From: Rathayibacter sp. VKM Ac-2754
GTDB lineage: Bacteria; Actinomycetota; Actinomycetes; Actinomycetales; Microbacteriaceae
Assembly (NCBI RefSeq): GCF_009807095.1
Contig: NZ_WUCC01000004.1
Coordinates: 186,001 to 250,000 of the forward strand
Length of the DNA stretch: 64,000 bases
Direction: 5' to 3'
Shown here piece by piece: positions 1-64,000 of the stretch. The translations under genes and the position numbers were made by a program. Under the pieces are notes generated by a model. It was not told the DNA's origin and ran no database searches. It was given only the letters and a program-made list of their open reading frames with translations. Every line of letters starts with the position of its first letter. The stretch's first letter is position 1.

Positions 1-78
1 GCTGGCATGTCGGCTCCGGTGGCGAGGGGTGGCGTGAGGTGGCGAGTGGGATGGCGGGGGCGGACGCGGGTGGTCCGC

Positions 79-990
79 TCAGACCCGGTGCGTCTGCTCC
101 GGGAACTCCTCCGGCTCGCACTGGATCGTCGCGTGGTCGATGCCATGATCCTCCCGCAGAACCGTCAGCACCGCGCTGAGCGCCGTGCGGTAGTCGGCGT
201 CGGGCGCGACCACGATGTGGCCGCTCGCGCTCTCCATGCCGGAGGTGATCGTCCAGACGTGCAGGTCGTGCAGCGCGAGCACGCCGGGCACCGCGCAGAC
301 GTCGCGCTCGACCGCGTCGAGGTCGATGTGCGGCGGCGCCGACTCCATCAGGATGCCCAGCGCCTGGCGGGTGAGCGACCAGGTGCGCGGCAGGATCAGC
401 AGCCCGATCAGCACGCCCACGATCGGGTCGGCCCACGCCCAGCCGGTCGTGAGGAGCAGGATCGCCGCGACGATGACGCCGACCGAGCCGAGGGCGTCGC
501 CGAGGACCTCGAGGGAGGCTCCGCGGAGGGTGATGCTCTCCTTCGCGCCGGCCGAGAGCAGGCGGAAGCTGACGAGGTTGATCAGCAGACCGATGATCGC
601 GGTGATCAGGAGGGGGAGTCCGGGGACCGCGGGCGGCTCGGCGAAGCGGCGCACCGCCTCCACGATCACGAATCCTGCTACGGCGAAGAGCAGGAGCCCG
701 TTGGCGAGCGCGGCGAGCACCTCGAGGCGGTAGGAGCCGTAGGTGCGGCCCTTCGCGGCGGGGCGGGCGGCGAGCGAGATCGCGGCGAGCGACATCCCGA
801 GGGCGATGACGTCGGTGCCCATGTGCGCGGCGTCCGAGATGAGGGCGAGGGAGCCGGTGCTGAAGCCGACGACGAACTCGACGATCATGTACGCCGCGGT
901 GAGGGCGAACGCGATGACGAGGGGCCGCCGGTGGCGCGACGCGGCGGATCCGGCGTGACCGCCGACTCCGTGCGAGTGTCCTGCACCCAT
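79..990 (-). CDS. Cation diffusion facilitator (CDF) metal exporter, CzcD/ZitB-like
   Basis: This 303-residue membrane protein probably exports Zn(II) or a related divalent cation in exchange for protons. The start is the ATG at 990, preceded by AGAGGAG. The N-terminus is His-rich (GAGHSHGVGGH). Six hydrophobic segments follow. The transport-site signature SDAAHMGTD (HxxxD) lies in the second helix and LEVLGDALGS, the CzcD-type version of the second metal-site helix, in the fifth. The soluble C-terminal domain carries HDLHVWTITSGMESASGHI, as expected for the CDF cytosolic dimerisation domain. A row of TGAACA/TGTTCA half-sites lies 15-36 bases upstream, so the gene is probably metal-controlled. 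The family call is firm; the exact metal is not readable from sequence. Confidence 0.93.
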   Translation of the reverse strand: MGAGHSHGVGGHAGSAASRHRRPLVIAFALTAAYMIVEFVVGFSTGSLALISDAAHMGTDVIALGMSLAAISLAARPAAKGRTYGSYRLEVLAALANGLLLFAVAGFVIVEAVRRFAEPPAVPGLPLLITAIIGLLINLVSFRLLSAGAKESITLRGASLEVLGDALGSVGVIVAAILLLTTGWAWADPIVGVLIGLLILPRTWSLTRQALGILMESAPPHIDLDAVERDVCAVPGVLALHDLHVWTITSGMESASGHIVVAPDADYRTALSAVLTVLREDHGIDHATIQCEPEEFPEQTHRV

Positions 991-1004
991 GGCTACCGCT
1001 CCTC

Positions 1005-1026
1005 TGAACACTTGTTCATATGAACA
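1005..1026. promoter_or_regulatory. Palindromic operator in front of the CDF gene
   Basis: Three hexamer half-sites in alternating orientation sit here: TGAACA at 1005-1010, TGTTCA at 1013-1018 and TGAACA at 1021-1026, with two-base spacers. Each neighbouring pair forms a perfect 14-base palindrome. ArsR/SmtB metal-sensing repressors commonly bind inverted repeats of this TGAACA type, so metal-dependent repression of the downstream exporter is the likely role (inference). Confidence 0.6.
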
Positions 1027-1059
1027 GTCTTGCACACTATGGCGCTCGCCACCCCTCGA

Positions 1060-1268
1060 AAGTTGCGGTAGTCGGACGCGACTACCGCAACTTCTGAGGA
1101 ATGGGCGGGCCTCGCGGCCGCACGCGCGTCCAGTGCGCAGGAGTTGTCGTACTCGGCGCTCGAGTCCGACGACTCTCGCGGACTGGGCGTCGCGGGGCGA
1201 GCGCTGACGACGGCCCGGCCGGCGAGTACGCAGAAGTTGCGGTACTCGGTGGTCGACTACCGCAACTT
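1060..1268. repeat. Cluster of three hairpin repeats (GTTGCGGTA family)
   Basis: Three inverted repeats lie in the gap between the CDF gene and the next gene. The first (1060-1093) has a perfect 15-base stem built on AAGTTGCGGTAGTCG with a 4-base loop. The second (about 1143-1177) is a variant with GTTGTCG/CGACGAC arms. The third (1234-1268) has an 11-base stem AAGTTGCGGTA. The same two variants recur side by side at 54227-54344, so this is a dispersed family rather than a single terminator. Confidence 0.75.
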
Positions 1269-1303
1269 TCGCGGAGTGGGCGTCGGAGGGAGGGCCCGCG
1301 CGG

Positions 1304-1792
1304 TCAGGGCACCGGGTCGGAGTGCGGCGCGTCCGAGTCCCAGATCGTCTGCAGCGGGTCCTCGGTGTCGTCGCCGACGAGGTGCACGCCCCGGCGGCGC
1401 GCGGCCTCGGCGGCGGTGATCTCGCCCAGGTGCTCGGAGGCGCGGATCGCGGCGGACGCGCCTCCGTCGCGGGTGAGGAACGGGTCGGAGGGCGTCGCGA
1501 AGCGGAAGCCGTCGCGCGGATCGAACGGGTGCGCGACGACGCCCGTGACATCGGGTGACGAGGCGAGCAGAGCCATCGTGACGCGATCGGCGGCGCGCCA
1601 GGCGGTGACGGAGGAGCGGCGCTCGACGCCTATCGATCCGTGCGGAGTCGACACGGTCAGCCGCTCGATCTCGGGGAGGAGGCGGAGGATCCTCACGGCC
1701 GCCTCGAGCGTCTCGGGCAGCACCTGCTCGAACGCCCCCGAGAAGACGGGGACCCATTCCTCCACCGGGAGGCGACTGCGCCACTGATCCAT
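1304..1792 (-). CDS. Conserved-looking protein of unknown function (162 aa)
   Basis: I do not recognise this 162-residue protein. The reading frame is well filled and has protein-like composition (MDQWRSRLPVEEWVPVFSGA at the start), with no signal peptide and no membrane segment, so it is probably cytoplasmic. Residues of roughly 70-110 contain VTGVVAHPFDPRDGFRFATPSD, and the C-terminus is acidic (DDTEDPLQTIWDSD). It stands alone, between a hairpin cluster and the intergenic region upstream of the reverse transcriptase. A role cannot be assigned. Confidence 0.65.
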   Translation of the reverse strand: MDQWRSRLPVEEWVPVFSGAFEQVLPETLEAAVRILRLLPEIERLTVSTPHGSIGVERRSSVTAWRAADRVTMALLASSPDVTGVVAHPFDPRDGFRFATPSDPFLTRDGGASAAIRASEHLGEITAAEAARRRGVHLVGDDTEDPLQTIWDSDAPHSDPVP

Positions 1793-2039
1793 CGTGGGTC
1801 CTCTTCTCGGGAGGCTCGCTCATCGGGGCGCCGGCACCGGGGTCAAGGGTGGGTCAGTGGGAGTGACTGCTGCCAGATTACCGCTCGTGCCCGGCGGATG
1901 GGGGGTCTGCGTCGACCGATTCCCGAACGTCGATCGGCGATGACCGCTCCTCCGGGCGACCTGTCGAGAAGTGCGGGCGAAGAGCTGCGCGGAGCGCGGG
2001 CGGTCGCCTGCGGCGTGATGCCTGGTCGGTCTGCGTGCC

Positions 2040-2120
2040 CCGGGGTGACCCCGGAGAGGACGGTGCGGCTCGCGCCCCGTCCGCCTCGCCCGGAGGGGCG
2101 ATCGGCCTCAGCCTAGGCTG
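2040..2120 (+). other. Structured GC-rich region upstream of the reverse transcriptase
   Basis: The 357-base gap between 1793 and 2149 has no convincing gene but contains several hairpins in its last third: CCGGGG/CCCCGG (2040-2045 with 2049-2054), GGACGG/CCGTCC (2058-2063 with 2077-2082) and a perfect 12-base palindrome CAGCCTAGGCTG (2109-2120). The palindrome includes a possible -10 box TAGGCT. Retron RTs usually have their msr-msd RNA just upstream on the same strand, so this is where such an RNA would be expected, but I could not identify clear a1/a2 flanking repeats. Confidence 0.35.
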
Positions 2121-2149
2121 GACGGCGTCCGAGGGGTGGGGAGGGCGCC

Positions 2150-3454
2150 GTGCGGGGTCGGGACGTGCTCGTCGAGACGCTCGCGCACGCGTTCCTCGGG
2201 GCGGAGTGGACGCGCGACTCGCTGCGCGCCGCCGCCGCCGACTCCCTCGGCTTTCGCCGCCGCTGGCTCGGGCCGCTGATCACCGGGGTGCTCGTCGCGT
2301 TCCCGCATCCGCCGGTCGACGCGCCCCGCGAGCTCGCCCGCTGCATCGCCGGCCTGCTGCCGGAGCGCGCGCAGCCGGTGGTCGTCCACCTCGCGCCGGT
2401 CGCGGCGCGGGCGGTCGCGGGAGCCTCTCCGGTGCCGCTGATCGACGGGCGGAACGACCTCGCGCGGCTCCTCGGGATCGCTCCGGCGCAGCTCGACGGC
2501 TTCGCCGACCTCGGCGGCTGGAACCGGCGCGCCCCCGACGGCGCTCTGCAGCACTACGACCACGTCTGGCGGGTTCGTCCGGGGCGCGCGCCGCGGCTGC
2601 TGGAGGTGCCGAGGTCGCGGCTGAAGGCGGTGCAGCGCAGCGTGCTCGACGAGATCGTCGGTCTGGCGCCCGTGCACCCGGCGGCCCACGGCTTCGTGCC
2701 CGGGCGCAGCGCCGTCAGCGGGGCGCAGGTGCACGCGGGCTCGGCGATGGTCGTGACCCTCGATCTGCAGCGCTTCTTCGCGCAGGTGACGGCGCCGCGG
2801 ATCTTCGGGCTGCTCCGCGGCGAGGGGATGACGGAGGCGGTCGCGTACGCGCTCACCGGGCTGTGCACGCACGCGGTGCCGATCGCGGTGCTGCGGAGGA
2901 TGCCCGGCGGCGGAGACGTCGACGAGCGCGCGGCGCTGCGCCGGTCGCTGACGCTGCCGCACCTCCCGCAGGGCGCGCCGACGTCGCCGGCGCTGGCGAA
3001 CCTCGCGCTCCGGCGGCTCGACGCGCGGCTCACCGGCTACGCCGAGGCCGCGGGCGCCCGCTACACGCGCTACGCCGACGACCTCGCGTTCAGCGGTGGG
3101 GAGCGCTTCGCGCGGCGGGCGGAGGCGTTCGCCCGCGGCGCCGAGCGGATCGTCGCCGACTCGGGCTACGCGGTGAACCCGCGCAAGACGCGCCTCCGCT
3201 CGGCGTCGGTGCGGCAGAGCGTCACTGGAGTCGTGGTCAACGCGCGCCCGAACGTGCGGCGCGCCGACGTCGACCGGCTGCACGCGATCCTGCACAACTG
3301 CGTCGTGCACGGGCCGGCGGGCCAGAACCGCGCGGGCGTGCCCGACTTCGGCGCGCACCTGCTCGGGCGGATCGCCTGGGTGGCGTCGGTGAACCCGGCG
3401 CGGGGCGCGACGCTGCGGGCGCTGTTCGACGCGGTCGACTGGTCGCGGGGGTGA
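2150..3454 (+). CDS. Retron-type reverse transcriptase
   Basis: This 434-residue protein is an RNA-directed DNA polymerase. The start is GTG at 2150 after GGGGAGGG. The first 130 residues are an extension without a motif I know. The RT core follows: LDLQRFF with the first catalytic Asp at about 205, LPQGAPTSPALANL (RT domain 4, about 271-285), YADD at 308-311 with both catalytic Asp, NPRKTRL (about 344-350) and VTGVVVN at about 358. GAQVHAG just before LDLQRFF corresponds to the retron NAXXH element with N changed to G, and VTG is the retron region-Y triplet. The C-terminus (LHAILHN...LLGRIAWVASVNP) fits the retron thumb. No maturase, endonuclease or integrase domain is visible, and no effector gene is adjacent. 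Confidence 0.88.
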   Translation: MRGRDVLVETLAHAFLGAEWTRDSLRAAAADSLGFRRRWLGPLITGVLVAFPHPPVDAPRELARCIAGLLPERAQPVVVHLAPVAARAVAGASPVPLIDGRNDLARLLGIAPAQLDGFADLGGWNRRAPDGALQHYDHVWRVRPGRAPRLLEVPRSRLKAVQRSVLDEIVGLAPVHPAAHGFVPGRSAVSGAQVHAGSAMVVTLDLQRFFAQVTAPRIFGLLRGEGMTEAVAYALTGLCTHAVPIAVLRRMPGGGDVDERAALRRSLTLPHLPQGAPTSPALANLALRRLDARLTGYAEAAGARYTRYADDLAFSGGERFARRAEAFARGAERIVADSGYAVNPRKTRLRSASVRQSVTGVVVNARPNVRRADVDRLHAILHNCVVHGPAGQNRAGVPDFGAHLLGRIAWVASVNPARGATLRALFDAVDWSRG

Positions 3455-3465
3455 GCGGAGTAGTC

Positions 3466-3592
3466 ATGCTGGTCGAGTAGCCCCGCAGGGGCGTATCGAG
3501 ACCTACCAGCTTCAGCAGACCAGGCTTCAGCCCTGCCCTTCTGACGGACGTGGATCTCGATACGCCCGCTGCGCGGGCTACTCGATCAGCAT
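3466..3592. repeat. Inverted-repeat pair of the GTCGAGTAGCC family
   Basis: Two opposed copies of a dispersed element (GGTCGAGTAGCC...GGCGTATCGAGACC and its complement) bracket about 40 unrelated bases, giving a 127-base inverted structure that begins CATGCTGGTCGAGTAG and ends CTACTCGATCAGCATG. Copies also occur near 26466, 38752, 40755-41008 and 47541-48047. It follows the RT stop codon by about 12 bases. Confidence 0.8.
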
Positions 3593-3653
3593 GAAGGGCG
3601 GCCGGCCCCGCAGGTCCCCTCGCGCAGGCCGGCCGGCGGAGGAGGATGAGGGG

Positions 3654-4103
3654 ATGAGGCGGGCGGGCGCAGGAGCGGCGGTGGCGGGGGTGCTGCTGCT
3701 CAGCGGCTGTGCGGCGCCCGCGGCCTGCACGGCCGTCGGCTGGAGCACCTCGCTGGCGATCACGGTCTCGGGCCCGGGGCGCACCTCCGTCGCCGATGTG
3801 CGGATCTGCGCTGGCGGCGTGTGCTCGCGCCCGAGCGACCTCGCCTCCGACGGCGCACTGTCCTTCCCCGTGCTGCACAGCAGCGACGACCGATGGGTGT
3901 TCGACCTCGGGATGGAGTCGCCCGACCCGATCGCGGTCACCCTGCTCGACCGGCAGGGCGAGGTGCTGCTCACCCGCGAGCAGCTGATCGACTGGACGTT
4001 CGTCGACGAGCCGAACGGGCCGGGCTGCGGGCGGCGGGCCGAGTCGAAGGAGCTCTCGATCCAGGCGCCGGAGCCGCGCGGCTCGGTGTTCGGGACGCGC
4101 TGA
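3654..4103 (+). CDS. Small secreted lipoprotein of unknown function
   Basis: The 149-residue product begins MRRAGAGAAVAGVLLLSGC, a short lipoprotein signal peptide with lipobox LLSGC, so it should be lipid-anchored to the outer face of the membrane. The ATG at 3654 follows GGAGGATGAGG; an upstream in-frame ATG at 3591 lies inside a repeat and would disrupt the signal. The mature part has several Cys (PAACTAVGW, VRICAGGVC, GPGCG), which may form disulfides. The fold looks like a small beta-rich domain. No family was recognised. Confidence 0.72.
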   Translation: MRRAGAGAAVAGVLLLSGCAAPAACTAVGWSTSLAITVSGPGRTSVADVRICAGGVCSRPSDLASDGALSFPVLHSSDDRWVFDLGMESPDPIAVTLLDRQGEVLLTREQLIDWTFVDEPNGPGCGRRAESKELSIQAPEPRGSVFGTR

Positions 4104-4236
4104 CCCGCGCCGCCGCCGACCCCGCTGCGGGCGCGCCCCACCTCCGACCGACCGGCTGCTAGGGTCGCGGCGATCCTGCCGACAGGCATCGGGGCGCACT
4201 CCGCCCGCACTCCCGTACCGACGCGAAGGCCACACC

Positions 4237-5571
4237 ATGCCCGTGACGCTCCCCGCCCCGAGAACGATCGACCCCTCCTCCGTGCCCGTGCTGCGCTGGG
4301 GGATCATCGGCACCGGCATCGCCGACCAGTTCGTGGGTGCCCTGCACGTCCGCTCGACGCAGCGCGCGGTCGCCGTGACCGCCCGCGACGCCGAGAAGAC
4401 CCGCGAGTTCGCCGAGCGGCACGGGATCCCGACGATCCACGACTCGGTCGAGGCGCTCGTCTCCGATCCCGGCGTCGACGTCGTCTACGTCTCGACTCCG
4501 CACCCGCTGCACCGCAGCCAGGCGCTCGCCGCGATCGCGGCCGGCAAGCACGTGCTGATCGAGAAGCCGATCGCGATGTCGGCCGAGGAGGCGCGCGAGA
4601 TCACCGAGGCGGGTTGCGCCGCCGGGGTCCTGGTGATGGAGGCGATGTGGGCGCGCTACCTGCCGCAGGCCGACGTCATCCGCCAGGTCGTCGAGAGCGG
4701 GGTGCTCGGCGAGCTGCGCCTGGTGCGCGCCGACTTCGGCTTCTCGATCCCGTTCGACCCCGAGAGCCGGCTCTGGAACGCCTCCCTCGGCGGCGGCGCC
4801 CTGCTCGACGCGGGCGTCTACCCGATCTCGTTCGCCTCGTCGGTGATCGGCGCCCCCTCGCGGGTGAGCGCGGCCGGCGCGACGCATCCCGAGACCGGCG
4901 TCGACTCGCGGGCCGACCTCCTCCTCAGCACCGAGGCGGGCCCGCAGGCCCTGCTGTCGACCTCGCTCGAGACCTCGCTGCCGGTCGAGGCGATGATCCT
5001 CGGCTCCGAGGGTCGCCTCGCAGTGCACAGCCCCTTCTTCGGCCCGAGCGGGCTGACGCTGACCCTCGGCAGCCTGAGCTCGGCGCAGGAGTCGGACACC
5101 TGGATCGACGACGGACCCTGGCCGTACGGCAACCTGGCGTTCCAGGCGACGGCGTTCGCGTCGTACGTCGCGCAGGGGCTGCTCGAGTCGCCGCTGCACC
5201 CGCACCACGAGGTGGTGTCGGTGATGGAGACGATCGACGAGGCGCGGCGCCAGATCGCCGGAGCCTCGGGTGCGGTGCAGCACACCGTCGCGTTCTCGCT
5301 CGTGCACGAGACGGGGTCGGCGGCGGAGGCGGAGTTCCTCTCCCACGCGCGGCGGACGCTGTCGGCGATCCCCGGGGTGACCGACTTCACCGTCAATCGG
5401 CAGGTCAGCGCGAAGAGCGCGCTCGACTGGCAGTTCTCGATGGTGTTCGCCGACCGGGCGGCGTTCGCGGCGTACGACGCGCACCCCGACCACGTCGAGT
5501 TCGTGCAGTCGCGCTGGGTGCCCGAGGTGGCCGAGTTCCAGGAGAACGACTTCGAGGTGCTGCCGGGCTGA
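4237..5571 (+). CDS. Gfo/Idh/MocA oxidoreductase fused to a C-terminal Dabb domain
   Basis: The first 345 residues form an NAD(P)-dependent sugar or inositol oxidoreductase. The Rossmann motif is GIIGTGIAD (about 23-31), followed by VYVSTPHPLHRS and the family hallmark GKHVLIEKPIAM with the catalytic Lys. The substrate domain contains LGGGALLDAGVYPISFA. From about residue 350 (VQHTVAFSLVHE) to the end (FVQSRWVPEVAEFQENDFEVL), the sequence matches the Dabb (stress-responsive alpha/beta barrel, dimeric ferredoxin-like) domain. The two parts are in one uninterrupted frame. A TAGGGT -10-like box lies at 4160-4165, about 70 bases upstream of the ATG. The substrate is unknown. Confidence 0.9.
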   Translation: MPVTLPAPRTIDPSSVPVLRWGIIGTGIADQFVGALHVRSTQRAVAVTARDAEKTREFAERHGIPTIHDSVEALVSDPGVDVVYVSTPHPLHRSQALAAIAAGKHVLIEKPIAMSAEEAREITEAGCAAGVLVMEAMWARYLPQADVIRQVVESGVLGELRLVRADFGFSIPFDPESRLWNASLGGGALLDAGVYPISFASSVIGAPSRVSAAGATHPETGVDSRADLLLSTEAGPQALLSTSLETSLPVEAMILGSEGRLAVHSPFFGPSGLTLTLGSLSSAQESDTWIDDGPWPYGNLAFQATAFASYVAQGLLESPLHPHHEVVSVMETIDEARRQIAGASGAVQHTVAFSLVHETGSAAEAEFLSHARRTLSAIPGVTDFTVNRQVSAKSALDWQFSMVFADRAAFAAYDAHPDHVEFVQSRWVPEVAEFQENDFEVLPG

Positions 5572-5579
5572 CGTCGGGG

Positions 5580-5816
5580 GCACGTTCGGCTCGTGGAATC
5601 GGCTCGGGCTCGCGGAATCCGTCGATTCCTGCGAGCCCGACGCGGTTTCACGAGCCGAGGGTCGGCCGGAGGTGCCTTCGGCTCGTGGAATCCGGTTCGG
5701 CTCGTGGGATCCGGTTCGGCTCGTGGGATCCGGTTCGGCTCGTCGGATCCGGCCTTTTCCGCGAGCCGAACGTGGTTCTGCGAGCCGAACGTGGTCTCGC
5801 GAGCCGGAGGTGCTGC
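5580..5816. repeat. Array of TTCGGCTCG/CGAGCCGAA repeats
   Basis: About 235 bases are built from repeated TTCGGCTCGTGGGATCCGG-type units followed by inverted CGAGCCGAACGTGG units, so the single strand can fold into long hairpins. Related arrays occur at 55343-55562 and 58088-58180. The gap 5572-6091 contains only these repeats and the hairpin at 5866-5935; no gene is seen in it. Confidence 0.75.
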
Positions 5817-5865
5817 GGAGGCGCGCGGGAGGGGCATCGCGGCGCGGGTTCGAGGGCGTTCGGCT

Positions 5866-5935
5866 GCACAACTAAGGCTGAATCGGGCGTCCTCTCGGAT
5901 TTTGGGCAGTTCGGCGGATTCAGCCTTAGTTGTGC
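5866..5935. repeat. Perfect 19-base inverted repeat with 32-base loop
   Basis: The left arm at 5866-5884 (GCACAACTAAGGCTGAATC) is perfectly complementary to the right arm at 5917-5935. The arms are less GC-rich than the surroundings. The element at 41515-41589 has the same design (arms starting GTGCACAAC, 31-base loop). There is no T-run, so it is not a typical intrinsic terminator. Confidence 0.8.
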
Positions 5936-6091
5936 GCACCTTCGACGCCGGACGGGCGCCGCGGCGGCCGTGCGGGCTGGGCGCGGCACCTCCGGCTCGC
6001 GGAACGGACGCCCGGCTCGCAGAACGCGCCGATCCCTGGGAGCCTGGGCTGACCCCGCACGGCGCGGGCACCCGACTCCGAAGGCCCAGCG

Positions 6092-7282
6092 ATGCGCATC
6101 CTCACCTGCCTGCACACCATGGAGGTCGGCGGCAGCCAGATCAACGGCATCGAGCTCGCCGGACGGATGGCGGCGCTCGGCCACGAGGCCGTGGTCTACG
6201 GTCCGCGCGGCGACCTGACGCCGTTCGTCGCCGAGCTCGGGCTCGACTGGGAGGAGGCGCCCGAGAAGGGGCCGCACGTGTCGGCGCGCAGCATGGCGCG
6301 CCTCCGACGCATCGTGCGGGAGCGCGGCATCGACCTCATCCACGCCTACGAGTGGGCGCCGACCCTCGACGCGGCCTTCGGGCCGTACCTGATCGACGGG
6401 GTGCCGGTGGTCACCACGGTGCTGTCGCCCGAGGTGCCCGACTTCGTGCCGACCGTGTTCCCGATGATCGTCGGGGTCGTCGAGCTGCTCGAGGAGGAGC
6501 GCGCGCGGCGCAGCGACCTGCACCTGATCGAGCCGCCCGTCGACACCGAGCTGAACGCACCGGTGGCGGACGTGACGGAACTCCGAGCGCGGTTCGACAT
6601 CGCACCCGACGAGATCGCGGTGGTGACCGTCGCGCGACTGGTCGCCGACCTCAAACGGGAGGGGATCCTCGCCGCGATCGAGGCGGTCGGGCGGATCGGC
6701 GACGAGCACCGCCTCCGTCTCGTGATCGTCGGCGACGGAGCGGTGCGCGGCGAGCTGCAGGCGGCGGCCGACCGGGTGAACGCGGGGCGCTCGCGCCGGC
6801 TGGTCACCCTCACCGGGCAGATGCTCGACCCGCGCGACGCCTACGCCGCGGCCGACATCGTGCTCGGCATGGGCAGCAGCGCGCTGCGGGGGATGGCGTT
6901 CGCGAAGCCGCTCGTGGTGCAGGGCGAGAAGGCGTTCTGGCGGCTGCTGACTCCGGAGTCGCTGCCCTTCTTCCTCGAGGGCGGCTGGTACTCGCTCGGC
7001 GACGGGGTCGACGGGGCGGGGCGGCTGGCCGGGATCCTGGGGCCGCTCGCGGGCGACGCAGAGCTGCGGCGGAGTCTCGGTGAGCTCGGGCGCGAGGTGG
7101 TCGTCGAGCGGTTCAGCCTCGCGGCGGCGGCGCTCCGGCAGGCGGCGATCTACGAGCAGGCGGTGGCGGGGCGGGTGCCGGTGCGCGTGCGGGCTCGGGC
7201 GCTGGCGCGGCCGGCGGTGCGGTACGCGGCGTATCGCGCGTATCTGCTGCGGGAGCGGGTGCGGAGGCTCGTGCGGCGCTGA
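6092..7282 (+). CDS. Glycosyltransferase, GT4-like
   Basis: This 396-residue cytoplasmic protein has the two-Rossmann GT-B layout. The N-terminal half starts MRILTCLHTMEVGGSQ, with the GGSQ loop typical of GT4 acceptor domains, and the C-terminal half has VVTVARLVADLKREGIL and LVIVGDGAVRGELQ, the GT4 donor-binding region. In place of the usual ExxxxxxxE motif it reads GMGSSALRGMAFAKPLVV, so the two conserved Glu appear to be missing. It ends in an Arg-rich tail (RVRRLVRR) that may contact membrane lipid. It probably adds a sugar to a surface glycan; donor and acceptor are unknown. Confidence 0.82.
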   Translation: MRILTCLHTMEVGGSQINGIELAGRMAALGHEAVVYGPRGDLTPFVAELGLDWEEAPEKGPHVSARSMARLRRIVRERGIDLIHAYEWAPTLDAAFGPYLIDGVPVVTTVLSPEVPDFVPTVFPMIVGVVELLEEERARRSDLHLIEPPVDTELNAPVADVTELRARFDIAPDEIAVVTVARLVADLKREGILAAIEAVGRIGDEHRLRLVIVGDGAVRGELQAAADRVNAGRSRRLVTLTGQMLDPRDAYAAADIVLGMGSSALRGMAFAKPLVVQGEKAFWRLLTPESLPFFLEGGWYSLGDGVDGAGRLAGILGPLAGDAELRRSLGELGREVVVERFSLAAAALRQAAIYEQAVAGRVPVRVRARALARPAVRYAAYRAYLLRERVRRLVRR

Positions 7283-7313
7283 CAGCCGTGGACTGGCGAT
7301 GGTCGACGGCTGT
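7282..7313 (+). terminator. Hairpin just after the glycosyltransferase gene
   Basis: ACAGCCGT (7282-7289) and ACGGCTGT (7306-7313) form an 8-base stem that starts at the stop codon. No T-run follows, as is common in actinobacteria. It would separate the glycosyltransferase transcript from the giant surface-protein gene downstream. Confidence 0.4.
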
Positions 7314-7486
7314 GGGGACGTGATGTCTCGTTCTGAGAAGGCGACGTCTCGCGCCATTAGTATCTGACTGCGCTGGCCGGATTCGGAGCGGATCCACAGG
7401 TTGGGGCCGCGAACCAGGGAGCGCGGGTCTGCGTGCACCGGGGCCACTTCTGGCTCGGGCCTGTGCCCTCGGACGAAAGACCAACG

Positions 7487-10400
7487 ATGTTCGCTCTCTG
7501 GAGCCGCTCCACCCGACTCGCCGCGACCGCTCTCACCGCGCTCGTCCTCGTCACCAGCGTCGGCCTCGCGCCGAGCGCGATGGCGGAGACGGTGCAGGCA
7601 TCGGCGCTCGCGCCGAACGAGACGCTCGTGCTCACTCCGAGCTACGGCACGGAGGAGTCGGAGGAGGGGGCGCTGCCCGGCTCCTACTTCCAGAACGACA
7701 TGCAGGTCCAGGTGAGGACCGAGGGAGGAGCGTACGTCGAGGGTGCGCCCGTGACCTTCGAGGTGGTCAAGGGTGGAGCGGTCTTCGAGTACCCGGAGTC
7801 GGCCGCCGGCCCCGCGTCCTCCTCCTCGACGGTCTCGACGGTCACCAACGCGCAGGGCGAGGCGTCGCCCTACCTGTACACCGGCACCGGGCCGCGACTG
7901 AGGCTCGCCGACCCCGACTACTACGGGCCGATCGAGATCCAGGTGTCGACGCCCCAGGCCGAGCCGTACGTCTTCACGAACTTCCGAGCGACGCGGGTGG
8001 CACGCCTGGAGCGCATCGGCGACCCGTTCATCAGGCTCGCCAATCCCGGTGTACCGCAGCGGATCCCGCTGCAGCAGAAAGTGGTCGGCGCTGATGGTGC
8101 GGGGCTCGCTGGAGTCGAGGTGGTCTTCGCGCTCGAGTGGGACTCGGGGTACTTCGTCGGTAGCGGGACGTCGCTCACAGCCACGACCGATGAAGAGGGG
8201 ATCGCGACGACGATCCCGAGCGACCAACCGGACTCGGACACGACCGGCTGGTTCGTCAGCGATAGCGAGGGGCTCGAGGACTCGATTATCGACGTCCGGG
8301 CGGAAGGCGTCGGCGGCTTCGGGACCGTCATCCAGTTCGACCGCGTGACCGCCCTGACAAGCGTGACGGGTGATCGGCAGTACGCGCAGCCCGGCGACAC
8401 TTACAGCGAGATCACCGTTCGAGCGGCGAACAGCTCCGGAGTCTCTCTGCAGGGCCGTAGAGCCTACTTCCAGGTCTTCGGTCCGGCTACCCTCGTCTGC
8501 GGTGAGCGGTCGTCGGGCTATGACTCCGTCACCGACGCGAGCGGCCTGGCGACCCTCCCCGAAGACTGTGTGCGGGTGGATCCCGGTGCTACAGCTGCCG
8601 ATGGTGTCGTCACGATTCGCGCATCCGCGGGATCTGCGCGCACGGAACTGACGATGCTGATCGGCGATCGCGTGCGCGCGTGGAAGATCGTGGCGGTCAG
8701 TGGCGGCGGACAGAGCACGGCTGTCGGGACCGACTTCGCTGCTCCAATGGTCGTCCGAGCGACTGACGAGCGAGGGATCGCCGCCAGCTTCGCTCCCCTC
8801 ACCTTCCGGGTGGCTCCCGCCGGCTCGGCCTCCTTCGTCGTGCAGCCCGGTGAGGACGCGAACACCGTCCGGGTCGTCGCGGATCAGAACGGCATGGCGA
8901 CAAGCCCTCTGCTGCGAGCGGGCCCGGAGAGCGGCCCGGCAACCGTCTTCGTCAGCAGCGAGGACTCCCTCGAGGACCTCTACTACGACTTCTGGATCAC
9001 CGGGGGAACGGCCCGGATCGAGGTGCACTCGCCTGCGGCGAACTCCTCTGTACTGCCTGGCGGGTACTGGCTCAACAGCTCGGTGGGTGTCTTCGATGCG
9101 GATGCCAACGCGGTGGAGAACGAGACGGTGACCTTCACCGTCGAGAGCGGTCCCATCGGCTTCACCCCATCTGGCGGGGACGATGGACAAGGCCGGACGG
9201 TGACGTCGACGACAGGTCCAGGAGGCTCCGCACGCGCGGGCGTCCTCTACGCGAGCCCGACTCGGTCGGGACCGGCCGTACTGCTCGTCGAGACCGCCTC
9301 CGGGGTGTCGACACGCGTGCCGGTGACGGTCGAGGCGTTCGGGCCACCGGTGCAGCTCATCGATCGAGGCGGTTCGGGATGGAGCGTCCCGACCGGCGGT
9401 CAGCCGCCGATGCTCCAGGGACGTGCATCGGCCGCAGACGGCGGGCCGGCCGGCCTGGCTCCGATCACGGTGAGGATCGACGGAGGCACGGGTACGACGT
9501 TCGCCGACGGTTCCACCGAGACGACCGCGACCACGGACATCCGCGGCGACTTCTCCGTCGCCCTCGGAGCCGCCGGGCCTGTACCGGGCGACGTGACAGT
9601 GACGGCGTCGAGCCCGGCAGCTTCCGACCTCGTCTGGACGGGACGTGTGACCGGCGTCGCCCAGGGCCTCGCCGTCGCCGGGGGTGACCAGCGGGTCCAC
9701 CCCGACGAGCCTCTCGCTCCGCTCAGCGTGCGCGTGACCGATTCCGAAGGGGAGCCGGTCGCCGGCCAGGTGGTGACGTTCACCTACCCCGGCGTGCCCA
9801 CCTACTATTCCTACCCCTGCACCGCCAACCCCGAGACGTCGTCGACGCGGACCGGACCGGACGGGATCGCGACCCTCTGCGGCCTCCGCGCCCCGGCGGG
9901 CCGTGACGCGGTCGGCCGACTCCTGATCGCCGCCTCCCTCCCCGGCTCGGGTCAGGTCGACTTCGACGTCGAGGTCATCCCCTACCCCGCCCCCGACGCA
10001 GTCGTCGACGACGGCGGTGGGGAGCGCTCGGCGTCGGCCGGCTCCGAGTTCACCGGAAGCCCGAGCGTCCGAGCGACCGCCTCCGGAGAGAGCGCCGGTT
10101 ACGCCGACGTGCGCTTCCGCATCGACGGCGGCACGGGTTCCGGCTTCCGGACGGCGGCCGGAGTCGAGACCGAGGTCGTCGTGCGCTCGACGTCCCAGGG
10201 ATACGCGACCGCGCCGGTGATCGTCGCGGGCACGACCCCCGGCGCCTTCACACTCACTGCGACGTCGGAGGAGTCCCCGGGGATCGCGCCGATCACCTGG
10301 GCGTACACGGTCACCGGGCTGGCGACCGCCATCAGAATCGTCGAGGGAGGTGATCAGAAGGTCTACGTCGGCGGTGCCACCGCGCCCATCGTCGTGCAGG

Positions 10401-13400
10401 CGCTCGACGACGAGGGCCGGCCGGCCGTCGGCCAGCTCGTCACGTTCACGCTCTCGGACGCAAGACCGCACGTCTTCTCGGGCGGCGATCGCCGGTCGGA
10501 CAGGATCACCGACGCCGAGGGCCTCGCGCGCCTCGAAGCGTCGGCGATCTCGGTGGGCGACGTCCCCGGCCCGTTCACCGTGGGAGTCGAGATCGACGGT
10601 GTCGAGCAGGGATCGATCGCCCTCGAAGCGCTCGCCTACCCGATCGCCGACCGAATCGTGGCCAGTGGCGGCGGCGGGCAGACCGCCGCTCCGGGCACCG
10701 CCTTCGGTTCACCACTGACCGCCCTCGTCTCGAACGCGGCGTCGGCGACCGTCGTGCCGAAGGTCCCGGTCACGTACACCGTCACTGCGGGTGACGCGTA
10801 CTTCGTCGACGCTGCGGGGCAGCACGTCCCCTCGGCCGTCGTCCCCTCCTCCACCACCGGAGTCGCCATCTCCCCTCGGCTCTTCGCCGGGAGCCAGGGC
10901 GGATCCGTCCTCGTCTCGGCCACCGCCCCGGACGCGTCCGCCGCCGCCCTCTTCGACATGACCGTCTCGAGCACCGCCACCAGGCTCGCCCTCGTCTCCG
11001 GGGACGATCAACGGGTCCGGGTCGGCTCGCTGTTCGCGCCTCTCACGGTCCGCGTGACGGCGGCCGACGGCTCGCCCGTCGCGAACCAGTCGGTGCGATT
11101 CACGTCCAGCTCGATCGGAGTCGCCGCCTTCTCTGGTCAGACCCGCAGCTACGCCTACACCGATGCCGAGGGCATCGCCTCGGTGCAGCCCGGCGCCGGT
11201 ACGACCGCCGGTTCGGCGACGGTCACCGCGAGCACGGGGTCGCTGGTTCCCGTCCAGTTCCGGATGAGCACCACGGCGCTTCCCGTGGCCACCGCACTGG
11301 TCGACCCGATCGGTGACGGCCAGATCGCGAATCCGGGTCAGACCTTCGGTGCACCGCTCGCCGTCAGCGCCGTCGACGGCGAGGGTGTCGGTGCACCCGA
11401 GACCCGCGTCACGTTCGCGATCACCGGAGATGCCGCGTTCAGCACGGGGGGAACCTCGGCGGTCGTGGTCGCGAACGGTCTCGGGAGGGCGGTCTCGCCG
11501 TCGATCGTGGCGGGTGCGTCGACCGGTGCGGTGACGGTGACGGCCACTGCACCCGGAGTCGCCGCCGTGCCGTTCGCACTGAGGGTCTCGCCGCCCAACC
11601 GCGCGCCCGAGATCACCTTCAGCACCGACGCGAGCATCGTCGAGATCGACGCGCCGGTGGCGATGGTCCTCGGGGGGTCCGATCCCGACGGCGACGCGCT
11701 CCGGTTCCGCTTCGACTTCGGGGACGGCACCGCTGAGCGCGCAGGAGCCTGGCCGGCATCGGGAGTCACCCACCGCTACTCCGAGGCAGGCACCTATCTG
11801 CTCCGGGCGATCGTCAGCGACGGCACGACCGAGACGGTCCGGACCACTCGCGTCAGCGTGATCCTCCCCGAGCCTCTCGTCGCCGTCGCGGGCGACGACC
11901 GATTGGTCGTCGCGGGAGCCGATGTGCGCTTCACCGGCGCGGGATCGCGACCCGCGGGACTGATCAGGACGGCGACCTGGGACTTCGGAGACGGATCCTC
12001 GGCGACCGGACTGGTCGCCGACCACCGCTACTCCGCGGCGGGGACCTACACCGTGCGCCTCACCGTCGCGAACGGCACCGAGACCGCGACGTCGACCCTC
12101 GTCGTGTCGGTTACGCCGGCCCCCGTCGTCCCGGGGCTGACCGTGACCGTGCGGACCGGCGGAGCTCTGCTCAGCGGCGCGACGGTCAGCACCACCCTGC
12201 CGAGCGGTCAGCGCATCTCCTCAGTCAGCAACGGCGCCGGCGTCGCGACCCTCGACGGGATGCCCGATGGCTCGTCGAGCGTCTTCGTCACCGCACCGGG
12301 CTACCTCCCGCTGGCGGCGACGGCCGTGCTGAGAGACGGCAGTGGCTCCCTCGAGGCGAACCTCGCCAGCGGTGAGGTCGGAGCGACGGCGCTCGAGACG
12401 CGTCAGCTGACCTACGACGAGATCGTCGACCGGGGCATCGACCCGGCCGCACCCGAGAACACCAGCGTCTTCGAGGCCGAGGTGCACCTGGCTGTGGCCG
12501 GTGAGGCGGTCGATCTGCCCGTCGCTCTGACGTGGAACCCCTCGGGAGTGGTCGCGGTGAGCGAGACGGGTGGCGGCGGCGGTGGCGGGGGGACCTCCGA
12601 CTGCGGCTGCGTCGTGCAGGGCGGTTACAGCTACACGCCGACCGTCGTCCACGCCGAGGGCCGACCGGCCGTGCAGTGGATGGTCGTCCCCATCGGCGGC
12701 AGCTACCTCAAGGAGTTCTTCGAGGCGCGGATGATCGTGCAGAACCTCGCTGCGGAGCCCTTCCGCTTCACCGACGGCCTCGCCTCGCTCAGCCTGCCGG
12801 CCGGCATCAGTCTCGCTCCGACGGCTGCACAGCAGTCGCTCGCAGTGGCGGTGCCCGAGGTTCCCGCCGGTGGCAGCCAGACGGTCTCGTGGACGCTGCG
12901 CGGAGACGTCGAGGGAGAGTATCCGCTGACGGCGGACTACACCGCGGTCATGCAGCCGACAGGTGATCCGATCCGCCTGGTGGCGGCGACGCAGGCACCG
13001 CTGAAGGTCTGGGGCGGGTCGGCGCTGTCGATGACCGTGAGCGTGGACCCGACGACGAACGCGTACGACCCCTTCCGAGTGACCGTGAAGCTGAAGAACG
13101 TGACGCCCGAACGGGCCGGCACGATCGTCTACAACCCCGCGGTCCAGGTGCGACAGGGCTCGAACATGCTCCTGGCTCCCGACACCGAGTACACGAGGTC
13201 GGTTCCCTCGCTGCGACCCGGCGAATCCCTCACCGCGGAGTTCGTCTTCTACACGCTGGTCGGCGGCAGGACGCTCATCGACGACTCGTCGTTCGTCGGG
13301 CTCTTCTCGACCTCGACCGGAGGCGCCGTGGAGGTCGACAGGGCGCCGCTCGTGCTCGAGCCGAGACCGACGGAGGTCCTCGATGTCGAATCGGAGTGGG

Positions 13401-16400
13401 TCGACATCGACGAGAGCACCATGGCGCTCGCCGTGGCGTGGGAGGTCGTTCCGGATGCGGTCGGGTACTCGGTCTGGGGACGTGACGACGTGCTCCCCGG
13501 ATCGAGCGACTGGGAGCGGATCACCGAGACTCTCAACCCGGACCGTACCGACATGATCCTCCTGCCGGAGAGGAGCGAGCAGCTCCATCCCTTCTACGCG
13601 GTCGTGGCGCAGTACGCGGACGGCACCACACGGGTGCTGCACAGCCTCGTGCCGAAGACCGTCACTGCTCCGGAGGAGTCCGAGGGTCCGGTCGGCATCG
13701 ACATCGGGGTGACGAGCTCGAGTGAGGCACCGGCGTGCGTCGACGTGCTCCACATCGCGGCCGCCGGTTCCGGCGAGGTCGGCACCATCGGGCGGCCCCT
13801 GGGGGTCCTGAATCTCGAGCTGCACGACGTGGTCGCGCCGCATCGTGACTTCGCCGCGGTGTACCTCGACTACCCGGCGAGGAAGGTGCCGCTCCTCCTC
13901 AACGGCGACGTCGACTTCACCGGCTACTACGACAGCATCGAGACCGGCGTCGCGAACATGACGACCTTCCTCCGCAGCCGGATGGAGTCGTGCAAGAACG
14001 AGACGTACATCCTGTCCGGATACTCCCAGGGCGCCGTCGTGATGAGCCGTGTGCTCGACGACCAGCCGGATCTCTCGTCCGTGGGGGCCACCGGACGCTC
14101 GCGCATCGAAGGGCTCTACCTGGTCGCGAACCCGAGCCAGAACGAGGACATCGGCGGCCGGATGGAGGGCAGCGGTTCCTGGACGACGGGAGTGAGCGCG
14201 CTGGTCTGGAACGAGACGATCCCCTCGACCATCGAGGACCGGACGACGTCGCTCTGCGCCTACCCCGATGTGGTCTGCGGCCTCGTCGACATCGCGGACA
14301 TCAGCCTCCGCGCAGGCAAGGTCTTCGCGCCGCTCGGCGTAGCGGTGGCGTCCTTGCAGCTCGTCCAGGGCTACGACAACCACGTGAACTACTGGAAGCG
14401 CGACGCGCCCACGCTTCGCCGCTACGCGCAGGAGGCCGGGTGGCGCGCCCTCGGCGTGCCGGTCCTCACGAGCCCGGAGCTCGCGACCGACGTCGCTGGG
14501 GACCAGAGGTTCATCGACGCGACTCCCTCCAACTCGATCAAGACGGTCTTCTCGCCGACGGGCGAGAGAGTGCAGCCGCAGTGGCGGATCGAGAGCAGTG
14601 GGAGCCCGGCGGTCTCGCTGTCGCCGGGCGGCCTGCTCTCGGGAACGCTCGCTGGGGGAACCTATGCTTTCGGGCTCTCGGTGTCCGGAGCCAGGCCCGA
14701 CCAGAAGCGCACGGTGGGCCTCACGATCAAGGCCGGCTGGGCTGCGGAGGTGGCCGAGGTGCGGCCCGTCTCGACGGCTCCGACGGGATACGTGCTGAAG
14801 CCTCTCGCCGTGCAGGTTCTGGACGCGAGCGGCCGACCGGTCATCGGGGCCGAGGTGATCTTCCGCGTCGACGGACCCGCTGCGTTCGCGGGTGGCTCGC
14901 AGCAGCAGACGGTGCGGACGGATCAGCAGGGGTACGCCGTCTCGACGACGCCTGTCCCGACAGGCGCTGCGGGCGCACTGCGCACCAGCGCCGAGGTGTC
15001 GGGGCAGTCCTCGGTCGATCTCGGAGACCAGGTCGTGCCCGCCATGGACGGACTCCCCGCAGGAGTCACCGCCGTTCAGACTCCGATCGTCGTGAACGGC
15101 AAGGTCGTCCTGCAGGTCGTCGTCGCGAACGGCTCGCCCGAGACGGTGGCCGTCACGGTCGCCACTCGCTTCGGCACCAAGAAGATCCCGGCCCTCGTCG
15201 CAGGGGAGAGCGGGACGCTCCTCTTCTCGACCGGCCTCAAGAAGATCGCCGCCGGCGAGATGACGATCACCGCGGCGACTCCGACCGTCTCGGGCAGTCG
15301 CACGCTCCGTTACGACGCCTGGGATCCGCAGACGGTGCTGGTGCTGACCGATTCGAGCGCGTCCGCGACAGCGCTGGCCGGTGGGGCCCTGCCGCCCTAC
15401 ACGGTGAGGCTGATGCGGGCGGACGGCACAGCGGTGGTCGGAGCCGAGGTCGCATTCACGGTGACCGGAGCGGCGGCCTTCGGCAGCGGAGCGAGCGCCT
15501 CGCCGACGAATCGTGCCGTCACGGACGCCTCCGGCTTCGCGGTGTCGTCCACGCCGCTCGTCGCCGGCACGAGTGCGGGCGCGGTCACTGCGACGGCGGC
15601 CGCCGCCGGGGCTCCGGTCCTCGCCCTGATCGCGCGGTCGGTGACGGCCCCCGACGTGGCGCTCACTTCTCGTGCCGACGTCTACGTGGGTGCTGCCGGC
15701 GGTCGGGTGGTGCTCACCGTCGAGGCGGTGAACACCTCGACCGTCCCCGTCGACATGACACTCTCGACCCGGTTCGGCTCGAAGAAGGTCCTGGGCGTGC
15801 AGCCGGGTGCGACGGCCTCGGCGGAGTTCCCGACCGGACTTGCCGCGGTGGGCGCGGGTACTGCGACTGTCCGTCTCCAGGCCGGCGCCGCGGTGAACGA
15901 GGTCAGGGCGTCGCATCCCGCGGCAGGGCCTGGGAAGCCGGCCGTACTCTCCCCGGGCGGAACGGCGCAGACGGTGTGGACGGGTGATCCGCTCGCGCGG
16001 CCGACGGTGAAGGTCCTCGACACGACGGGCGTCCCCGTCGCGGGGGTGTCCGTGACGTTCGAGATCGCCGGTCCGGCCGCCTTCGCGGGCGGTTCGACCG
16101 CCGTCGCGGTATCGGACAGCGCGGGCTGGGCGGTGGCGCCTCCGGCCACCGCGGCGTCGACGCCGGGAACGGCGAGCATCACTGCGCGCGCCTCCGGTCC
16201 GCGTCCGGCTGCCCTCCCCGCGGTCACCGTGGCGTCACGGCCGGCGCCGACCGAGCTGGTGACAGGGTCCGCCGCCACGAGGACGGAGGCCGGACGCGTC
16301 GTGCTCGACGTGGTGGTGACCAACACCTTCAGCGCGCCCGTCGATGTGGCGATCACGAGCCGCTACGGCAAGAAGTCGATCGTCGCCCTCGCGCCGGGTG

Positions 16401-16519
16401 CGACCGCCACGACGACCATCAAGACGGGGCTGGCCTCCGTGGCCGCCGGCACGGTGAGCGTCGTCGCGACGGCCGGAGCCTCCCAGCAGACCCTCGTCCT
16501 GCCCTACGCCGCCCGATGA
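7487..16519 (+). CDS. Giant secreted Ig-like/PKD protein with an embedded cutinase-like hydrolase
   Basis: The product is about 3010 residues. The ATG at 7487 gives a Sec signal peptide (hydrophobic run ALTALVLVTSVGLAPSAMA); an upstream in-frame start at 7433 would bury it. Residues about 40-1370 are around a dozen Big_1/invasin-like Ig modules. Two PKD domains follow (FDFGDG and WDFGDG, about 1372-1543), then a carboxypeptidase-regulatory-like module, a Gly6 linker, and a fibronectin-like segment (about 1964-2058). Residues about 2083-2316 form an alpha/beta hydrolase of cutinase type: GYSQGAVV with Ser about 2180, CAYPDVVC with Asp about 2261, and NHVNYW with His about 2299. More Ig-like modules end the protein. 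No LPXTG, S-layer or transmembrane anchor is visible. It is likely a surface or released adhesin with esterase activity. Confidence 0.88.
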   Translation: MFALWSRSTRLAATALTALVLVTSVGLAPSAMAETVQASALAPNETLVLTPSYGTEESEEGALPGSYFQNDMQVQVRTEGGAYVEGAPVTFEVVKGGAVFEYPESAAGPASSSSTVSTVTNAQGEASPYLYTGTGPRLRLADPDYYGPIEIQVSTPQAEPYVFTNFRATRVARLERIGDPFIRLANPGVPQRIPLQQKVVGADGAGLAGVEVVFALEWDSGYFVGSGTSLTATTDEEGIATTIPSDQPDSDTTGWFVSDSEGLEDSIIDVRAEGVGGFGTVIQFDRVTALTSVTGDRQYAQPGDTYSEITVRAANSSGVSLQGRRAYFQVFGPATLVCGERSSGYDSVTDASGLATLPEDCVRVDPGATAADGVVTIRASAGSARTELTMLIGDRVRAWKIVAVSGGGQSTAVGTDFAAPMVVRATDERGIAASFAPLTFRVAPAGSASFVVQPGEDANTVRVVADQNGMATSPLLRAGPESGPATVFVSSEDSLEDLYYDFWITGGTARIEVHSPAANSSVLPGGYWLNSSVGVFDADANAVENETVTFTVESGPIGFTPSGGDDGQGRTVTSTTGPGGSARAGVLYASPTRSGPAVLLVETASGVSTRVPVTVEAFGPPVQLIDRGGSGWSVPTGGQPPMLQGRASAADGGPAGLAPITVRIDGGTGTTFADGSTETTATTDIRGDFSVALGAAGPVPGDVTVTASSPAASDLVWTGRVTGVAQGLAVAGGDQRVHPDEPLAPLSVRVTDSEGEPVAGQVVTFTYPGVPTYYSYPCTANPETSSTRTGPDGIATLCGLRAPAGRDAVGRLLIAASLPGSGQVDFDVEVIPYPAPDAVVDDGGGERSASAGSEFTGSPSVRATASGESAGYADVRFRIDGGTGSGFRTAAGVETEVVVRSTSQGYATAPVIVAGTTPGAFTLTATSEESPGIAPITWAYTVTGLATAIRIVEGGDQKVYVGGATAPIVVQALDDEGRPAVGQLVTFTLSDARPHVFSGGDRRSDRITDAEGLARLEASAISVGDVPGPFTVGVEIDGVEQGSIALEALAYPIADRIVASGGGGQTAAPGTAFGSPLTALVSNAASATVVPKVPVTYTVTAGDAYFVDAAGQHVPSAVVPSSTTGVAISPRLFAGSQGGSVLVSATAPDASAAALFDMTVSSTATRLALVSGDDQRVRVGSLFAPLTVRVTAADGSPVANQSVRFTSSSIGVAAFSGQTRSYAYTDAEGIASVQPGAGTTAGSATVTASTGSLVPVQFRMSTTALPVATALVDPIGDGQIANPGQTFGAPLAVSAVDGEGVGAPETRVTFAITGDAAFSTGGTSAVVVANGLGRAVSPSIVAGASTGAVTVTATAPGVAAVPFALRVSPPNRAPEITFSTDASIVEIDAPVAMVLGGSDPDGDALRFRFDFGDGTAERAGAWPASGVTHRYSEAGTYLLRAIVSDGTTETVRTTRVSVILPEPLVAVAGDDRLVVAGADVRFTGAGSRPAGLIRTATWDFGDGSSATGLVADHRYSAAGTYTVRLTVANGTETATSTLVVSVTPAPVVPGLTVTVRTGGALLSGATVSTTLPSGQRISSVSNGAGVATLDGMPDGSSSVFVTAPGYLPLAATAVLRDGSGSLEANLASGEVGATALETRQLTYDEIVDRGIDPAAPENTSVFEAEVHLAVAGEAVDLPVALTWNPSGVVAVSETGGGGGGGGTSDCGCVVQGGYSYTPTVVHAEGRPAVQWMVVPIGGSYLKEFFEARMIVQNLAAEPFRFTDGLASLSLPAGISLAPTAAQQSLAVAVPEVPAGGSQTVSWTLRGDVEGEYPLTADYTAVMQPTGDPIRLVAATQAPLKVWGGSALSMTVSVDPTTNAYDPFRVTVKLKNVTPERAGTIVYNPAVQVRQGSNMLLAPDTEYTRSVPSLRPGESLTAEFVFYTLVGGRTLIDDSSFVGLFSTSTGGAVEVDRAPLVLEPRPTEVLDVESEWVDIDESTMALAVAWEVVPDAVGYSVWGRDDVLPGSSDWERITETLNPDRTDMILLPERSEQLHPFYAVVAQYADGTTRVLHSLVPKTVTAPEESEGPVGIDIGVTSSSEAPACVDVLHIAAAGSGEVGTIGRPLGVLNLELHDVVAPHRDFAAVYLDYPARKVPLLLNGDVDFTGYYDSIETGVANMTTFLRSRMESCKNETYILSGYSQGAVVMSRVLDDQPDLSSVGATGRSRIEGLYLVANPSQNEDIGGRMEGSGSWTTGVSALVWNETIPSTIEDRTTSLCAYPDVVCGLVDIADISLRAGKVFAPLGVAVASLQLVQGYDNHVNYWKRDAPTLRRYAQEAGWRALGVPVLTSPELATDVAGDQRFIDATPSNSIKTVFSPTGERVQPQWRIESSGSPAVSLSPGGLLSGTLAGGTYAFGLSVSGARPDQKRTVGLTIKAGWAAEVAEVRPVSTAPTGYVLKPLAVQVLDASGRPVIGAEVIFRVDGPAAFAGGSQQQTVRTDQQGYAVSTTPVPTGAAGALRTSAEVSGQSSVDLGDQVVPAMDGLPAGVTAVQTPIVVNGKVVLQVVVANGSPETVAVTVATRFGTKKIPALVAGESGTLLFSTGLKKIAAGEMTITAATPTVSGSRTLRYDAWDPQTVLVLTDSSASATALAGGALPPYTVRLMRADGTAVVGAEVAFTVTGAAAFGSGASASPTNRAVTDASGFAVSSTPLVAGTSAGAVTATAAAAGAPVLALIARSVTAPDVALTSRADVYVGAAGGRVVLTVEAVNTSTVPVDMTLSTRFGSKKVLGVQPGATASAEFPTGLAAVGAGTATVRLQAGAAVNEVRASHPAAGPGKPAVLSPGGTAQTVWTGDPLARPTVKVLDTTGVPVAGVSVTFEIAGPAAFAGGSTAVAVSDSAGWAVAPPATAASTPGTASITARASGPRPAALPAVTVASRPAPTELVTGSAATRTEAGRVVLDVVVTNTFSAPVDVAITSRYGKKSIVALAPGATATTTIKTGLASVAAGTVSVVATAGASQQTLVLPYAAR

Positions 16520-16557
16520 CCTGTCTCCCACCATCCCCCACCCGAGAGGACCAGAAG

Positions 16558-16998
16558 ATGAATCACGACAACGAAGACCCCACCATCCGCGGAGGCTCGG
16601 CCTCCCCGTCTCGCCGCAACGTCGTCGCGGCGGCCTGGGCCGCGCCGGTCGTGTTCGCGGCCGTCGCAGCACCCATGGCCGCCGCGTCGATGACTCGGAG
16701 TCTCGTCCTGCAGAGCGACGCGACCGAGACCGTCGCGTCCGGGGAGTCGTTCTCGCCGATCACCGTTCTGCTCCAGCAGGGGACCGCTCCGGTCGGCGAG
16801 GGAGAGGCTGTCGTCTTCGAGGTGATCTCGGGTGATGCTGCGTTCGAGGATCTCGGTGCGGTGTTCCCGACGACCACCTACGAAGACGGGTCGGCTACGG
16901 CGTTCGGGCTGACGGCCGGCACGAGCTCGGGGCCTGTCACGGTGCGCATCTCGGCGCTCGGTGCGACCTCCCTCCTCCAGGTCCTCCTGATCTCGTGA
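16558..16998 (+). CDS. Small Tat-exported Ig-like protein
   Basis: The 146-residue product begins with a twin-arginine signal, SRRNVVAAAWAAPVVFAAVA, followed by APMAAASM, so it should be exported folded through Tat. The rest is one Big_1-like module (SGESFSPITVLLQQGTAPVG, then VVFEVISGDAAF) closely resembling the modules of the giant protein 39 bases upstream. The ATG at 16558 follows GAGAGGACC. Its stop overlaps the next GTG start, so the two are probably translationally coupled. It is likely a partner or accessory of the giant surface protein. Confidence 0.78.
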   Translation: MNHDNEDPTIRGGSASPSRRNVVAAAWAAPVVFAAVAAPMAAASMTRSLVLQSDATETVASGESFSPITVLLQQGTAPVGEGEAVVFEVISGDAAFEDLGAVFPTTTYEDGSATAFGLTAGTSSGPVTVRISALGATSLLQVLLIS

Positions 16999-17402
16999 GG
17001 CCTTCGACCGCCGCCGCCGTGGTCTTCGCCGCAGTCGCCGTGCTCTGCGGCTGTACTGCGCCGTCGGCGGTCGACGGCCCGACCCGCGCCTCTCCGCCTG
17101 GATCAGCGGATGCGGTCCTCGCGGTCATCGGAGACGTCCCCGAGCCCGTCGCGCCCGGTTCCGCCTTCGACGCGGCGAACGTGCTCGTCAGCAGGGACGG
17201 ATCGCCTGTCGCGGACGTGACGGTCACGTTTCACGTCGCTTCCGGTCCCGCCGCCTTCGAGGGCGAGGTCCTGGCCGTCCAGACCGATGCCGACGGGATC
17301 GCGACGGCTGCCGATCTGGTGGCGACGGAGGGAACAGGGGATGTGGAGCTCGTCGCTTCGGCGGGAGACGCTTCGCTGACGGTGCGACTCGAGGTCGAGT
17401 GA
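16995..17402 (+). CDS. Ig-like domain lipoprotein
   Basis: The start is GTG at 16995, overlapping the previous stop in a GTGA. The 135-residue product has a lipoprotein signal ending in lipobox LCGC (residues about 16-19) and then one Big_1-like module (VAPGSAFDAANVLVSRDG, VTFHVASGPAAFEGEVLAV). It would be lipid-anchored on the outer membrane face. Together with the two upstream genes it forms a three-gene set of Ig-like proteins using Sec, Tat and lipoprotein routes. It may dock the giant protein at the cell surface (inference). Confidence 0.78.
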   Translation: MRPSTAAAVVFAAVAVLCGCTAPSAVDGPTRASPPGSADAVLAVIGDVPEPVAPGSAFDAANVLVSRDGSPVADVTVTFHVASGPAAFEGEVLAVQTDADGIATAADLVATEGTGDVELVASAGDASLTVRLEVE

Positions 17403-17720
17403 GCCGAGGATCGAGCTGCGTCGTCGGTGACGCTGGAGGCGTCGCGACGCGCGCTCGTCTCGCGGCCCCCTCCGGGACTGCCAGGCGGACCGGCGCGCTC
17501 GGCGCGGGTGCCTCAGGGTCTCACGTCCCGACGACTCGCCCTCCTGGCCGTGAAGCGCGCCCCCTCGAGCACCCCCGTGGGAGACGCCTGAGAGCGCTTG
17601 CAGAAGACGCCCCGGGAGTCAACGCCCTCCTCCAACCGACTCCTGTCGATTTACAGTCCAGGTATCCGGTCGGAAACCCCGCTCAGGGAGCCCTTCCGCC
17701 GGTGGAGCGAGGGTGTGGAG

Positions 17721-17906
17721 ATGTCGAGAGAAGACGTGACGCCGGGTCGGTTCGCCCGCTTCGTGAAGTGGGTCCCGAGGGCCGACGGCTGGGAGCCCGA
17801 GTACCTCCGCGGGCGCGTGCTCGCCAAGGGCGACGGCGAGTGGATCGTCGAGGTCCTGGGCGAGGAGAAGCGCATCGACAAGGCCGTGTGGAGCGTGTAC
17901 CGCTGA
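17721..17906 (+). CDS. Small basic protein of unknown function (61 aa)
   Basis: The ATG at 17721 gives a 61-residue protein, MSREDVTPGRFARFVKWVPR to the end, with a mixed-charge, KOW/SH3-like feel (GRVLAKGDGEWIVEVLGEEK) and no export signal. An in-frame start at 17598 would add 41 residues of poor composition. The 318-base gap before it (17403-17720) holds no other gene; a TTTACA hexamer lies near 17650. The function is unknown. Confidence 0.55.
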   Translation: MSREDVTPGRFARFVKWVPRADGWEPEYLRGRVLAKGDGEWIVEVLGEEKRIDKAVWSVYR

Positions 17907-17909
17907 CGA

Positions 17910-18530
17910 TCAGCGGTGCTGACCGGGCCGCTGCACGCCGGTCACGGTGATGCTCAGCGAGCCCGTGGTGCCCTGCGCACCGGTCGGCGCCGACTCCGGC
18001 AGCCGCACTGTGAGGCGCAGGTTGTCGGTCGCACCGACCGCCAGGGCGGGGGACGCCGGGAGGTCGATGCGCGCCGTCGCGGGGCGGTCGGCGGCGACGG
18101 TGGTCACCGTTCCGGCGCAGGTCGCTCCGTCGGTCGACCAGGGCTGAGAGCAGCGGTCGATCGCGAGCTGCAGCCCGTCCGACGACGAGGCGCCGACGAC
18201 GGGGGCGGTGGTCTCGAGCTGCAGCGCCGACATCCTGAGGGTGCCGATGTTGGTGAGGTCGAGGAGGCGGACGGCGATCGCGCCGGGCGTGAGCCCCGTC
18301 ACCGGGACGGAGGCGGTCGTGCGGCCCGTGGCGTCGAACTCGGCGATCACGACGCCGCCGCTCACTCCGGCGCCGGCGCTCGCCCGGTCGGTGAAGACGG
18401 CGACCGCGCCTCCCGCCGCCCCGAGGAGCAGCAGGCCCGCGGTGGCCAGGGCGAACGGGGTCCCACCGCGGAGACGGCCGACGACCTCCCTCCGGTGGGA
18501 CCCGCCCGCCCGGTGCGCCCCGCGGCTCAC
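17910..18530 (-). CDS. SipW-dependent secreted protein, TasA/CalY-like
   Basis: The start is GTG at 18530, overlapping the stop of the upstream signal peptidase gene (GTGA). The 206-residue product has a basic N-terminus, a hydrophobic helix (FALATAGLLLLGAAGGAVAV) and then FTDRASAGAGVSGGVVIAEF, which matches the cleavage region of camelysin/TasA-type SipW substrates. The mature part is beta-rich, with two Cys (DRCSQPW, GATCAGT) that could pair. It is probably exported and cut by the adjacent SipW-type peptidase and may form surface fibres. The assembly role is inferred from family and context. Confidence 0.75.
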   Translation of the reverse strand: MSRGAHRAGGSHRREVVGRLRGGTPFALATAGLLLLGAAGGAVAVFTDRASAGAGVSGGVVIAEFDATGRTTASVPVTGLTPGAIAVRLLDLTNIGTLRMSALQLETTAPVVGASSSDGLQLAIDRCSQPWSTDGATCAGTVTTVAADRPATARIDLPASPALAVGATDNLRLTVRLPESAPTGAQGTTGSLSITVTGVQRPGQHR

Positions 18531-19063
18531 GAGCGCACCTCGGCCGGGCGCCGCCAGATCGCGAGCAGCACCCCGCCCACCACGGCCGCGCCTCCGACGG
18601 CGAAGAACGCGAACCGCGCCTCCGGCTGCGCGAGCGCGATGCTCGGCCAACCCAGCAGCGGTACCGAGGTCTGCTCGCGCCAGATGCGCTGATCGGCGAT
18701 GGTCACGATCCACGGGTCGGCGGTCGGATTGTTGTCGCCCTTCGTCGTGAGGGCGAGCTCTCCGGGCTCGCGGCCGCGCAGAGTGGCCGCCTCGTCCTCC
18801 GGGTAGACGAAGGTGATGCGGTGGATGACGCGGCGCTCCGGCACATCCGGATCGGTGAAGACGATGACGTCGCCCGCGCGGATCTCGGTCGGGGCAGCCG
18901 GGAGGGTGATCGCGAGCGAGCCGACGGGCATGTCGGGTGCCATCGAGTTCGAGAGCACGGGCACGAGCCGCACGACGCCGAGTGCCGAGAGCACGAAGAC
19001 GGCGACGCCGACGAGGGCGACGAGACCGACGGCGACGCCGAGGACGGAGCGGAGGAGTCTCAT
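18527..19063 (-). CDS. sipW: Signal peptidase I, SipW (ER/archaeal) type
   Basis: This 178-residue membrane peptidase removes signal peptides of the neighbouring TasA-like proteins. The N-terminal helix (LGVAVGLVALVGVAVFVLSA) is followed by SNSMAPDMPVG with catalytic Ser about 40, ERRVIHRI with His about 81 in place of the bacterial Lys, and TKGDNNPTADPW (the GDNN box). A second helix (FAFFAVGGAAVVGGVLLAI) ends the protein. The His base marks the ER/SipW type. The ATG overlaps the upstream stop (ATGA), and the stop overlaps the downstream GTG, so it is coupled on both sides. Confidence 0.92.
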   Translation of the reverse strand: MRLLRSVLGVAVGLVALVGVAVFVLSALGVVRLVPVLSNSMAPDMPVGSLAITLPAAPTEIRAGDVIVFTDPDVPERRVIHRITFVYPEDEAATLRGREPGELALTTKGDNNPTADPWIVTIADQRIWREQTSVPLLGWPSIALAQPEARFAFFAVGGAAVVGGVLLAIWRRPAEVRS

Positions 19064-19770
19064 GCGCGCTCCTCCTCGTCGCGTCGTCGCCGGGCGGCCC
19101 CGGCGAGCAGGGCGCCCGCGCCGAGCGCGAGCAGTCCGCCGAGGAGCGCCGCGCCGACGTCGCGACCGGTGACGGCGAGGCCGCCGGGGAGCGGGAGGGC
19201 GATCGGCCCGGAGCCGGGGCCGACCGGGATGTCGTCCGCCTCGGTCACGACGACGCGCAGGCCGGCGTCGGTGTCCTCGAGCTCGTTGCCCGCTGTGGAC
19301 GGGAAGGCGACACGCACCCGCACCCCGATCGTGGCGCCGCGGGCGACCGGGCGGGACCCCTCGAGACGGCCGAGGACCGCGGCGGGGCCGGACCCGAGCG
19401 GGACGACCTCGACGGGGCAGACGTAGCGCTCGATGTCGCGGCCGTCGGCGAGGCGGCGGTCGACGACCGTGAAGGCGGAGGGGCAGAGATCGACGACCAG
19501 CTGCAGGCCGTCGCGCGGGTCGGTGGCGAGGTCGTCCGGTCCATCGACCACGAAGGCCACCGAGAGGTCGTGCGGCGAGGTGCCGATGTTGGTCACCTCG
19601 GCCGCCCACTCGGCGGTGTCGCCGGGAGCGAGGCCCGACAGCGCGGAGGGGGCGCTGAGCTCCCGCACGTCGATGACGCTCTGCGGAGCGGCGCTCGCCG
19701 ACGGCGCGAGGAGGACGGGCGCGAGGAGGGCCGCCGCGAGGGCGGCGCCGATCGCGCGAACGTGGTGCAT
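19060..19770 (-). CDS. Surface protein with LAVTG sortase (class E-type) anchor
   Basis: The 236-residue product has a Sec signal peptide (AALAAALLAPVLLAPSASAA), a beta-rich body (TAEWAAEVTNIGTSPHDLSV) and a C-terminal sorting signal: LAVTG at about 198-202, a hydrophobic helix, then RRRRDEEER. LAXTG is recognised by class E sortases of high-GC Gram-positives, so the protein is probably linked to peptidoglycan. No sortase gene is in this window. It lies in one coupled run with the signal peptidase and two TasA-like genes, so it may be a wall anchor for a fibre built from those (inference). Confidence 0.82.
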   Translation of the reverse strand: MHHVRAIGAALAAALLAPVLLAPSASAAPQSVIDVRELSAPSALSGLAPGDTAEWAAEVTNIGTSPHDLSVAFVVDGPDDLATDPRDGLQLVVDLCPSAFTVVDRRLADGRDIERYVCPVEVVPLGSGPAAVLGRLEGSRPVARGATIGVRVRVAFPSTAGNELEDTDAGLRVVVTEADDIPVGPGSGPIALPLPGGLAVTGRDVGAALLGGLLALGAGALLAGAARRRRDEEERA

Positions 19771-19816
19771 GGGGCTCCGGGGGAAGAAGGGGTCCCCGCT
19801 CGGGGCGGGGGAGGGA

Positions 19817-19848
19817 CCCGCTCCGCCCGAGGTGCCGGGCGGAGCGGG
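19817..19848 (-). terminator. 13-base-pair hairpin between TasA-like and LAVTG genes
   Basis: CCCGCTCCGCCCG (19817-19829) pairs perfectly with 19836-19848 around a 6-base loop. On the minus strand it follows the TasA-like stop codon by a few bases and precedes the LAVTG gene. It could end or attenuate transcription, giving more of the upstream fibre-like protein than of the anchor and peptidase. No T-run follows. Confidence 0.6.
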
Positions 19849-19854
19849 AGCGGG

Positions 19855-20574
19855 CTACTTCTGGATGCCCGCGCGCTGGATGGCGGCCGCCGTGAAGGTG
19901 ATCTGCGCGGTGGCGTTCTCGTAGTCGTTGTCGGCCGCGGTCGGCAGGACGAGCTCGATCAGCGTGTAGAGCGACACGTCACCGGCGTCCGACGGGAAGG
20001 TGCCGGTCGTGGTGGGGGTGATGCCGAAGTTCGCCGGGGTGAAGTTCGCCGCGTTGGCGACTCCGCCGATGGTCGACAGCTTGCCCGAGCCGGTGGGGGT
20101 GCTGGTTCCGGCGCAGGTGTAGGGGCCGTTCGTCGCGGGGGCGGTGGCCGCCGTGGTCCACGGGACGGTGCAGGTGAGGAGGCGGTAGTTGAGTCCGTCG
20201 GTGCCCGTGACGAGCGACTCGCCGGGGCCGGTGAGCGCAGGGTCGTCGGTGCCCGCGGTCTCGGAGGTGACGTCCTGGTAGAAGCGCACCGTCGAGACGA
20301 GGTCGCCGTCGTTGGTCGCGTTGGGCAGCACGAGAGTCAGCGGGCGCTGGATCGTGTCGCCGGGCGCGATGTCTTGGACGGTGAAGCCTCCGGTCACGTT
20401 GATGTCGGTCTGGCCGGCGTCGACGTTGCCGACCGCGGTTCCGGAGTCGGTGAAGACGGCGAACGCGCCGGCGCCGGCGAGGGCGCCCGCCGCCAGGAGG
20501 ACACCGCCGGTGAGGGCGATCTTCTTCCACGGGGCGCGGCGCTTCGGGCTGGATTCGGGTGCTGTGATGGTCAT
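19855..20574 (-). CDS. SipW-dependent secreted protein, TasA/CalY-like
   Basis: The 239-residue product starts MTITAPESSPKRRAPWKKIA, then has a hydrophobic segment (LTGGVLLAAGALAGAGAFAV) leading into FTDSGTAVGNVDAGQTDINV, the typical junction of TasA/camelysin family proteins cut by SipW peptidases. The mature part is rich in Thr, Ala and beta-strand-like runs and contains two Cys (LLTCTVPW, PYTCAGTS) in the same pattern as the shorter paralogue at 17910-18530. It is a candidate major surface-fibre subunit. GAGAGGACC lies just before the ATG. Confidence 0.82.
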   Translation of the reverse strand: MTITAPESSPKRRAPWKKIALTGGVLLAAGALAGAGAFAVFTDSGTAVGNVDAGQTDINVTGGFTVQDIAPGDTIQRPLTLVLPNATNDGDLVSTVRFYQDVTSETAGTDDPALTGPGESLVTGTDGLNYRLLTCTVPWTTAATAPATNGPYTCAGTSTPTGSGKLSTIGGVANAANFTPANFGITPTTTGTFPSDAGDVSLYTLIELVLPTAADNDYENATAQITFTAAAIQRAGIQK

Positions 20575-20662
20575 GAGACCGGTCCTCTCTGGTGGGTGCC
20601 CGGGTCGGGCGTGGTCTTCCCGGCACGGAGGTGTGCGGGTCGAGTCGTGGGCGGGAGCCGCA

Positions 20663-23600
20663 TCAGCAGCCCCTCGCGGTGGTGACGGCCGGCTGGGCGA
20701 CCGCGGTCGAGGCGGCCGAGGCGACTCCGAGCCAGCGCTGCAGGTCGGGTCGCACCCGCCACTGGTAGCTGCGGCCCTCGCCGAGTCGTTCGTCGGTGAA
20801 GCTCGTGGCCGCGGCGGCGGGAGTCGCCACCACGGTCCACGCGCCGGGGGTCGCGCCGGCGAGGCGGCGCTCGAGCGTCCAGCCCGTGGCGCCGGGCGCG
20901 GCGGCCCAGCTCACGAGAGTGCTCGGGCGGTTCGCCGTGCAGCTCGCGACCGGAGTCGCGACGACGGAGGAGCGGGTCCAGGTGCCGAGGCCGATCGAGC
21001 CGCCGGTCGTGTCGGTGCCGGTGAAGCCGCGGCGGGTGAGCGGAGCGGGGTCGACGAACACCGTGATCGTGCTGCTCGCCGTGAGCGCGCCGTCGGACAC
21101 CGTGTACGCGATCGGGAACGAGCCGGTCGCCGCCCCGGGCGTGTAGGTGCAGGTCGCTCCGGCGCAGCCGAACGTGCCGCTGCCGACGGAGCCGACGGAG
21201 GAGAGGGTCAGCGTGGTGCCCGCGTCCTCGTCGGTGTCGTTGGCGAGCGGCGAGACGGTGACGGAGGCGCCTCCCGCGGTGGCGACCGCGCGGTCGGGTC
21301 GGGCGACGGGCGCCTTGTTGAGGGCGGTCACCGTGACGGTGACGCGCACGTTCCAGGTGCCGTAGGTGCCCGAGAGCGCGTAGTCGAAGACGTCGGTGCC
21401 GACGTAGGCCGCGATGGGCCGGTAGGTGCACTGGCCCCGGGTCGCGCCGCTGTCGACGCAGGTGACCGACCCCATGATCGGGGCGGCCGGCGCGGGCGAC
21501 GCGGCGCTTCCGATGACCTTGGGCGTCGCCGAGAGCTGCGCCCGCGAGAACGTCGCGCCGGTGGCAGCCGCGCCGTCGTTGGCGAGCACGTCGATGACGA
21601 CCGAGCCGCCCTGCACCACCGTGGCCGAGTCGACCTGCGGGTCGGGGATCGCGGCGACGGTGACGGAGGCGGTGCGCGTGATCACGGCTCCCGTCGGCGG
21701 TGTCGCGGTGGCGGTCGCGGTGTTCGCGATCGAGCCGGCCGTCACATCGGCGGCGGTCGTCGTGTAGGTGGCGGTCGCGGTGACGACCTGGCCGGGGGTG
21801 AGCCGGCCGGCCGTGCCCGGCCAGGTGAAGGCGAGGGCCGAGAGCCCGGTCTTGGGGTCGGTGATGCCGACGCCCGTCAGGGTCGTGTTGCCCGTGTTCG
21901 TCGCGCGGAACGTGTACGTGATCACGGTGCCGGCGGTGCTGATGAAGGCCGGGTTCGCCGTCTTGGTGAAGGCGAGGTCGGCCGCGCGGGTGAGAGTGGT
22001 GGTGCGGGTGGCGGTGGCCGTGACGTTCGCCCCGGTGGGCGGCTTGCCCGTCACCGTCGCCGTGTTGACGACCGAGCCCGCGTCGACATCCGCCTGGGTG
22101 AGCGTGTAGGTCGCGGAGGCGGAGACCGACTGTCCGATGCCGAGCTCGCCGGTCGCGCCGGGCCAGGCGCCGTAGACGACCGTGACCTTCGGGTCGGTGA
22201 TCGCGACTCCGGTGAGCGGCACGTTGCCCGAGTTGGTCGCCGTGAACGTGTAGGCGATGGTCGAGCCGACCGTGGAGCCCGCGAGGGTGCCGTTCTTCGT
22301 GAGGCTGATCGCGGGGGCGTAGCGGATGGGCGTGTTGACGGTCGAGGAGGCGCTGACCGTCGTCGGGGTGGCCGCGAGCGTGCGACCGCTGACCGTCGCC
22401 GTGTTGGTGAAGGAGGCTCCGGTGTTGATGTCGGCCTGCGTCACTGTGTACGGCGCGGAGGTGAAGGTCGCCGTCGTCTGCGGGGCCAAGGTCGTGCTCA
22501 GCGGCGTGATGCCGGCGACCTTCGGGTCGGAGACGGCGACGTTCTGGAGGGTGACGTTGCCGGTGTTGCGGGCGGCGAAGCTGTAGGTGATGGTCTCGCT
22601 CGCGTCGGCGAGCGTGTTGGCGTTGGTGTCGGCGAGCGCGCCGGTCTTGGTGAGCGAGATCGCCGGGGCGGGGGTGGTGATGGGGGCGGTGACGGTGGCG
22701 GTCTTGCTGGTGACGCCGACCGTGGCCTGACCGGGAGTGGTCTTGGTCGCGGAGGCTGTCGCCGTGTTGACGAGGTTGCCCGCGACCGCCTCCGCGGCGG
22801 TGACGGTGTGCGTGCCCGTACAGGTGACCGTGGCGAGCGGAGCGAGTGTCGTCGTCGGACAGGTCACCGTCGGGACCTTCGGGTCCGAGACCGCGACTCC
22901 GCTGAGCGTGCCGTTGACAGAGCCGTTGGTCACGACGAACTGGTAGGGGATGACCGAGCCCTCGGAGTAGGTCGCGGGCTGCGTCGTGGTGCGGTCGATC
23001 TGCTTCACGAGGGTGATGTCGTCGAGGTTGTTGATGGAGGAGACCGAGACGTTGCGGATCAGGTGCGTATCGCTCGAGCCGCCGGTGGAGGCGGTGAAGC
23101 CGAGCTTGAAGGTGGGCGGCGCGTTCGTCGCCATCGTGAACTGCATCACCTGGGTCAGGCTGGAGGCGGGCAGGCCCGCCGAGCTGCCGTAGTACACGGT
23201 CACGACGGGCTTGGCGTCGGGCGAGACGGTCACGCGGATGGTACGGCCGACGTCCGTGCCCGGCGTGCCTGTGTTGGCGAGGTTGAGGGTAGGGCGGAGG
23301 GAGATCGCGTTGCTGCGGGCGATGTAGCAGTAGTTGGCCGTGCCCTGCCCGGGGCCGCGAGCGACGATGCGGTTCTGCACCCGGGCGCCCGCTGCGGCGT
23401 TGGTAGGACAGCCGGCTCCCAGCCCACCGTCGTCGAACGAGAAGTTGCCGTACACGTCGAGGCCGATGCCGAGGTAGCCGCCGTTGACGCCGGGGACGGC
23501 TGTCGACTGCCCGTAGCCGAGCGACCCTCCCGGGGCACCCGCCGCGGTGAGGCTGCGCGACCCGTCGGATAGGAAGAAGCCGATGCCGTCAGCTCCCTGC

Positions 23601-24046
23601 AGCCCGAGGAGCGCCTGGTACTGGTACTGGTCGAACTGCACGTCGAGCCCACCGGTCGCGGGGATCGGCCGGTTGAAGACGGCGCCGCCCTTCGCGTTGT
23701 TGCGGGTGTCGGTCAGCTGGAGGAACCCTGTCGCGAAGTCGGCGCGAGGAGCCTGCTCGCGGTTGGCGCAGACTCCGAGGTTCGAGGCCCCGGTCGGCGG
23801 AGCCGCGGTGGCACGGGTGATGCAGGCACTGTCGAGCGCCTGCCAGGCCGGGTCCGGCACGCTCGTGCCGCCGAAGCTCTCCTGGAGGAGCACCGTCGCG
23901 GCCTCGGCCTTCGTCGCCGGCAGTACGACCAGCACCGCCGCGAGCAGCGCGAGCACGAGGGTCAGCGCGATCGACCGGCGATCGGCTGGGCGGGTCCGTC
24001 CTCGCGGAGTCTGCCGGTGGCGCCCGAGCGCGCGCACTTCCGACAT
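20663..24046 (-). CDS. Large secreted adhesin: lectin-like head plus DUF11-type repeats
   Basis: The 1127-residue product has a long Sec signal (SIALTLVLALLAAVLVVLPA, then TKAEA). Residues about 50-300 resemble an L-type lectin domain (GGLDVQFDQYQYQ, DGIGFFLSDGS, GGYLGIGLDVYGNF). Next come four or five DUF11/DUF7507 repeats (ISLTKTGALADTN, VTYSF-like strands, VAVSDPKV), then cadherin-like/VCBS modules (KAPVARPDRAVATAGGASV) and a fibronectin-like end. There is no wall-sorting motif; the C-terminus is Cys (TTARGC). It probably binds sugars on a host or neighbour surface. It heads the minus-strand cluster of TasA-like and SipW genes. Confidence 0.85.
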   Translation of the reverse strand: MSEVRALGRHRQTPRGRTRPADRRSIALTLVLALLAAVLVVLPATKAEAATVLLQESFGGTSVPDPAWQALDSACITRATAAPPTGASNLGVCANREQAPRADFATGFLQLTDTRNNAKGGAVFNRPIPATGGLDVQFDQYQYQALLGLQGADGIGFFLSDGSRSLTAAGAPGGSLGYGQSTAVPGVNGGYLGIGLDVYGNFSFDDGGLGAGCPTNAAAGARVQNRIVARGPGQGTANYCYIARSNAISLRPTLNLANTGTPGTDVGRTIRVTVSPDAKPVVTVYYGSSAGLPASSLTQVMQFTMATNAPPTFKLGFTASTGGSSDTHLIRNVSVSSINNLDDITLVKQIDRTTTQPATYSEGSVIPYQFVVTNGSVNGTLSGVAVSDPKVPTVTCPTTTLAPLATVTCTGTHTVTAAEAVAGNLVNTATASATKTTPGQATVGVTSKTATVTAPITTPAPAISLTKTGALADTNANTLADASETITYSFAARNTGNVTLQNVAVSDPKVAGITPLSTTLAPQTTATFTSAPYTVTQADINTGASFTNTATVSGRTLAATPTTVSASSTVNTPIRYAPAISLTKNGTLAGSTVGSTIAYTFTATNSGNVPLTGVAITDPKVTVVYGAWPGATGELGIGQSVSASATYTLTQADVDAGSVVNTATVTGKPPTGANVTATATRTTTLTRAADLAFTKTANPAFISTAGTVITYTFRATNTGNTTLTGVGITDPKTGLSALAFTWPGTAGRLTPGQVVTATATYTTTAADVTAGSIANTATATATPPTGAVITRTASVTVAAIPDPQVDSATVVQGGSVVIDVLANDGAAATGATFSRAQLSATPKVIGSAASPAPAAPIMGSVTCVDSGATRGQCTYRPIAAYVGTDVFDYALSGTYGTWNVRVTVTVTALNKAPVARPDRAVATAGGASVTVSPLANDTDEDAGTTLTLSSVGSVGSGTFGCAGATCTYTPGAATGSFPIAYTVSDGALTASSTITVFVDPAPLTRRGFTGTDTTGGSIGLGTWTRSSVVATPVASCTANRPSTLVSWAAAPGATGWTLERRLAGATPGAWTVVATPAAAATSFTDERLGEGRSYQWRVRPDLQRWLGVASAASTAVAQPAVTTARGC

Positions 24047-24114
24047 GTCTCGCTCCCCCAGATCCCGCTGGGCCGGATGGTCCCGGTCGAGCAGGCATCA
24101 AGATACGTCCGGCC

Positions 24115-24133
24115 GGGGGACAAAAAGTCCCCC
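24115..24133. promoter_or_regulatory. Palindrome upstream of the lectin-like adhesin gene
   Basis: GGGGGAC (24115-24121) and GTCCCCC (24127-24133) flank AAAAA, 69 bases upstream of the adhesin ATG. On the minus strand a TATCTT -10-like hexamer follows a few bases later (near 24102-24107), so the palindrome would overlap the -35 region. It is a candidate operator. The gap 24134-24520 holds no gene that I can support. Confidence 0.45.
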
Positions 24134-24520
24134 TAACTAGGCACACGGAGGACCAATCCGATGTCCGCCTTTCGGGGGGTGCCCAGGAGGGGGTCGGGGC
24201 GTGCCCATGCGAGGCTCACAGAGTTTTCAGACTCGGCGTTCGGGTGGGGAGGCTTCCGCCTCGCCGCTGCGGTGCCGGTGCCCTAGGGATCCGCGTCTTT
24301 CCGCGGGAGGAGACCCTCGGCAGCGCGTGAACGGCGGTGATTCGATGCCGCCCTCGCTCCGCGGCCATCGGCGCCGAAGCGTCAGAGGCAAGCGTTCTCC
24401 CGCCCGCGGCGCTGGCGCGGAATGCCGCCGAGATGACGCAGGTGCACCCAGGATGGCGGCGGTCCTCGAGCCTCGGGGGCGCCTCCACGGGCCCGGCGGC
24501 TGTCGTGGCAGCATGCCGGG

Positions 24521-24771
24521 ATGAAGCTCCTGATCCTCGGCGGCACGGCATGGCTCGGTCGACGGCTCGCGACGGAGGCGCTCGAGCGCGGCCACGACCT
24601 CACGACGACGGAGTCGCCGATGTCGCGCAAGGGCAGGCCGCGCTTGAGGGGTTCGGAACGTCGCAGGCTCTCATCGTGCGGGCCGGGCTGCTCGCCGCGT
24701 CCCGGGGTCCGACCGGGCGCGGCTCCACTTGTCGTGGCGCTTCGCGAATCCCGCAGCCGCATCCGCTCGAT
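24521..24771 (+). pseudogene. Decayed, internally deleted copy of the NAD-dependent epimerase gene
   Basis: Bases 24489-24601 repeat 25337-25449 almost exactly (offset 848), covering the upstream leader, the ATG and the first 27 codons (MKLLILGGTAWLGR). Homology then jumps: 24616-24765 matches about 25755-25895 of the intact gene, encoding AALEGFGTSQALIVRAGLL in a different frame. So about 290 bases are missing and the frame is broken. This is a remnant of a tandem duplication. Confidence 0.75.
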
Positions 24772-24786
24772 GCTGTCTGTTGGGCC

Positions 24787-25011
24787 CTAGTCGTGGGCGC
24801 TCGGTCCTCGCAGAAGCCAGACGGCACCCCAGACATGCAGGGCGAGCGACATGATGGCGAGACCGATGAATCCGGCGAAGAGGAAAGTCGGGTCGGTATC
24901 TGCTGATGCAGGATTGGCCAGTGTCCATGCCACTTCTGGTAGAGCGTAAGCGGCCATCATGGACAGCCCGAAGGTCAGTACTAGTGGCAGGACTACGGCG
25001 ATTCTTCTCAT
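24787..25011 (-). CDS. Small membrane protein with two helices (74 aa)
   Basis: The 74-residue product has two hydrophobic segments, IAVVLPLVLTFGLSMMAAYA and FAGFIGLAIMSLALHVWGAV, separated by a short loop (NPASADTDPT), and a short charged tail. The ATG at 25011 follows AAGGGAG. It lies between the decayed and the intact epimerase copies, in somewhat lower-GC DNA. I do not recognise the family. Confidence 0.6.
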   Translation of the reverse strand: MRRIAVVLPLVLTFGLSMMAAYALPEVAWTLANPASADTDPTFLFAGFIGLAIMSLALHVWGAVWLLRGPSAHD

Positions 25012-25368
25012 CGAGAGGCTCCCTTTCTCGAGGTGCAGGACCAGGTGATCTCCTGTGTCGACCGCTGGCGGGAGGCACGGTAACAGTATGTGAAGAAAGC
25101 TCGCATGAGGACAGTTTCAGAACGGGGGGTAGGCGTGGATGTGGACCGCACTGGCGCAGCCGTGGCGGTAACTGCGAAGGTGCACCGTCTCCGCCGTCGC
25201 GTCCGTCGGGATCCAGGCCGACCGACCCGATAGCGCTCACGAAAGTCCAGTGCGGCAGCGGGACGACTCACGTGCAATGGGTGCTGCCAGATGCAGCGGT
25301 AGGCCGCCAGGACTCGAGCCGCCCAATCGCCGTCGCGGGCCCGGCGGCTGTCGTGGCAGCATGCCGGG

Positions 25369-26337
25369 ATGAAGCTCCTGATCCTCGGCGGCACGGCATG
25401 GCTCGGTCGACAGCTCGCGACGGAGGCGCTCGAGCGCGGCCACGACGTCACTTGCGTCGCTCGCGGCACGGACGTTCCCCTCGGTGCCCGGCTGGTGCGC
25501 GCCGACCGCGACAGCGACGACGCGCTGGCCGGCGTCGCCGCCGAGCGCTGGGACGCCGTACTCGACGTCGCCCGGCAGCCCGGCCACGTGCGGCGGGCGG
25601 TGCGCGACCTCGCGCCGGTCGCCGAGCGATACCTCTTCGTCTCGACCGGCAACGTCTACGCGTCCCAGGCCTTCGTCGGGGCGGATGAGGACGCTGAGCT
25701 GTTGTCGGCGCTCGCCGCCGACTCCTACGTCGATGCCGATGACTACGGATCCGCGAAGGTCGCGTGCGAGCAGGCCGTGCTCGAGGGCTTCGGGGAGTCG
25801 CGGTCGCTGATCGCGCGGGCCGGGTTGCTCGGCGGGCCGGGGGATCCGACGGGGCGCAGCACGTACTGGCCGTGGCGGTTCGCGCACCCGGCGGTGGAGG
25901 GGGCGGTGCTGGTGCCGGATGCGCCGGAGCTGCCGGCCGCGGTGCTGGATGTGCGGGACCTCGCGGCGTGGCTGGTGCGGTGCGCCGCTCTCGGTACCGC
26001 GGGCGTCTTCAACGCGGCCGGAGTAGCGGTTCCGCTGCCCGCGTTCCTCGCAGCGGCCGCTGCCGGCTCCTCAGCGGAGCCGGTGCGCGCTCCCGAGCAG
26101 TGGCTGAAGGATCACGGCGTGAACGAGTGGGCGGGGCCGCGCTCGCTGCCGCTCTGGCTGGCGGATCGGTCCTGGTACGGGATGAACGCGCGATCGACGG
26201 CGCGTGCGGAGGCGGCGGGGCTGGTGCGGCGGCCGTTGGAGGAGACGCTGCGGGACGGGGCGGCGGCGGGGTTCGTGGGTGGGGTGGGGCTCCCCGATAC
26301 CGACGAGCGCGAATTGATCGGGTCGCTTCGCCCCTAG
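25369..26337 (+). CDS. NAD-dependent epimerase/dehydratase (extended SDR-like)
   Basis: The 322-residue protein starts with the nucleotide-binding motif GGTAWLGRQLA (a GGTxFLG variant), followed by YLFVSTGNVYAS, the SDR strand before the active site, and DDYGSAKVACEQ with the YxxxK catalytic pair. Next come ARAGLLGGPGDPTGR and a conserved region DVRDLAAWLVRCA. It resembles the mRNA-binding/epimerase-like reductases common in actinobacteria. It is probably a sugar-nucleotide or small-molecule oxidoreductase; the substrate is unknown. A truncated duplicate lies 848 bases upstream. Confidence 0.85.
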   Translation: MKLLILGGTAWLGRQLATEALERGHDVTCVARGTDVPLGARLVRADRDSDDALAGVAAERWDAVLDVARQPGHVRRAVRDLAPVAERYLFVSTGNVYASQAFVGADEDAELLSALAADSYVDADDYGSAKVACEQAVLEGFGESRSLIARAGLLGGPGDPTGRSTYWPWRFAHPAVEGAVLVPDAPELPAAVLDVRDLAAWLVRCAALGTAGVFNAAGVAVPLPAFLAAAAAGSSAEPVRAPEQWLKDHGVNEWAGPRSLPLWLADRSWYGMNARSTARAEAAGLVRRPLEETLRDGAAAGFVGGVGLPDTDERELIGSLRP

Positions 26338-26465
26338 TGTCTGGCGACGAATGCCACGCCCTCGTTGTAAGGGGTAGGGGCTGCCGCCAGCTGGAAATCT
26401 GGCCGAGAGATCACGCGCGCAGGCAGCAAAGGGCCTGCGCGACTCGAGACGCGCTTGCAAGCATG

Positions 26466-26508
26466 TTGGTCGAGTAGCCGCCGAAGGCGGCGTATCGAGA
26501 CCCACCTC
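26466..26508. repeat. Single copy of the GTCGAGTAGCC repeat
   Basis: One half-unit (TTGGTCGAGTAGCCGCCGAA then GGCGGCGTATCGAGACCCACC) lies after the epimerase gene and immediately before the decayed minus-strand gene. It marks the left edge of the lower-GC stretch. The rest of 26338-26518 shows nothing else. Confidence 0.7.
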
Positions 26509-26518
26509 CCTTGGAATG

Positions 26519-27391
26519 CTACGAGTCTGACCTTTGTCCAGCAGGTTCGGTCGGTTGGCCGTCAATCGCTCCATCGTCTGCATTCGGGTCGAGCATGGTC
26601 TGGTCCGCGATCACGGCAAGAGTCACTGCCTCGACGTCGATCGGATCCACTGCAACCGTGTCGTCGGGTATCGACTCTGCCTCGTCGACCCCCCCCCAGC
26701 ATGGTCCGCCCACTCATCGAAGGACACGTCGTACTTGTCAGAGAGGTATCGAGCGCGATAGATCCGTGTTGTCTCCTACAGAGTCCGGATCGGCATGTCG
26801 TTGCTCAGGCCCGCAGGGACGATCCCGCCGACAACGGGCACCAAGTGCGTGAGGTGCTTCTGGTTTAGCTTGACATCGATTCGATTAAAGACAACCCGAA
26901 TCACTTTCGCGACGATCTCTTTCTCTAGTTCCTCACTTTTTGTTATCAAAGCAGTGGCCCGGATTGAGGGAGAGGTAGCATATACCAATCAAGTGCATGC
27001 GTGCCTACGCATGCACTTTCTACTAGAAAGTCGACTATTCTGGTATGCGTTCTCGAAAATCTTGTCAGGGTTTTTGTTGCGCTTGGATGGCATCGACGAT
27101 CTCCGTCTCGAGATCGGTTACGTAATCTCTCTCGCCGGTGATCGACATTCGACTTCTATTCAGCGCATCGCGGACTTCGCGCTGAATACGTAACTCGTCG
27201 TAACCTGCGAATCGGTCGCGCGTCTCCTTAGCTATAGTAATTAATTCGACCGGTACATCTTCGAACATGCGGATACTGGTAGTAAGAGGCATCGTGGAAA
27301 TATCGCGCACTCCTGACTTTCGGCGGAGCGGGCCGAGTCTTAGTATTGCGGTTCGGATGGCCGTTACACAATCGTTATCTCTTGCAACCAC
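26519..27391 (-). pseudogene. Decayed EcsC-like gene
   Basis: Three minus-strand fragments look like parts of one lost gene. 27391-27065 encodes a piece with MPLTTSIRMFEDVPVELI. 26988-26776 encodes KHLTHLVPVVGGIVPAGLSN, like the C-terminal region of EcsC family proteins, and stops at a TAG; the same frame continues IYRARYLSDKYDVSFDEWAD. A run of nine C (26689-26697) then shifts the frame into VDEAESIPDDTVAVDPIDVE through to a stop at 26519. A 12-base-pair hairpin interrupts the middle. GC is clearly lower than in flanking genes. The EcsC assignment is tentative; the decay is well supported. Confidence 0.5.
26991..27018. repeat. 12-base-pair hairpin in the low-GC region
   Basis: AAGTGCATGCGT (26991-27002) pairs perfectly with ACGCATGCACTT (27007-27018) around GCCT. 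A second small palindrome, TTTCTA-C-TAGAAA, overlaps its right end (27017-27029). It separates two fragments of the decayed EcsC-like gene and may be a terminator or an insertion scar. Confidence 0.6.
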
Positions 27392-27471
27392 CTATCACCG
27401 ACTGCGGCTCCCGTTGCGATTCTCTCGGGGAAACACCTGGTCAAGAGTCATTTCTGCTCTCAGAAGATTAA

Positions 27472-27502
27472 AGTCGAGGCCGCCTCGACTCTGTGCTAGG
27501 TT
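27472..27502 (+). promoter_or_regulatory. Palindrome and -10 box before the bacteriocin gene
   Basis: A perfect 19-base palindrome with arms AGTCGAGGC and GCCTCGACT (27472-27490) is followed by TAGGTT (27497-27502), a fair -10 hexamer. The palindrome sits where a -35 box or operator would be. Transcription from here would give a leader of about 100 bases ahead of the bacteriocin ATG. Confidence 0.45.
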
Positions 27503-27610
27503 CTGAGCCCTGGGGGGAAGTTGAGGAATCAATGACTACGCAACAAAGCCTCCGGATTCATCAAAAATCTGCCAACCCACATATATGGGCTGCACAGAAT
27601 GGGGAAAATT

Positions 27611-27925
27611 ATGAATTGGAAGAAGTTGGGCGTTTCTGTTGCCATCATCGCGGGCAGCATCGCCGGAGTGGGCGCTGTGGCGACTTCGGCAGCGGCCGAT
27701 GGGATCGAGTACCCGGCGGGGGGTACTTGGTATTACGGCGCTGGTGGTAAAACGGTCTACTCGCACTACTACAACAACGGTCGAACTCACAAGGCGACGG
27801 CATGCGGCGCGTACGACGCATCCGGGGCGTGCGAGTACACCGGCTGGAAGTCGCCAGGCACCCCGGCCCTCGCGAACCAGCCGGTGAAGCTCTCCGGCAA
27901 CACGGCCTACTGGGACGTGCTGTAG
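27611..27925 (+). CDS. Lactococcin 972-family bacteriocin
   Basis: The ATG at 27611 follows GGGGA; an in-frame ATG four codons earlier has no good ribosome site. The 104-residue precursor has a Sec signal (LGVSVAIIAGSIAGVGAVAT, then SAAA) and a mature part with the family pattern GGTWYYGAGGKTVYSHYYNN, GRTHKATACG, a Gly/Lys region and a closing aromatic stretch (AYWDVL). Lactococcin 972 is exported by Sec and blocks septum formation by binding lipid II. Here, a lipoprotein, a peptidoglycan-binding-domain protein and an ABC ATPase/permease pair follow, as in other lactococcin 972 clusters. GC is lower than the surroundings. Confidence 0.88.
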   Translation: MNWKKLGVSVAIIAGSIAGVGAVATSAAADGIEYPAGGTWYYGAGGKTVYSHYYNNGRTHKATACGAYDASGACEYTGWKSPGTPALANQPVKLSGNTAYWDVL

Positions 27926-27940
27926 CCGGCGGAAAGGCAA

Positions 27941-27976
27941 CCAGTGGTCGCGGCGCACATGTGCCGCGACCACTGG
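27941..27976 (+). terminator. Strong hairpin between bacteriocin and downstream genes
   Basis: CCAGTGGTCGCGGC (27941-27954) pairs perfectly with 27963-27976 around an 8-base loop, 15 bases after the bacteriocin stop. No T-run follows. It probably partly terminates or stabilises the transcript so that the bacteriocin is made in excess over the export/immunity genes. Confidence 0.65.
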
Positions 27977-28021
27977 ACTGAGGAAGGTATCATCAGTTTG
28001 ATGCATCGTCGTGAGGGAACA

Positions 28022-28654
28022 ATGAACCGACTCACTAGAACAGGACTCGCTGCACTCTGTGTGAGTCTCGTGCTCACCATAACTTCATGTGCGTCCGACC
28101 CTCAGCAGTCAGAACAGTCAGAGACGGGCTCTGATCCGATGGCTTCCGTCAGCTCCGAAGGTTTTAGTGGTCCGTACGCAACAGAGTTTGCGTACAATTC
28201 ATCCATTGCGCCCACCGAAGAAGTACGGCAGATCCTCTCTGACAGCGAAATTACCGAGGCAGAATTCAGTACGGTTCTCACTGCTTTCAAGCGCTGCGCC
28301 AGCGACCTCGGCTATGAAATCCGAGACTACAAGTTCGACGGCTCTTACGGCGTTGATTTCAAGGACGGCGAAGACACGGCGCTTGTGAATTCACGCATCA
28401 ACGACTGTTCGAAGTCGACAGGCGAAGCGCAAGTCGGGTCGCTGTACAGCTGGATCAATCGCAACCCTGAACGCCTCAACGAATCCGAGATCGTTGCGGA
28501 ATGCCTCGTGAAGAGTGGTGCTGTCGATAACGGCTTCACTGCAGCGGACTACGACTCAAGCATGATGAACAATGATGTTCCGTTCTTGGATCCGGCCACG
28601 GGGGGCGACACTCTCGAGAAGTGCCAGGTCGATCCGCTCGGTATCGGCGGTTGA
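28022..28654 (+). CDS. Lipoprotein of the bacteriocin locus
   Basis: The 210-residue product starts MNRLTRTGLAALCVSLVLTI and has the lipobox TSC, so it should be lipid-anchored outside. The mature part has no domain I recognise; it is acidic and has four Cys (FKRCASDL, INDCSKS, VAECLVKS, EKCQVD). The ATG at 28022 follows GAGGGAAC. It sits between the bacteriocin and the export genes, so an immunity or export role is plausible (context only). Confidence 0.72.
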   Translation: MNRLTRTGLAALCVSLVLTITSCASDPQQSEQSETGSDPMASVSSEGFSGPYATEFAYNSSIAPTEEVRQILSDSEITEAEFSTVLTAFKRCASDLGYEIRDYKFDGSYGVDFKDGEDTALVNSRINDCSKSTGEAQVGSLYSWINRNPERLNESEIVAECLVKSGAVDNGFTAADYDSSMMNNDVPFLDPATGGDTLEKCQVDPLGIGG

Positions 28655-28680
28655 GGGGCGGTCGTCGCGCCAGTGCTCGA

Positions 28681-29754
28681 GTGAAGCGGACCACTGGCGC
28701 GTGGACTACCTTCCTGCTTGTGACCGTATCGGTTGCTTCGGGGTCTCTCGCGGTCGGAATCGCTCTGTCGCCGGATAAGCTTCCCGCCAGCTCGACCGTG
28801 GATCCCGCAGCGAGTTCCGAACAGGTTGCGATCACGTCAACGACGATAGCGGACCCCCGCACCGTGGCGCTGATCGTCAATTCCGGCGATTCAACTGAAT
28901 TGCTCGCGCCGAAGTCGGGAATCATCACCGGATCGAATTGTGTGGTGGGCGGTAGCGCGCAGAGCGGTCAATCGGTTTTCGAGATCGACGGCCGCCCTGT
29001 CCTCAACCTCTACACATCCACGCCACTTTGGAGGGATCTGACGGTTGGAGATAAAGGCGATGATGTGGCTGCCCTGCAGGCGGCGCTGAACGACCTGGGA
29101 TTCGGAACCCTTAGTGACGGCGTTCTTGGAACCTCCGCTGTTCGCGCAGTACAGAAGTTGCTGGGAACACCTGGGGCAGCTTCCGGAACCATCAGCACGA
29201 TCACGCGCGCAGACATCTTGTGGATGCCGACCCCCACTCTGCCGATCGGGTCGTGCGACGCCATCCTCGGTGCCACGATCTCCGCGGGCGACCCATTGCT
29301 CTCGAGCGCGGAGAGCATTGCTTCCGCCCGTCTGGGCAACGTTCCCACGGACTTGGTTCCCGGTGACCGGATTCTGGCTGTAGGCGGCCAATCGATACCA
29401 GTCGGACCTGACGGATTCTCTCCCGCTGCGCTCGCACAACTCAACCAGGTCCCTCAGGTAGTAGACGCACTCGCCGCGGCGAAAGCCGCACCAGCTTCGG
29501 GCGGCCCTGTCGGGGCAGCTCAGCTCGATGTGACGTACCAGCTCGCTGCACCGAAGGATGCCTGGGGCGTCCCGGCAACAGCACTCACAGGACTCGAGGC
29601 CTCGGAGGGGTGTGTGTGGTCGGGGACCGTCGGATACCCTGTGAACATCGTCGTATCGCAACTGGGGAAGGTGTTCGTCTCCTTTGCTGCAGATGTAGGA
29701 AAAGCGCCTCCCGCAGTCGACTTGTCGCCTGACGAGGCGAAATCATGTCGGTAG
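28681..29754 (+). CDS. Membrane-anchored protein with peptidoglycan-binding domain (bacteriocin locus)
   Basis: I use the GTG at 28681, which places one N-terminal helix (WTTFLLVTVSVASGSLAVGI) near the start; a GTG at 28621 would add 20 basic residues and overlap the previous gene. The 357-residue product has a PG_binding_1-like domain (DKGDDVAALQAALNDLGFG, then AVRAVQKLLG) about 120 residues in, and flanking beta-rich parts like an ABC-linked fusion protein. It overlaps the ATPase gene by 10 bases. Similar proteins accompany lactococcin 972-type ABC transporters in actinobacteria. The start codon is uncertain. Confidence 0.75.
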   Translation: MKRTTGAWTTFLLVTVSVASGSLAVGIALSPDKLPASSTVDPAASSEQVAITSTTIADPRTVALIVNSGDSTELLAPKSGIITGSNCVVGGSAQSGQSVFEIDGRPVLNLYTSTPLWRDLTVGDKGDDVAALQAALNDLGFGTLSDGVLGTSAVRAVQKLLGTPGAASGTISTITRADILWMPTPTLPIGSCDAILGATISAGDPLLSSAESIASARLGNVPTDLVPGDRILAVGGQSIPVGPDGFSPAALAQLNQVPQVVDALAAAKAAPASGGPVGAAQLDVTYQLAAPKDAWGVPATALTGLEASEGCVWSGTVGYPVNIVVSQLGKVFVSFAADVGKAPPAVDLSPDEAKSCR

Positions 29755-30368
29755 GGGCGGAGTCAGAGGTTCTCGTCCGCCTTTCAGCCGTGACGCATAA
29801 ATTCAGCAAAGAGGGCCCCCTTTTTCGCCCTATTTCCCTCGATCTTCGAAGCGGCACCGTGTATGCACTTCTCGGGCCATCCGGGTCCGGTAAGTCAACG
29901 CTGCTCGGTATCCTCGCAGGCCAGATCCGACCCAGTGATGGAATGGTCAAACGAAACGCGGAGCTTTCCGTAGGCTGGGTCTTTCAGAATCCGGTCGGCT
30001 CGGCGCGGCGTACTGCGTTGGATCATGTTGCGCTCCCTTTGCTTGGGAAAGGGCTCTCGCGGAATGAGGCAAACCAACACGCGGTGAGGATATTAGCGCG
30101 CTTTGGGTTGAGCGCTCAGAAGCGAACAGACTTCCGCCATCTCTCCGGAGGGGAAGCCCAGCGATTGCTACTGGCCAGAGCTGTCGCATTCTCGCCAGAC
30201 ATCTTGTTAGTCGACGAGCCGACGGCGCAGCTGGATCTGCGTGCAGCACGTAAGGTGAATGATGTTCTCGCGGAGATCGGAATGAAGGGGAGTGTAGTGG
30301 TTGTCGCGACCCACGACCCGCTCACCGCTGAGCGGTGCGACGTCAGAATCGAACTAGCGCTTCCGTGA
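29745..30368 (+). CDS. ABC transporter ATP-binding protein (bacteriocin locus)
   Basis: This 207-residue ATPase has Walker A GPSGSGKST (about 44-52), Q-loop VGWVFQNP, signature LSGGEAQR, Walker B ILLVDEPT and the switch His in VVVATHDP. It is of the LolD/MacB (FtsE-like) type. The start overlaps the upstream gene, and the FtsX-like permease begins two bases after the stop, so the three form one module, probably for bacteriocin export or self-protection. Confidence 0.9.
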   Translation: MSVGAESEVLVRLSAVTHKFSKEGPLFRPISLDLRSGTVYALLGPSGSGKSTLLGILAGQIRPSDGMVKRNAELSVGWVFQNPVGSARRTALDHVALPLLGKGLSRNEANQHAVRILARFGLSAQKRTDFRHLSGGEAQRLLLARAVAFSPDILLVDEPTAQLDLRAARKVNDVLAEIGMKGSVVVVATHDPLTAERCDVRIELALP

Positions 30369-30370
30369 CG

Positions 30371-31438
30371 ATGCGTAGGCGCGAAATCGTCGTAGAAGCC
30401 ATCCGCAACGTGCGGTCGCGTGCGAGTCGTCCACTTTCGTTGTTCGCTTGTCTCGTAGTGCTCGTGGGGCTCCTTGCTGCCCTCGACGGCGCGAACGTTG
30501 TCAGCCTTATGGACGCGTATCGGAACTTCGTCAGCTCCGGGGCAACAATCATGACCGCCTCCGGGAAGGGGCTGCTGGATGCCCGGGAATGTGAGAGCTA
30601 CGCAGGTGTGGGCCCGGTCTCATCATCAGGCGCAGCCCGAGATCATGGATCCATCCAGTTCGATCTAATGCCTTCGAACCCGGTTCCACTCTGGGAAGTC
30701 ACACCCGGATTCGCCCGCATCCTGCTCCGATCGACATCGACACCAGGGCCCGGAATCGTCCTGTCAGATCAGGTTGCAGAAGCGATCGGGCGGACCACTG
30801 GCGATTCGGTTGGAACCGACCTCGGCAGCCAGACCGTCTCTGCGGTGTACGACTACCCCGACGACGGAAGAGTTCCAGGGTTCGGGTGGGCTGCGCTTTC
30901 GGTCGTGTCTCCGTCAGGGTCCTTCGATCAGTGCTGGGTGGACGTTCCGTCGTCTGACGAGACTCTCGCCATGTTGCCTCTCGCTTCGGCGACGTCGGGG
31001 AGCGCCGGAAACGTCATGCTCGGCCAGCTGAACTCCACGCTCGGTGCGCATTTCGATATTGCTGGTTCCATCGAGAGCCGCCCAAGTCGCCTTGCATCGG
31101 TAGCCTCTTTTCTGCTCTGCTTCCTCATTGCTGGAGCGTTTGTGCGCTCGCGGCGCGTCGAGCTCGCGTCGGCCCTACATATTGGAGTCCCCAAGACTGA
31201 TCTCGTCGCACAGGTGTTGCTGGAGTACCTCTGCATCGCGCTTCCGGCCTTGTCCGTCTTGGCATCCGGCTGCGTGATCTTCTCTGTGCGTCTCAGTCAA
31301 GACGAGCCGCTTGTGCTCTTGACACCACTTCTCAAGATCGTCGTGTCGTCACTGTGTGGTGTCGTGCTGGGCGTGATCGTTCTTTCGGCCTCGGTTCGTG
31401 AACGTCTCCTTTACCGCAGTTTCAGAGATCGCGGGTAG
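30371..31438 (+). CDS. FtsX-like ABC permease (bacteriocin locus)
   Basis: The 355-residue product has an N-terminal helix (LSLFACLVVLVGLLAALDGA), a large extracytoplasmic domain of about 180 residues, then three helices (LASVASFLLCFLIAGAFV, LCIALPALSVLASGCVIF and VVSSLCGVVLGVIVLSASV), the FtsX/MacB arrangement. The ATG at 30371 is two bases after the ATPase stop; a GTG at 30365 overlapping that stop is an alternative. In this setting it is the membrane half of the bacteriocin ABC system. It ends about 95 bases before the transposase remnant. Confidence 0.8.
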   Translation: MRRREIVVEAIRNVRSRASRPLSLFACLVVLVGLLAALDGANVVSLMDAYRNFVSSGATIMTASGKGLLDARECESYAGVGPVSSSGAARDHGSIQFDLMPSNPVPLWEVTPGFARILLRSTSTPGPGIVLSDQVAEAIGRTTGDSVGTDLGSQTVSAVYDYPDDGRVPGFGWAALSVVSPSGSFDQCWVDVPSSDETLAMLPLASATSGSAGNVMLGQLNSTLGAHFDIAGSIESRPSRLASVASFLLCFLIAGAFVRSRRVELASALHIGVPKTDLVAQVLLEYLCIALPALSVLASGCVIFSVRLSQDEPLVLLTPLLKIVVSSLCGVVLGVIVLSASVRERLLYRSFRDRG

Positions 31439-31532
31439 GGCCGAAGCAGGACGGCTGTGTGGTGTTCTCAACGAGTCTGATCGTCTTGCGTTGCCCAGCC
31501 GAGTCGTCTCCTCTCTGCCCGCCCAAAGGGGC

Positions 31533-32105
31533 TCATCGCAATCGAGGGTGTAGTCGGGGTCTGAAGCGGCCGGTTTCCAGGAGTGATTTCGCGATGTAGT
31601 CGGTGAGGTTGCGGAAGCCGAGGGCGGAGCCGCGGAGGTGTTCGAGTCGGCCGTTGATCGCTTCGGTGGGACCGTTGGAGGTCCCGGGTCGGTCGAAGTA
31701 GGCGAGGATGTCGGCGGCCCGGGCCTTCATCGTGCGACCGAGCGTGACCAGCTCCATCAGGGCTCGTGGAACGGCGCTGCTGATCGACGCGATCAGTGCT
31801 TCCATCGCGGTCTTCCCGGCGGTGCGGTCGGGGTCGCGGTAGGCGGCGATCATGCGTTGCTAGATGTCCCAGGTCGCTTCGATCTCGACATGCTCGTCGA
31901 CCGCGAACAAGGCCTCGAGGCGCGCTTGCTGCTTGTCGGTGAGCAGGTTCGAGCCGGTGTGCAGGGTCCGGCGTGCCGAGTAGAGCGGGTCCCCGGAACG
32001 CTCGCGGTGTCCCATCGTCTGTTGTTGAACGCGTTGCCGGCAGCGGTCCAGGGCGTCGCCGGCGAGGCGGACGAGGGCCGCAGTCATGGCAGTCTGGCCA
32101 GACAC
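31533..32105 (-). mobile_element. ISL3-type transposase remnant (5'-truncated, nonsense mutation)
   Basis: Two collinear minus-strand pieces in the same frame are separated by one TAG (31860-31862). They encode LTDKQQARLEALFAVDEHVE, EATWDI, then MIAAYRDPDR, GTSNGPTEAINGRLEHLRGS and GFRNLTDYIAKSLLETGRFR, which is the C-terminal part of ISL3-family transposases. The catalytic N-terminal part is absent, so the element cannot transpose alone. It lies between the bacteriocin operon and the EcsC-TerB gene, whose ATG is only 23 bases away. I found no clear terminal repeats. Confidence 0.85.
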
Positions 32106-32128
32106 CGAACTCTTTTGGGGGACACCGC

Positions 32129-33244
32129 ATGTCGAAGCACGCGATCGATGACGTCGAGATCGACGATGACGCCGCTCGGGCGACCGTCGAGGAGGAGAGA
32201 GGGGAGCTGCGGGACTTCGTCGCCGGATTGAGCGTGGAGGACATCAAGTCTGGGAACTGGTTCGAGCATCTGCTTGCCAACGCCTTGAAGTCGTACACCC
32301 AGAAGGTCGATGGAGAGTACTTCCGGGAGAAGTACAAGGGCGTCCCGGCAGACGGCATCGTCGATCGACGGATCAAGCTCGCTGCTCGCTATGCGGCGTT
32401 GGAAGGCGGAGCCTCGGCCGGTGCTTACACGGCTGCCGTCGCTGCGACGTTCGGGAGCGCCGGCGTTGCGGGCGCTCTCACGGTTCCCGCCGCGGTCGGG
32501 ACGATCATGGTCGACGTCGCGTTCACTACTCAGTTGCAGGTCCGCCTCGCCTACGACATCGCCGTTCTCTACGGTCTCAAGCTCGATCCGTCCGATCCCG
32601 AGGACCTCTGGAAGCTCATCCGTGTGGCCTTCACGATCAAGGGCGGCGAGGTGGCACGCGAGGGAGTTCTGAAGGCGGTCCCCGTGATGATGCGGCCTCT
32701 CATCAAGAAGTTCTACTCCGGCCCCGCCCTCGCCGCGGCGAAAGGGCTGCCGATCGTCGGCAAGCACCTTCTTCAGCGCAATGTGATCAAGATCGCGATC
32801 CCCGCGGTGGGCGTCCCCCTCGCTATCGGGCTCAACCACTGGACGACGCTCATAGCAGGCCGTCACGCCCAGGCCGTCTTCCGGAACGAAGCGAGGGTCA
32901 TCGAGCTCGCGAAGGCGCTGAGCGGCCGGAGTCGGCACCCGCAGCTGATGCTGTGGGTAGCTTGGCTCGTCATCAACGCCGACCGCACGATCTCCGATGA
33001 CGAGACCTTGCTCTTCCAGCACCTGGTCGTTCAGGTGAGAGAAGACCACCTCGTCCGCGATGAGCAACTTTCCAGGGTCGTCGACATCGATGCCGCCGAC
33101 GTCTTCCGTCGGCTCGAGGCGGAGTCTGGCGACCTGACTGACCTGATCGATGCTGCAGAACGAGTCGCGTCTGTTGACGGCGACATGAACGCGGGGGAGA
33201 AGAGCGTCATCGCTGAGCTCCGTCGTCGGAGTGCATCGGTCTGA
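32129..33244 (+). CDS. EcsC-like protein with C-terminal TerB-like domain
   Basis: The ATG at 32129 follows GGGGGA. The 371-residue product has an acidic start, then a Gly/Ala-rich amphipathic region (SAGAYTAAVAATFGSAGVAG, VDVAFTTQLQVRLAYDIAVL, YGLKLDPSDPEDLWKLIR) of EcsC type. From about residue 270 a helical region (LMLWVAWLVINADRTISDDE, VASVDGDMNAGEKSVIAELR) matches the TerB-like fold with acidic metal-site residues. EcsC proteins are membrane-associated and TerB domains occur in tellurite-resistance and stress systems; the role here is unknown. The gene starts right at the edge of an IS remnant. Confidence 0.75.
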   Translation: MSKHAIDDVEIDDDAARATVEEERGELRDFVAGLSVEDIKSGNWFEHLLANALKSYTQKVDGEYFREKYKGVPADGIVDRRIKLAARYAALEGGASAGAYTAAVAATFGSAGVAGALTVPAAVGTIMVDVAFTTQLQVRLAYDIAVLYGLKLDPSDPEDLWKLIRVAFTIKGGEVAREGVLKAVPVMMRPLIKKFYSGPALAAAKGLPIVGKHLLQRNVIKIAIPAVGVPLAIGLNHWTTLIAGRHAQAVFRNEARVIELAKALSGRSRHPQLMLWVAWLVINADRTISDDETLLFQHLVVQVREDHLVRDEQLSRVVDIDAADVFRRLEAESGDLTDLIDAAERVASVDGDMNAGEKSVIAELRRRSASV

Positions 33245-33354
33245 CCCTGCCGGAGCGCGTCTCGAGGCGATCTAAGTCTCGAAAGCGCGATCCTGCCCTC
33301 ACTCGGTGCAGAGTGAGCGTTCCCTCCACCTCGTTCCTGAAAGGACTCACCGCC

Positions 33355-33813
33355 ATGCGGATTCGCCTGGTCGTCCCCGTTATCGTGCTTTCCACCGCCC
33401 TGCTGTCCGGATGTGCGGCGGGAGGGGACCCCGAAGAGAGTCCCGCGCTCGAATCCACATCGGCGAGCAACGAAGCGGCCTCGCCTCCGGAAACGGCTGC
33501 ACCCGAGCCGACCGAGGCCGCGAAGACCGGCGCGACACTCGCGGATACCGCGACGAAGCTCAACTGCACCGATTACGCACTGGCGGCCACGGTGGCGCCC
33601 GGCGCCGCCGAGTACGGAACCTGCCAGCTCGACGGAGTGCGGGTTCAGCTCTACCGATTCGCGAACCTCGACGACAAGCAGATCTTCCTCGACCAGGTGA
33701 AGGCCTACGGCGTGGTCGAGTCGCAGCTCGCAGTCACGGATGACGGCTTGATTGCGGCGGCGCCGGCCGACCAGAGGCTGCTCGTTCAGCTGCAGGACGC
33801 ACTCCGGGAGTGA
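33355..33813 (+). CDS. Small lipoprotein of unknown function
   Basis: The ATG at 33355 follows GAAAGGACT and gives a 152-residue product with signal MRIRLVVPVIVLSTALLSGC and lipobox LLSGC. A Ser/Thr/Pro/Glu-rich linker follows (about 25-65), then a small domain with two Cys (KLNCTDYALA, YGTCQLDGVR) and AYGVVESQLAVTDDGLIAAA. It is likely exposed outside the membrane. No family was recognised. Confidence 0.75.
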   Translation: MRIRLVVPVIVLSTALLSGCAAGGDPEESPALESTSASNEAASPPETAAPEPTEAAKTGATLADTATKLNCTDYALAATVAPGAAEYGTCQLDGVRVQLYRFANLDDKQIFLDQVKAYGVVESQLAVTDDGLIAAAPADQRLLVQLQDALRE

Positions 33814-33814
33814 C

Positions 33815-34060
33815 TCAGGTGAGGGGCAGTCCGGACTTCCGCCGTCCGTCCCCTCCCAGCCGCACGCCCATCGCCTCGACCTCCTGCCACGTCCCAGTCT
33901 CCCGCTCCTCCGCGGTCGCCTCGCGCAGCATCGCCGCGACCCGCTCCCGCAGCCGCAGCTCCGCCGGAGTCAGCGCGCTCTCGTGTCCGTCGGCGAGCAG
34001 ATAGGTGTGCGCATCCGTCGCGAAGGCGCCCAGCGCATCGAGGAAGCTCTCGAGGAGCCG
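33815..34060 (-). pseudogene. Possible gene remnant, C-terminal fragment
   Basis: A minus-strand frame ending at 33815 reads LLESFLDALGAFATDAHTYL, LADGHESALTPAEL, RERVAAMLREATAEERETG and EVEAMGVRLGG, which has coding-like composition. No start codon is found in frame before the upstream sequence degrades. It may be the tail of a lost regulator-like gene. Confidence is low. Confidence 0.3.
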
Positions 34061-34146
34061 GCGGCCTCGCCGACGCGCGCGTAATCGTGCGGGACAAGGA
34101 GTGGTTGCTCCTGTGACCAGGAGGCCGCCGCTGACGAAGTGACCGC

Positions 34147-34365
34147 TCAGCGGAAGTCGTAGTCTTCGTCTTTACCGCTGGACTCCCAGATCTCCTCTGC
34201 ACCCGCGAACGACGTCGCGGCGTCTGTCTCGGGCTCGTCTTCGCCGGGCCACGGACCCTCGACGTGGTCCTCGCCGATCATGCACCGGCACGGGGTGGCT
34301 TCTTGAGTGAATTCGCCGCTGACGATGCTGTTGACGACGTGATCGTGCAAGGGTCCTGTGGGCAT
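34147..34365 (-). CDS. Small acidic protein of unknown function (72 aa)
   Basis: The ATG at 34365 gives MPTGPLHDHVVNSIVSGEFT through an acidic tail (ESSGKDEDYDFR). It contains two Cys close together (PCRCMIGEDH). No signal peptide or membrane segment is seen and the ribosome site is weak. The codon pattern is plausible but the gene is not certain. The following 265 bases (34366-34630) hold nothing I can support beyond a 30-codon coding-like scrap near 34440-34530. Confidence 0.45.
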   Translation of the reverse strand: MPTGPLHDHVVNSIVSGEFTQEATPCRCMIGEDHVEGPWPGEDEPETDAATSFAGAEEIWESSGKDEDYDFR

Positions 34366-34630
34366 AGGACGAGGTTAGTGCGCTCGGTTCGACCTGAGCA
34401 GATGGGCAGTGAATGCCTCAGACAAGTGACGCGCGCGACACCGGGACCTGGCGAGGCGGCGGTTCACGTCGCGGAAGCTGCCGGACAGCGAGGGCCAGGA
34501 GGCGCTGCAGATCGCGACGCAGTGGGCATGACGGCGGCGGAGATGTGTTTCTTGGGCTTTCTACCGCCGTCTACGAAATTTCCTGGACGACGTTAGAAAG
34601 CTCTAGAAACGCAGCACCCCCCAACGCAGA

Positions 34631-34672
34631 ATCGCCCGGGTCCGCCCCTCTGAGAGGGCGTTCCCGGGCGAT
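34631..34672. terminator. Hairpin after the first cell-wall-binding gene
   Basis: ATCGCCCGGG (34631-34640) pairs with CCCGGGCGAT (34663-34672), with an inner stem around CGCCCCTC/GAGGGCG. It lies 13 bases past the stop of the minus-strand gene at 34686. The second paralogue has a matching hairpin at the same place. Confidence 0.7.
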
Positions 34673-34685
34673 CCCGTCTACCGGA

Positions 34686-36107
34686 TCAGCGGCAGGCCGT
34701 CAGGTTCGCGACTCCCTCCGACAGCGTGTTCGTGCCGCCCAGCAGCACGACCTTCGTGGCGCCGAGGGTCTTGATGTCGTCGAGCACGGGCTGCGGGACG
34801 CAGTCGGGCTTCACGGTGTAGAGCGGGTTCTTCGTGAAGCCGGCAGCGGCCGCTCCGGAGAGCGCGTCGGGGTAGTTCTCGCCCGTGGCGAGGTAGACCG
34901 TCGACGCGGCCGTGAAGGCGGCGCGGTTGAGCTTCACCGACGTGTCGTAGCGGTCGACGCCTCCGATGCGGGTGGGCGTGATGTTGAACGACGTCTCGAT
35001 ACCGGTGCTCACCGAGAGGGGGTCGCCGGCGATCGTCAGCTTCTTGACGCCGAGGCCCTGCACGAGCGACCGGGTGGTGGGGTCGACGGTGCTGAGTCCG
35101 CCGTTGATCAGGAGGACGGGCGCTCGGACCGAGCCGGCCGCGGCGGCGGCGGCGAGGGCGTCGGGGAACTTCTCGCCGGTGGCGAGCCAGGCCTGCGAGG
35201 AGCCCTTCGGGAAGGCGGCCTCGACGAGCTTGGCGGCGGTGTCGTAGCGGTCGACGCCTCCGATGCGCTGGACCTCACCGGTCTTCGCGTAGGCGGCGAG
35301 CTCGGTCGCGAGGCGCTCGCTGACGCTCAGGTCGGAGCCGACGACGACGATCTTGCTCGGCTTGAGGCGGCGCAGCTCGTCGCGGACCGGCTGCGACATG
35401 GAGTCGCGGTCGACCAGCAGCAGCGGTCCGTTCTGCTTCGCGGCGGCGGGGCCGGCAGCGAGAGCGTCGGGGAAGTTGCCGCCGGTGGCGATGAAGACGA
35501 CGGGCACGTTCGCGGCGAACGTCGCGGCCGAGACCTTCGCGGCGGTGTCCTGGCGGTCGACTCCGGCGATGCGGGTGACGGTCACGGGGCCACCGGTAGT
35601 CGGGGTGGGCGTCGCGGTCGGAGTCACCGTCGGAGTCGCGGTCGGCGTGGCCGTCGGAGTCGCCGTGGGCGTCGCGGTCGCGGTCGGAGTCGCGGTGGGC
35701 GTCGGCGTGGCGGTGCCCGTCGCGGTCGGAGTCGGCGTGGGCGTGCCCCCGCACGACTGCGGGCCGACGCGGTAGGTGTACTGGATGTTCGCGGAGCTCG
35801 CGGCCCAGACCTGCAGGGTGTCGCCCGTCGTGACGGGCACTGGGGCGAAGGTGAACGCGCCACCGGCCGCGGGGACGGTCTTCTGCTCGACGGTGGTGGC
35901 GTTGCGAGCGAGGCCGATGGTGACGGGCTCGGCCGTGGGGTCCGTGGTGCCGGAGACGACCGCGCTGACCGGGACGCCGGCCTCGCAGGTGACGACGGTC
36001 GACGCGGTGGAGGCGGCGGCGGCACTGAGCGCAGGGGTGAGACCCGCGGTGCCGGCGATCAGCGCGACAGCGAGCAGGGCGAGCCGTGAGCGGCGCGGGG
36101 CCTTCAC
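34686..36107 (-). CDS. Cell-wall-binding-repeat-2 protein with Thr-Pro linker
   Basis: The start is GTG at 36107, giving a 473-residue product with a Sec signal ([20 protein letters not shown], then SAAAA). A short beta-rich domain follows, then a (TPT)n linker of about 60 residues that should span the cell wall. The C-terminal 300 residues hold three CWB2 modules marked by [30 protein letters not shown] and [15 protein letters not shown], with NFPDALAAGPAAA-type loops. CWB2 modules bind wall polymers non-covalently. The neighbour at 36474-37988 is a close paralogue with shared promoter and leader. Confidence 0.88.
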   Translation of the reverse strand: MKAPRRSRLALLAVALIAGTAGLTPALSAAAASTASTVVTCEAGVPVSAVVSGTTDPTAEPVTIGLARNATTVEQKTVPAAGGAFTFAPVPVTTGDTLQVWAASSANIQYTYRVGPQSCGGTPTPTPTATGTATPTPTATPTATATPTATPTATPTATPTVTPTATPTPTTGGPVTVTRIAGVDRQDTAAKVSAATFAANVPVVFIATGGNFPDALAAGPAAAKQNGPLLLVDRDSMSQPVRDELRRLKPSKIVVVGSDLSVSERLATELAAYAKTGEVQRIGGVDRYDTAAKLVEAAFPKGSSQAWLATGEKFPDALAAAAAAGSVRAPVLLINGGLSTVDPTTRSLVQGLGVKKLTIAGDPLSVSTGIETSFNITPTRIGGVDRYDTSVKLNRAAFTAASTVYLATGENYPDALSGAAAAGFTKNPLYTVKPDCVPQPVLDDIKTLGATKVVLLGGTNTLSEGVANLTACR

Positions 36108-36142
36108 GGTGCCACCACCGGGGAGGGGAGCAGGCAGGAGAG

Positions 36143-36189
36143 GTGGAGCGATGACGACATCGTGTCGCTTTCTCGAGAGGGCGGATCGG
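36143..36189 (-). promoter_or_regulatory. Conserved 47-base leader block, copy 1
   Basis: This block is identical to 38024-38070 and lies 36 bases upstream of the GTG start of the first cell-wall-binding gene, within the predicted 5' leader. It contains the palindrome CGACATCGTGTCG and the stretch CTTTCTCGAGAGG. Identity over 47 bases outside coding DNA suggests shared control or a recent duplication. Confidence 0.55.
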
Positions 36190-36286
36190 ACCGTCGCCCC
36201 CCTCCAGAGCGGGCCCGACGCTCTACCACGACGCGGCGATGCGACGGGGAGACCGAGGGCCGACACAGGGTGGGAACGGTGCTCGA

Positions 36287-36316
36287 AAGCTAGCGTCACG
36301 CTCCGCGCCTCGGCAA
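36287..36316 (-). promoter_or_regulatory. Predicted promoter of the first cell-wall-binding gene
   Basis: On the minus strand, TTGCCG (36311-36316) and TAGCTT (36287-36292) are 18 bases apart, about 180 bases before the start codon. The paralogue has the same boxes 17 bases apart at the same distance, and both share the flanking CTAGCTTTCGAGCACCG. Confidence 0.55.
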
Positions 36317-36417
36317 TGGGATGCGACGCTGTGTCCCCAAAGGGGGGTGCCGACCGAGGTGACGCGCTGCACGTCAGGCGGGCGGCGGTGGCGCTCCCGC
36401 CGACCGCTGACACGCGA

Positions 36418-36461
36418 AGTCGCCCGAGAGCGCCCCTCTGACAGGGCCCCCTCGGGCGACT
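36418..36461. terminator. Hairpin after the second cell-wall-binding gene
   Basis: AGTCGCCCGAG (36418-36428) pairs perfectly with CTCGGGCGACT (36451-36461), 12 bases past the stop of the gene at 36474. It resembles the hairpin at 34631-34672 in position and inner sequence (CGCCCCTCTGA). Confidence 0.7.
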
Positions 36462-36473
36462 CGGACTACCGGG

Positions 36474-37988
36474 TCAGCTGCAGGCTGTCAGCTTCGCGAC
36501 TCCCTCCGAGAGCGTGGTCGGGCCGCCGAGCAGGACGACCTTCGAGGCGCCGAGGCGCTCGATGTCGTCGAGCACGGGCTGGGGCACGCAGGTGGGCTGC
36601 ACCGTGTAGAGCGGGCTCTTGGTGAAGCCGGCGCTGGTGGCTCCGGCGAGGGCGTCGGGGAAGTTCTCGCCGGTGGCGAGGTAGACCGTCGACGCGGACG
36701 GGAACGCGGCGCGGTTGAGCTGCACCGACGTGTCGTAGCGGTCGATGCCTCCGATGCGGGTCGCGGTCACGGGGAGCGACGCGGCGATGCCGTCGCTGAC
36801 CGAGAGGTTGCTGCCGGCGATCGTCAGCTTCTTGACGCCGAGACCCGAGATGAGGCCGTTCGTGGTGGCGTCGGCGGTACCGAGGCCGCCGTTCACCAGG
36901 AGGACGGGCGCCCTGACGGATCCGGCCGCGGCGGCGGCGGCGAGAGCGTCGGGGAACTTCTCACCGGTGGCGAGCCACGCCTGAGCGGAGCCCTTCGGGA
37001 AGGCGGCCTCGACGAGCTTCGCGGCGGTGTCGTAGCGGTCGACGCCTCCGATGCGCCGGATGTCACCGTTCTTCGTGTACTGGGCGAGGTCGTTCTTGAG
37101 GCTCTCGCTGATGCTCAGCTCCGAACCGACGACGATGATCTTGGTCGGCTTGAGGCGGATCAGCTCGTCGCGGACCGGCTGCGACATGGAGTCGCGGTCG
37201 ACCAGCAGCAGCGGTCCGCTCTGCTTCGCGGCGGCGGGCCCCGCGCTCAGCGCGTCGGGGAAGTTGGCGCCGGTGGCGACGAAGACGACGGGCACGTTCG
37301 TGCCGAACGTCGCCGCCGAGAGCTTCGCGGCGGTGTCCTGACGGTCGACTCCGGCGATGCGCGAGACGGTCACGGGCCCCGCGGTGGCGGTCGGGGTCGG
37401 GGTCGGCGTGGGCGTGGCCGTCGGAGTCGCGGTGGGCGTGGGCGTCGCGGTGGGTGTCGGAGTCGCGGTGGGTGTGGGCGTCGCGGTGGGCGTGGGCGTC
37501 GCGGTCGGGCTGACGGTCGGCGTCGGCGTGGACGTCGGAGTCGCGGTGGGGGTCGACGTGGGAGTCGGCGTGGAGGTCTCCGTCGGAGTCGGAGTCGGAG
37601 TCGGAGTGGGCGCCTCGTCGCACGACGCGTCCGAGACCGTGTACGCGTAACCGACCACCGGCGGGTCGCCGACGACGACCTCGAGCTCGTCACCGGTCTT
37701 GACGGGCACCGGGTCGAAGGCGAAGTTCCCGTCGGTGTCGGTCGGGTTCGCCTGCTCGCCGAGGACGCCGTTGACGACGAGGCCGAGGATCACCGGGTCG
37801 TCGAGGTCGTTGCCGCCCTCGACGGTCCCGGAGACGACCGCGGTGGTCGGGCTGCCGTCGACACAGGTGACATCGGTCGAGGCGAAGTCCTCGGCGGCGG
37901 CGGCGCTGAGCACAGGAGTGAGTCCCGCGGTGCCGGCGATGAGCGCGGCGGCGAGCAGGGCGAGCCGTGAGCGGCGCGGGGCCTTCAC
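36474..37988 (-). CDS. Cell-wall-binding-repeat-2 protein, paralogue
   Basis: The 504-residue product (GTG at 37988) has the same layout as its neighbour: signal ([20 protein letters not shown]), a divergent N-terminal beta-rich domain with Cys ([14 protein letters not shown]), a longer TPT/TAT linker of about 90 residues, and three CWB2 modules ([45 protein letters not shown]). The wall-binding part is much more conserved between the two than the N-terminal domain, so the N-terminal domain is probably the displayed, changing part. It is secreted and non-covalently wall-bound by inference. Confidence 0.88.
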
Positions 37989-38023
37989 AGCGTCACCGCC
38001 GGAGTGGGGAGCGGGCAGGGGAC

Positions 38024-38070
38024 GTGGAGCGATGACGACATCGTGTCGCTTTCTCGAGAGGGCGGATCGG
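38024..38070 (-). promoter_or_regulatory. Conserved 47-base leader block, copy 2
   Basis: Identical to 36143-36189, 36 bases upstream of the start codon of the second cell-wall-binding gene. A further partial copy of its palindrome (GCGACATCGTGTCTC) lies at 38201-38215, upstream of the promoter. Confidence 0.55.
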
Positions 38071-38165
38071 GCCGTCGGCCTCCTCGTCGGCCGGGGCCGT
38101 CGCTCGCGAGGCGCCACGGTGGGACCGGCATGCCGGGAACAGAGAAGGAAGAGGACGGTGCTCGA

Positions 38166-38194
38166 AAGCTAGTGACCCGCTCCGACCCCGGCAA
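38166..38194 (-). promoter_or_regulatory. Predicted promoter of the second cell-wall-binding gene
   Basis: TTGCCG (38189-38194) and TAGCTT (38166-38171) on the minus strand are 17 bases apart and match the boxes before the paralogue. The leader would be about 170 bases. Confidence 0.55.
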
Positions 38195-38284
38195 CAAGCA
38201 GCGACATCGTGTCTCAACCGTCCAGGGGAGGCGATCGACGCTTCCTCGTGAGAGCGCAGGCGAGTCCCGCTCTTCGGGAAGACG

Positions 38285-38874
38285 TCTCGGGAACCGACGA
38301 GCCGACCGGCGAGCTCGACGAGGCGTCGACGGTCGACGTGCTGGAGGCGCTGCGCGGCATCAACCGCCAGCGCGGGGTGACGACGGTGATCGTCACGCAC
38401 GACGCCGGGGTGTCGGAGCACGTGAGCCGCACGGTGCGGATCCGCGACGGCCGCACCTCGACCGAGACGCTGCGGCGCGTGTCGGAGGGCGACGCGGTGC
38501 ACTCGGCCGAGGAGTTCGCGGTGCTCGACCGCTTCGGGCGGCTCCAGCTGCCGGAGGAGTTCACCGGCGCGCTGGGGCTGCGCGACCGGGTGCGGCTCGG
38601 GCTGGAGGCGGACCACATCCGCGTGCAGTCGGGCGTCGCGGCGCCTGCCGCTGCGGCTCCTCCCGCTCTCCCCGAAGCGGACTCGCCCGGCCCTGCCTCT
38701 CTCCCTGAAGCGGACTCGCCCGAGCTCGCTGAAGCGGTCCCGCCGACCCCTGCTGGTCGAGTAGCCGCCGAAGGCGGCGTATCGAGACCCACCTCCCTAC
38801 GACCCTCCCGTCCCACCCCCGATCCCACCCCGCCCCGCCGCCGCGGCCGCCACTCCCTCGGAGACGACTCGTGA
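38285..38874 (+). pseudogene. Truncated ABC ATPase (N-terminal half missing)
   Basis: From about 38285 the frame reads DEPTGELDEASTVDVLEALR and VTTVIVTHDAGVSEHVSRTV, the Walker B and switch regions of a MacB-like ATPase, then an extra domain (EEFAVLDRFGRLQLPEEFTG) and a long Ala/Pro tail. Walker A, Q-loop and signature are gone; upstream is the promoter region of the cell-wall-binding gene. The tail contains a GTCGAGTAGCC repeat at about 38752-38797. Its stop overlaps the start of the next ATPase gene (GTGA), so it was once the first gene of that operon. Confidence 0.75.
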
Positions 38875-39542
38875 CCCCCGTGCTCGACGCCGTCGACCTG
38901 CACCGCGTCTTCGCCACACCGGCCGGCGACGTCGTCGGCTGCGCGGGAGTCTCGCTCTCGGTCGCCGCGGGCGAGCTCGTGGTGGTGCGCGGCGCCTCCG
39001 GAGCGGGCAAGTCGACGCTGCTCTCGATGCTGGCGACGGTCGACCGGCCGACGAGCGGGCAGGTGCTGATCGACGGTGCCGACGCCGCCGGGCTCGACGA
39101 GCGCCGGCGGGCGGAGCTGCGGCGGAGCGCCCTGGGCATCGTCTTCCAGGACTTCGCACTGCTCGAGGACCTCACCGCGCGCGAGAACGTCGAGCTGCCG
39201 CTGCGCCTCCTCCGCACCGACCCCGCCGAGCGCGACGAGCGGGTGACGGAGGCGCTCGCCGCGGTCGCGCTCGACGAGCAGGGCGACCAGCGGCCCGACC
39301 AGCTCTCGGGCGGGCAGCGTCAGCGGGTCGCGATCGCCCGCGCGCTCGTCGGCCGCCCGCGCCTGCTGATCGCCGACGAGCCGACGGCGCAGCTCGACAG
39401 CGTCACGGCGACGCGCGTGATCGCCCTGCTGGTCGCCTCCGTGCGCGAGGGCCGTCTCGCCGCGGTCGTCGCGACCCACGACCCGGCGTTCGCCGACCGC
39501 GCCGACCGCGTGCTCACGCTGCGCGACGGGCGGGCGCGCTGA
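38871..39542 (+). CDS. ABC transporter ATP-binding protein, LolD/MacB type
   Basis: The 223-residue ATPase (GTG at 38871) has Walker A GASGAGKST, Q-loop LGIVFQDFALLEDL, signature LSGGQRQR, Walker B LLIADEPT and the switch His in VVATHDP. It would normally energise an FtsX-type permease, but no permease gene lies next to it; the partner ATPase upstream is truncated. It may be a leftover or may serve a permease elsewhere. The next gene is on the opposite strand. Confidence 0.88.
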   Translation: MTPVLDAVDLHRVFATPAGDVVGCAGVSLSVAAGELVVVRGASGAGKSTLLSMLATVDRPTSGQVLIDGADAAGLDERRRAELRRSALGIVFQDFALLEDLTARENVELPLRLLRTDPAERDERVTEALAAVALDEQGDQRPDQLSGGQRQRVAIARALVGRPRLLIADEPTAQLDSVTATRVIALLVASVREGRLAAVVATHDPAFADRADRVLTLRDGRAR

Positions 39543-39545
39543 GAG

Positions 39546-40199
39546 TCACCCCGCGGCGACCCACGAGATCAGCCGACGCAGGATCTCGCGGTGCTCGGGC
39601 GAGTCGAACGACCGCGCGTCGTGGCCCAGAGCGTCGTAGGCGGCCCGGCCGCGGCCGTCGGCGGCCTCGCGCAGCCAGACGAGCGGATGCCGTACCCCGT
39701 CGTGCTCGTGGGTGACCAGCACCTGCACATCAGCGGCCACGCGGAGGAACGAGTACCGCTCGTCGTTCAGCGAGAAGTCCGCCAGATCGGCGACGAGCGG
39801 ATACTCCTCGACCGTCACGACGGTGTCGCCCTGCTCGGGGTGCATCGAGACGCCCTCGACCCACCGCCCGCCGAGGGTGCGCTCCCACTCGTCCGACTCG
39901 GTGAAGCTCGTCGCGGAGGAGTGCAGCGCGAGCAGCGGCCGGCCGCTCCGGAGGTAGCGGGTGAGGCCGGCCGCGGGTGACGGCTCCCCGTCGCGGGGCT
40001 GCCCGACGTTGACGACGAGGAGATCGGGCAGGTGCTCGAGCGCGGCGAGAGCGTCGTCGACGTCGGGCGCGATCTCGACGTCGTAGCCCGCCTCCTCGAC
40101 GATCCCGGCGAGGGCCCTCGAGGTCTCGGCGAACGGGTGCCACGGATCGGCGTACCGACCGACACCTGAGAGGAGGAGGGCTGATCGGCGTCGAGTCAT
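39546..40199 (-). CDS. ThuA-like protein
   Basis: The 217-residue product (ATG at 40199, after AGGAGG nearby) begins MTRRRSALLLSGVGRYADPW and has the class-I-glutamine-amidotransferase-like fold of ThuA: LPDLLVVNVGQPRDGEPS, RPLLALHSSATSFTESDEWE, GGRWVEGVSMHPEQG and GRAAYDALGHDARSF. ThuA family members act in disaccharide (trehalose-type) oxidation pathways. No partner dehydrogenase is adjacent, so the substrate is unknown. Confidence 0.82.
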   Translation of the reverse strand: MTRRRSALLLSGVGRYADPWHPFAETSRALAGIVEEAGYDVEIAPDVDDALAALEHLPDLLVVNVGQPRDGEPSPAAGLTRYLRSGRPLLALHSSATSFTESDEWERTLGGRWVEGVSMHPEQGDTVVTVEEYPLVADLADFSLNDERYSFLRVAADVQVLVTHEHDGVRHPLVWLREAADGRGRAAYDALGHDARSFDSPEHREILRRLISWVAAG

Positions 40200-40257
40200 G
40201 GCCTCATCCTGACGCACGCGTTGCGGGATCCCGGGGGATGCGTGCCACGCTGGCCGG

Positions 40258-40680
40258 ATGGATCTCGAGGTGCGGCCGGACCTGGTCATCCCCGCGCCCG
40301 AGCTGCAGTGGAGGTTCTCGCGCTCCTCCGGCCCGGGCGGGCAGCACGTCAACACCTCCGACAGCCGGGTGCAGCTCACCTGGAACGTCATGGAGTCGAC
40401 GGCTCTCACCGACGAGCAGCGGATGCGCGTCCTCCAGCACCTCGCTCAGCGCCTCGTCGCGGGTGCGGTGACGGTGACGGTGCAGAGGGAGCGGTCGCAG
40501 CTGCGCAACCGCGAGATCGCCCTCGACCGTCTCCGGGAGCTCGTGAGCGCCGCGCTGGCGCCTCCGGGCCCGACGCGCCGCCCGACCCGCCCGACCCGAG
40601 GCTCGGGCCGCCGCCACCTCGCGGCCAAGCAGCAGCGCTCGGCGACGAAGCAGCAGCGGAGGCGCCCGACGGCGGAGTAG
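40258..40680 (+). CDS. arfB: Peptidyl-tRNA hydrolase ArfB (ribosome rescue)
   Basis: The 140-residue product has SSGPGGQHVNTSDSRVQLTW, carrying the GGQ motif (about 27-29) that hydrolyses peptidyl-tRNA, as in release factors and ArfB/YaeJ. The C-terminal tail is highly basic (KQQRSATKQQRRRPT), the part that enters the empty mRNA channel of stalled ribosomes. Length and layout fit ArfB well. It is divergent from the ThuA-like gene. Confidence 0.93.
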   Translation: MDLEVRPDLVIPAPELQWRFSRSSGPGGQHVNTSDSRVQLTWNVMESTALTDEQRMRVLQHLAQRLVAGAVTVTVQRERSQLRNREIALDRLRELVSAALAPPGPTRRPTRPTRGSGRRHLAAKQQRSATKQQRRRPTAE

Positions 40681-40754
40681 CGGGCGGGAACGGACACGCG
40701 GTGCCTCCGGCGCCGGCGCAGAGCGGGGAAGAGGCCGACGTTCGCAGGGAGGCG

Positions 40755-41008
40755 GGTCTCGATACGCCCCTGCGGGGCTGCGGGCTCGACCAGCCTGCTT
40801 GCGGGTGTCTCTTCCCAGTAGACCCACCAGCGTCAGAAGAACAGGTCGGAAGTCACCCTGCAGGTGTGGCGGCACGCTGTTGATCGAGTAGCCCGCGCAG
40901 CGGGCGTATCGAGATCCACCGATGTCAGAAGTCCAGGTCGGAAGCCTGATCGACTGGCGGACGCGGGTCTCGATACGCCCCTCCGGGGCTGCGGGCTCGA
41001 CCAGCATG
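40755..41008. repeat. Three copies of the GTCGAGTAGCC repeat
   Basis: One inverted half-unit lies at 40755-40797 and an opposed pair at 40879-41008, separated by short unique DNA. They fill the 346-base gap between arfB and the acetyltransferase gene; no gene is seen in it. Confidence 0.75.
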
Positions 41009-41026
41009 CAGGGCGGCCGGACCGAG

Positions 41027-41497
41027 TCAGCGCAGCGGCTTCCGCATCCGGAAGTTCGTCAGTGCGACCCCCGCTCGCACCGGATGCTGCTCGGCGACCA
41101 CGGTGAACCCGCGGCTCTCGAAGAACGGGCGCGCCGTGATACTGACGTCGGCCGACAGCTCGGCGGCGTCCGACTGCCGGGCGAGTGACTCCGCGTGCTC
41201 GAGGAGGCGGGTCGCCACTCCCCGCCGGAGGAACCGCGGCGAGACGAACATCATGTCGATGCAGCCGGAGGGGGCGACGTCCGAGAAGCCGACGACGGCG
41301 CCTCCGCTCTCGATCACGAAGGCGCGGCGGGCCTGCATCGCCGTGTGCCAGGCCGAGACATCGCGGTCGTCGGCGCGCGCCCACGCGCGGATCTGCTCGG
41401 GCGAGTAGTCGGCGGCGGCGGTCTCGGTCACCGCCGCGAGGAACACCTCGAGCGTCGCGGCGGCGTCGGACGCCCGGTACTCGCGCAGGATCTCCAC
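41027..41497 (-). CDS. GNAT family N-acetyltransferase
   Basis: The 156-residue product starts at GTG 41497 (VEILREYRASDAAATLEVFL). It has SPEQIRAWA, typical of the YafP-like GNAT subgroup, the acetyl-CoA loop FLRRGVATRLLEHAESLA, and the closing FFESRGFTVVAEQHPVRAGV. It transfers an acetyl group to an unknown amine or amino-acid substrate in the cytoplasm. A long hairpin repeat lies directly upstream. Confidence 0.85.
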   Translation of the reverse strand: MEILREYRASDAAATLEVFLAAVTETAAADYSPEQIRAWARADDRDVSAWHTAMQARRAFVIESGGAVVGFSDVAPSGCIDMMFVSPRFLRRGVATRLLEHAESLARQSDAAELSADVSITARPFFESRGFTVVAEQHPVRAGVALTNFRMRKPLR

Positions 41498-41514
41498 GGG
41501 CTCATCCTCGCAGC

Positions 41515-41589
41515 GTGCACAACCGAGGGTGAGACGGCGGACAGGCCCCTCCAGGAGCACGTTCCGGCGTCTCACCCTCGGTCGTGCAC
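41515..41589. repeat. 22-base inverted repeat with 31-base loop
   Basis: The left arm 41515-41536 (GTGCACAACCGAGGGTGAGA and CG) is complementary to 41568-41589 except for one base. Design and arm ends match the hairpin at 5866-5935. It lies between the convergent ends of no gene; the acetyltransferase start is 18 bases away. Confidence 0.75.
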
Positions 41590-41677
41590 GCCGAGGGCCG
41601 TCGACAGGAGCGCCCGCCGTCACGATCGTGACGACGGGCGCTCCTCGACTCTGCTGCGGGTCAGGCTCTGCTGCGGG

Positions 41678-42805
41678 TCAGAGCGTCTGCGCGAACGGGT
41701 CGAAGTCGACCGGCACGGCAGGCACGGTCGGCACCGTGCTGTCGAGAGCGACGAACTCGCCGCTCTCGGCCGACTCCTGAGCCGAGAGCATGACGTCGAG
41801 CACGTGGTAGGCGAGCTCGCCCGTGGCCACGTGCGGACGGTCCTCCGCGATGGCGCGGACCATGTCGAGCAGGCCGAGGCCGCGGCCGACGACCGTGCCC
41901 TTCTGCTCGATCTCGGTCCACTCCTGCTCGCCCCAGGCGCCGTCGGCGATCGCGGTGGGCGCCTTCACGAACGCGGTGCGCCCCTCGAACTGGTTCGGGT
42001 CGGGGATGACGATCGACCCTTCCGTGCCGTGGATCTCGAAGACGCCGTGGCGCTCGAGGGCGGAGTCGAAGCTCAGCAGGCTCGACGCCTGCTGACCCGC
42101 GGCGAACGAGGTGAGCACCTGCAGCGAGGTGGGGACCTCCACCGGGAACGTCGTCCCGGCATCCGGCCCGGAGCGGATGACGCGCTCCTCGAGCTTCTTG
42201 CGCCCGAGGGCCGCGACCCGCTGGACCGGTCCGAAGAGGCTGACGAGCCCGGTGAAGTAGTACGGACCCATGTCGAGCAGCGGGCCGGCGCCCTGGGCGA
42301 AGAGGAACGCCGGGCTCGGGTGCCACAGGTCGGGGCCGACGGTCTGGAAGGTGGTGGACGCGAACATCGGCTCGCCGATGACACCCTCCGCGATGGCGCG
42401 CTTGGCGGTCTGGAAGCCCGGGCCGAGGACCGTGTCGGGCGCGTTGCCCACGCGGAGCCCCTTCGCGGCGGCGTCCTCGAGCAGCTTCGCCGCTCCGGCG
42501 CGATCGAGGCCGAGCGGCTTCTCGCTCCAGACGTGCTTGCCCGCGGCGATCGCGGCGGCCGAGACCTCGATGTGCGCAGCGGGGATCGTCAGGTTGACGA
42601 CGACCTGCACGTCGGGGTGGGCGAGGACGTCCTCGGCGGAGCCCCAGGCGGGGACGCCGTGCTTCTCGGCCTGGCTCTTCGCCCGGTCGAGCAGCAGGTC
42701 GCCGACGACGAGGACCTCGACGTCGGGGAAGGACTTGAGGTTCTCGAGGTAGGTGTCGCTGATGACGCCGACGCCGATGACGCCGATTCCGATGGGGCCG
42801 CTCAC
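41678..42805 (-). CDS. Gfo/Idh/MocA family oxidoreductase
   Basis: The 375-residue product starts at GTG 42805, overlapping the upstream stop (GTGA). It has the Rossmann start IGIGVIGVGVISDTYLENLK, then VVVNLTIPAAHIEVS and GKHVWSEKPLGLDRAGA with the catalytic Lys. The substrate domain contains GPLLDMGPYYFTGLVSLFG. It likely oxidises a sugar or inositol-type compound with NAD(P). It is coupled to the isomerase gene and lies in the same direction as the MFS transporter, forming a sugar-use operon. Confidence 0.9.
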   Translation of the reverse strand: MSGPIGIGVIGVGVISDTYLENLKSFPDVEVLVVGDLLLDRAKSQAEKHGVPAWGSAEDVLAHPDVQVVVNLTIPAAHIEVSAAAIAAGKHVWSEKPLGLDRAGAAKLLEDAAAKGLRVGNAPDTVLGPGFQTAKRAIAEGVIGEPMFASTTFQTVGPDLWHPSPAFLFAQGAGPLLDMGPYYFTGLVSLFGPVQRVAALGRKKLEERVIRSGPDAGTTFPVEVPTSLQVLTSFAAGQQASSLLSFDSALERHGVFEIHGTEGSIVIPDPNQFEGRTAFVKAPTAIADGAWGEQEWTEIEQKGTVVGRGLGLLDMVRAIAEDRPHVATGELAYHVLDVMLSAQESAESGEFVALDSTVPTVPAVPVDFDPFAQTL

Positions 42806-43629
42806 GCTGCGTACCCGCCCTTCACGAGGAAGTCGTAGCTCGCCCGGATGTCCTCGAAGACGTCGCCGGGGGCGTTGTCGTACTCGATGACGGCGTACTC
42901 GATCGCGCCCTCGCCGGCCTGGAGCGCGGCGACCAGCGGCACGTCGCCCTCGCCGGGGCGGCGCTGGTCGAGGGTGTCGGAGCCGAACGCGGCGGCGCCC
43001 GGGGCGAAGGGGTTCTCGGCCGGAGCGACGCCGTCCTTGACGTGCACGGCGACGAGGCGCTTGCCGAGTCGCGAGACGAGAGCTGTGGCGTCCTGGCCGC
43101 CGGTGAGCGCCCAGAACAGGTCGAGCTCGATCTGGACGCGCTCGTCGGTGAGCGCGATGAAGCGCTCGTAGGCGGTCTGCCCGTCGAAGGAGGCGATGAA
43201 CTCCTGCGCGTGGTTGTGGTACCCGACCGTGAGGCCGAAGGTCGCGGCGACCTCGGCGGCCTTGTTGAGTCGGTCGGCGATGTCGGCGACCCCGTCCTCG
43301 GTCAGCCAGCGCTCGGCCGGGACCATGGGATCGATGACGAGGGTGATGCCGATCTGCGCGGCGGCCTCGAAGACGACCTCCGGAGCGGGCGTCGGGATGG
43401 AGCCGTCGGGAGTCCAGAGCGAGTCCGAGAGCAGGGGAGCGTGGCCGGTCGGCGAGGCCAGACCGCTCGCGTCGAGAGCGGCGCGGATCTCGGCGGGGCG
43501 GCGGACGAAGTCGAACGCCTCGACGTTCTTGAGGCCGATGGCCGCGAGCTTGTCGAGCGACCCGTTCGGGTCGTCGGTGAATTCTTTCGCCAGCGTGTAG
43601 AGCTGGACGGAGGCGGCGGGAAGAGCCAT
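42802..43629 (-). CDS. Sugar phosphate isomerase/epimerase (TIM barrel)
   Basis: The 275-residue protein (ATG at 43629) belongs to the AP-endonuclease-2-like TIM-barrel family: ASVQLYTLAKEFTDDPNGSL, GLKNVEAFDF, TVGYHNHAQEF, VQIELDLFWALTGG and VAVHVKDGV, with the metal-site Glu, Asp and His of the family (EAFDF, YHNH, ELDLFW, HVKD). It probably isomerises a keto or aldo sugar for the adjacent oxidoreductase. The next gene overlaps its stop. Confidence 0.88.
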   Translation of the reverse strand: MALPAASVQLYTLAKEFTDDPNGSLDKLAAIGLKNVEAFDFVRRPAEIRAALDASGLASPTGHAPLLSDSLWTPDGSIPTPAPEVVFEAAAQIGITLVIDPMVPAERWLTEDGVADIADRLNKAAEVAATFGLTVGYHNHAQEFIASFDGQTAYERFIALTDERVQIELDLFWALTGGQDATALVSRLGKRLVAVHVKDGVAPAENPFAPGAAAFGSDTLDQRRPGEGDVPLVAALQAGEGAIEYAVIEYDNAPGDVFEDIRASYDFLVKGGYAA

Positions 43630-43761
43630 GGTCTGTGTCGCTTTCGATCGGTGGAGAGAGGGAGAGAGCGGGAGTCGGATCGGCCCGTGCCCTCGCACGT
43701 GCCGACCCCGGGCCGGAGTCCGACCTGTCTGGTCTACCGGACTTTCGTGACCGAACCCGGT

Positions 43762-45096
43762 CTATCGGACTTTCTTGATGGGGAAGATGACCAGTGCTCC
43801 CACGATCGCGGCTATCGCGCAGACCGAGAACCACAGGGCGTAGTTGTTGCCGGTCGGGTCGCTGACGTAGACGAGGATGCCGCCGATGAGCGGAGCGATG
43901 GTCTGGGGGAGGGCGTTGGCGATGTTGAAGACGCCGAGGTCCTTGCCCGAGTTCTCGGGGTCGGGCAGCACGTCGACGACGAGCGCGAGGTCGACGCCGA
44001 CGTAGATGCCGTAGGCGATGCCGAGGATCGCCTCGAGGATGTAGAAGGCGCCGATGTCCTGGACGAAGATCAGCGCGAAGGTGCCGATGGCGAAGAGCGC
44101 GGTCGAGCTCCAGACGAAGACCTTGCGGCGGCCGATCTTGTCGGACAGCCAGCCGGCGAAGTAGCTCGCACCGACGAGGCCGATCGTGTAGATCAGCACG
44201 CTCATCGAGATGACGCCCGGGATGTCCGCCTCGGGGACCTCGATGTGGTTGAGCAGGTAGAAGAAGCGGAACGTGGTGAAGCCGAAGCTCGCGAAGGTGA
44301 TGAGGAAGCGCGACCACCAGGCGAGCGCGTAGTCGGGGTGCTTGACCGGGCTCACCCAGAAGGTCTCGGCCCACTCGCGCAGCGTCGCCCGCGGCGGCCG
44401 GGTGGGCAGGCGGCGGTCGGGGAGCACGATGGCGAAGACGACCATGACGATGATGGCGAGGACGGCCGGGCCGACGAACATGATGAGCAGCTGGTCGGCG
44501 AACGCCTCCGCGACGTAGGTGCCGCCGAGGATGCCGACGTTCTGTGCGATGCCGATGGCGGCGGTGATCTTGCCGCGCTGGAACCTCGGCACCTGGTCGG
44601 CGATCGTGGCGATGAACGGCGCGAGCGCCATGTTGGCGCCGAGCTGGGCCAGCGACCAGCCCACGGTGGCGATCATGAGGGTCGGGGCGAGCGCCATGAT
44701 CGCGAAGGCGACGGTCATGATCACCGTGCCGGCGACGATCCAGATGCGGCGGCGGCCGAGGCGGCTCGTGGTGCGGTCGGAGAGGCGGCCGAACACGACA
44801 TTGGCCAGCGTGGCGAAGAGGGCGCCGAATCCGCCGAGCACCGCCGCCGCGCCGGTGGCGCCGTTCTGCGCGATCTCGCCCGCGTCGACCAGGGCCTGGA
44901 TCTTGATGCCGATGCCGACGATCGCGGGGCCCAGCAGGGCGATGAAGAAGACCAGCTGCGCGGCGAGGAGCCAGAAGATGTACGACTTCTTGGCCGGCTC
45001 GGTCGGTTCGGGGAACTGCTGGTCCCGTCGCACCGTCGCCGTCGATGTCGTCATGCCCGAGGGCATTCCCGCGGCTGATCCACTCGCTGTCGTCAT
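43762..45096 (-). CDS. MFS sugar transporter
   Basis: The 444-residue membrane protein (ATG at 45096 after GAGAGGACT) has twelve predicted helices. The MFS loop motif appears as FGRLSDRTTSRLGRRRIWIV after helix 2 and FAGWLSDKIGRRKVFVW after helix 8. It resembles GPH/SLC45-like glycoside transporters. It lies upstream of the isomerase and oxidoreductase genes and is divergent from the GH3 beta-glucosidase, so it probably imports the glycoside that the latter cuts. Confidence 0.88.
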   Translation of the reverse strand: MTTASGSAAGMPSGMTTSTATVRRDQQFPEPTEPAKKSYIFWLLAAQLVFFIALLGPAIVGIGIKIQALVDAGEIAQNGATGAAAVLGGFGALFATLANVVFGRLSDRTTSRLGRRRIWIVAGTVIMTVAFAIMALAPTLMIATVGWSLAQLGANMALAPFIATIADQVPRFQRGKITAAIGIAQNVGILGGTYVAEAFADQLLIMFVGPAVLAIIVMVVFAIVLPDRRLPTRPPRATLREWAETFWVSPVKHPDYALAWWSRFLITFASFGFTTFRFFYLLNHIEVPEADIPGVISMSVLIYTIGLVGASYFAGWLSDKIGRRKVFVWSSTALFAIGTFALIFVQDIGAFYILEAILGIAYGIYVGVDLALVVDVLPDPENSGKDLGVFNIANALPQTIAPLIGGILVYVSDPTGNNYALWFSVCAIAAIVGALVIFPIKKVR

Positions 45097-45132
45097 GGCC
45101 GAGTCCTCTCGTCGTTGAGCTTCGAGACACGA

Positions 45133-45230
45133 TCTGAAAACCGATCGCTGTTCGGGATCGAGTATGCACCGGCCCTGGGAGGTCGGCAATACTTGAGCCG
45201 CAAAAACCCTAGCGATGTATGGTTTTCAGA
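45133..45230. promoter_or_regulatory. Inverted operators in the MFS/GH3 divergent region
   Basis: TCTGAAAACC (45133-45142) is exactly repeated in inverted form at 45221-45230. Inside, AAAACC (45203-45208) and GGTTTT (45221-45226) form a symmetric site around AGCGAT. Such paired sites would suit a LacI-type sugar regulator controlling both directions. The regulator gene is not in this part of the window. Confidence 0.55.
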
Positions 45231-45267
45231 GTCGAGGCAGGGACGCCCGACAGATCGGAGCGCACCC

Positions 45268-47493
45268 ATGACCCACGCCGACCAGCTCGACGCCCTCACG
45301 CTCGAGGAGAAGGCCTCGCTCACCAGCGGCGGCAGCTTCTGGGCCACGAAGCCCGTCGACCGCCTCGGGATCCCCTCGGTCGTGCTGACCGACGGCCCGC
45401 ACGGTGTGCGACTCCAGCGGCAGGGCGGCGACCACCTCGGGCTCGCCGACAGCGTGCCCGCGACCTGCTTCCCTCCGGCCGTCGCGCTCGGATCGAGCTG
45501 GGACGTCGATCTCGTCCGCCGCGTCGGCGTCGCCCTCGGCGAGGAGGCGAAGGCGGAGGGAGTCGGCGTGCTGCTCGGCCCCGGCATCAATATCAAGCGC
45601 TCCCCGCTCTGCGGCCGCAACTTCGAGTACTTCTCCGAGGATCCGCTGGTCAGCGGTGTGATGGGCTCGGCCCTCGTCGGCGGCCTGCAGAGCCAGGGCG
45701 TCGGAGCGTCGCTCAAGCACTTCGCCGCCAACAACCAGGAGACCGACCGCCTCCGCGTCAGCGCGGACGTCGACGAGCGGCCGCTGCGCGAGATCTACCT
45801 TCGCGCTTTCCAGCGGGTCGTCACCGAGCAGCAGCCGTGGACGCTCATGTGCTCGTACAACCGGCTGAACGGGGTCTACACCTCCGAGGATCCGTGGCTG
45901 CTCACCACGGTCCTCCGCGACGAGTGGGGCTTCGACGGCCTCGTGATGTCGGACTGGGGCGCCGTGAACGACCGGATCGCCGGTGTCGCCGCGGGCCTCG
46001 ACCTCGAGATGCCCTCGAGCGGAGGCCGGACCGACGCGCAGCTCGTCGCCGCCGTCCGCGCGGGCGAGCTCGACGAGGCGCACGTGACGACCGCCGCGCG
46101 CCGCTCCCTCGAGCTGCTCGACCGGATCGCGGAGCAGGCCGACCCCGACGCGACCTACGACGCCGACGCGCACCACGCCCTGGCCCGCGAGGCCGCCTCC
46201 CGCAGCATCGTGCTGCTGCAGAACGAGGGCGGCCTGCTGCCGCTCGACTCCTCCGTCGACATCGCCGTGATCGGCGAGTTCGCCCGGACTCCGCGCTACC
46301 AGGGCGCGGGCAGCTCGCTGATCAACCCGACGCGGCTCGACAACGCCCTCGACGAGCTGCGGCGCACGGTCGACGCGAGCTTCGCCTCCGGATTCACGCT
46401 CGACGGCTCCGGCGACGCGCAGGCGCTGCGCGACGAGGCCGTCGCCGCCGCGCGGGCCGCCGCTGTCGCCGTGCTGTTCCTCGGCCTCCCCGCGTCGGAG
46501 GAGTCGGAGGGCTTCGACCGCGAGCACCTCGAGCTGCCCGTCGAGCAGACGCTCCTGCTCGACGCCGTCCTCGCCGCGAACCCGAACGCGGTCGTCGTGC
46601 TCTCGAACGGCGGAGTCGTCCGCACCTCCGGCTGGCAGGACCGGGTCCCCGCGATCGTCGAGGGCTGGCTGCTCGGCCAGGCCGGCGGCGGCGCGATCGC
46701 CGACGTCCTGCTCGGCGTGGTGAACCCCTCCGGCCGCCTCACCGAGACGATCCCGCTGCGGCTCGAGGACAGCCCGTCGCACCCCGGCTTCCCGGGGGCC
46801 TTCGGGCACGTCCGCTACGGCGAGGACGTCTTCGTCGGCTACCGCGGGTTCGACGCCCGCGGCACCGAGGTCGCCTTCCCGTTCGGGCACGGACTCTCGT
46901 ACACCGACTTCGCGTACTCCGGGTTCTCGGTCGAGGAGGTCGACGGCGGACTCCGGGTGCGGGTCGACGTCGCGAACACGGGCGAGCGCGACGGGCGCGA
47001 GGTCGTCCAGGTCTACACGGGCCTGCCGGGCTCGGCGGTCCCGCGCGCGGTCAGGGCGCTGACCGCGTTCGCGGTCGTCGAGGTCGCGGCCGGAGAGACG
47101 GCGACGGTCACCCTCGACGTCCCGCGCGACGACCTGGCCTACTTCCACCCCGCGGCCGGCGCCTGGACCGTCGAGGGCGGCGACTACCTGGTCGAGGTCG
47201 GCGCCTCCAGCCGCGACCTCCGCGTCTCGGCGACCGTCTCCGTCACCGGCGACGTGCTCGACCTCGCGCTGACCGAGGAGTCGACCGTCGCGGAGTGGCT
47301 CGACCACCCGCGCGCCGGATCGCTGCTGCGCGACGCGTTCTCCTCCGGAGACGGCACGTTCTCGTCGATGTTCGCGGACCCCGAGATGCTGCGCATGCTC
47401 GGCTCGATGCCGCTCGGCCGCATCGCCGTGTTCCCCGGCAGCCCCCTCGACGACGCGTCCCTCGCCGGCCTGGTCGAGGCGGCGCGCGCCTGA
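45268..47493 (+). CDS. Beta-glucosidase, glycoside hydrolase family 3
   Basis: The 741-residue enzyme (ATG at 45268, after GGAGCGC) has the GH3 barrel (LTSGGSFWATKPVDRLGIPS, LTDGPHGVRLQ, FAANNQETDRL), the nucleophile in GLVMSDWGAVNDR (Asp about 229), the second alpha/beta domain (AVLFLGLPASEESEGFDREH) and a C-terminal fibronectin-III-like domain (VRVDVANTGERDGREVVQVY). No signal peptide is seen, so it acts inside the cell on imported oligosaccharides. It is divergent from the MFS transporter operon, with shared operator-like sites. Confidence 0.93.
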   Translation: MTHADQLDALTLEEKASLTSGGSFWATKPVDRLGIPSVVLTDGPHGVRLQRQGGDHLGLADSVPATCFPPAVALGSSWDVDLVRRVGVALGEEAKAEGVGVLLGPGINIKRSPLCGRNFEYFSEDPLVSGVMGSALVGGLQSQGVGASLKHFAANNQETDRLRVSADVDERPLREIYLRAFQRVVTEQQPWTLMCSYNRLNGVYTSEDPWLLTTVLRDEWGFDGLVMSDWGAVNDRIAGVAAGLDLEMPSSGGRTDAQLVAAVRAGELDEAHVTTAARRSLELLDRIAEQADPDATYDADAHHALAREAASRSIVLLQNEGGLLPLDSSVDIAVIGEFARTPRYQGAGSSLINPTRLDNALDELRRTVDASFASGFTLDGSGDAQALRDEAVAAARAAAVAVLFLGLPASEESEGFDREHLELPVEQTLLLDAVLAANPNAVVVLSNGGVVRTSGWQDRVPAIVEGWLLGQAGGGAIADVLLGVVNPSGRLTETIPLRLEDSPSHPGFPGAFGHVRYGEDVFVGYRGFDARGTEVAFPFGHGLSYTDFAYSGFSVEEVDGGLRVRVDVANTGERDGREVVQVYTGLPGSAVPRAVRALTAFAVVEVAAGETATVTLDVPRDDLAYFHPAAGAWTVEGGDYLVEVGASSRDLRVSATVSVTGDVLDLALTEESTVAEWLDHPRAGSLLRDAFSSGDGTFSSMFADPEMLRMLGSMPLGRIAVFPGSPLDDASLAGLVEAARA

Positions 47494-47540
47494 CGCCCCT
47501 CAGCGAGCTCCCGTTCCGGTGAGGCTCCTCCTCTTCCTCG

Positions 47541-48047
47541 CTGATCGAGTAGCCCGCGGAGCGGGCGTATCGAGATCCACCAGCGTCAGAAGGCCGAGGC
47601 AGAAGCCCGATCTGCTGACGGTGGTCGGTCTCGATACGCCCCTACGGGGCTACTCGACCAGCAGGGGGTGGCGATGCGTGAAGCGGGTTCGCCGGTCGAT
47701 TCTCCGAGGGGAAGGCCCGTCCTCGCTGATCGAGCCCGCAGCCCGCGCAGCGGGCGTATCGAGATCCACGTCCGTCAGGAGACCGGGTCTGAGGACCGAT
47801 CTGCTGAAGCCGGTGGGTCTCGATACGCCGCCTGCGGCGGCTACTCGACCAGCAGGGGGTGGCGATGCGTGAAGCGGGTTCGCCGGTCGATTCTCCGAGG
47901 GGAAGGCCCGTCCTCGCTGATCGAGCCCGCAGCCCGCGCAGCGGGCGTATCGAGATCCACGTCCGTCAGGAGACCGGGTCTGAGGACCGATCTGCTGAAG
48001 CCGGTGGGTCTCGATACGCCCCTGCGGGGCTACTCGACCAGCATGGA
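47541..48047. repeat. Tandem array of GTCGAGTAGCC repeat pairs
   Basis: Three opposed repeat pairs follow one another in the 587-base gap between the GH3 and glycosyltransferase genes. The last two are a near-exact tandem duplication with a 191-base period (unit 1 from 47661, unit 2 from 47852), including the unique spacer GGGGGTGGCGATGCGTGAAG. Only the last few bases of the units differ (GCCTGCGGCGGC against CCCTGCGGGGC). No gene is present. Confidence 0.85.
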
Positions 48048-48080
48048 TGGTTCGACCAGCGGGCTGCTCGCGAGGGAGGA

Positions 48081-49103
48081 TCAGCCCTCCAGCACGGAGG
48101 CGTACACAGCGAGGTAGTCGTCGACCATCCGCTCGACGGCGAAGCGCCGGCGCGCCGTCGACCGCACGACGGCGCGGTCGAGGAGGGCTGCGCGCGTCAC
48201 CGCGGCGACCGCCTCCTCGCGGGACCCGACCGCGAAGCCGGTGACGCCCTCGTCGATGACCTCGGGCATCGAGCCGCGCCGGTACGCGATCACCGGGGTG
48301 CCGCACGCCATCGCCTCGACGACCGACAGCCCGAACGGCTCGTCGAAGCCGATCGGGTGCAGCAGCGCGAGCGCCGAGCCGAGCACCCGCGCGCGCTCGA
48401 CCGGGCCGACCGAGCCGAGGTGCACGACGCTCGTGCCGTCGACGAGCGGCTCGACCTCGTCGCGCCAGTAGCGCTCGTCCTGCACGATGCCGCAGATCAC
48501 GAGCCGGCGGCCGGCCTCGGCGGCGATGCGGATCGCCTCCCCGGTGCCCTTGTCGGGGTGGATGCGGCCGAGGATCACGAGGTCGTCGCCTCCGGGGCCG
48601 GCCGGGAACTCGTCGATGTCGATGCCGTGGTGCACCGTCGCCGCGTACTCGAGCTCGGGCGAGCGGTCGCTCGACGAGATCGACACCAGGTGGGCGGTCA
48701 GCGGATGCCGCAGCGCCTCGCGGTAGGCGGGCAGGATCTCGGGCCCCGAGAAGCCGTGCACCGTCGTCACCAGCGGCACCGGCCACTGCGCGGCGAGCGC
48801 GAGCGGCAGCCAGTCGAGGTGGTTGTGCACGAGGTCGAAGTCCCGGGCGCGATCGAGCACGGCGGCGATGTGCAGCGCCTCCCAGACCCGCCCGTCGCGG
48901 CCCGACTCGGCGTAGCCCGTCGGGGCCACCGACTCCAGCGTCGCGGTGGTCACGGAGTCGCCGGTGGCGAACAGCGTGACGTCGACGCCGCGCCGCACCA
49001 GGCCCTCGGCCAGGAGGCTCGCGACCTGCTCCCACGGGCCGTAGTGGCGCGGCGGAGCGCGCCACGCGATCGGCGCGAGCATCGCGATCCGCAGACCGGT
49101 CAC
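48081..49103 (-). CDS. Glycosyltransferase, GT4
   Basis: The 340-residue protein starts at GTG 49103, overlapping the upstream stop (GTGA). It has the GT4 layout: IAMLAPIAWRAPPRHYGPWE, VTTVHGFSGPE, VHHGIDIDEFPAG, LVILGRIHPDKGTGEAIRIA and the ExxxxxxxE motif in DEPFGLSVVEAMACGTPVIA. The family transfers sugars from nucleotide donors. It is the last gene of a four-gene coupled set with a GH130-like protein and another glycosyltransferase; the glycan made is unknown. Confidence 0.88.
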   Translation of the reverse strand: MTGLRIAMLAPIAWRAPPRHYGPWEQVASLLAEGLVRRGVDVTLFATGDSVTTATLESVAPTGYAESGRDGRVWEALHIAAVLDRARDFDLVHNHLDWLPLALAAQWPVPLVTTVHGFSGPEILPAYREALRHPLTAHLVSISSSDRSPELEYAATVHHGIDIDEFPAGPGGDDLVILGRIHPDKGTGEAIRIAAEAGRRLVICGIVQDERYWRDEVEPLVDGTSVVHLGSVGPVERARVLGSALALLHPIGFDEPFGLSVVEAMACGTPVIAYRRGSMPEVIDEGVTGFAVGSREEAVAAVTRAALLDRAVVRSTARRRFAVERMVDDYLAVYASVLEG

Positions 49104-50530
49104 GCGGGAGTCATCGCGTCCAGCAGGTCGTCCACCTCGATCGAGGCGACCCCGACCCGCACGTCGCCGATCCCGAACGGGATCCACACCACGCCCTCGT
49201 GCAGCACCGAGCCGCAGCTGTAGACCACGTTGGGCACGTAGCCGTCCTGCCGATCGCCGTCGGGCTCGAGCAGCGGAGTCGTCAGCGACGCGAGGACGAC
49301 GCGGGGATCCTCGAGGTCGAGCAGCATCGCGCCCAGACTGTAGCGGCGGAGTGGTCCGACTCCGTGCGTGATGACCAGCCAGCCGCGCCCCGTCTCGATC
49401 GGCGGTCCGCAATTTCCGCGCTGCACCGCGTCCCAGAGGTGGCGCGGGGGCTCGAGCTCGGCGATGTCGTCCCAGTGCCGCCCGTCCTCGGAGCGCGCGA
49501 GCGTGTTGGTGTCGCCGTCGGTGCGGCTCAGCGCGTAGAGCGCGCCTCCGATCGCCCGCGGGAACAGGGCCATGCCCTTGTTGCCGGCGGGCTCGCCCGT
49601 GAGCTGGTGGGTGTCGAACGTCTGCAGATCGCGCGAGACCAGGAGGCGCGACGAGATCGTCGAGCCGTCGTACGCCGTGTAGGTGGCGCGGTACTCGCCC
49701 GAGACGTCGAGGGTGAAGCGGGCGTCCTCCATGCCGTGCGACTCCTGGGCGGCGGAGGGGATCAGCGTGCGCTGGGCGAGCGCCTCGCCGAGCGGGAACG
49801 ACGCGCGGTAGGCCGAGCGGGCGGTGCCGCGCAGGGCGGCGAAGGCGGCGGGCGCGTCGTGGCGGCGGGTGAGCGGAGCGGGCAGCGCGGCGATCACGGG
49901 GTCGAGGTCGTCGGCCGTGAAGGTCTCGGGCAGCGCGCGCAGCACGGCGAGCGCGACCTCGCCGGGGTTCGGGCCGAGGGCGGCACGCAGGTGCGCGACC
50001 GTCCACGTGCCGGGGGAGATCTCGGCGGCGGCGGGGGCGCCTCCGCGATCGTCGAAGGCCCAGGTGCGGCCGGGCCCGATGACGGCCGAGGCGAAGCCGA
50101 TCGACGAGCGGTGCCCCTCGCCGATCTGGCGGACCGAGAGGGCGACGCGCAGCTGCCCCTCCTCGAGCCCCGACTGGTCGGGGTGCGGCATCGCGCTCGG
50201 GTTGCAGAGTGCCGCGCCCTCGAGCGCGTACTCGGCGGTGAACGCCGCTCCGATCACGAGCACGCGCGGGTCGTCGGCCGCGACTCCCTCGACCGCGGCG
50301 TGCTCGCGGAGGGTCGTCTCGCCGTCGGCGGCGCGGGCCGCGGACATCGCCCGCACGTCGCGGAGGGCGTCGGCGAGCTCGGCGTCCGTGAGCGCGCGGA
50401 TCCGCTCGAGGATCTCGCTGACCCGCGACCGGGTCTCGGTGGGCGCGGAGCCCGGCAGGTAGAGCTGCCAGAGCACGCGCGAGGCGTCGGAGTCGAGGGT
50501 CGCGTCGTGCACGCGCAGTCCGGGGGTCAT
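49100..50530 (-). CDS. GH130-like glycosidase/phosphorylase family protein
   Basis: The 476-residue protein (ATG at 50530, overlapping the upstream stop) has a helical N-terminal part (ILERIRALTDAELADALRDV) and a five-bladed-propeller-like C-terminal part with ESHGMEDARFTLDVSGEYRA, SRDLQTFDTHQL, ALYALSRTDGDTNTLARSED, GPPIETGRGWLVITHGVGP and GAMLLDLEDPRVV. These match GH130 beta-mannoside phosphorylase-like proteins (G-ED-R motif and GWL-HG). It probably acts on mannosides; phosphorolysis against hydrolysis is not decidable here. Confidence 0.82.
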   Translation of the reverse strand: MTPGLRVHDATLDSDASRVLWQLYLPGSAPTETRSRVSEILERIRALTDAELADALRDVRAMSAARAADGETTLREHAAVEGVAADDPRVLVIGAAFTAEYALEGAALCNPSAMPHPDQSGLEEGQLRVALSVRQIGEGHRSSIGFASAVIGPGRTWAFDDRGGAPAAAEISPGTWTVAHLRAALGPNPGEVALAVLRALPETFTADDLDPVIAALPAPLTRRHDAPAAFAALRGTARSAYRASFPLGEALAQRTLIPSAAQESHGMEDARFTLDVSGEYRATYTAYDGSTISSRLLVSRDLQTFDTHQLTGEPAGNKGMALFPRAIGGALYALSRTDGDTNTLARSEDGRHWDDIAELEPPRHLWDAVQRGNCGPPIETGRGWLVITHGVGPLRRYSLGAMLLDLEDPRVVLASLTTPLLEPDGDRQDGYVPNVVYSCGSVLHEGVVWIPFGIGDVRVGVASIEVDDLLDAMTPA

Positions 50531-51612
50531 CCCGACACCGCCGCGATGCTCGTCAGTGTCGCGAGCCGGTCGCCGGCGCGGGTCGGCATGAGCGCCGCGC
50601 GACGCACGACGAGCGAGGTGTGCAGGGCGGCGATGGTCGACTCCGCGCCTCTGTTCTCGTTGCGGCCGTCGCGCTCGAGGCCGTCGAAGCCGGCTCCGGT
50701 GGCGAGGTCGACCATGGCGGTCCCGGAGTCGTTCACGCCGTGGAACCAGGCCCAGCACGAGGCCAGGCCCTCGCGCCAGAGCGGATCCTCCTCGAGGGTC
50801 AGCGCGCGGGCGCAGGCCGCCGCGATGGCCGCGACCTCGATGGGCTGCTGGTCGAAGAGGGGGCTGCCTCGCTCGTCGGGGTCGCGCCCCGACCAGCCGG
50901 TCACCGAGAGGTGGCCGTCGAGCGACTCGATCTCGAGCAGGAACGCCAGCGTCTCGACGCCGCGCTCGAGCAGCACCGGGTCCTCCAGCGCCTCGCCCGC
51001 GGCCAGCAGGGCCTCGGGGAGGCAGCCGTTCGCGTAGCGCAGGCGCGGCTCGGGCCACGGCCAGGCCGGGTCGGAGCCGCCGAGCAGCGCGGGGGCGGCG
51101 TCGCGCAGGAGCTGGGCGGCGGATGCGGAGTGCGGACGCACCGCCATCACCTCGGCGGCGCCGAGCGCGGCGAAGGCCACCGAGCGCAGGTGCGGCGAGC
51201 GCTGCTCGGCGAGGTGCAGGAAGAGCTTCATCGCGCGGCGCCGGGTCAGCGGGAGCTCGGCGCTCGCGGCGACGACTCCGGCGGCCCAGACGCTGCGGCC
51301 CCACCAGTCGCCGACGCCTGAGTCGTCGGTCCACTCGCCCTCGGGCGACATGCGGTTGTGGACGGTGCCGTCCGCCTCCACCGCGCCCTCGAGGAAGCGG
51401 AGGTACTGCTCGGTGAGGCGCCGGGTGCGGTGCGACTGCTCCGGCTCCTGGGCCACGACGAGGAGCGCCCGCGCCGCGTCGTCGACGCAGTAGCCGTGCT
51501 CGCGGCGGGGCGCATCGAGCTGCGCGTGCTCGAAGAGGCCGAGCTCGTCGGTGAGCGCGTCGAGGTGCGCGTAGGGCAGGCGCGCGGGGGAGAGGCGCGC
51601 GGCGCCGGTCAC
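50527..51612 (-). CDS. Alpha/alpha-barrel-like protein of a glycan cluster
   Basis: The 361-residue protein starts at GTG 51612 inside a GTGA overlap. It is helix-rich with repeated motifs (EHGYCVDDAARALLVVAQEP, DWWGRSVWAAGVVAASAE, SCWAWFHGVNDSGTAMVD, ENRGAESTIAALHTSLVVRR), resembling (alpha/alpha)6-barrel glycosidases or terpenoid-cyclase-like folds. Proteins of this kind are found next to GH130 genes in actinobacteria. A catalytic residue cannot be assigned with confidence, but the Asp pair in YCVDDAAR and the Glu in NRGAEST are candidates. Confidence 0.7.
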   Translation of the reverse strand: MTGAARLSPARLPYAHLDALTDELGLFEHAQLDAPRREHGYCVDDAARALLVVAQEPEQSHRTRRLTEQYLRFLEGAVEADGTVHNRMSPEGEWTDDSGVGDWWGRSVWAAGVVAASAELPLTRRRAMKLFLHLAEQRSPHLRSVAFAALGAAEVMAVRPHSASAAQLLRDAAPALLGGSDPAWPWPEPRLRYANGCLPEALLAAGEALEDPVLLERGVETLAFLLEIESLDGHLSVTGWSGRDPDERGSPLFDQQPIEVAAIAAACARALTLEEDPLWREGLASCWAWFHGVNDSGTAMVDLATGAGFDGLERDGRNENRGAESTIAALHTSLVVRRAALMPTRAGDRLATLTSIAAVSG

Positions 51613-52781
51613 GCGGCACGCTCCAGGCGGAGGCGCTCGGCCAGCGCGAGGAAGCGGCCGGCCGCCTCGGGCCAGGACAGCACCGACGAGTCGGGGGTCG
51701 GCGCGATGTCGGCGGGGGCCGCGGCGGCCTCGCGCAGCACGTCGCGCAGGGCGAGCGCCATCGCGGCGGGATCCTGATGAGCGACGGCGCGGCCCTGCGG
51801 CCCGCCGAGCAGCTCGAGCGCGTGCGGGAACGAGGTCGCGACGACCGGGCGACCCGCCGCGAGCGCCTCCACGAGCACGCCCGAGGTGACCTGGTTGCGC
51901 GAGTCGTAGGGCAGCAGCACCGCATCCGCTCCCGACACCGCGCCGGCGAGCTGGCCCGCGTCGAGGTAGCGGCCGTCGAGCACGACGTCGTCCTCGAGCC
52001 CGAGCTCGGCGATCAGCGCGGCGAGCGAGTCGCGGTACGCCTCGCCCTGCGACGCGACGACCTTGGGGTGGGTCTGGCCGTAGACGGTGTAGCGGGCGCG
52101 CACTCCGAGCCCGCGCAGCTCGGCCATCGCGCGGATGCCCCACTCGATGCCCTTGCCCGGGCCGATCAGGCCCCAGGTGATGATCTGCGGGGCGCCGGTC
52201 CCCGTGGCGCGGCCGCCGGTCCAGACGGGGACGCCGTGCGCGATCAGTCCGACCTTGCGGCTCTCGACCGAGTAGCAGCGCTCGAGGATCTCGGCGGCGA
52301 CCTCGGTCATCACGACGACGGCGTCGGCGAGGGCGGCGACGCGCTCGAGGACGAGGCGCTGGTTGTCGCTGGGCGTCTCGAGGACGGTGTGCAGGACGAC
52401 GATCGCCGGGACCACGAGCTCCTCCATGACGGCGAGGACCTCGTCGCCGTCGCGACCGCCGAAGATGCCGTACTCGTGCTGGATCACGGCGACCTCGGCG
52501 CGGTTGAGCTCGGCGGCGGCGCGCTCGATGCTCGCCCGGTCGCCGGCGACGAGCTCGGCCACGACCTCGACGCCGGGCATCGGCGGGGTGGAGCCGGGGA
52601 CGGCGAGCTCGTCCATCACGCGCACGGTGCGGATCGACGCGCCGTGGTCGGCGACGAGGGCGCCGGCGAGCGCCTCCGAGAAAGTGGCGAGGCCGCAGCG
52701 GGTGGGCGGGAACGTCGAGAGGAGACCGACGGAGGGCCCGGTCTGAGCGGCGCGGGACGAGAGGGGGAGGGGGTGCTCCAT
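51609..52781 (-). CDS. Glycosyltransferase, GT4-like
   Basis: The 390-residue protein (ATG at 52781) heads the four-gene set. It has VGLLSTFPPTRCGLATFSEA at the start, the typical Gly-rich acceptor loop, VIQHEYGIFGGRDGDEVL, ITWGLIGPGKGIEWGIRAMA (donor site), and NQVTSGVLVEALAAGRPVVA, where the first Glu of the usual ExxxxxxxE is Gln. It likely transfers a mannosyl or similar residue. The minus-strand start is preceded by a 207-base gap with no gene. Confidence 0.88.
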   Translation of the reverse strand: MEHPLPLSSRAAQTGPSVGLLSTFPPTRCGLATFSEALAGALVADHGASIRTVRVMDELAVPGSTPPMPGVEVVAELVAGDRASIERAAAELNRAEVAVIQHEYGIFGGRDGDEVLAVMEELVVPAIVVLHTVLETPSDNQRLVLERVAALADAVVVMTEVAAEILERCYSVESRKVGLIAHGVPVWTGGRATGTGAPQIITWGLIGPGKGIEWGIRAMAELRGLGVRARYTVYGQTHPKVVASQGEAYRDSLAALIAELGLEDDVVLDGRYLDAGQLAGAVSGADAVLLPYDSRNQVTSGVLVEALAAGRPVVATSFPHALELLGGPQGRAVAHQDPAAMALALRDVLREAAAAPADIAPTPDSSVLSWPEAAGRFLALAERLRLERAA

Positions 52782-52988
52782 GCGGACTCCAGTCGTGGGT
52801 GCGGAGCGCTCCTCTTGTCGAGGGGTCCCGCGAGCGGTCGGGACGTCTGCCGGTCGGCACCTCCCGAGGGATCGCAGCGCGGATCCGGTCCACGGCGGAC
52901 CTGCCGGCCGTGAGTAGCGTCACCCTAGTAGGGGTATCCGAACGGACGGGGTCGCGTCGCGTTTTTCGGACAGCGCAGCGGAGGCGGA

Positions 52989-54167
52989 TCAGCGGGTGCG
53001 GGCCACCGTCAGGGTCACCAGCGCCGCGCAGATCAGGGCGAGCGCGACCAGCACGCCGCCGACGCCGAGCGGGCCCGCGAGCAGCGGAGTCGCGAGAGCG
53101 GCGACCGCGCCCGGCAGCACCAGACGCGCGGGCATCGGCTGCTCCGCGCCGAGCGGGGAGTGCACCGCCCAGAGCAGCAGCAGGTAGGCGGCGACCGGCA
53201 CCGCCACCGCCGCTCCGATCACCGCGTTCGCCGCCTCGAGGTGCCCGGCGGTCGCCGCGACCGCCGCCTCGAGCCCCGAGCCCAGCGCGCCCAGCGCCGC
53301 GAAGATCACGAAGTGCGCGTAGCCCCAGAGGTACGAGAGGGTGCGCCGGCGCTCCAGCAGCTCGCCCGACGGGTGCAGGTAGTACAGCCACCAGAGCGCG
53401 AAGACGATCACCAGCGCGCACGCCGAGACGAGGACGAGCGAGGGGCTGACGCCTCCCTCCGACAGCGCGCGCTGCACCCCCGAGACCGCGGCGAGCACGC
53501 TCTCGCCGAGCAGGATGATCGTGAACAGCCCGTACCGCTCGGCGATGTGGTGCGGATGCCAGCTCGGCTCGCCCGCCCGCGCCGACCACAGCGGCACGCA
53601 GATCTCGAGCAGGGCGAGCACGACGAAGCTCGCGACGGCGAGCTCGGGCGGCAGCAGGAGCCGCAGCAGCCAGCCGACCTGCACGAGCGAGAAGCCGACG
53701 GCGCTGCGCAGGGCCGAGGTGCGATGCTCCGGAGTCGACACCGCGACGCGGATCCACTGACTCACCAGCGCGAATCGCATGATCGCGTAGCCGATCGTGA
53801 TCGCCGTGAAGTCCCCCTCCTCGAACGCGGTCGGCACGCCCGCGGCGAGGACCAGCACGCCTCCCATCTGCGCCAGCGTCAGCAGGCGGTAGGGCACGTC
53901 GTCGGTGTCGTAGCCGGAGGCGAACCAGGTGAAGTTCATCCACGCCCACCAGATCGCGAAGAACACCATCGCGAACGGGCCGACGGTCTCGCCGAGGTGC
54001 CCCTCCTCGACGGCGTGCGCGAGCTGGACGACGATCTGCGCGATCGCGACGACGAACGTGAGGTCGACGAGCAGCTCGAGCGGCGACGAGACCCGGTGCG
54101 GCTCGTCGATCGCGCGCGGCCGCATGCTCACGCGGAGGGGGTGCGCGGGAGTTCCGGTGGCGTCCAT
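52989..54167 (-). CDS. Low temperature requirement A (LtrA) family membrane protein
   Basis: The 392-residue protein (ATG at 54167) has ten or more hydrophobic helices and the family's N-terminal block SSPLELLVDLTFVVAIAQIV followed by IWWAWMNFTWFASGYDTDD and AERYGLFTIILLGESVLAAV. LtrA was named from Listeria cold growth; its biochemical role is unknown. An alternative upstream start at 54302 adds 45 Arg-rich residues and is unlikely. Confidence 0.9.
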   Translation of the reverse strand: MDATGTPAHPLRVSMRPRAIDEPHRVSSPLELLVDLTFVVAIAQIVVQLAHAVEEGHLGETVGPFAMVFFAIWWAWMNFTWFASGYDTDDVPYRLLTLAQMGGVLVLAAGVPTAFEEGDFTAITIGYAIMRFALVSQWIRVAVSTPEHRTSALRSAVGFSLVQVGWLLRLLLPPELAVASFVVLALLEICVPLWSARAGEPSWHPHHIAERYGLFTIILLGESVLAAVSGVQRALSEGGVSPSLVLVSACALVIVFALWWLYYLHPSGELLERRRTLSYLWGYAHFVIFAALGALGSGLEAAVAATAGHLEAANAVIGAAVAVPVAAYLLLLWAVHSPLGAEQPMPARLVLPGAVAALATPLLAGPLGVGGVLVALALICAALVTLTVARTR

Positions 54168-54226
54168 GCGCTCATCCTGCCGCGCGCGCCGGTCCCTCCT
54201 CCCGCGCGGCACCCCCGACCCTCCAG

Positions 54227-54344
54227 AAGTTGTCGTACTCGGGCGTCGAACACGACGACTCGTGCGGACTCGACCGTCCGGGTGCCCGATCCGCCCCTCC
54301 ACTCCTCAGAAGTTGCGGTAGCGGCGCGCGACTACCGCAACTTC
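54227..54344. repeat. Pair of GTTGTCG/GTTGCGGTA hairpin repeats
   Basis: The left element (54227-54262) has AGAAGTTGTCGTACTCGGG opposite CACGACGACT; the right element (54309-54344) has a perfect 13-base stem on GAAGTTGCGGTAG with a 10-base loop. Both belong to the family seen at 1060-1268. They fill most of the gap between ltrA and the next gene. Confidence 0.75.
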
Positions 54345-54437
54345 CGCGGAGTCGCGGGGGCCTCCCGCGGCCGGTGCGTCAGGAGTCGCGCCCCTCGCGA
54401 CGACGTCGGCGCGTGCGCTCCGTGTAGCGTCGCAGCC

Positions 54438-55343
54438 ATGCCCTGGGGACGCGCGTACTTCGCCGCGCAGGCCCTCGGCGGCGCCGTCTGGTGGGTCGCC
54501 GTGGCGCTCTCGCCGCTCGTCCGCACCGCGACCCTCGGCTCGCTCTACCCCGTCCCGATCGCCGCGCTCGACCTCCCGCTGTTCGTCGGCGCCTCCGCCC
54601 TGGCCGCCGCCGGCCTGCGCTGGGCGGCGGTGCTCGCGACGGCCTGGACCCTCGTCGTCGCCTCCTCCCTCGCCGTGTACGCGACCGTCACCGCGCAGGC
54701 GGGCTGGGGCGTCCTCGCGATGCTCGCGGCGTCCGGCGGCTCGGTCGCCGCGCTCTGCCTCCTGACGCTCGGCCGCATCCCGACCCGCTGGATCGCGTCA
54801 GGACCCTTCGCGTTCCGGCTCGCCTCCTCCGGTCGCCGCCCGCTCGCGCACCTCGCCGCGACGCTCGGGCAGATCGTCGTGTTCTGGGGTGGCGCGCTCG
54901 CGGTCGTCCCCGTCGTGATCGCGGCACTGGAGGCGCGCTGGGCCGTCGCGCTCCCGTTCCCGCCGGTCGCGTGGCCGGCCGGTCTCGCGCTGCTCGTGCT
55001 GGCCAGCGCCCTCGGACTCTGGTCGGCGCTCTCGATGTCGCTGCTCGGCGACGGCACGCCCCTGCCGATCGCGATGCCGAACCGGCTCGTGATCGCCGGC
55101 CCGTACCGGTGGGTGCGCAACCCGATGGCCGTGGCGGGCATCAGCCAGGGCGTCGCCGTGGGGCTGCTGCTGTCGTCGTGGCTCGTCGTGGTCTACGCGC
55201 TGCTCGGCTCGCTGCTCTGGAACTACGCCGTCCGCCCCCTCGAGGAGGCCGATCTCGAGGCCCGCTTCGGCGACTCCTTCCGCCGCTACCGCTCACGTGT
55301 GCGCTGCTGGCTCCCGCGCTGGCCGCCGGTCCCGCGCGGGTAG
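54438..55343 (+). CDS. Isoprenylcysteine carboxyl methyltransferase-like membrane protein
   Basis: The 301-residue membrane protein (ATG at 54438) has seven or eight helices. The C-terminal part contains LVIAGPYRWVRNPMAVAGIS, the signature of ICMT/PEMT-type integral membrane methyltransferases, and then EEADLEARFGDSFRRYRSRV, also conserved in this family. It probably methylates a small hydrophobic or isoprenoid molecule; the substrate is unknown. The N-terminal half is an additional hydrophobic region without a known motif. Confidence 0.8.
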   Translation: MPWGRAYFAAQALGGAVWWVAVALSPLVRTATLGSLYPVPIAALDLPLFVGASALAAAGLRWAAVLATAWTLVVASSLAVYATVTAQAGWGVLAMLAASGGSVAALCLLTLGRIPTRWIASGPFAFRLASSGRRPLAHLAATLGQIVVFWGGALAVVPVVIAALEARWAVALPFPPVAWPAGLALLVLASALGLWSALSMSLLGDGTPLPIAMPNRLVIAGPYRWVRNPMAVAGISQGVAVGLLLSSWLVVVYALLGSLLWNYAVRPLEEADLEARFGDSFRRYRSRVRCWLPRWPPVPRG

Positions 55344-55562
55344 ACCTCCGGCTCGCAGGATCGAGTTCGGCTCGCAGGATCCGGCCTTTCCTGCGAGCCG
55401 AACGTCATTCCGCGAGCCGTAGATGCTCCGGGGGCTTGGGTGCGCCTGTGCTTCCGCGGATCGCGCCTGCCCGGGCGAGACCTCCGGCTCGCAGGATCGA
55501 GTTCGGCTCGCAGGATCCGGCCTTTCCTGCGAGCCGAACGTCATTCCGCGAGCCGGAGGTGC
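55343..55562. repeat. Two near-identical CGGCTCG hairpin units
   Basis: Two 80-base units (starting at 55343 and 55479, period 136) each contain the arms GTTCGGCTCGCAGG and CCTGCGAGCCGAAC, a perfect 14-base stem (first unit 55365-55378 with 55390-55403). They belong to the family at 5580-5816. No gene lies in the 299-base gap before 55643. Confidence 0.8.
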
Positions 55563-55642
55563 CCAGCGGGCCGGGCCGCGCCGAGGCTGCCCCGCAACGC
55601 GCCACCCGCGCCGAGCGAGCACCGCCCCCTGCGCCGCAGCCG

Positions 55643-56869
55643 CTAAGCCGCTGCCGGCTCCCGCCGCGCCCGCGCCTCGATGACGAGGCTCACCACGAGC
55701 CCGACCGCCACGAGCACGATGGCCACCCACGGCAGCACCTCGAGCCCCGCCGCGTCGATCGCCACACCGCCGACGATCGCGCCGCCGCCGATGCCGATGT
55801 TGAACGCCGTCGTCTGCAGCGCCGCCGCCAGACTCCGCAGCTGGAACGACGACGTCCGCAGCATGCGCGTCTGCAGCATCACCGGGATCCCGCCGAACGC
55901 GATGTTCCAGATCACGGCGGCGGCGACCACCGCGGCCGCCGCTCCGGACGAGGCGGCGGCGGCCAGCCCCGCCAGCGCGAGCAGCACACCGATCGCGGCG
56001 ATGATGAAGCCCGAGCGGGGGAGACGGTCGGTCGCGAAGCCGGCGAGCACGAGGCCGACGGCCCCCGCGCCTCCGAAGGCGAACAGCACCAGCGGGATGC
56101 TGTCGGGCGAGAACGACGCGTTCTCGAGCCACGGCGTGATGTAGGTCGAGAGCGTGTTCTGGCCGATCAGCACCAGGAGGATCACCAGGCACACGCCGAG
56201 GATGCGCGGCAGCGTGCGGTCCTTGCGCGCAGGCAGCCGGATCTCCCCGGTCCTCACCGGCACGCGGTGGTCGACCGCGGGCAGGAACTTCACCACGACC
56301 AGCGCGAGGACGAGCACGATCCCGCCGAGGATCGCGAAGGTCGGCCGCCAGCCGAACGCGTGACCGAGCGCCGTTCCGACCGGAACGCCCAGGACGAACG
56401 CGGCGGAGCCTCCACCCGCCGTGATCGCGGTCGCGCGGCCCAGCTGCTCGGGCGAGACGAGGTGGGCGGAGTAGGCGGCGACCATCGACCAGAACAGGCC
56501 GTGCGCGAGTCCGCCGACGATGCGCGCGCCGACGAGCAGCTCGAACGTGGGCGCGAGGGCGGCGAGCACGTTGGCCACCGCGATGGTGCACAGCGCGACC
56601 AGCACGAGGCCCTTCCGCGAGAAGCGCTGCGTCACGAGCGTCAGCGGAGTCGTCGCGACCACGACGGTCGCCGCGAAGATCGTCACGAGCTGGCCGGTCA
56701 GCGAGATGCTGACCCCGAGATCGCGCGACATGTCGGGGATCAGCCCGGTCGGCAGGAACTCGCTCGTGACCGAGACGAAGATGGCGCCGGCCAGGGTGAG
56801 CAGGCCGATCCAGGGGAACGGAGGAGTGTTGGTGGCGGTCGGCGAGGCGGTGTTCTGAGGGGTGTTCAC
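55643..56869 (-). CDS. MFS drug/metabolite exporter, DHA1 (AraJ/YdhP-like)
   Basis: The 408-residue membrane protein has twelve helices. The start, FPWIGLLTLAGAIFVSVTSE then FLPTGLIPDMSRDLGVSISL, is typical of AraJ/YdhP-like DHA1 exporters; the loop LTLVTQRFSRKGLVLVALCT holds a variant of the MFS motif, and motif C-like AITAGGGSAAFVLGVPVGTA lies in helix 5. It is likely a proton-driven exporter of sugars or drugs. The start is ATG 56869. Confidence 0.88.
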   Translation of the reverse strand: MNTPQNTASPTATNTPPFPWIGLLTLAGAIFVSVTSEFLPTGLIPDMSRDLGVSISLTGQLVTIFAATVVVATTPLTLVTQRFSRKGLVLVALCTIAVANVLAALAPTFELLVGARIVGGLAHGLFWSMVAAYSAHLVSPEQLGRATAITAGGGSAAFVLGVPVGTALGHAFGWRPTFAILGGIVLVLALVVVKFLPAVDHRVPVRTGEIRLPARKDRTLPRILGVCLVILLVLIGQNTLSTYITPWLENASFSPDSIPLVLFAFGGAGAVGLVLAGFATDRLPRSGFIIAAIGVLLALAGLAAAASSGAAAAVVAAAVIWNIAFGGIPVMLQTRMLRTSSFQLRSLAAALQTTAFNIGIGGGAIVGGVAIDAAGLEVLPWVAIVLVAVGLVVSLVIEARARREPAAA

Positions 56870-57084
56870 AGTGTCCTGAGGAAGGGGTGCGGGAAGCGAC
56901 CATCAAGCCTCGCACGCCCGCGCCGCGAACGGGCGCCTCCCGTCGAGCGGGACCGCGGCCGACCCCGACTGTTCACTCCCGCCACTCGCTAGCACCTCCG
57001 CCACCGTCGAGGAACCGGGTGACGGGACCCGCGCGGGAGGCGTTCGCTGGAGTCGAGCGGCAGCAGCCGCACGACGGAGGACCC

Positions 57085-58071
57085 ATGCCCGACCAGCCCG
57101 TGCCCGACCAGACAGCGCCCGACCAGCCCATGCCCGACCAGCCCGTGCCCGACCAGACAGCGCCCGACCAGCCCGCGCCCGATCAGTACACGTTCACGAA
57201 CCCCGCGACGCAGTACCCGAACGTCACCCCGCCCGTCCAGCAGCAGCCCGAGCCCGGCCTCCAGTCGCGGATGACCCCCGTCCCCGACCTCGGCGAGCAC
57301 AGCTACCGCGGCACCGGGCGCCTCGCCGGCCGACGTGCTCTGATCACGGGCGCCGACTCCGGCATCGGCGCCGCGGTCGCCATCGCCTTCGCGCGAGAGG
57401 GCGCCGACATCGCCCTCTCCTACCTCCCCGACGAGGAGGCCGACGCGCAGCACGTCGTCGAGCTCATCCGGGCGGCGGGCCGCACCGCGATCCCGATCCC
57501 CGGCGACCTCACCGACGCGCAGTACTGCTCCGACCTCGTCGCGCAGGCCGTCGAGGGCCTCGGCGGACTCGACGCCGTCGTCAACATCGCCGGCAAGCAG
57601 ATCTGGCAGGACGACATGCTCGAGCTCACCGACGAGCAGTTCGAGACGACCTTCGCGGTCAACGTGTTCGCGCCGTTCCGCATCATCCGCGCCGCCCTCC
57701 CGCACCTGCCCGCGGGGTCCACGATCATCAACACGGCGTCGGCGGAGGCGCACACGCCCGCCCCCGACCGCCTCGACTACGCGATGACCAAGGGCGCGAT
57801 CAACAACCTCTCGAAGGGCATGGCGCAGCAGCTGGCCGCGAAGGGCATCCGCGTGAACGTCGTCGCTCCGGGCCCGACCTGGACCGTGCTGCAGGTCACC
57901 GGCGGAGTCGACCCCGAGTCCCTGCCCGACTTCGGCTCGAGCGAGGCCCCGATGGGCCGCGCCGCGCAGCCCGCCGAGCAGGCCCCCGCCTACGTGTTCC
58001 TCGCCTCCGCCGAGTCGAGCTACGTGATCGGCGAGACCCTGAACGTGAACGGCGGCATGGTCTCGCCGTGA
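57085..58071 (+). CDS. Short-chain dehydrogenase with repetitive N-terminus
   Basis: The 328-residue enzyme (ATG at 57085, after CGGAGG) has a 35-residue N-terminal stretch of PDQP-type repeats, encoded by a 45-base tandem repeat (57085-57129 and 57130-57174). The SDR part has ALITGADSGIGAAVAIAFAR, VVNIAGKQ, SAEAHTPAPDRLDYAMTKGA with the YxxxK pair, and VIGETLNVNGGMVS. This matches YghA/YhdG-like oxidoreductases often induced in stress. The Pro-Asp-Gln extension is unusual and probably disordered. Confidence 0.9.
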   Translation: MPDQPVPDQTAPDQPMPDQPVPDQTAPDQPAPDQYTFTNPATQYPNVTPPVQQQPEPGLQSRMTPVPDLGEHSYRGTGRLAGRRALITGADSGIGAAVAIAFAREGADIALSYLPDEEADAQHVVELIRAAGRTAIPIPGDLTDAQYCSDLVAQAVEGLGGLDAVVNIAGKQIWQDDMLELTDEQFETTFAVNVFAPFRIIRAALPHLPAGSTIINTASAEAHTPAPDRLDYAMTKGAINNLSKGMAQQLAAKGIRVNVVAPGPTWTVLQVTGGVDPESLPDFGSSEAPMGRAAQPAEQAPAYVFLASAESSYVIGETLNVNGGMVSP

Positions 58072-58087
58072 GTGCGGCCGGAGCCGC

Positions 58088-58180
58088 GTTCGGCTCGCGA
58101 GAACACGTTCGGCTCGTCAGAACCACTGGATTCCGCGAGCCGAACGTGATTCTGCGAGCCGAACGTGGTTCCGCGAGCCC
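58088..58180. repeat. CGGCTCG/CGAGCCG hairpin repeat
   Basis: Two TTCGGCTCG units face three CGAGCCGAAC-type units, giving a long potential hairpin just after the SDR gene. It belongs to the family at 5580-5816 and 55343-55562. The rest of the gap to 58502 shows no gene. Confidence 0.75.
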
Positions 58181-58502
58181 GCGGTGGTCGATCCGACAGC
58201 GAGTCGACACCTGCGACTCGCCACGAACGGGGCCCTAGAGCTCGCGTGCGCCCCCTCACCCGTCCACTGGCGCTTCGCAGTCCCGTCGAGTGGGCTCGAA
58301 ACGGCCCCTCGCCCTCACCCACGGCCCGCTCCGCGTCGACTCGCGCGAAGAGGCACCGCCCGGCCCGCCGCCGGCGAGCGGTCACGCAGTGCGTCCTCGG
58401 CGCGACTCGGCCGTGGCCGCCTCCGCCGTCAGCACGCCCGACACCTCGCCACGGGACGTGCCGGAGCAGTGGGTGCGACCGGTGGCCGCACCCACTGCGG
58501 AT

Positions 58503-61163
58503 CTAGCTCGGCTTGACCGCTGCGCTGGCCTTGACGAGCGTCGTGTAGCCCGTCTTCGTGCCGGTCACCTTGACGGTGATCGACGCCGCCTTGTCGGCGG
58601 TGACGAGCTTGTAGGTCGACGCGGTCGCGCCCGAGATCGCCGTGGTGCCGCGGAACCACTGGTAGGTCAGCGTGACCGGCGCGGGCGTCCACGTGCCGGG
58701 CGTGGCGGTGAGGACCTGTCCGACCCTGGCCGTGCCGGAGATCGTGGGCGTCGCTCCGACGAGCGTGCCCTGGGCGACGGCCGCGGTGGTGGCGCTGGTC
58801 TTGGTGGCGGGGGAGTAGCCGGGCTTGGTCGAGGTGACCGAGACCGTCAGGGTCGCGCCGGCGTCGGAGCCCTTGAGGACGTAGGTCTTCGACGTGGCGC
58901 CCGAGATGTAGACGCCGTTGTTCTTCTTCCACTGGTAGCTGAGCGTGGTTCCCGCGTCCCAGGTGCCCGCATTCGCGGTGAGGGTGGAGCCGACCTTGAG
59001 CGTGCCGGTGATGGTCGGCGTGGGCATGAGGGTCTGCAGCGCGGCCTTGACGGTCGTCGCAGCGCTCGTCTTCGTGACCGCGGTGTACCCGGTCTTGGTG
59101 CCCGTGACGCTCACGGTGATCGCGGCGCCGGCGTCGGCCGTGGCCAGCGTGTAGGTGGAGGCGGTGGCTCCGCTGATCGCGACGCCTCCGCGCTTCCACT
59201 GGTACGCGAGCGTCACGGGGGCGGGGGTCCAGGTGCCGGGCACGGCGGTCAGCTTCTGGCCGACCGTCGCGGTCCCGGTGATCGTCGGCGTCGGGCCGGT
59301 GATGACGGCAGTGCTCGTGACGGCCGCGGTCGTCGCGCTGGTCTTGGTGGCGGGCGAGTAGCCGGGCTTGGTGCCGGTGACGCTGACGGTGAGCGTCGCT
59401 CCGGCGTCGGCCGCCTTCAGGACGTACGTCTTCGCGGTCGCGCCGGAGATGTACGTGCCGCCGTTCTTCTTCCACTGGTAGGTCAGCGTCACGCCCGCAT
59501 CCCACGTGCCGGGATTCGCCGTCAGCGTCGATCCGACGGTCGTCGCCCCCGAGATGGTGGGCGTCGGCATCAGCGTCTGCAGCGGCAGCCCGACCTGGAC
59601 GGCGGAGCTGGTGCGGGTGGCCGGTGTGTAGCCGGTCTTGGTGCCGGTGACGCTGACGGTGAGCGAGGTGCCCGCGTCGGCGGAGGCGACGACGTACGTG
59701 TTCGAGGTCGCGCCGGCGATCGCGGTGCCGTTGCGCTTCCACTGGTAGGCGAGGCTGACGGGCGCCGGGCCCCAGTTGCCGGGGTTCGCCGTGAGGGTGC
59801 CGCCGACGGCGGAGGAGCCGGTGACGGTCGGGACGGAGTTGGTGAGCGAGGCGGCGGTGACGGTGACGGCCGCGCTGGTGCGCGTCGCCTTGGCGTAGCC
59901 GGCCTTCGTGCCGGTGACCTGCACGCTGATGGCGCCGTTGCCGAGGTCGTAGGGATCGACGACGTACTGCGGCTCCGTCGCGCCGCTGATCGGGTTTCCG
60001 CCGCGGAGCCACTGGTAGTCGAGCGTGACGGGTTGCGGACCCCAGGTGCCGGGAACCGCGGTCAGCGTGTCGCCGACCGTACCGGAACCTGTGACCGTCG
60101 GGGTCGGAGCGGTGAGGGTGCCGACATTCGTGAGCTTCAGGACGAAGTCACCCTCGTAGAACCCGTAATTGGAGACTTGGATGAAGTAGGTCTTGCCTGC
60201 CTGGACGGCGAAACTCGTGTTCGCCCGCTCGAAGGAGTAGGGGGCGCTGGAGTCCGTCCACTGCTCCGGGCACTCGAGCAGAGACCCTGGAGTCACGCCG
60301 TCGGAGTCATAGATACCGACGTTGACGGGTGAGAAGCTCTCGCCGAGGTCGGCCTTCACGCTTCCGTTCGACGGCGCGCGGTACTTGTACCAGACGGAGC
60401 CCATGAAGGCGTTGTAGTCGCAGCCGTCGTAAGGCCGGTACCAGTTGCTGTCGACTTTGGCAGTCGATCCTTGGATGGTCGCAGGCAGCGTAGAGACGAC
60501 CGACGCCGACGAGTAGGTCGTGTTGGGGACCGCGGCGCTGCCGGAGAGGTAGAACTCTGCATCGCCGGGCTGTTCGCTCGACGAGTAGTACTCCGAGCTC
60601 ACCTGGAAGTAGTAGGTGCGGCCCGCTTCGGCCTGAACGAAGTTCTGAGCGCGGAAGCCGACCTCTGTGCAGCTGATGCGCGTCGCATCCGTGACCGGGC
60701 CCTCGCCGAAAGCACTGACGAGTGACGGTCCGCCTGACGAAGATCCGCTGAAAGTCAGAGTCTGACGCTTGGTCGAGACGTACTTGAACCAGATCGAGCT
60801 GTACCCCTCGGTGAAGTACTCGGTGTTGTCCGGGTCAGTCGTCCGGCACGTCGAGTCCTCGCCCACCGAGAGGGTCGCCCCCTCGTAAGGAACGCCGTAT
60901 GTGGAGAACGGCAGGCTCGTGACGACCGTCGCGTTCTCGCGCAGGTCGTTCGCCGGAGGCGCGACAGCGGCGAGGCCCTGGGGCGCCGCCTCGGGTGCGG
61001 CCTGGCGAGCGGCGGGCTCGTCGGTGTGCCACTCGCCGGCGGTCGTCGAGACGGGCTCGGCCGCGACGGCGGCGGCCGCCGGGGCGACGAGGAGGCCGAA
61101 GCCGACCGCGAGGGCTGTGGCGAGGGCGAGGACCCGCGAGCGGGCAGGGCGGTACAGCGGCAT
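58503..61163 (-). CDS. Secreted protein with six Ig-like repeats
   Basis: The 886-residue product (ATG at 61163) has a Sec signal (VLALATALAVGFGLLVAPAA). Residues about 70-350 form two similar beta-rich modules (SIWFKYVSTKRQTLTFSGSS, SVWYKYRAPSNGSVKADLGE), like pre-peptidase or CUB-type domains. Then six repeats of about 85 residues follow, each with PTPTISGTxxVGxxL, TWxPAPVTLAYQWxR, ISGATxxTY and VTGTKxGY. Repeats alternate between two types. There is no wall anchor or enzyme motif. It is probably a released or wall-associated binding protein. Confidence 0.85.
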   Translation of the reverse strand: MPLYRPARSRVLALATALAVGFGLLVAPAAAAVAAEPVSTTAGEWHTDEPAARQAAPEAAPQGLAAVAPPANDLRENATVVTSLPFSTYGVPYEGATLSVGEDSTCRTTDPDNTEYFTEGYSSIWFKYVSTKRQTLTFSGSSSGGPSLVSAFGEGPVTDATRISCTEVGFRAQNFVQAEAGRTYYFQVSSEYYSSSEQPGDAEFYLSGSAAVPNTTYSSASVVSTLPATIQGSTAKVDSNWYRPYDGCDYNAFMGSVWYKYRAPSNGSVKADLGESFSPVNVGIYDSDGVTPGSLLECPEQWTDSSAPYSFERANTSFAVQAGKTYFIQVSNYGFYEGDFVLKLTNVGTLTAPTPTVTGSGTVGDTLTAVPGTWGPQPVTLDYQWLRGGNPISGATEPQYVVDPYDLGNGAISVQVTGTKAGYAKATRTSAAVTVTAASLTNSVPTVTGSSAVGGTLTANPGNWGPAPVSLAYQWKRNGTAIAGATSNTYVVASADAGTSLTVSVTGTKTGYTPATRTSSAVQVGLPLQTLMPTPTISGATTVGSTLTANPGTWDAGVTLTYQWKKNGGTYISGATAKTYVLKAADAGATLTVSVTGTKPGYSPATKTSATTAAVTSTAVITGPTPTITGTATVGQKLTAVPGTWTPAPVTLAYQWKRGGVAISGATASTYTLATADAGAAITVSVTGTKTGYTAVTKTSAATTVKAALQTLMPTPTITGTLKVGSTLTANAGTWDAGTTLSYQWKKNNGVYISGATSKTYVLKGSDAGATLTVSVTSTKPGYSPATKTSATTAAVAQGTLVGATPTISGTARVGQVLTATPGTWTPAPVTLTYQWFRGTTAISGATASTYKLVTADKAASITVKVTGTKTGYTTLVKASAAVKPS

Positions 61164-61576
61164 GGCGGGACTCCAGGGAGCGTGCGACGGATCGGGTGGC
61201 GGTGCTGCACCTGCAGAATCCGATCGCGGGACGTTCCGCGCCTATCGGGGGAGGGCAGCTCAGCATGGTGCCTTTCACAGGAGGCGCATAGGACCCTTTC
61301 GGGGGCGCCGACCGTCACGTTCTCGGTGACACAGCCCGGGTCGCACTGCGCTCGCGGGGATGGCGAGCCGTCCGCCGCCCTGCCCGCACTCCTCCCGCCA
61401 GTAGAACTACGCGCCTTCGGGGCTCTGCCTCGCGGTCCGGAGGCACGACACCGTCGGACGCGGACCGGCCCCTGGCGCTGGCGCGCACCCCGTTCCGCGC
61501 CCACTCGCGCTCTGCCTTACTCGCGAATGGACGAGAACGGGTCTCTCGAGCGCGCGCTCACCCCACTCCGCGTCCA
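61164..61576. other. Gap with no gene
   Basis: These 413 bases hold the upstream region of the Ig-repeat protein gene and the sequence before the LacI remnant. I see no gene, no strong hairpin and no repeat of the families found elsewhere. Confidence 0.5.
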
Positions 61577-61945
61577 CTGGAGGCTCGTCCTGCGACGGAG
61601 CCCGAGTCGGGACGCCGCCTCGCGCACCTCCTGGTCGAGGACCCGAGCGTCACCGCGGTCTTCTGCGGCAACGACGAGATCGCGATGGGCGTGATCAAGG
61701 GCATCACGGAGGCGGGCAGGCGGGTCCCCGAGGACATCAGCGTCGTCGGCTTCGACGACCACCCGCTCGCGCGCATGTGGACGCCCGGCCTGACGACCGT
61801 GCGCCAGGACTTCGCGGGCCTCGGTCGCCGCGGCTTCCGCCTGCTGCTGCGGGCGATGGACGGCGAGACCGGCGCGATCTTCTCGACCGAGCGCCCCGAG
61901 CTCGTCGTGCGCGAGAGCTCGGCGCCGCCGCCCGCGCGGGGCTGA
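61577..61945 (+). pseudogene. LacI-family regulator remnant (C-terminal part)
   Basis: From 61577 the frame reads TEPESGRRLAHLLVEDPSVT, AVFCGNDEIAMGVIKGITEA, GRRVPEDISVVGFDDHPLAR, TTVRQDFAGLGRRGFRLLL and ELVVRESSAPP. This is the sugar-binding C-terminal region of LacI/GalR regulators. The HTH and the N-terminal ligand half (about 200 residues) are absent; an internal ATG at 61685 is not a real start. Its position next to RbsD/FucU and a ribose-type ABC gene suggests it once controlled them. Confidence 0.8.
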
Positions 61946-61956
61946 CGCGACCCGCC

Positions 61957-62397
61957 TCAGCTCCCCTCCGGGAACACGACCCCCTTCTGCAGCACGAAGC
62001 AGCCCCAGGGCGCCGGATCGAGCACGTGCACCACCGCGAACGCCGCCCTGGCCCGGGCGTAGAACTCGAGTCGGGGGATCACGCCCCACTGCAGCGGCTC
62101 GGGATGCGACGCCCGCGCCAGCTCGAGCACGGCGTCCTGCTCCGGAGTCGTCCGCGACGGATCCCCGTCCACCTCCATCCGCTCGAGCGGCGTCGGCACG
62201 AAGACGTCGAGCGGGAACACGCTGAGCACGGCGCCCATCGCGCGGCTCATCGTCGCCTCGCCCAGGCGCACCACCGGCCGGCCGGTCGCCACGGCGGGGA
62301 AGTTGCGGTCGACGAGCAGCAGCTGGTCGCCGTGGCCCATGTCGTCGAGGAGGTGCAGCAGCGCGCCCGGGAGGAGGGGGTCGATGCCCTTCAGCAT
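61957..62397 (-). CDS. RbsD/FucU family sugar mutarotase
   Basis: The 146-residue protein starts MLKGIDPLLPGALLHLLDDM and continues GHGDQLLLVDRNFPA, the conserved front of FucU/RbsD pyranase-mutarotases, with the catalytic His in MGHGD. ERMEVDGDP and the closing WGCFVLQKGVVFP (the aromatic-rich tail) also fit. It interconverts anomers of a sugar such as fucose or ribose. I use the ATG at 62397, matching family length; a start at 62460 would add 21 Arg/Pro-rich residues. It is divergent from the ABC importer genes. Confidence 0.85.
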   Translation of the reverse strand: MLKGIDPLLPGALLHLLDDMGHGDQLLLVDRNFPAVATGRPVVRLGEATMSRAMGAVLSVFPLDVFVPTPLERMEVDGDPSRTTPEQDAVLELARASHPEPLQWGVIPRLEFYARARAAFAVVHVLDPAPWGCFVLQKGVVFPEGS

Positions 62398-62488
62398 CGC
62401 CGCGCTCCGGCGGATCGGGCGGGGGGCGGGAGAGCGGTCATCGGTCGTCCTTCTCGTCATCGAGCGGCTGAACGGTCGCGAATTGGCG

Positions 62489-62500
62489 AACCGGTTGACA
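62489..62500 (+). promoter_or_regulatory. Possible LacI-type operator and -35 box
   Basis: AACCGGTT (62489-62496), a palindrome with the central CG typical of LacI-family sites, overlaps TTGACA (62495-62500), an ideal -35 hexamer. No good -10 box is seen 17 bases further. It lies between the divergent mutarotase and DUF2291-like genes. Confidence 0.4.
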
Positions 62501-62614
62501 CGCTACCGCGGCGCGTGGCACCGTGACGAGCGACAGGACCCCGCCGGTGCCCCGGATCGGGGGCCGAGCATCCGCCGCCCGTTCACCGCCGAACACCGCT
62601 TTGGAGCGACAACG

Positions 62615-63256
62615 ATGTCCCGATCCTCCCGACGATCCCTGCGACCCTGGATGGTCATCGCCGCGCTGGCGCTCGTCGTCCTCGTGGGGGCGGCGTTCAA
62701 CGTCAAGGTCGTCAGCACGTCCGACGCCGACGCGGCCGAGACCCAGGGCCAGCTCGATCCGGCCGCCTACGCCGCCGACCGGTTCGACGACATCGTCGCC
62801 CAGGTCGAGGAGGAGGCCGTCCCGCTCCCCGAGCTGCTCACTCAGCTCGCCGGCGGCGCGGACGAGGCCGACTTCGGCAACACGTCCGGCGCCAGCAGCG
62901 CCTACGCGTTCCCGGTCACCTTCACCGCGGTCGCGGGAGCGGCGACGCCGCCGATCCTCCCGGTGACCGTCGAGGGCGTCCCCGCCGAGACGACCGTGCA
63001 GGTGCAGGTCGGGCCGGCGCTGAACGGCACGGCGCTCCGCGACGTCACGGGCGAGATCTCGTTCAACGAGTTCACCAACCAGCTCGAGTACCAGAACGTC
63101 TCGACCCAGCTGAACGACCTCGTTCGCTCGGACGTCCTCGCCGACTTCGATGCCGCGGCGGCCGCGGGTCAGACGATCGAGGTCACCGGGGCCTTCCTCC
63201 GGGTGAACCCGAACCTCGTCTCGATCGTCCCCGTCTCGATCGAGGTCGTCGGATGA
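62615..63256 (+). CDS. DUF2291-like protein of a sugar ABC importer operon
   Basis: The 213-residue product (ATG at 62615, after TTGGAGC) has a signal or anchor helix (PWMVIAALALVVLVGAAFNV) followed by KVVSTSDADAAETQGQLDPA and AAYAADRFDDIVAQVEEEAV, then PVTVEGVPAETTVQVQVGPA. It matches the DUF2291 proteins found in front of RbsA-type ABC genes. The stop overlaps the start of the ATPase gene (ATGA). It is probably extracytoplasmic and helps uptake; the exact role is unknown. Confidence 0.8.
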   Translation: MSRSSRRSLRPWMVIAALALVVLVGAAFNVKVVSTSDADAAETQGQLDPAAYAADRFDDIVAQVEEEAVPLPELLTQLAGGADEADFGNTSGASSAYAFPVTFTAVAGAATPPILPVTVEGVPAETTVQVQVGPALNGTALRDVTGEISFNEFTNQLEYQNVSTQLNDLVRSDVLADFDAAAAAGQTIEVTGAFLRVNPNLVSIVPVSIEVVG

Positions 63257-64000
63257 CCGGGTCGCAGCCCCAGGTCGGCACCGTCGTCATGCGCGCGGTC
63301 GGCATCACCAAGACCTACGGCGCCACGCGAGCCCTCAAGGGGGTCGACTTCGAGATCCGCAGCGGGTCGGTGACCGTCCTGTTCGGCGAGAACGGCGCCG
63401 GCAAGTCGACGCTGATGAAGATCCTGAGCGGAGTCGAGACCCCCACGTCGGGCACGCTCGAGCTCGACGGGCGGCCTCTGCAGCTGCGCAACACGGTCGA
63501 CGCGGTCGAGCAGGGCATCGCGATCATCCACCAGGAGCTGAGCCTCGCGCCGAATCTCAGCATCCAGGACAACATCTTCATGGGCCGCGAGATCGCCCGC
63601 GGGGGCCTGATCATCGACCGGCGCAGGCAGTCGACCGTGACCGCAGAGCTGCTCGAGCGCCTCCAGGAGCCGCTCGACCCCAAGACGCTGGTCGCCGACC
63701 TGAGGCTCGGGCAGCAGCAGCTCGTCGAGATCGCGCGCGCCCTGGCGGGCGACGCGCGAGTCCTCATCATGGACGAGCCGACCTCCGCCCTGAGCGGCAG
63801 TGAGGTGGAGGTGCTCTTCGACGTGATCCACGACCTCACCTCCCGCGGTGTCGCGATCGTCTACATCTCGCACCACCTCGAGGAGGCCCTCGAGATCGCG
63901 GATCACGCGGTCGTGTTCCGCGACGGCGACCTCGTCGCCCGGGGCGACCGTGACGAGATCGACATCAACTGGGTGATCTCGAACATGGTCGGCCGCAGTG
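63253..64000 (+). CDS. Sugar ABC importer ATPase, RbsA-like (runs off the window)
   Basis: The ATG at 63253 overlaps the previous stop. The 249 residues visible hold the first nucleotide-binding domain: GITKTYGATRALKGVDFEIR, Walker A GENGAGKSTLMK, Q-loop IIHQELSLAPNLS, signature LGQQQLVEIARAL, Walker B VLIMDEPTSAL and switch His in YISHHLEEALEIADH. The order and motifs are those of RbsA/XylG/MglA, which have a second such domain beyond the window edge. It powers uptake of a monosaccharide, probably with a permease and a binding protein downstream. Confidence 0.9.
   Translation, partial: MTGSQPQVGTVVMRAVGITKTYGATRALKGVDFEIRSGSVTVLFGENGAGKSTLMKILSGVETPTSGTLELDGRPLQLRNTVDAVEQGIAIIHQELSLAPNLSIQDNIFMGREIARGGLIIDRRRQSTVTAELLERLQEPLDPKTLVADLRLGQQQLVEIARALAGDARVLIMDEPTSALSGSEVEVLFDVIHDLTSRGVAIVYISHHLEEALEIADHAVVFRDGDLVARGDRDEIDINWVISNMVGRS

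Follow-up and report, generated by a model that had tools for sequence, protein, structure and literature searches.

The window (the whole stretch of 64,000 nucleotides that was analysed) carries a gene for a retron-type reverse transcriptase (RT) at positions 2150-3454 of the plus strand and, just upstream on the opposite strand, a conserved msr-msd-like non-coding RNA of 159 nt (1945-2103, minus strand). The RT gene starts with GTG and encodes 434 aa in an open reading frame. Its assignment is based on the ORF, on matches to Pfam and PADLOC models, on an AlphaFold model, a phylogenetic tree and Foldseek searches; the RNA was recognised by alignments, covariation and a covariance model. The Pfam profile RVT_1 matches the protein with 4.9e-17 and the retron St85 RT model with 2.7e-44, the latter under the cut-off of the model. 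The PADLOC models RT_other (PDLC02949, 2.9e-169) and RT_outgroup (PDLC03740, 7.9e-160) both cover nearly the full length of the protein, and the next PADLOC model, RT_XIII, follows with 1.2e-81 over residues 95-426. The model group_II_RT_mat reaches 52 bits at a cut-off of 300, and the protein does not count as a group II intron RT by this test.

The catalytic motif YADD (residues 308-311, positions 3071-3082, plus strand as for all RT motifs), a QG at residues 274-275 and a VTG at residues 358-360 (3221-3229) are present, just as an earlier note on this DNA had stated. The VTG marks the start of region Y, which according to a 2019 review is the msr-binding part in characterised retrons (PMC6868368). 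In region X the protein reads GAQVH (residues 191-195, 2720-2734) in place of NAXXH. The earlier note had seen this divergence correctly. It is a trait of the whole family: in an alignment of 50 family RTs, the window included, none of the rows has the Asn, and hence none the strict NAXXH, the variants being GA (16 rows), YA (12), FA (7) and others (15). The His of the motif (His195) and YADD are found in all 50 rows. VTG occurs in 17 of them, next to LAG (11), LGG (8), LTG (7) and other kinds (7). As far as the review covers it, 14 out of 16 validated retron RTs have NAXXH, Mx65 and Ec48 being without the Asn (PMC6868368), and an older survey gives the motif for 59% of the retron and retron-like RTs (PMC4244168).

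The RT domain is preceded by an N-terminal extension (about residues 1-97, 2150-2440), which is common to the family and had been described as 130 residues long. The extension is real, its length is rather some 86-97 residues: Ec86 residue 57 aligns with residue 143 of the window RT, and in the predicted structure the extra helical domain, with four helices at residues 3-69, stops near residue 69 and is followed by a loop to about residue 97. Two tryptophans of the extension, W20 and W39, hardly vary in the 50-row alignment. The AlphaFold model of the complete RT has a pLDDT of 94. With the N-terminal domain alone (predicted, pLDDT 82) no PDB match better than E 0.87 was obtained, i.e. no PDB fold could be assigned to it.

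When the upstream regions of the Rathayibacter relatives were aligned, the block directly upstream of the RT turned out to be far more conserved than its flanks, and a profile of this block also picks it up in remoter relatives, where it lies on the other strand. This is the element at 1945-2103, in which pairs covary, at a place where the earlier note could recognise no msr-msd RNA. Read on the minus strand it consists of the arm a1 (2086-2098), a guanosine at 2085, hairpin 1 (2058-2082), hairpin 2 (2038-2056), a linker, hairpin 3 (1973-2011), the sequence ACAGG and the arm a2 (1947-1959). The arms, placed by the 77-row alignment described below and by the window sequence, are inverted repeats of each other and form a closing stem, with 12 of 13 pairs in the window as judged by eye. 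Hairpin 1 is msr-like, with varying sequence and conserved pairing, and the likewise msr-like hairpin 2 shows a near-invariant CCGGGG-nnA-CCCCGG in near relatives; hairpin 3, also drawn by covariation, is msd-like. Complementary 5' and 3' ends (a1/a2) in an adjacent structured RNA, a hallmark of retrons, thus appear to be given, in the window on the strand opposite to the RT. Guanosine 2085, the first base inside a1 and following an A, is the predicted priming base. The 2019 review locates the retron priming guanosine where a1 ends on its inner side; its context is mostly TAGC, with CAGA, CAGC, GAGC and ACGC occurring as well (PMC6868368). An A|G at this end is found in 68 of the 77 aligned members. 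In the window the guanosine would fit a retron by its position, its context CGAGGC being unlike the usual AGC. From the same anatomy the reverse-transcribed DNA is predicted at 1960-2035 (plus strand), its right-hand end being uncertain.

The first RNA alignment comprised 27 members, with rows not fitted to the structure. In this alignment 27 of the 42 pairs have double-sided changes, and 132 double-sided cells were counted against 45.6 in shuffles, none of 500 shuffles being as high; versions of the structure slid along the alignment gave 39-55 cells. The structure was drawn from the same 27 sequences, so this test favours it. RNAalifold alone found only two helices, the closing stem and hairpin 1 being added by hand from single-sequence folds. 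A covariance model, R1, was then run on 89 sources (1.57 Mb), made up of the window, the best 80 of 469 confirmed loci and 8 further loci. At E<=0.005 it matches 77 of the 89, once in each; 27 of these members had been used for training and 50 are additions. In the 77 rows fitted to R1, double-sided changes affect 40 of 42 pairs, and pairing is kept in 94.1% of the cells. Two of the 12 sources without a match (L032, L057) end just before the RT. Among the remaining 10, searched again in a smaller set, seven gave weak matches on the expected side (E 0.0007-0.24), and three (L080, L086, L091) gave none even there. The RNA lies farther from the RT in the loci L053 and L054 than elsewhere. At the Singulisphaera locus L053 an IS605 OrfB/TnpB-like gene (8774-9967) is situated between RNA and RT, and a Myxococcus vastator locus has an RNase P RNA gene (L049:686-1081) at a distance of some 1.5 kb from the RNA.

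The model is specific for this RT family. R1 matches 15 out of 22 further loci, every one of them a member of the family, though at least four of the 15 (L116, L117, L118, L129) repeat places already counted. At the other seven loci (Mx65/Mx162-type and related, St85, Ec67) no match went below E 0.46, and 80 viral contigs with more distant RTs gave nothing at E<=1. Among 20 genomes, the own one included, the RNA is present in all 11 with the RT and in none of the nine without it. Rfam at its gathering threshold reports no retron RNA in the window, nor does Rfam 15 at E<=1 on 14 loci; matches to microRNA models (L010 and Mx162-type loci) were taken as chance hits on long hairpins. The RNA family is therefore without a match in Rfam 15. 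PADLOC is described as having its own msr-msd covariance models (PMC9252829).

The orientation of the RNA reveals a difference between the window lineage and most other members. In 68 of the 77 members (from the sources that include the best 80 of 469 loci) the RNA lies upstream on the RT strand, in nine it is on the opposite strand: the window, L018, L019, L020, L021, L026, L003, L008 and L009, all from Rathayibacter. Searching 13 Rathayibacter genomes with the RNA model, the own one included, gave nine inverted cases, two which are not inverted (G004, G009) and two without the RNA; G014 is inverted as judged by L019. In the inverted relatives with large flanks (L018, L019, L020, L021, L026) a gene for a CDF transporter stands on the same side as in the window, and a Gfo/Idh gene on the other side in L018, L019, L020 and L026 (the contig of L021 ends), interrupted by insertions that differ in length. 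The two non-inverted Rathayibacter species showed no gene of the window's neighbourhood near their RT, and because of this an inversion in situ within the genus can not be demonstrated. The inverted RNA is well conserved; the window shares 133-145 of 159 bases with its eight inverted relatives.

A promoter-like box seems to have moved along with the RNA. Of the 77 members, 52 have a TAnnnT at 12-30 nt from the 5' end of the RNA and 25 have none in that interval; on the 3' side the count is 3-4. In all nine inverted members a TAGGCT is located 11-13 nt 5' of the RNA, and in eight it is part of the 12-bp palindrome CAGCCTAGGCTG (2109-2120), which gives the RT the same box. In the window the two -10-like boxes overlap, one for the RNA (minus strand, 2110-2115) and one for the RT (plus strand, 2114-2119); their promoter role is a prediction. 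In L021 the RT half of the palindrome is altered and the RNA half is intact, and another RT-sense box lies nearer to the RT. A scan of 1793-2200 detected neither a sigma-70 -35/-10 pair nor a terminator consensus. Since the box sits on the RT side together with the RNA, the inversion is easier to explain if promoter and RNA were turned round as one unit than by a recombination between the inverted repeats a1 and a2.

Which strand is read in the inverted lineage has to be weighed. The original-strand TAGGCT is kept in 9/9 members, even in L021 with its broken palindrome, which suggests that the RNA is read away from the RT. The reverse complement could have taken over instead, the functional RNA then being read from the RT-sense strand. 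Some of the strand statistics point in this direction. While the 68 non-inverted rows show 163 G-U against 43 A-C cells, there are 9 G-U and 14 A-C cells in the nine inverted rows, i.e. the G-U excess is gone. The RT-sense strand folds more stably in 9/9 inverted rows, by 13.8 kcal/mol on average, and the original strand folds better in 38 of the 68 non-inverted ones; when the consensus structure is imposed, the original strand comes out ahead in 2/9 inverted against 62/68 non-inverted rows. The nine inverted rows are close kin, so that these statistics reflect few events; even so, the lower folding energy and the lost G-U excess argue for the RT-sense strand. Against the RT-sense strand stand, besides the preserved box, the U-G pair of hairpin 2, kept on the original strand in 8/9, and the rarity of a TAnnnT in the RT sense beyond the RNA: in the 120 nt on its far side only one of the nine (L021 itself) has such a box. 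Moreover, the RT would need to recognise the complementary sequence. We consider a takeover by the reverse complement rather unlikely and regard it as quite probable, judging from these sequence features, that the original (minus) strand is the one read.

The inversion also bears on the nature of the element. Since in 68/77 members it precedes the RT on the RT's own strand, it could be a cis-acting leader of the RT mRNA with a regulatory role and no template for reverse transcription. In the window lineage, however, it is conserved to the degree given above although inverted, so it is no RT leader there, and a closing stem with an A|G just inside is the anatomy of retron RNAs as the review describes it (PMC6868368). 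A mere leader is thus very unlikely in our opinion.

For the phylogenetic analysis a midpoint-rooted tree of 55 RT rows was calculated, without DRT or DGR rows and after three viral rows with doubtful ORFs had been dropped. All 33 family rows form one clade (support 100/99), which joins seven Mx65/Mx162-type and related rows with 87/89, a value under the starred level. The split from the group II intron RTs has 100/100, with a warning of the tree program that the long branches of the group II and St85 rows may attract each other. Foldseek gives a similar picture: the first 18 of the 50 PDB matches listed are retron RT chains, the top match among them being Ec86 (TM 0.80 by target), the first group II intron RT comes after these 18, and DRT2 is 26th. 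By tree placement and structure matches the window RT is a retron RT. The phylogeny which the earlier note had proposed as a check places the RT on the retron side of such a tree, and its outcome that would have spoken against a retron, a position outside the retrons together with no associated RNA, is contradicted by both tree and RNA; the suggestion that this may be a new retron type is thereby strengthened. A DRT/UG-type defence RT with a non-coding RNA is scarcely credible here: DRT2 likewise pairs an RT with a neighbouring ncRNA as described in PMC12039810, and the Drt2 model matches weakly (5.2e-09), but the retron models match far better (the St85 model, though below its cut-off, and those of PADLOC) and retron chains lead the structure matches listed.

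In its own genome (3.97 Mb searched) the RT family is found at a single place. Among the best 80 of 469 confirmed stretches the closest relatives are from Rathayibacter, with 92% identity for strain Leaf185, followed by Leifsonia, Frigoribacterium, Mycetocola, Nocardioides, Myxococcus, Planctomycetes and Proteobacteria, so that judged by record titles the family spans several phyla. From this order of relatives the window is taken to stem from a Rathayibacter. In 198 genomes of the phylum both the RT search at E<=1e-60 and R1 with stricter filters found only the window's own copy; the pair therefore seems to be rare in the phylum at large and frequent in some genera. Three of 14 other Rathayibacter genomes lack the RT. 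In another one (L009/G005) the first 30 residues of the RT are in a different frame, due to a sequencing error or a frameshift. A contig labelled Vibrio cholerae 35D (L025) carries an actinobacterial-like member with 56% identity and probably belongs to a mislabelled or contaminated assembly.

A mobile home of the family, i.e. a phage, viral contig or plasmid, was considered and rejected on the cover and identity of the matches. Eight phage records were found for the RT, none with more than 80% cover; the best identity in viral contigs is 36% (80 kept of 362), where the pattern of hairpin 2 has no match either. The 53 plasmid records include none with more than 80% cover, with 48% as the best identity. 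The nearest of them are mostly large replicons, and two which were opened (L113, L114) carry the RNA. Carriage of the RT-RNA pair by plasmids is rare in the records searched. The 'plasmid 5' of Tsukamurella tyrosinosolvens (L113) has polA and rpsA around the RT and looks chromosomal.

The dN/dS values of the RT, 0.14-0.33 in 21 pairs of seven inverted-lineage genes (Nei-Gojobori), point to purifying selection. That the locus is a decaying remnant without function, as its absence in three of 14 other Rathayibacter genomes and the shifted N-terminus of G005 might suggest, is hardly tenable in view of these values and of RT and RNA being kept together in 11/11 genomes.

Substituted NAXXH, N-terminal extension and myxobacterial members led us at first to suspect that the window family is identical with Mx65. 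At E<=1e-90 the family is present in 13 of 27 Myxococcus genomes, the other RTs in Myxococcus genomes having mostly 39-45% identity to the window RT; G047 and G067 contain only short pieces, with 58% and 51% identity. The Mx65 RT of M. xanthus DSM 16526 is given as FNOH01000027.1 37959-39242 (PMC8934634, Table 2). An ORF on contig 27 of genome G065 spans exactly 37959-39242 when counted by hand from an inner ATG, encodes 427 aa and reads GAAPH. G065 is most likely M. xanthus DSM 16526, because this ORF coincides with the published coordinates. On contig 5 the same genome has an RT of the window family, closely preceded on its own strand by an R1 match (E 1e-08), and on contig 7 another RT, which we infer to be Mx162 from the NALAH motif and the length of its kin. 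Neither the Mx65 locus nor the contig 7 RT gives an R1 match. The identity with Mx65 was therefore rejected, since the published coordinates fall on a separate gene of the same genome where R1 finds nothing, and this family seems to be a third retron of M. xanthus DSM 16526. No report of a third M. xanthus retron was met in the literature on Mx65 and on unclassified or effector-less retrons, of which our coverage is partial.

Regarding a possible partner gene, no defence gene was recognised among four neighbours in the window; two flanking ORFs were compared with Pfam, NCBIfam and PADLOC, and the genes for the CDF transporter and the Gfo/Idh oxidoreductase with Pfam. This agrees with the earlier note, which had found no effector nearby; its term 'orphan' is right as to an adjacent effector gene and wrong in so far as the RT has its own RNA. 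All-against-all clustering of the ORFs around 81 loci (a crude set including shadow frames) gave only genus-level synteny and scattered positions; in the 40 largest clusters no gene keeps its position from genus to genus. Likewise, among 133 neighbour ORFs of 47 loci (at most one upstream and two downstream each, ORFs above 700 aa left out) no Pfam family occurs in more than four and no PADLOC family in more than three. The scattered PADLOC matches were rejected as partners; a Cas12f-like set of them fits the IS605 OrfB of L053. A typed tripartite retron is thus not what we see, as neither an adjacent effector nor a recognised fused effector domain was found.

Further observations concern the surroundings of the RT. 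Divergent from it lies a gene for a 162-aa protein (1304-1792, minus strand), for which Pfam, NCBIfam and PADLOC give nothing significant (DUF7262 comes nearest, at 0.053) and which is also upstream of the RT in four of five large-flank relatives, with 63-71% identity. At 3463-3592, close behind the RT gene, a long inverted repeat, GCTGGTCGAGTAG...GGCGTATCGAGAC and near complement, was noticed by eye; it resembles a dispersed intergenic repeat more than a part of the retron. Short intergenic repeats of the CGGCTCGTGGGATCCGGTT type are visible at 5580-5830, and a very large ORF (7433-16519, 3028 aa) has an N-terminus like that of secreted proteins and, on visual inspection, numerous repeated domains resembling one another.

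As far as can be read from sequence, the locus is a retron in anatomy and ancestry. We are fairly confident that it represents a two-component retron of an untyped family, without adjacent effector, whose RNA and RT, divergent in the window, would meet in trans. In the proposed mechanism the RT would bind the RNA of about 159 nt, probably via the near-invariant hairpin 2, while the a1/a2 stem joins the RNA ends. Guanosine 2085 would prime through its 2'-OH, and the RT would copy the msd hairpin into a single-stranded DNA of about 70-80 nt which keeps its link to the msr RNA. For the majority of the members found, promoter, RNA and RT would be read in one direction; in the window lineage RNA and promoter would be inverted, and RNA and RT, expressed divergently from the palindromic -10, would meet in trans. 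In this scheme it is transcription, priming, the DNA product and the strand read in the inverted lineage that are predicted.

Retrons are now mostly described as defence systems consisting of RT, RNA and a toxic effector, according to PMC12548924. For the window family, phage defence via an unlinked partner or via the RT's own N-terminal domain seems somewhat more likely than a housekeeping role. A more far-reaching idea, which we put forward tentatively and hold to be more doubtful than probable, is that there are widespread stand-alone retrons of RT and RNA with no toxin partner, long at fixed chromosomal sites and working via the N-terminal helical domain or in ordinary physiology, that the RNA was flipped in one lineage with its function kept and hence acts in trans, and that M. 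xanthus has an unnoticed third retron. An RT with a strongly conserved RNA and no adjacent effector would be a clean case for studying the role of msDNA without an adjacent toxin, and the natural inversion is a ready-made test of RNA action in trans. R1 makes the RNA searchable, and the third M. xanthus member, if true, could be tested in a genetically tractable organism.

A retron without neighbouring effector is not new in itself, because it was preceded by Retron-Bth1, described as having no obvious effector and an unclassified RT (PMC12548924), and by the 2019 review, which gives accessory ORFs for about a third of the annotated retrons (PMC6868368). The window case differs from Retron-Bth1 in being a whole family with a shared RNA. 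Ec86 (Retron-Eco1) is the best PDB match to the window RT by sequence and fold, yet it was solved in complex with an effector (title of 7v9x), of which the window RT has none adjacent. The type XIII retron RT is the next best model, but a much weaker one, and the window family has no recurrent partner gene. The nearest RTs in the tree are Mx65 (Retron-Mxa2) and Mx162 (Retron-Mxa1), which likewise have an N-terminal extension, and Mx65 shares the missing Asn of NAXXH as reported in the review (PMC6868368); their RTs are, however, only about 40-45% identical to the window RT, and R1 finds nothing at their loci. Closest of all are RT_other and RT_outgroup of PADLOC, which match the window RT over nearly its whole length, so that the protein family has already been seen among untyped retron-type RTs; these are protein-only models, and the window family adds to them an RNA without counterpart in Rfam 15.
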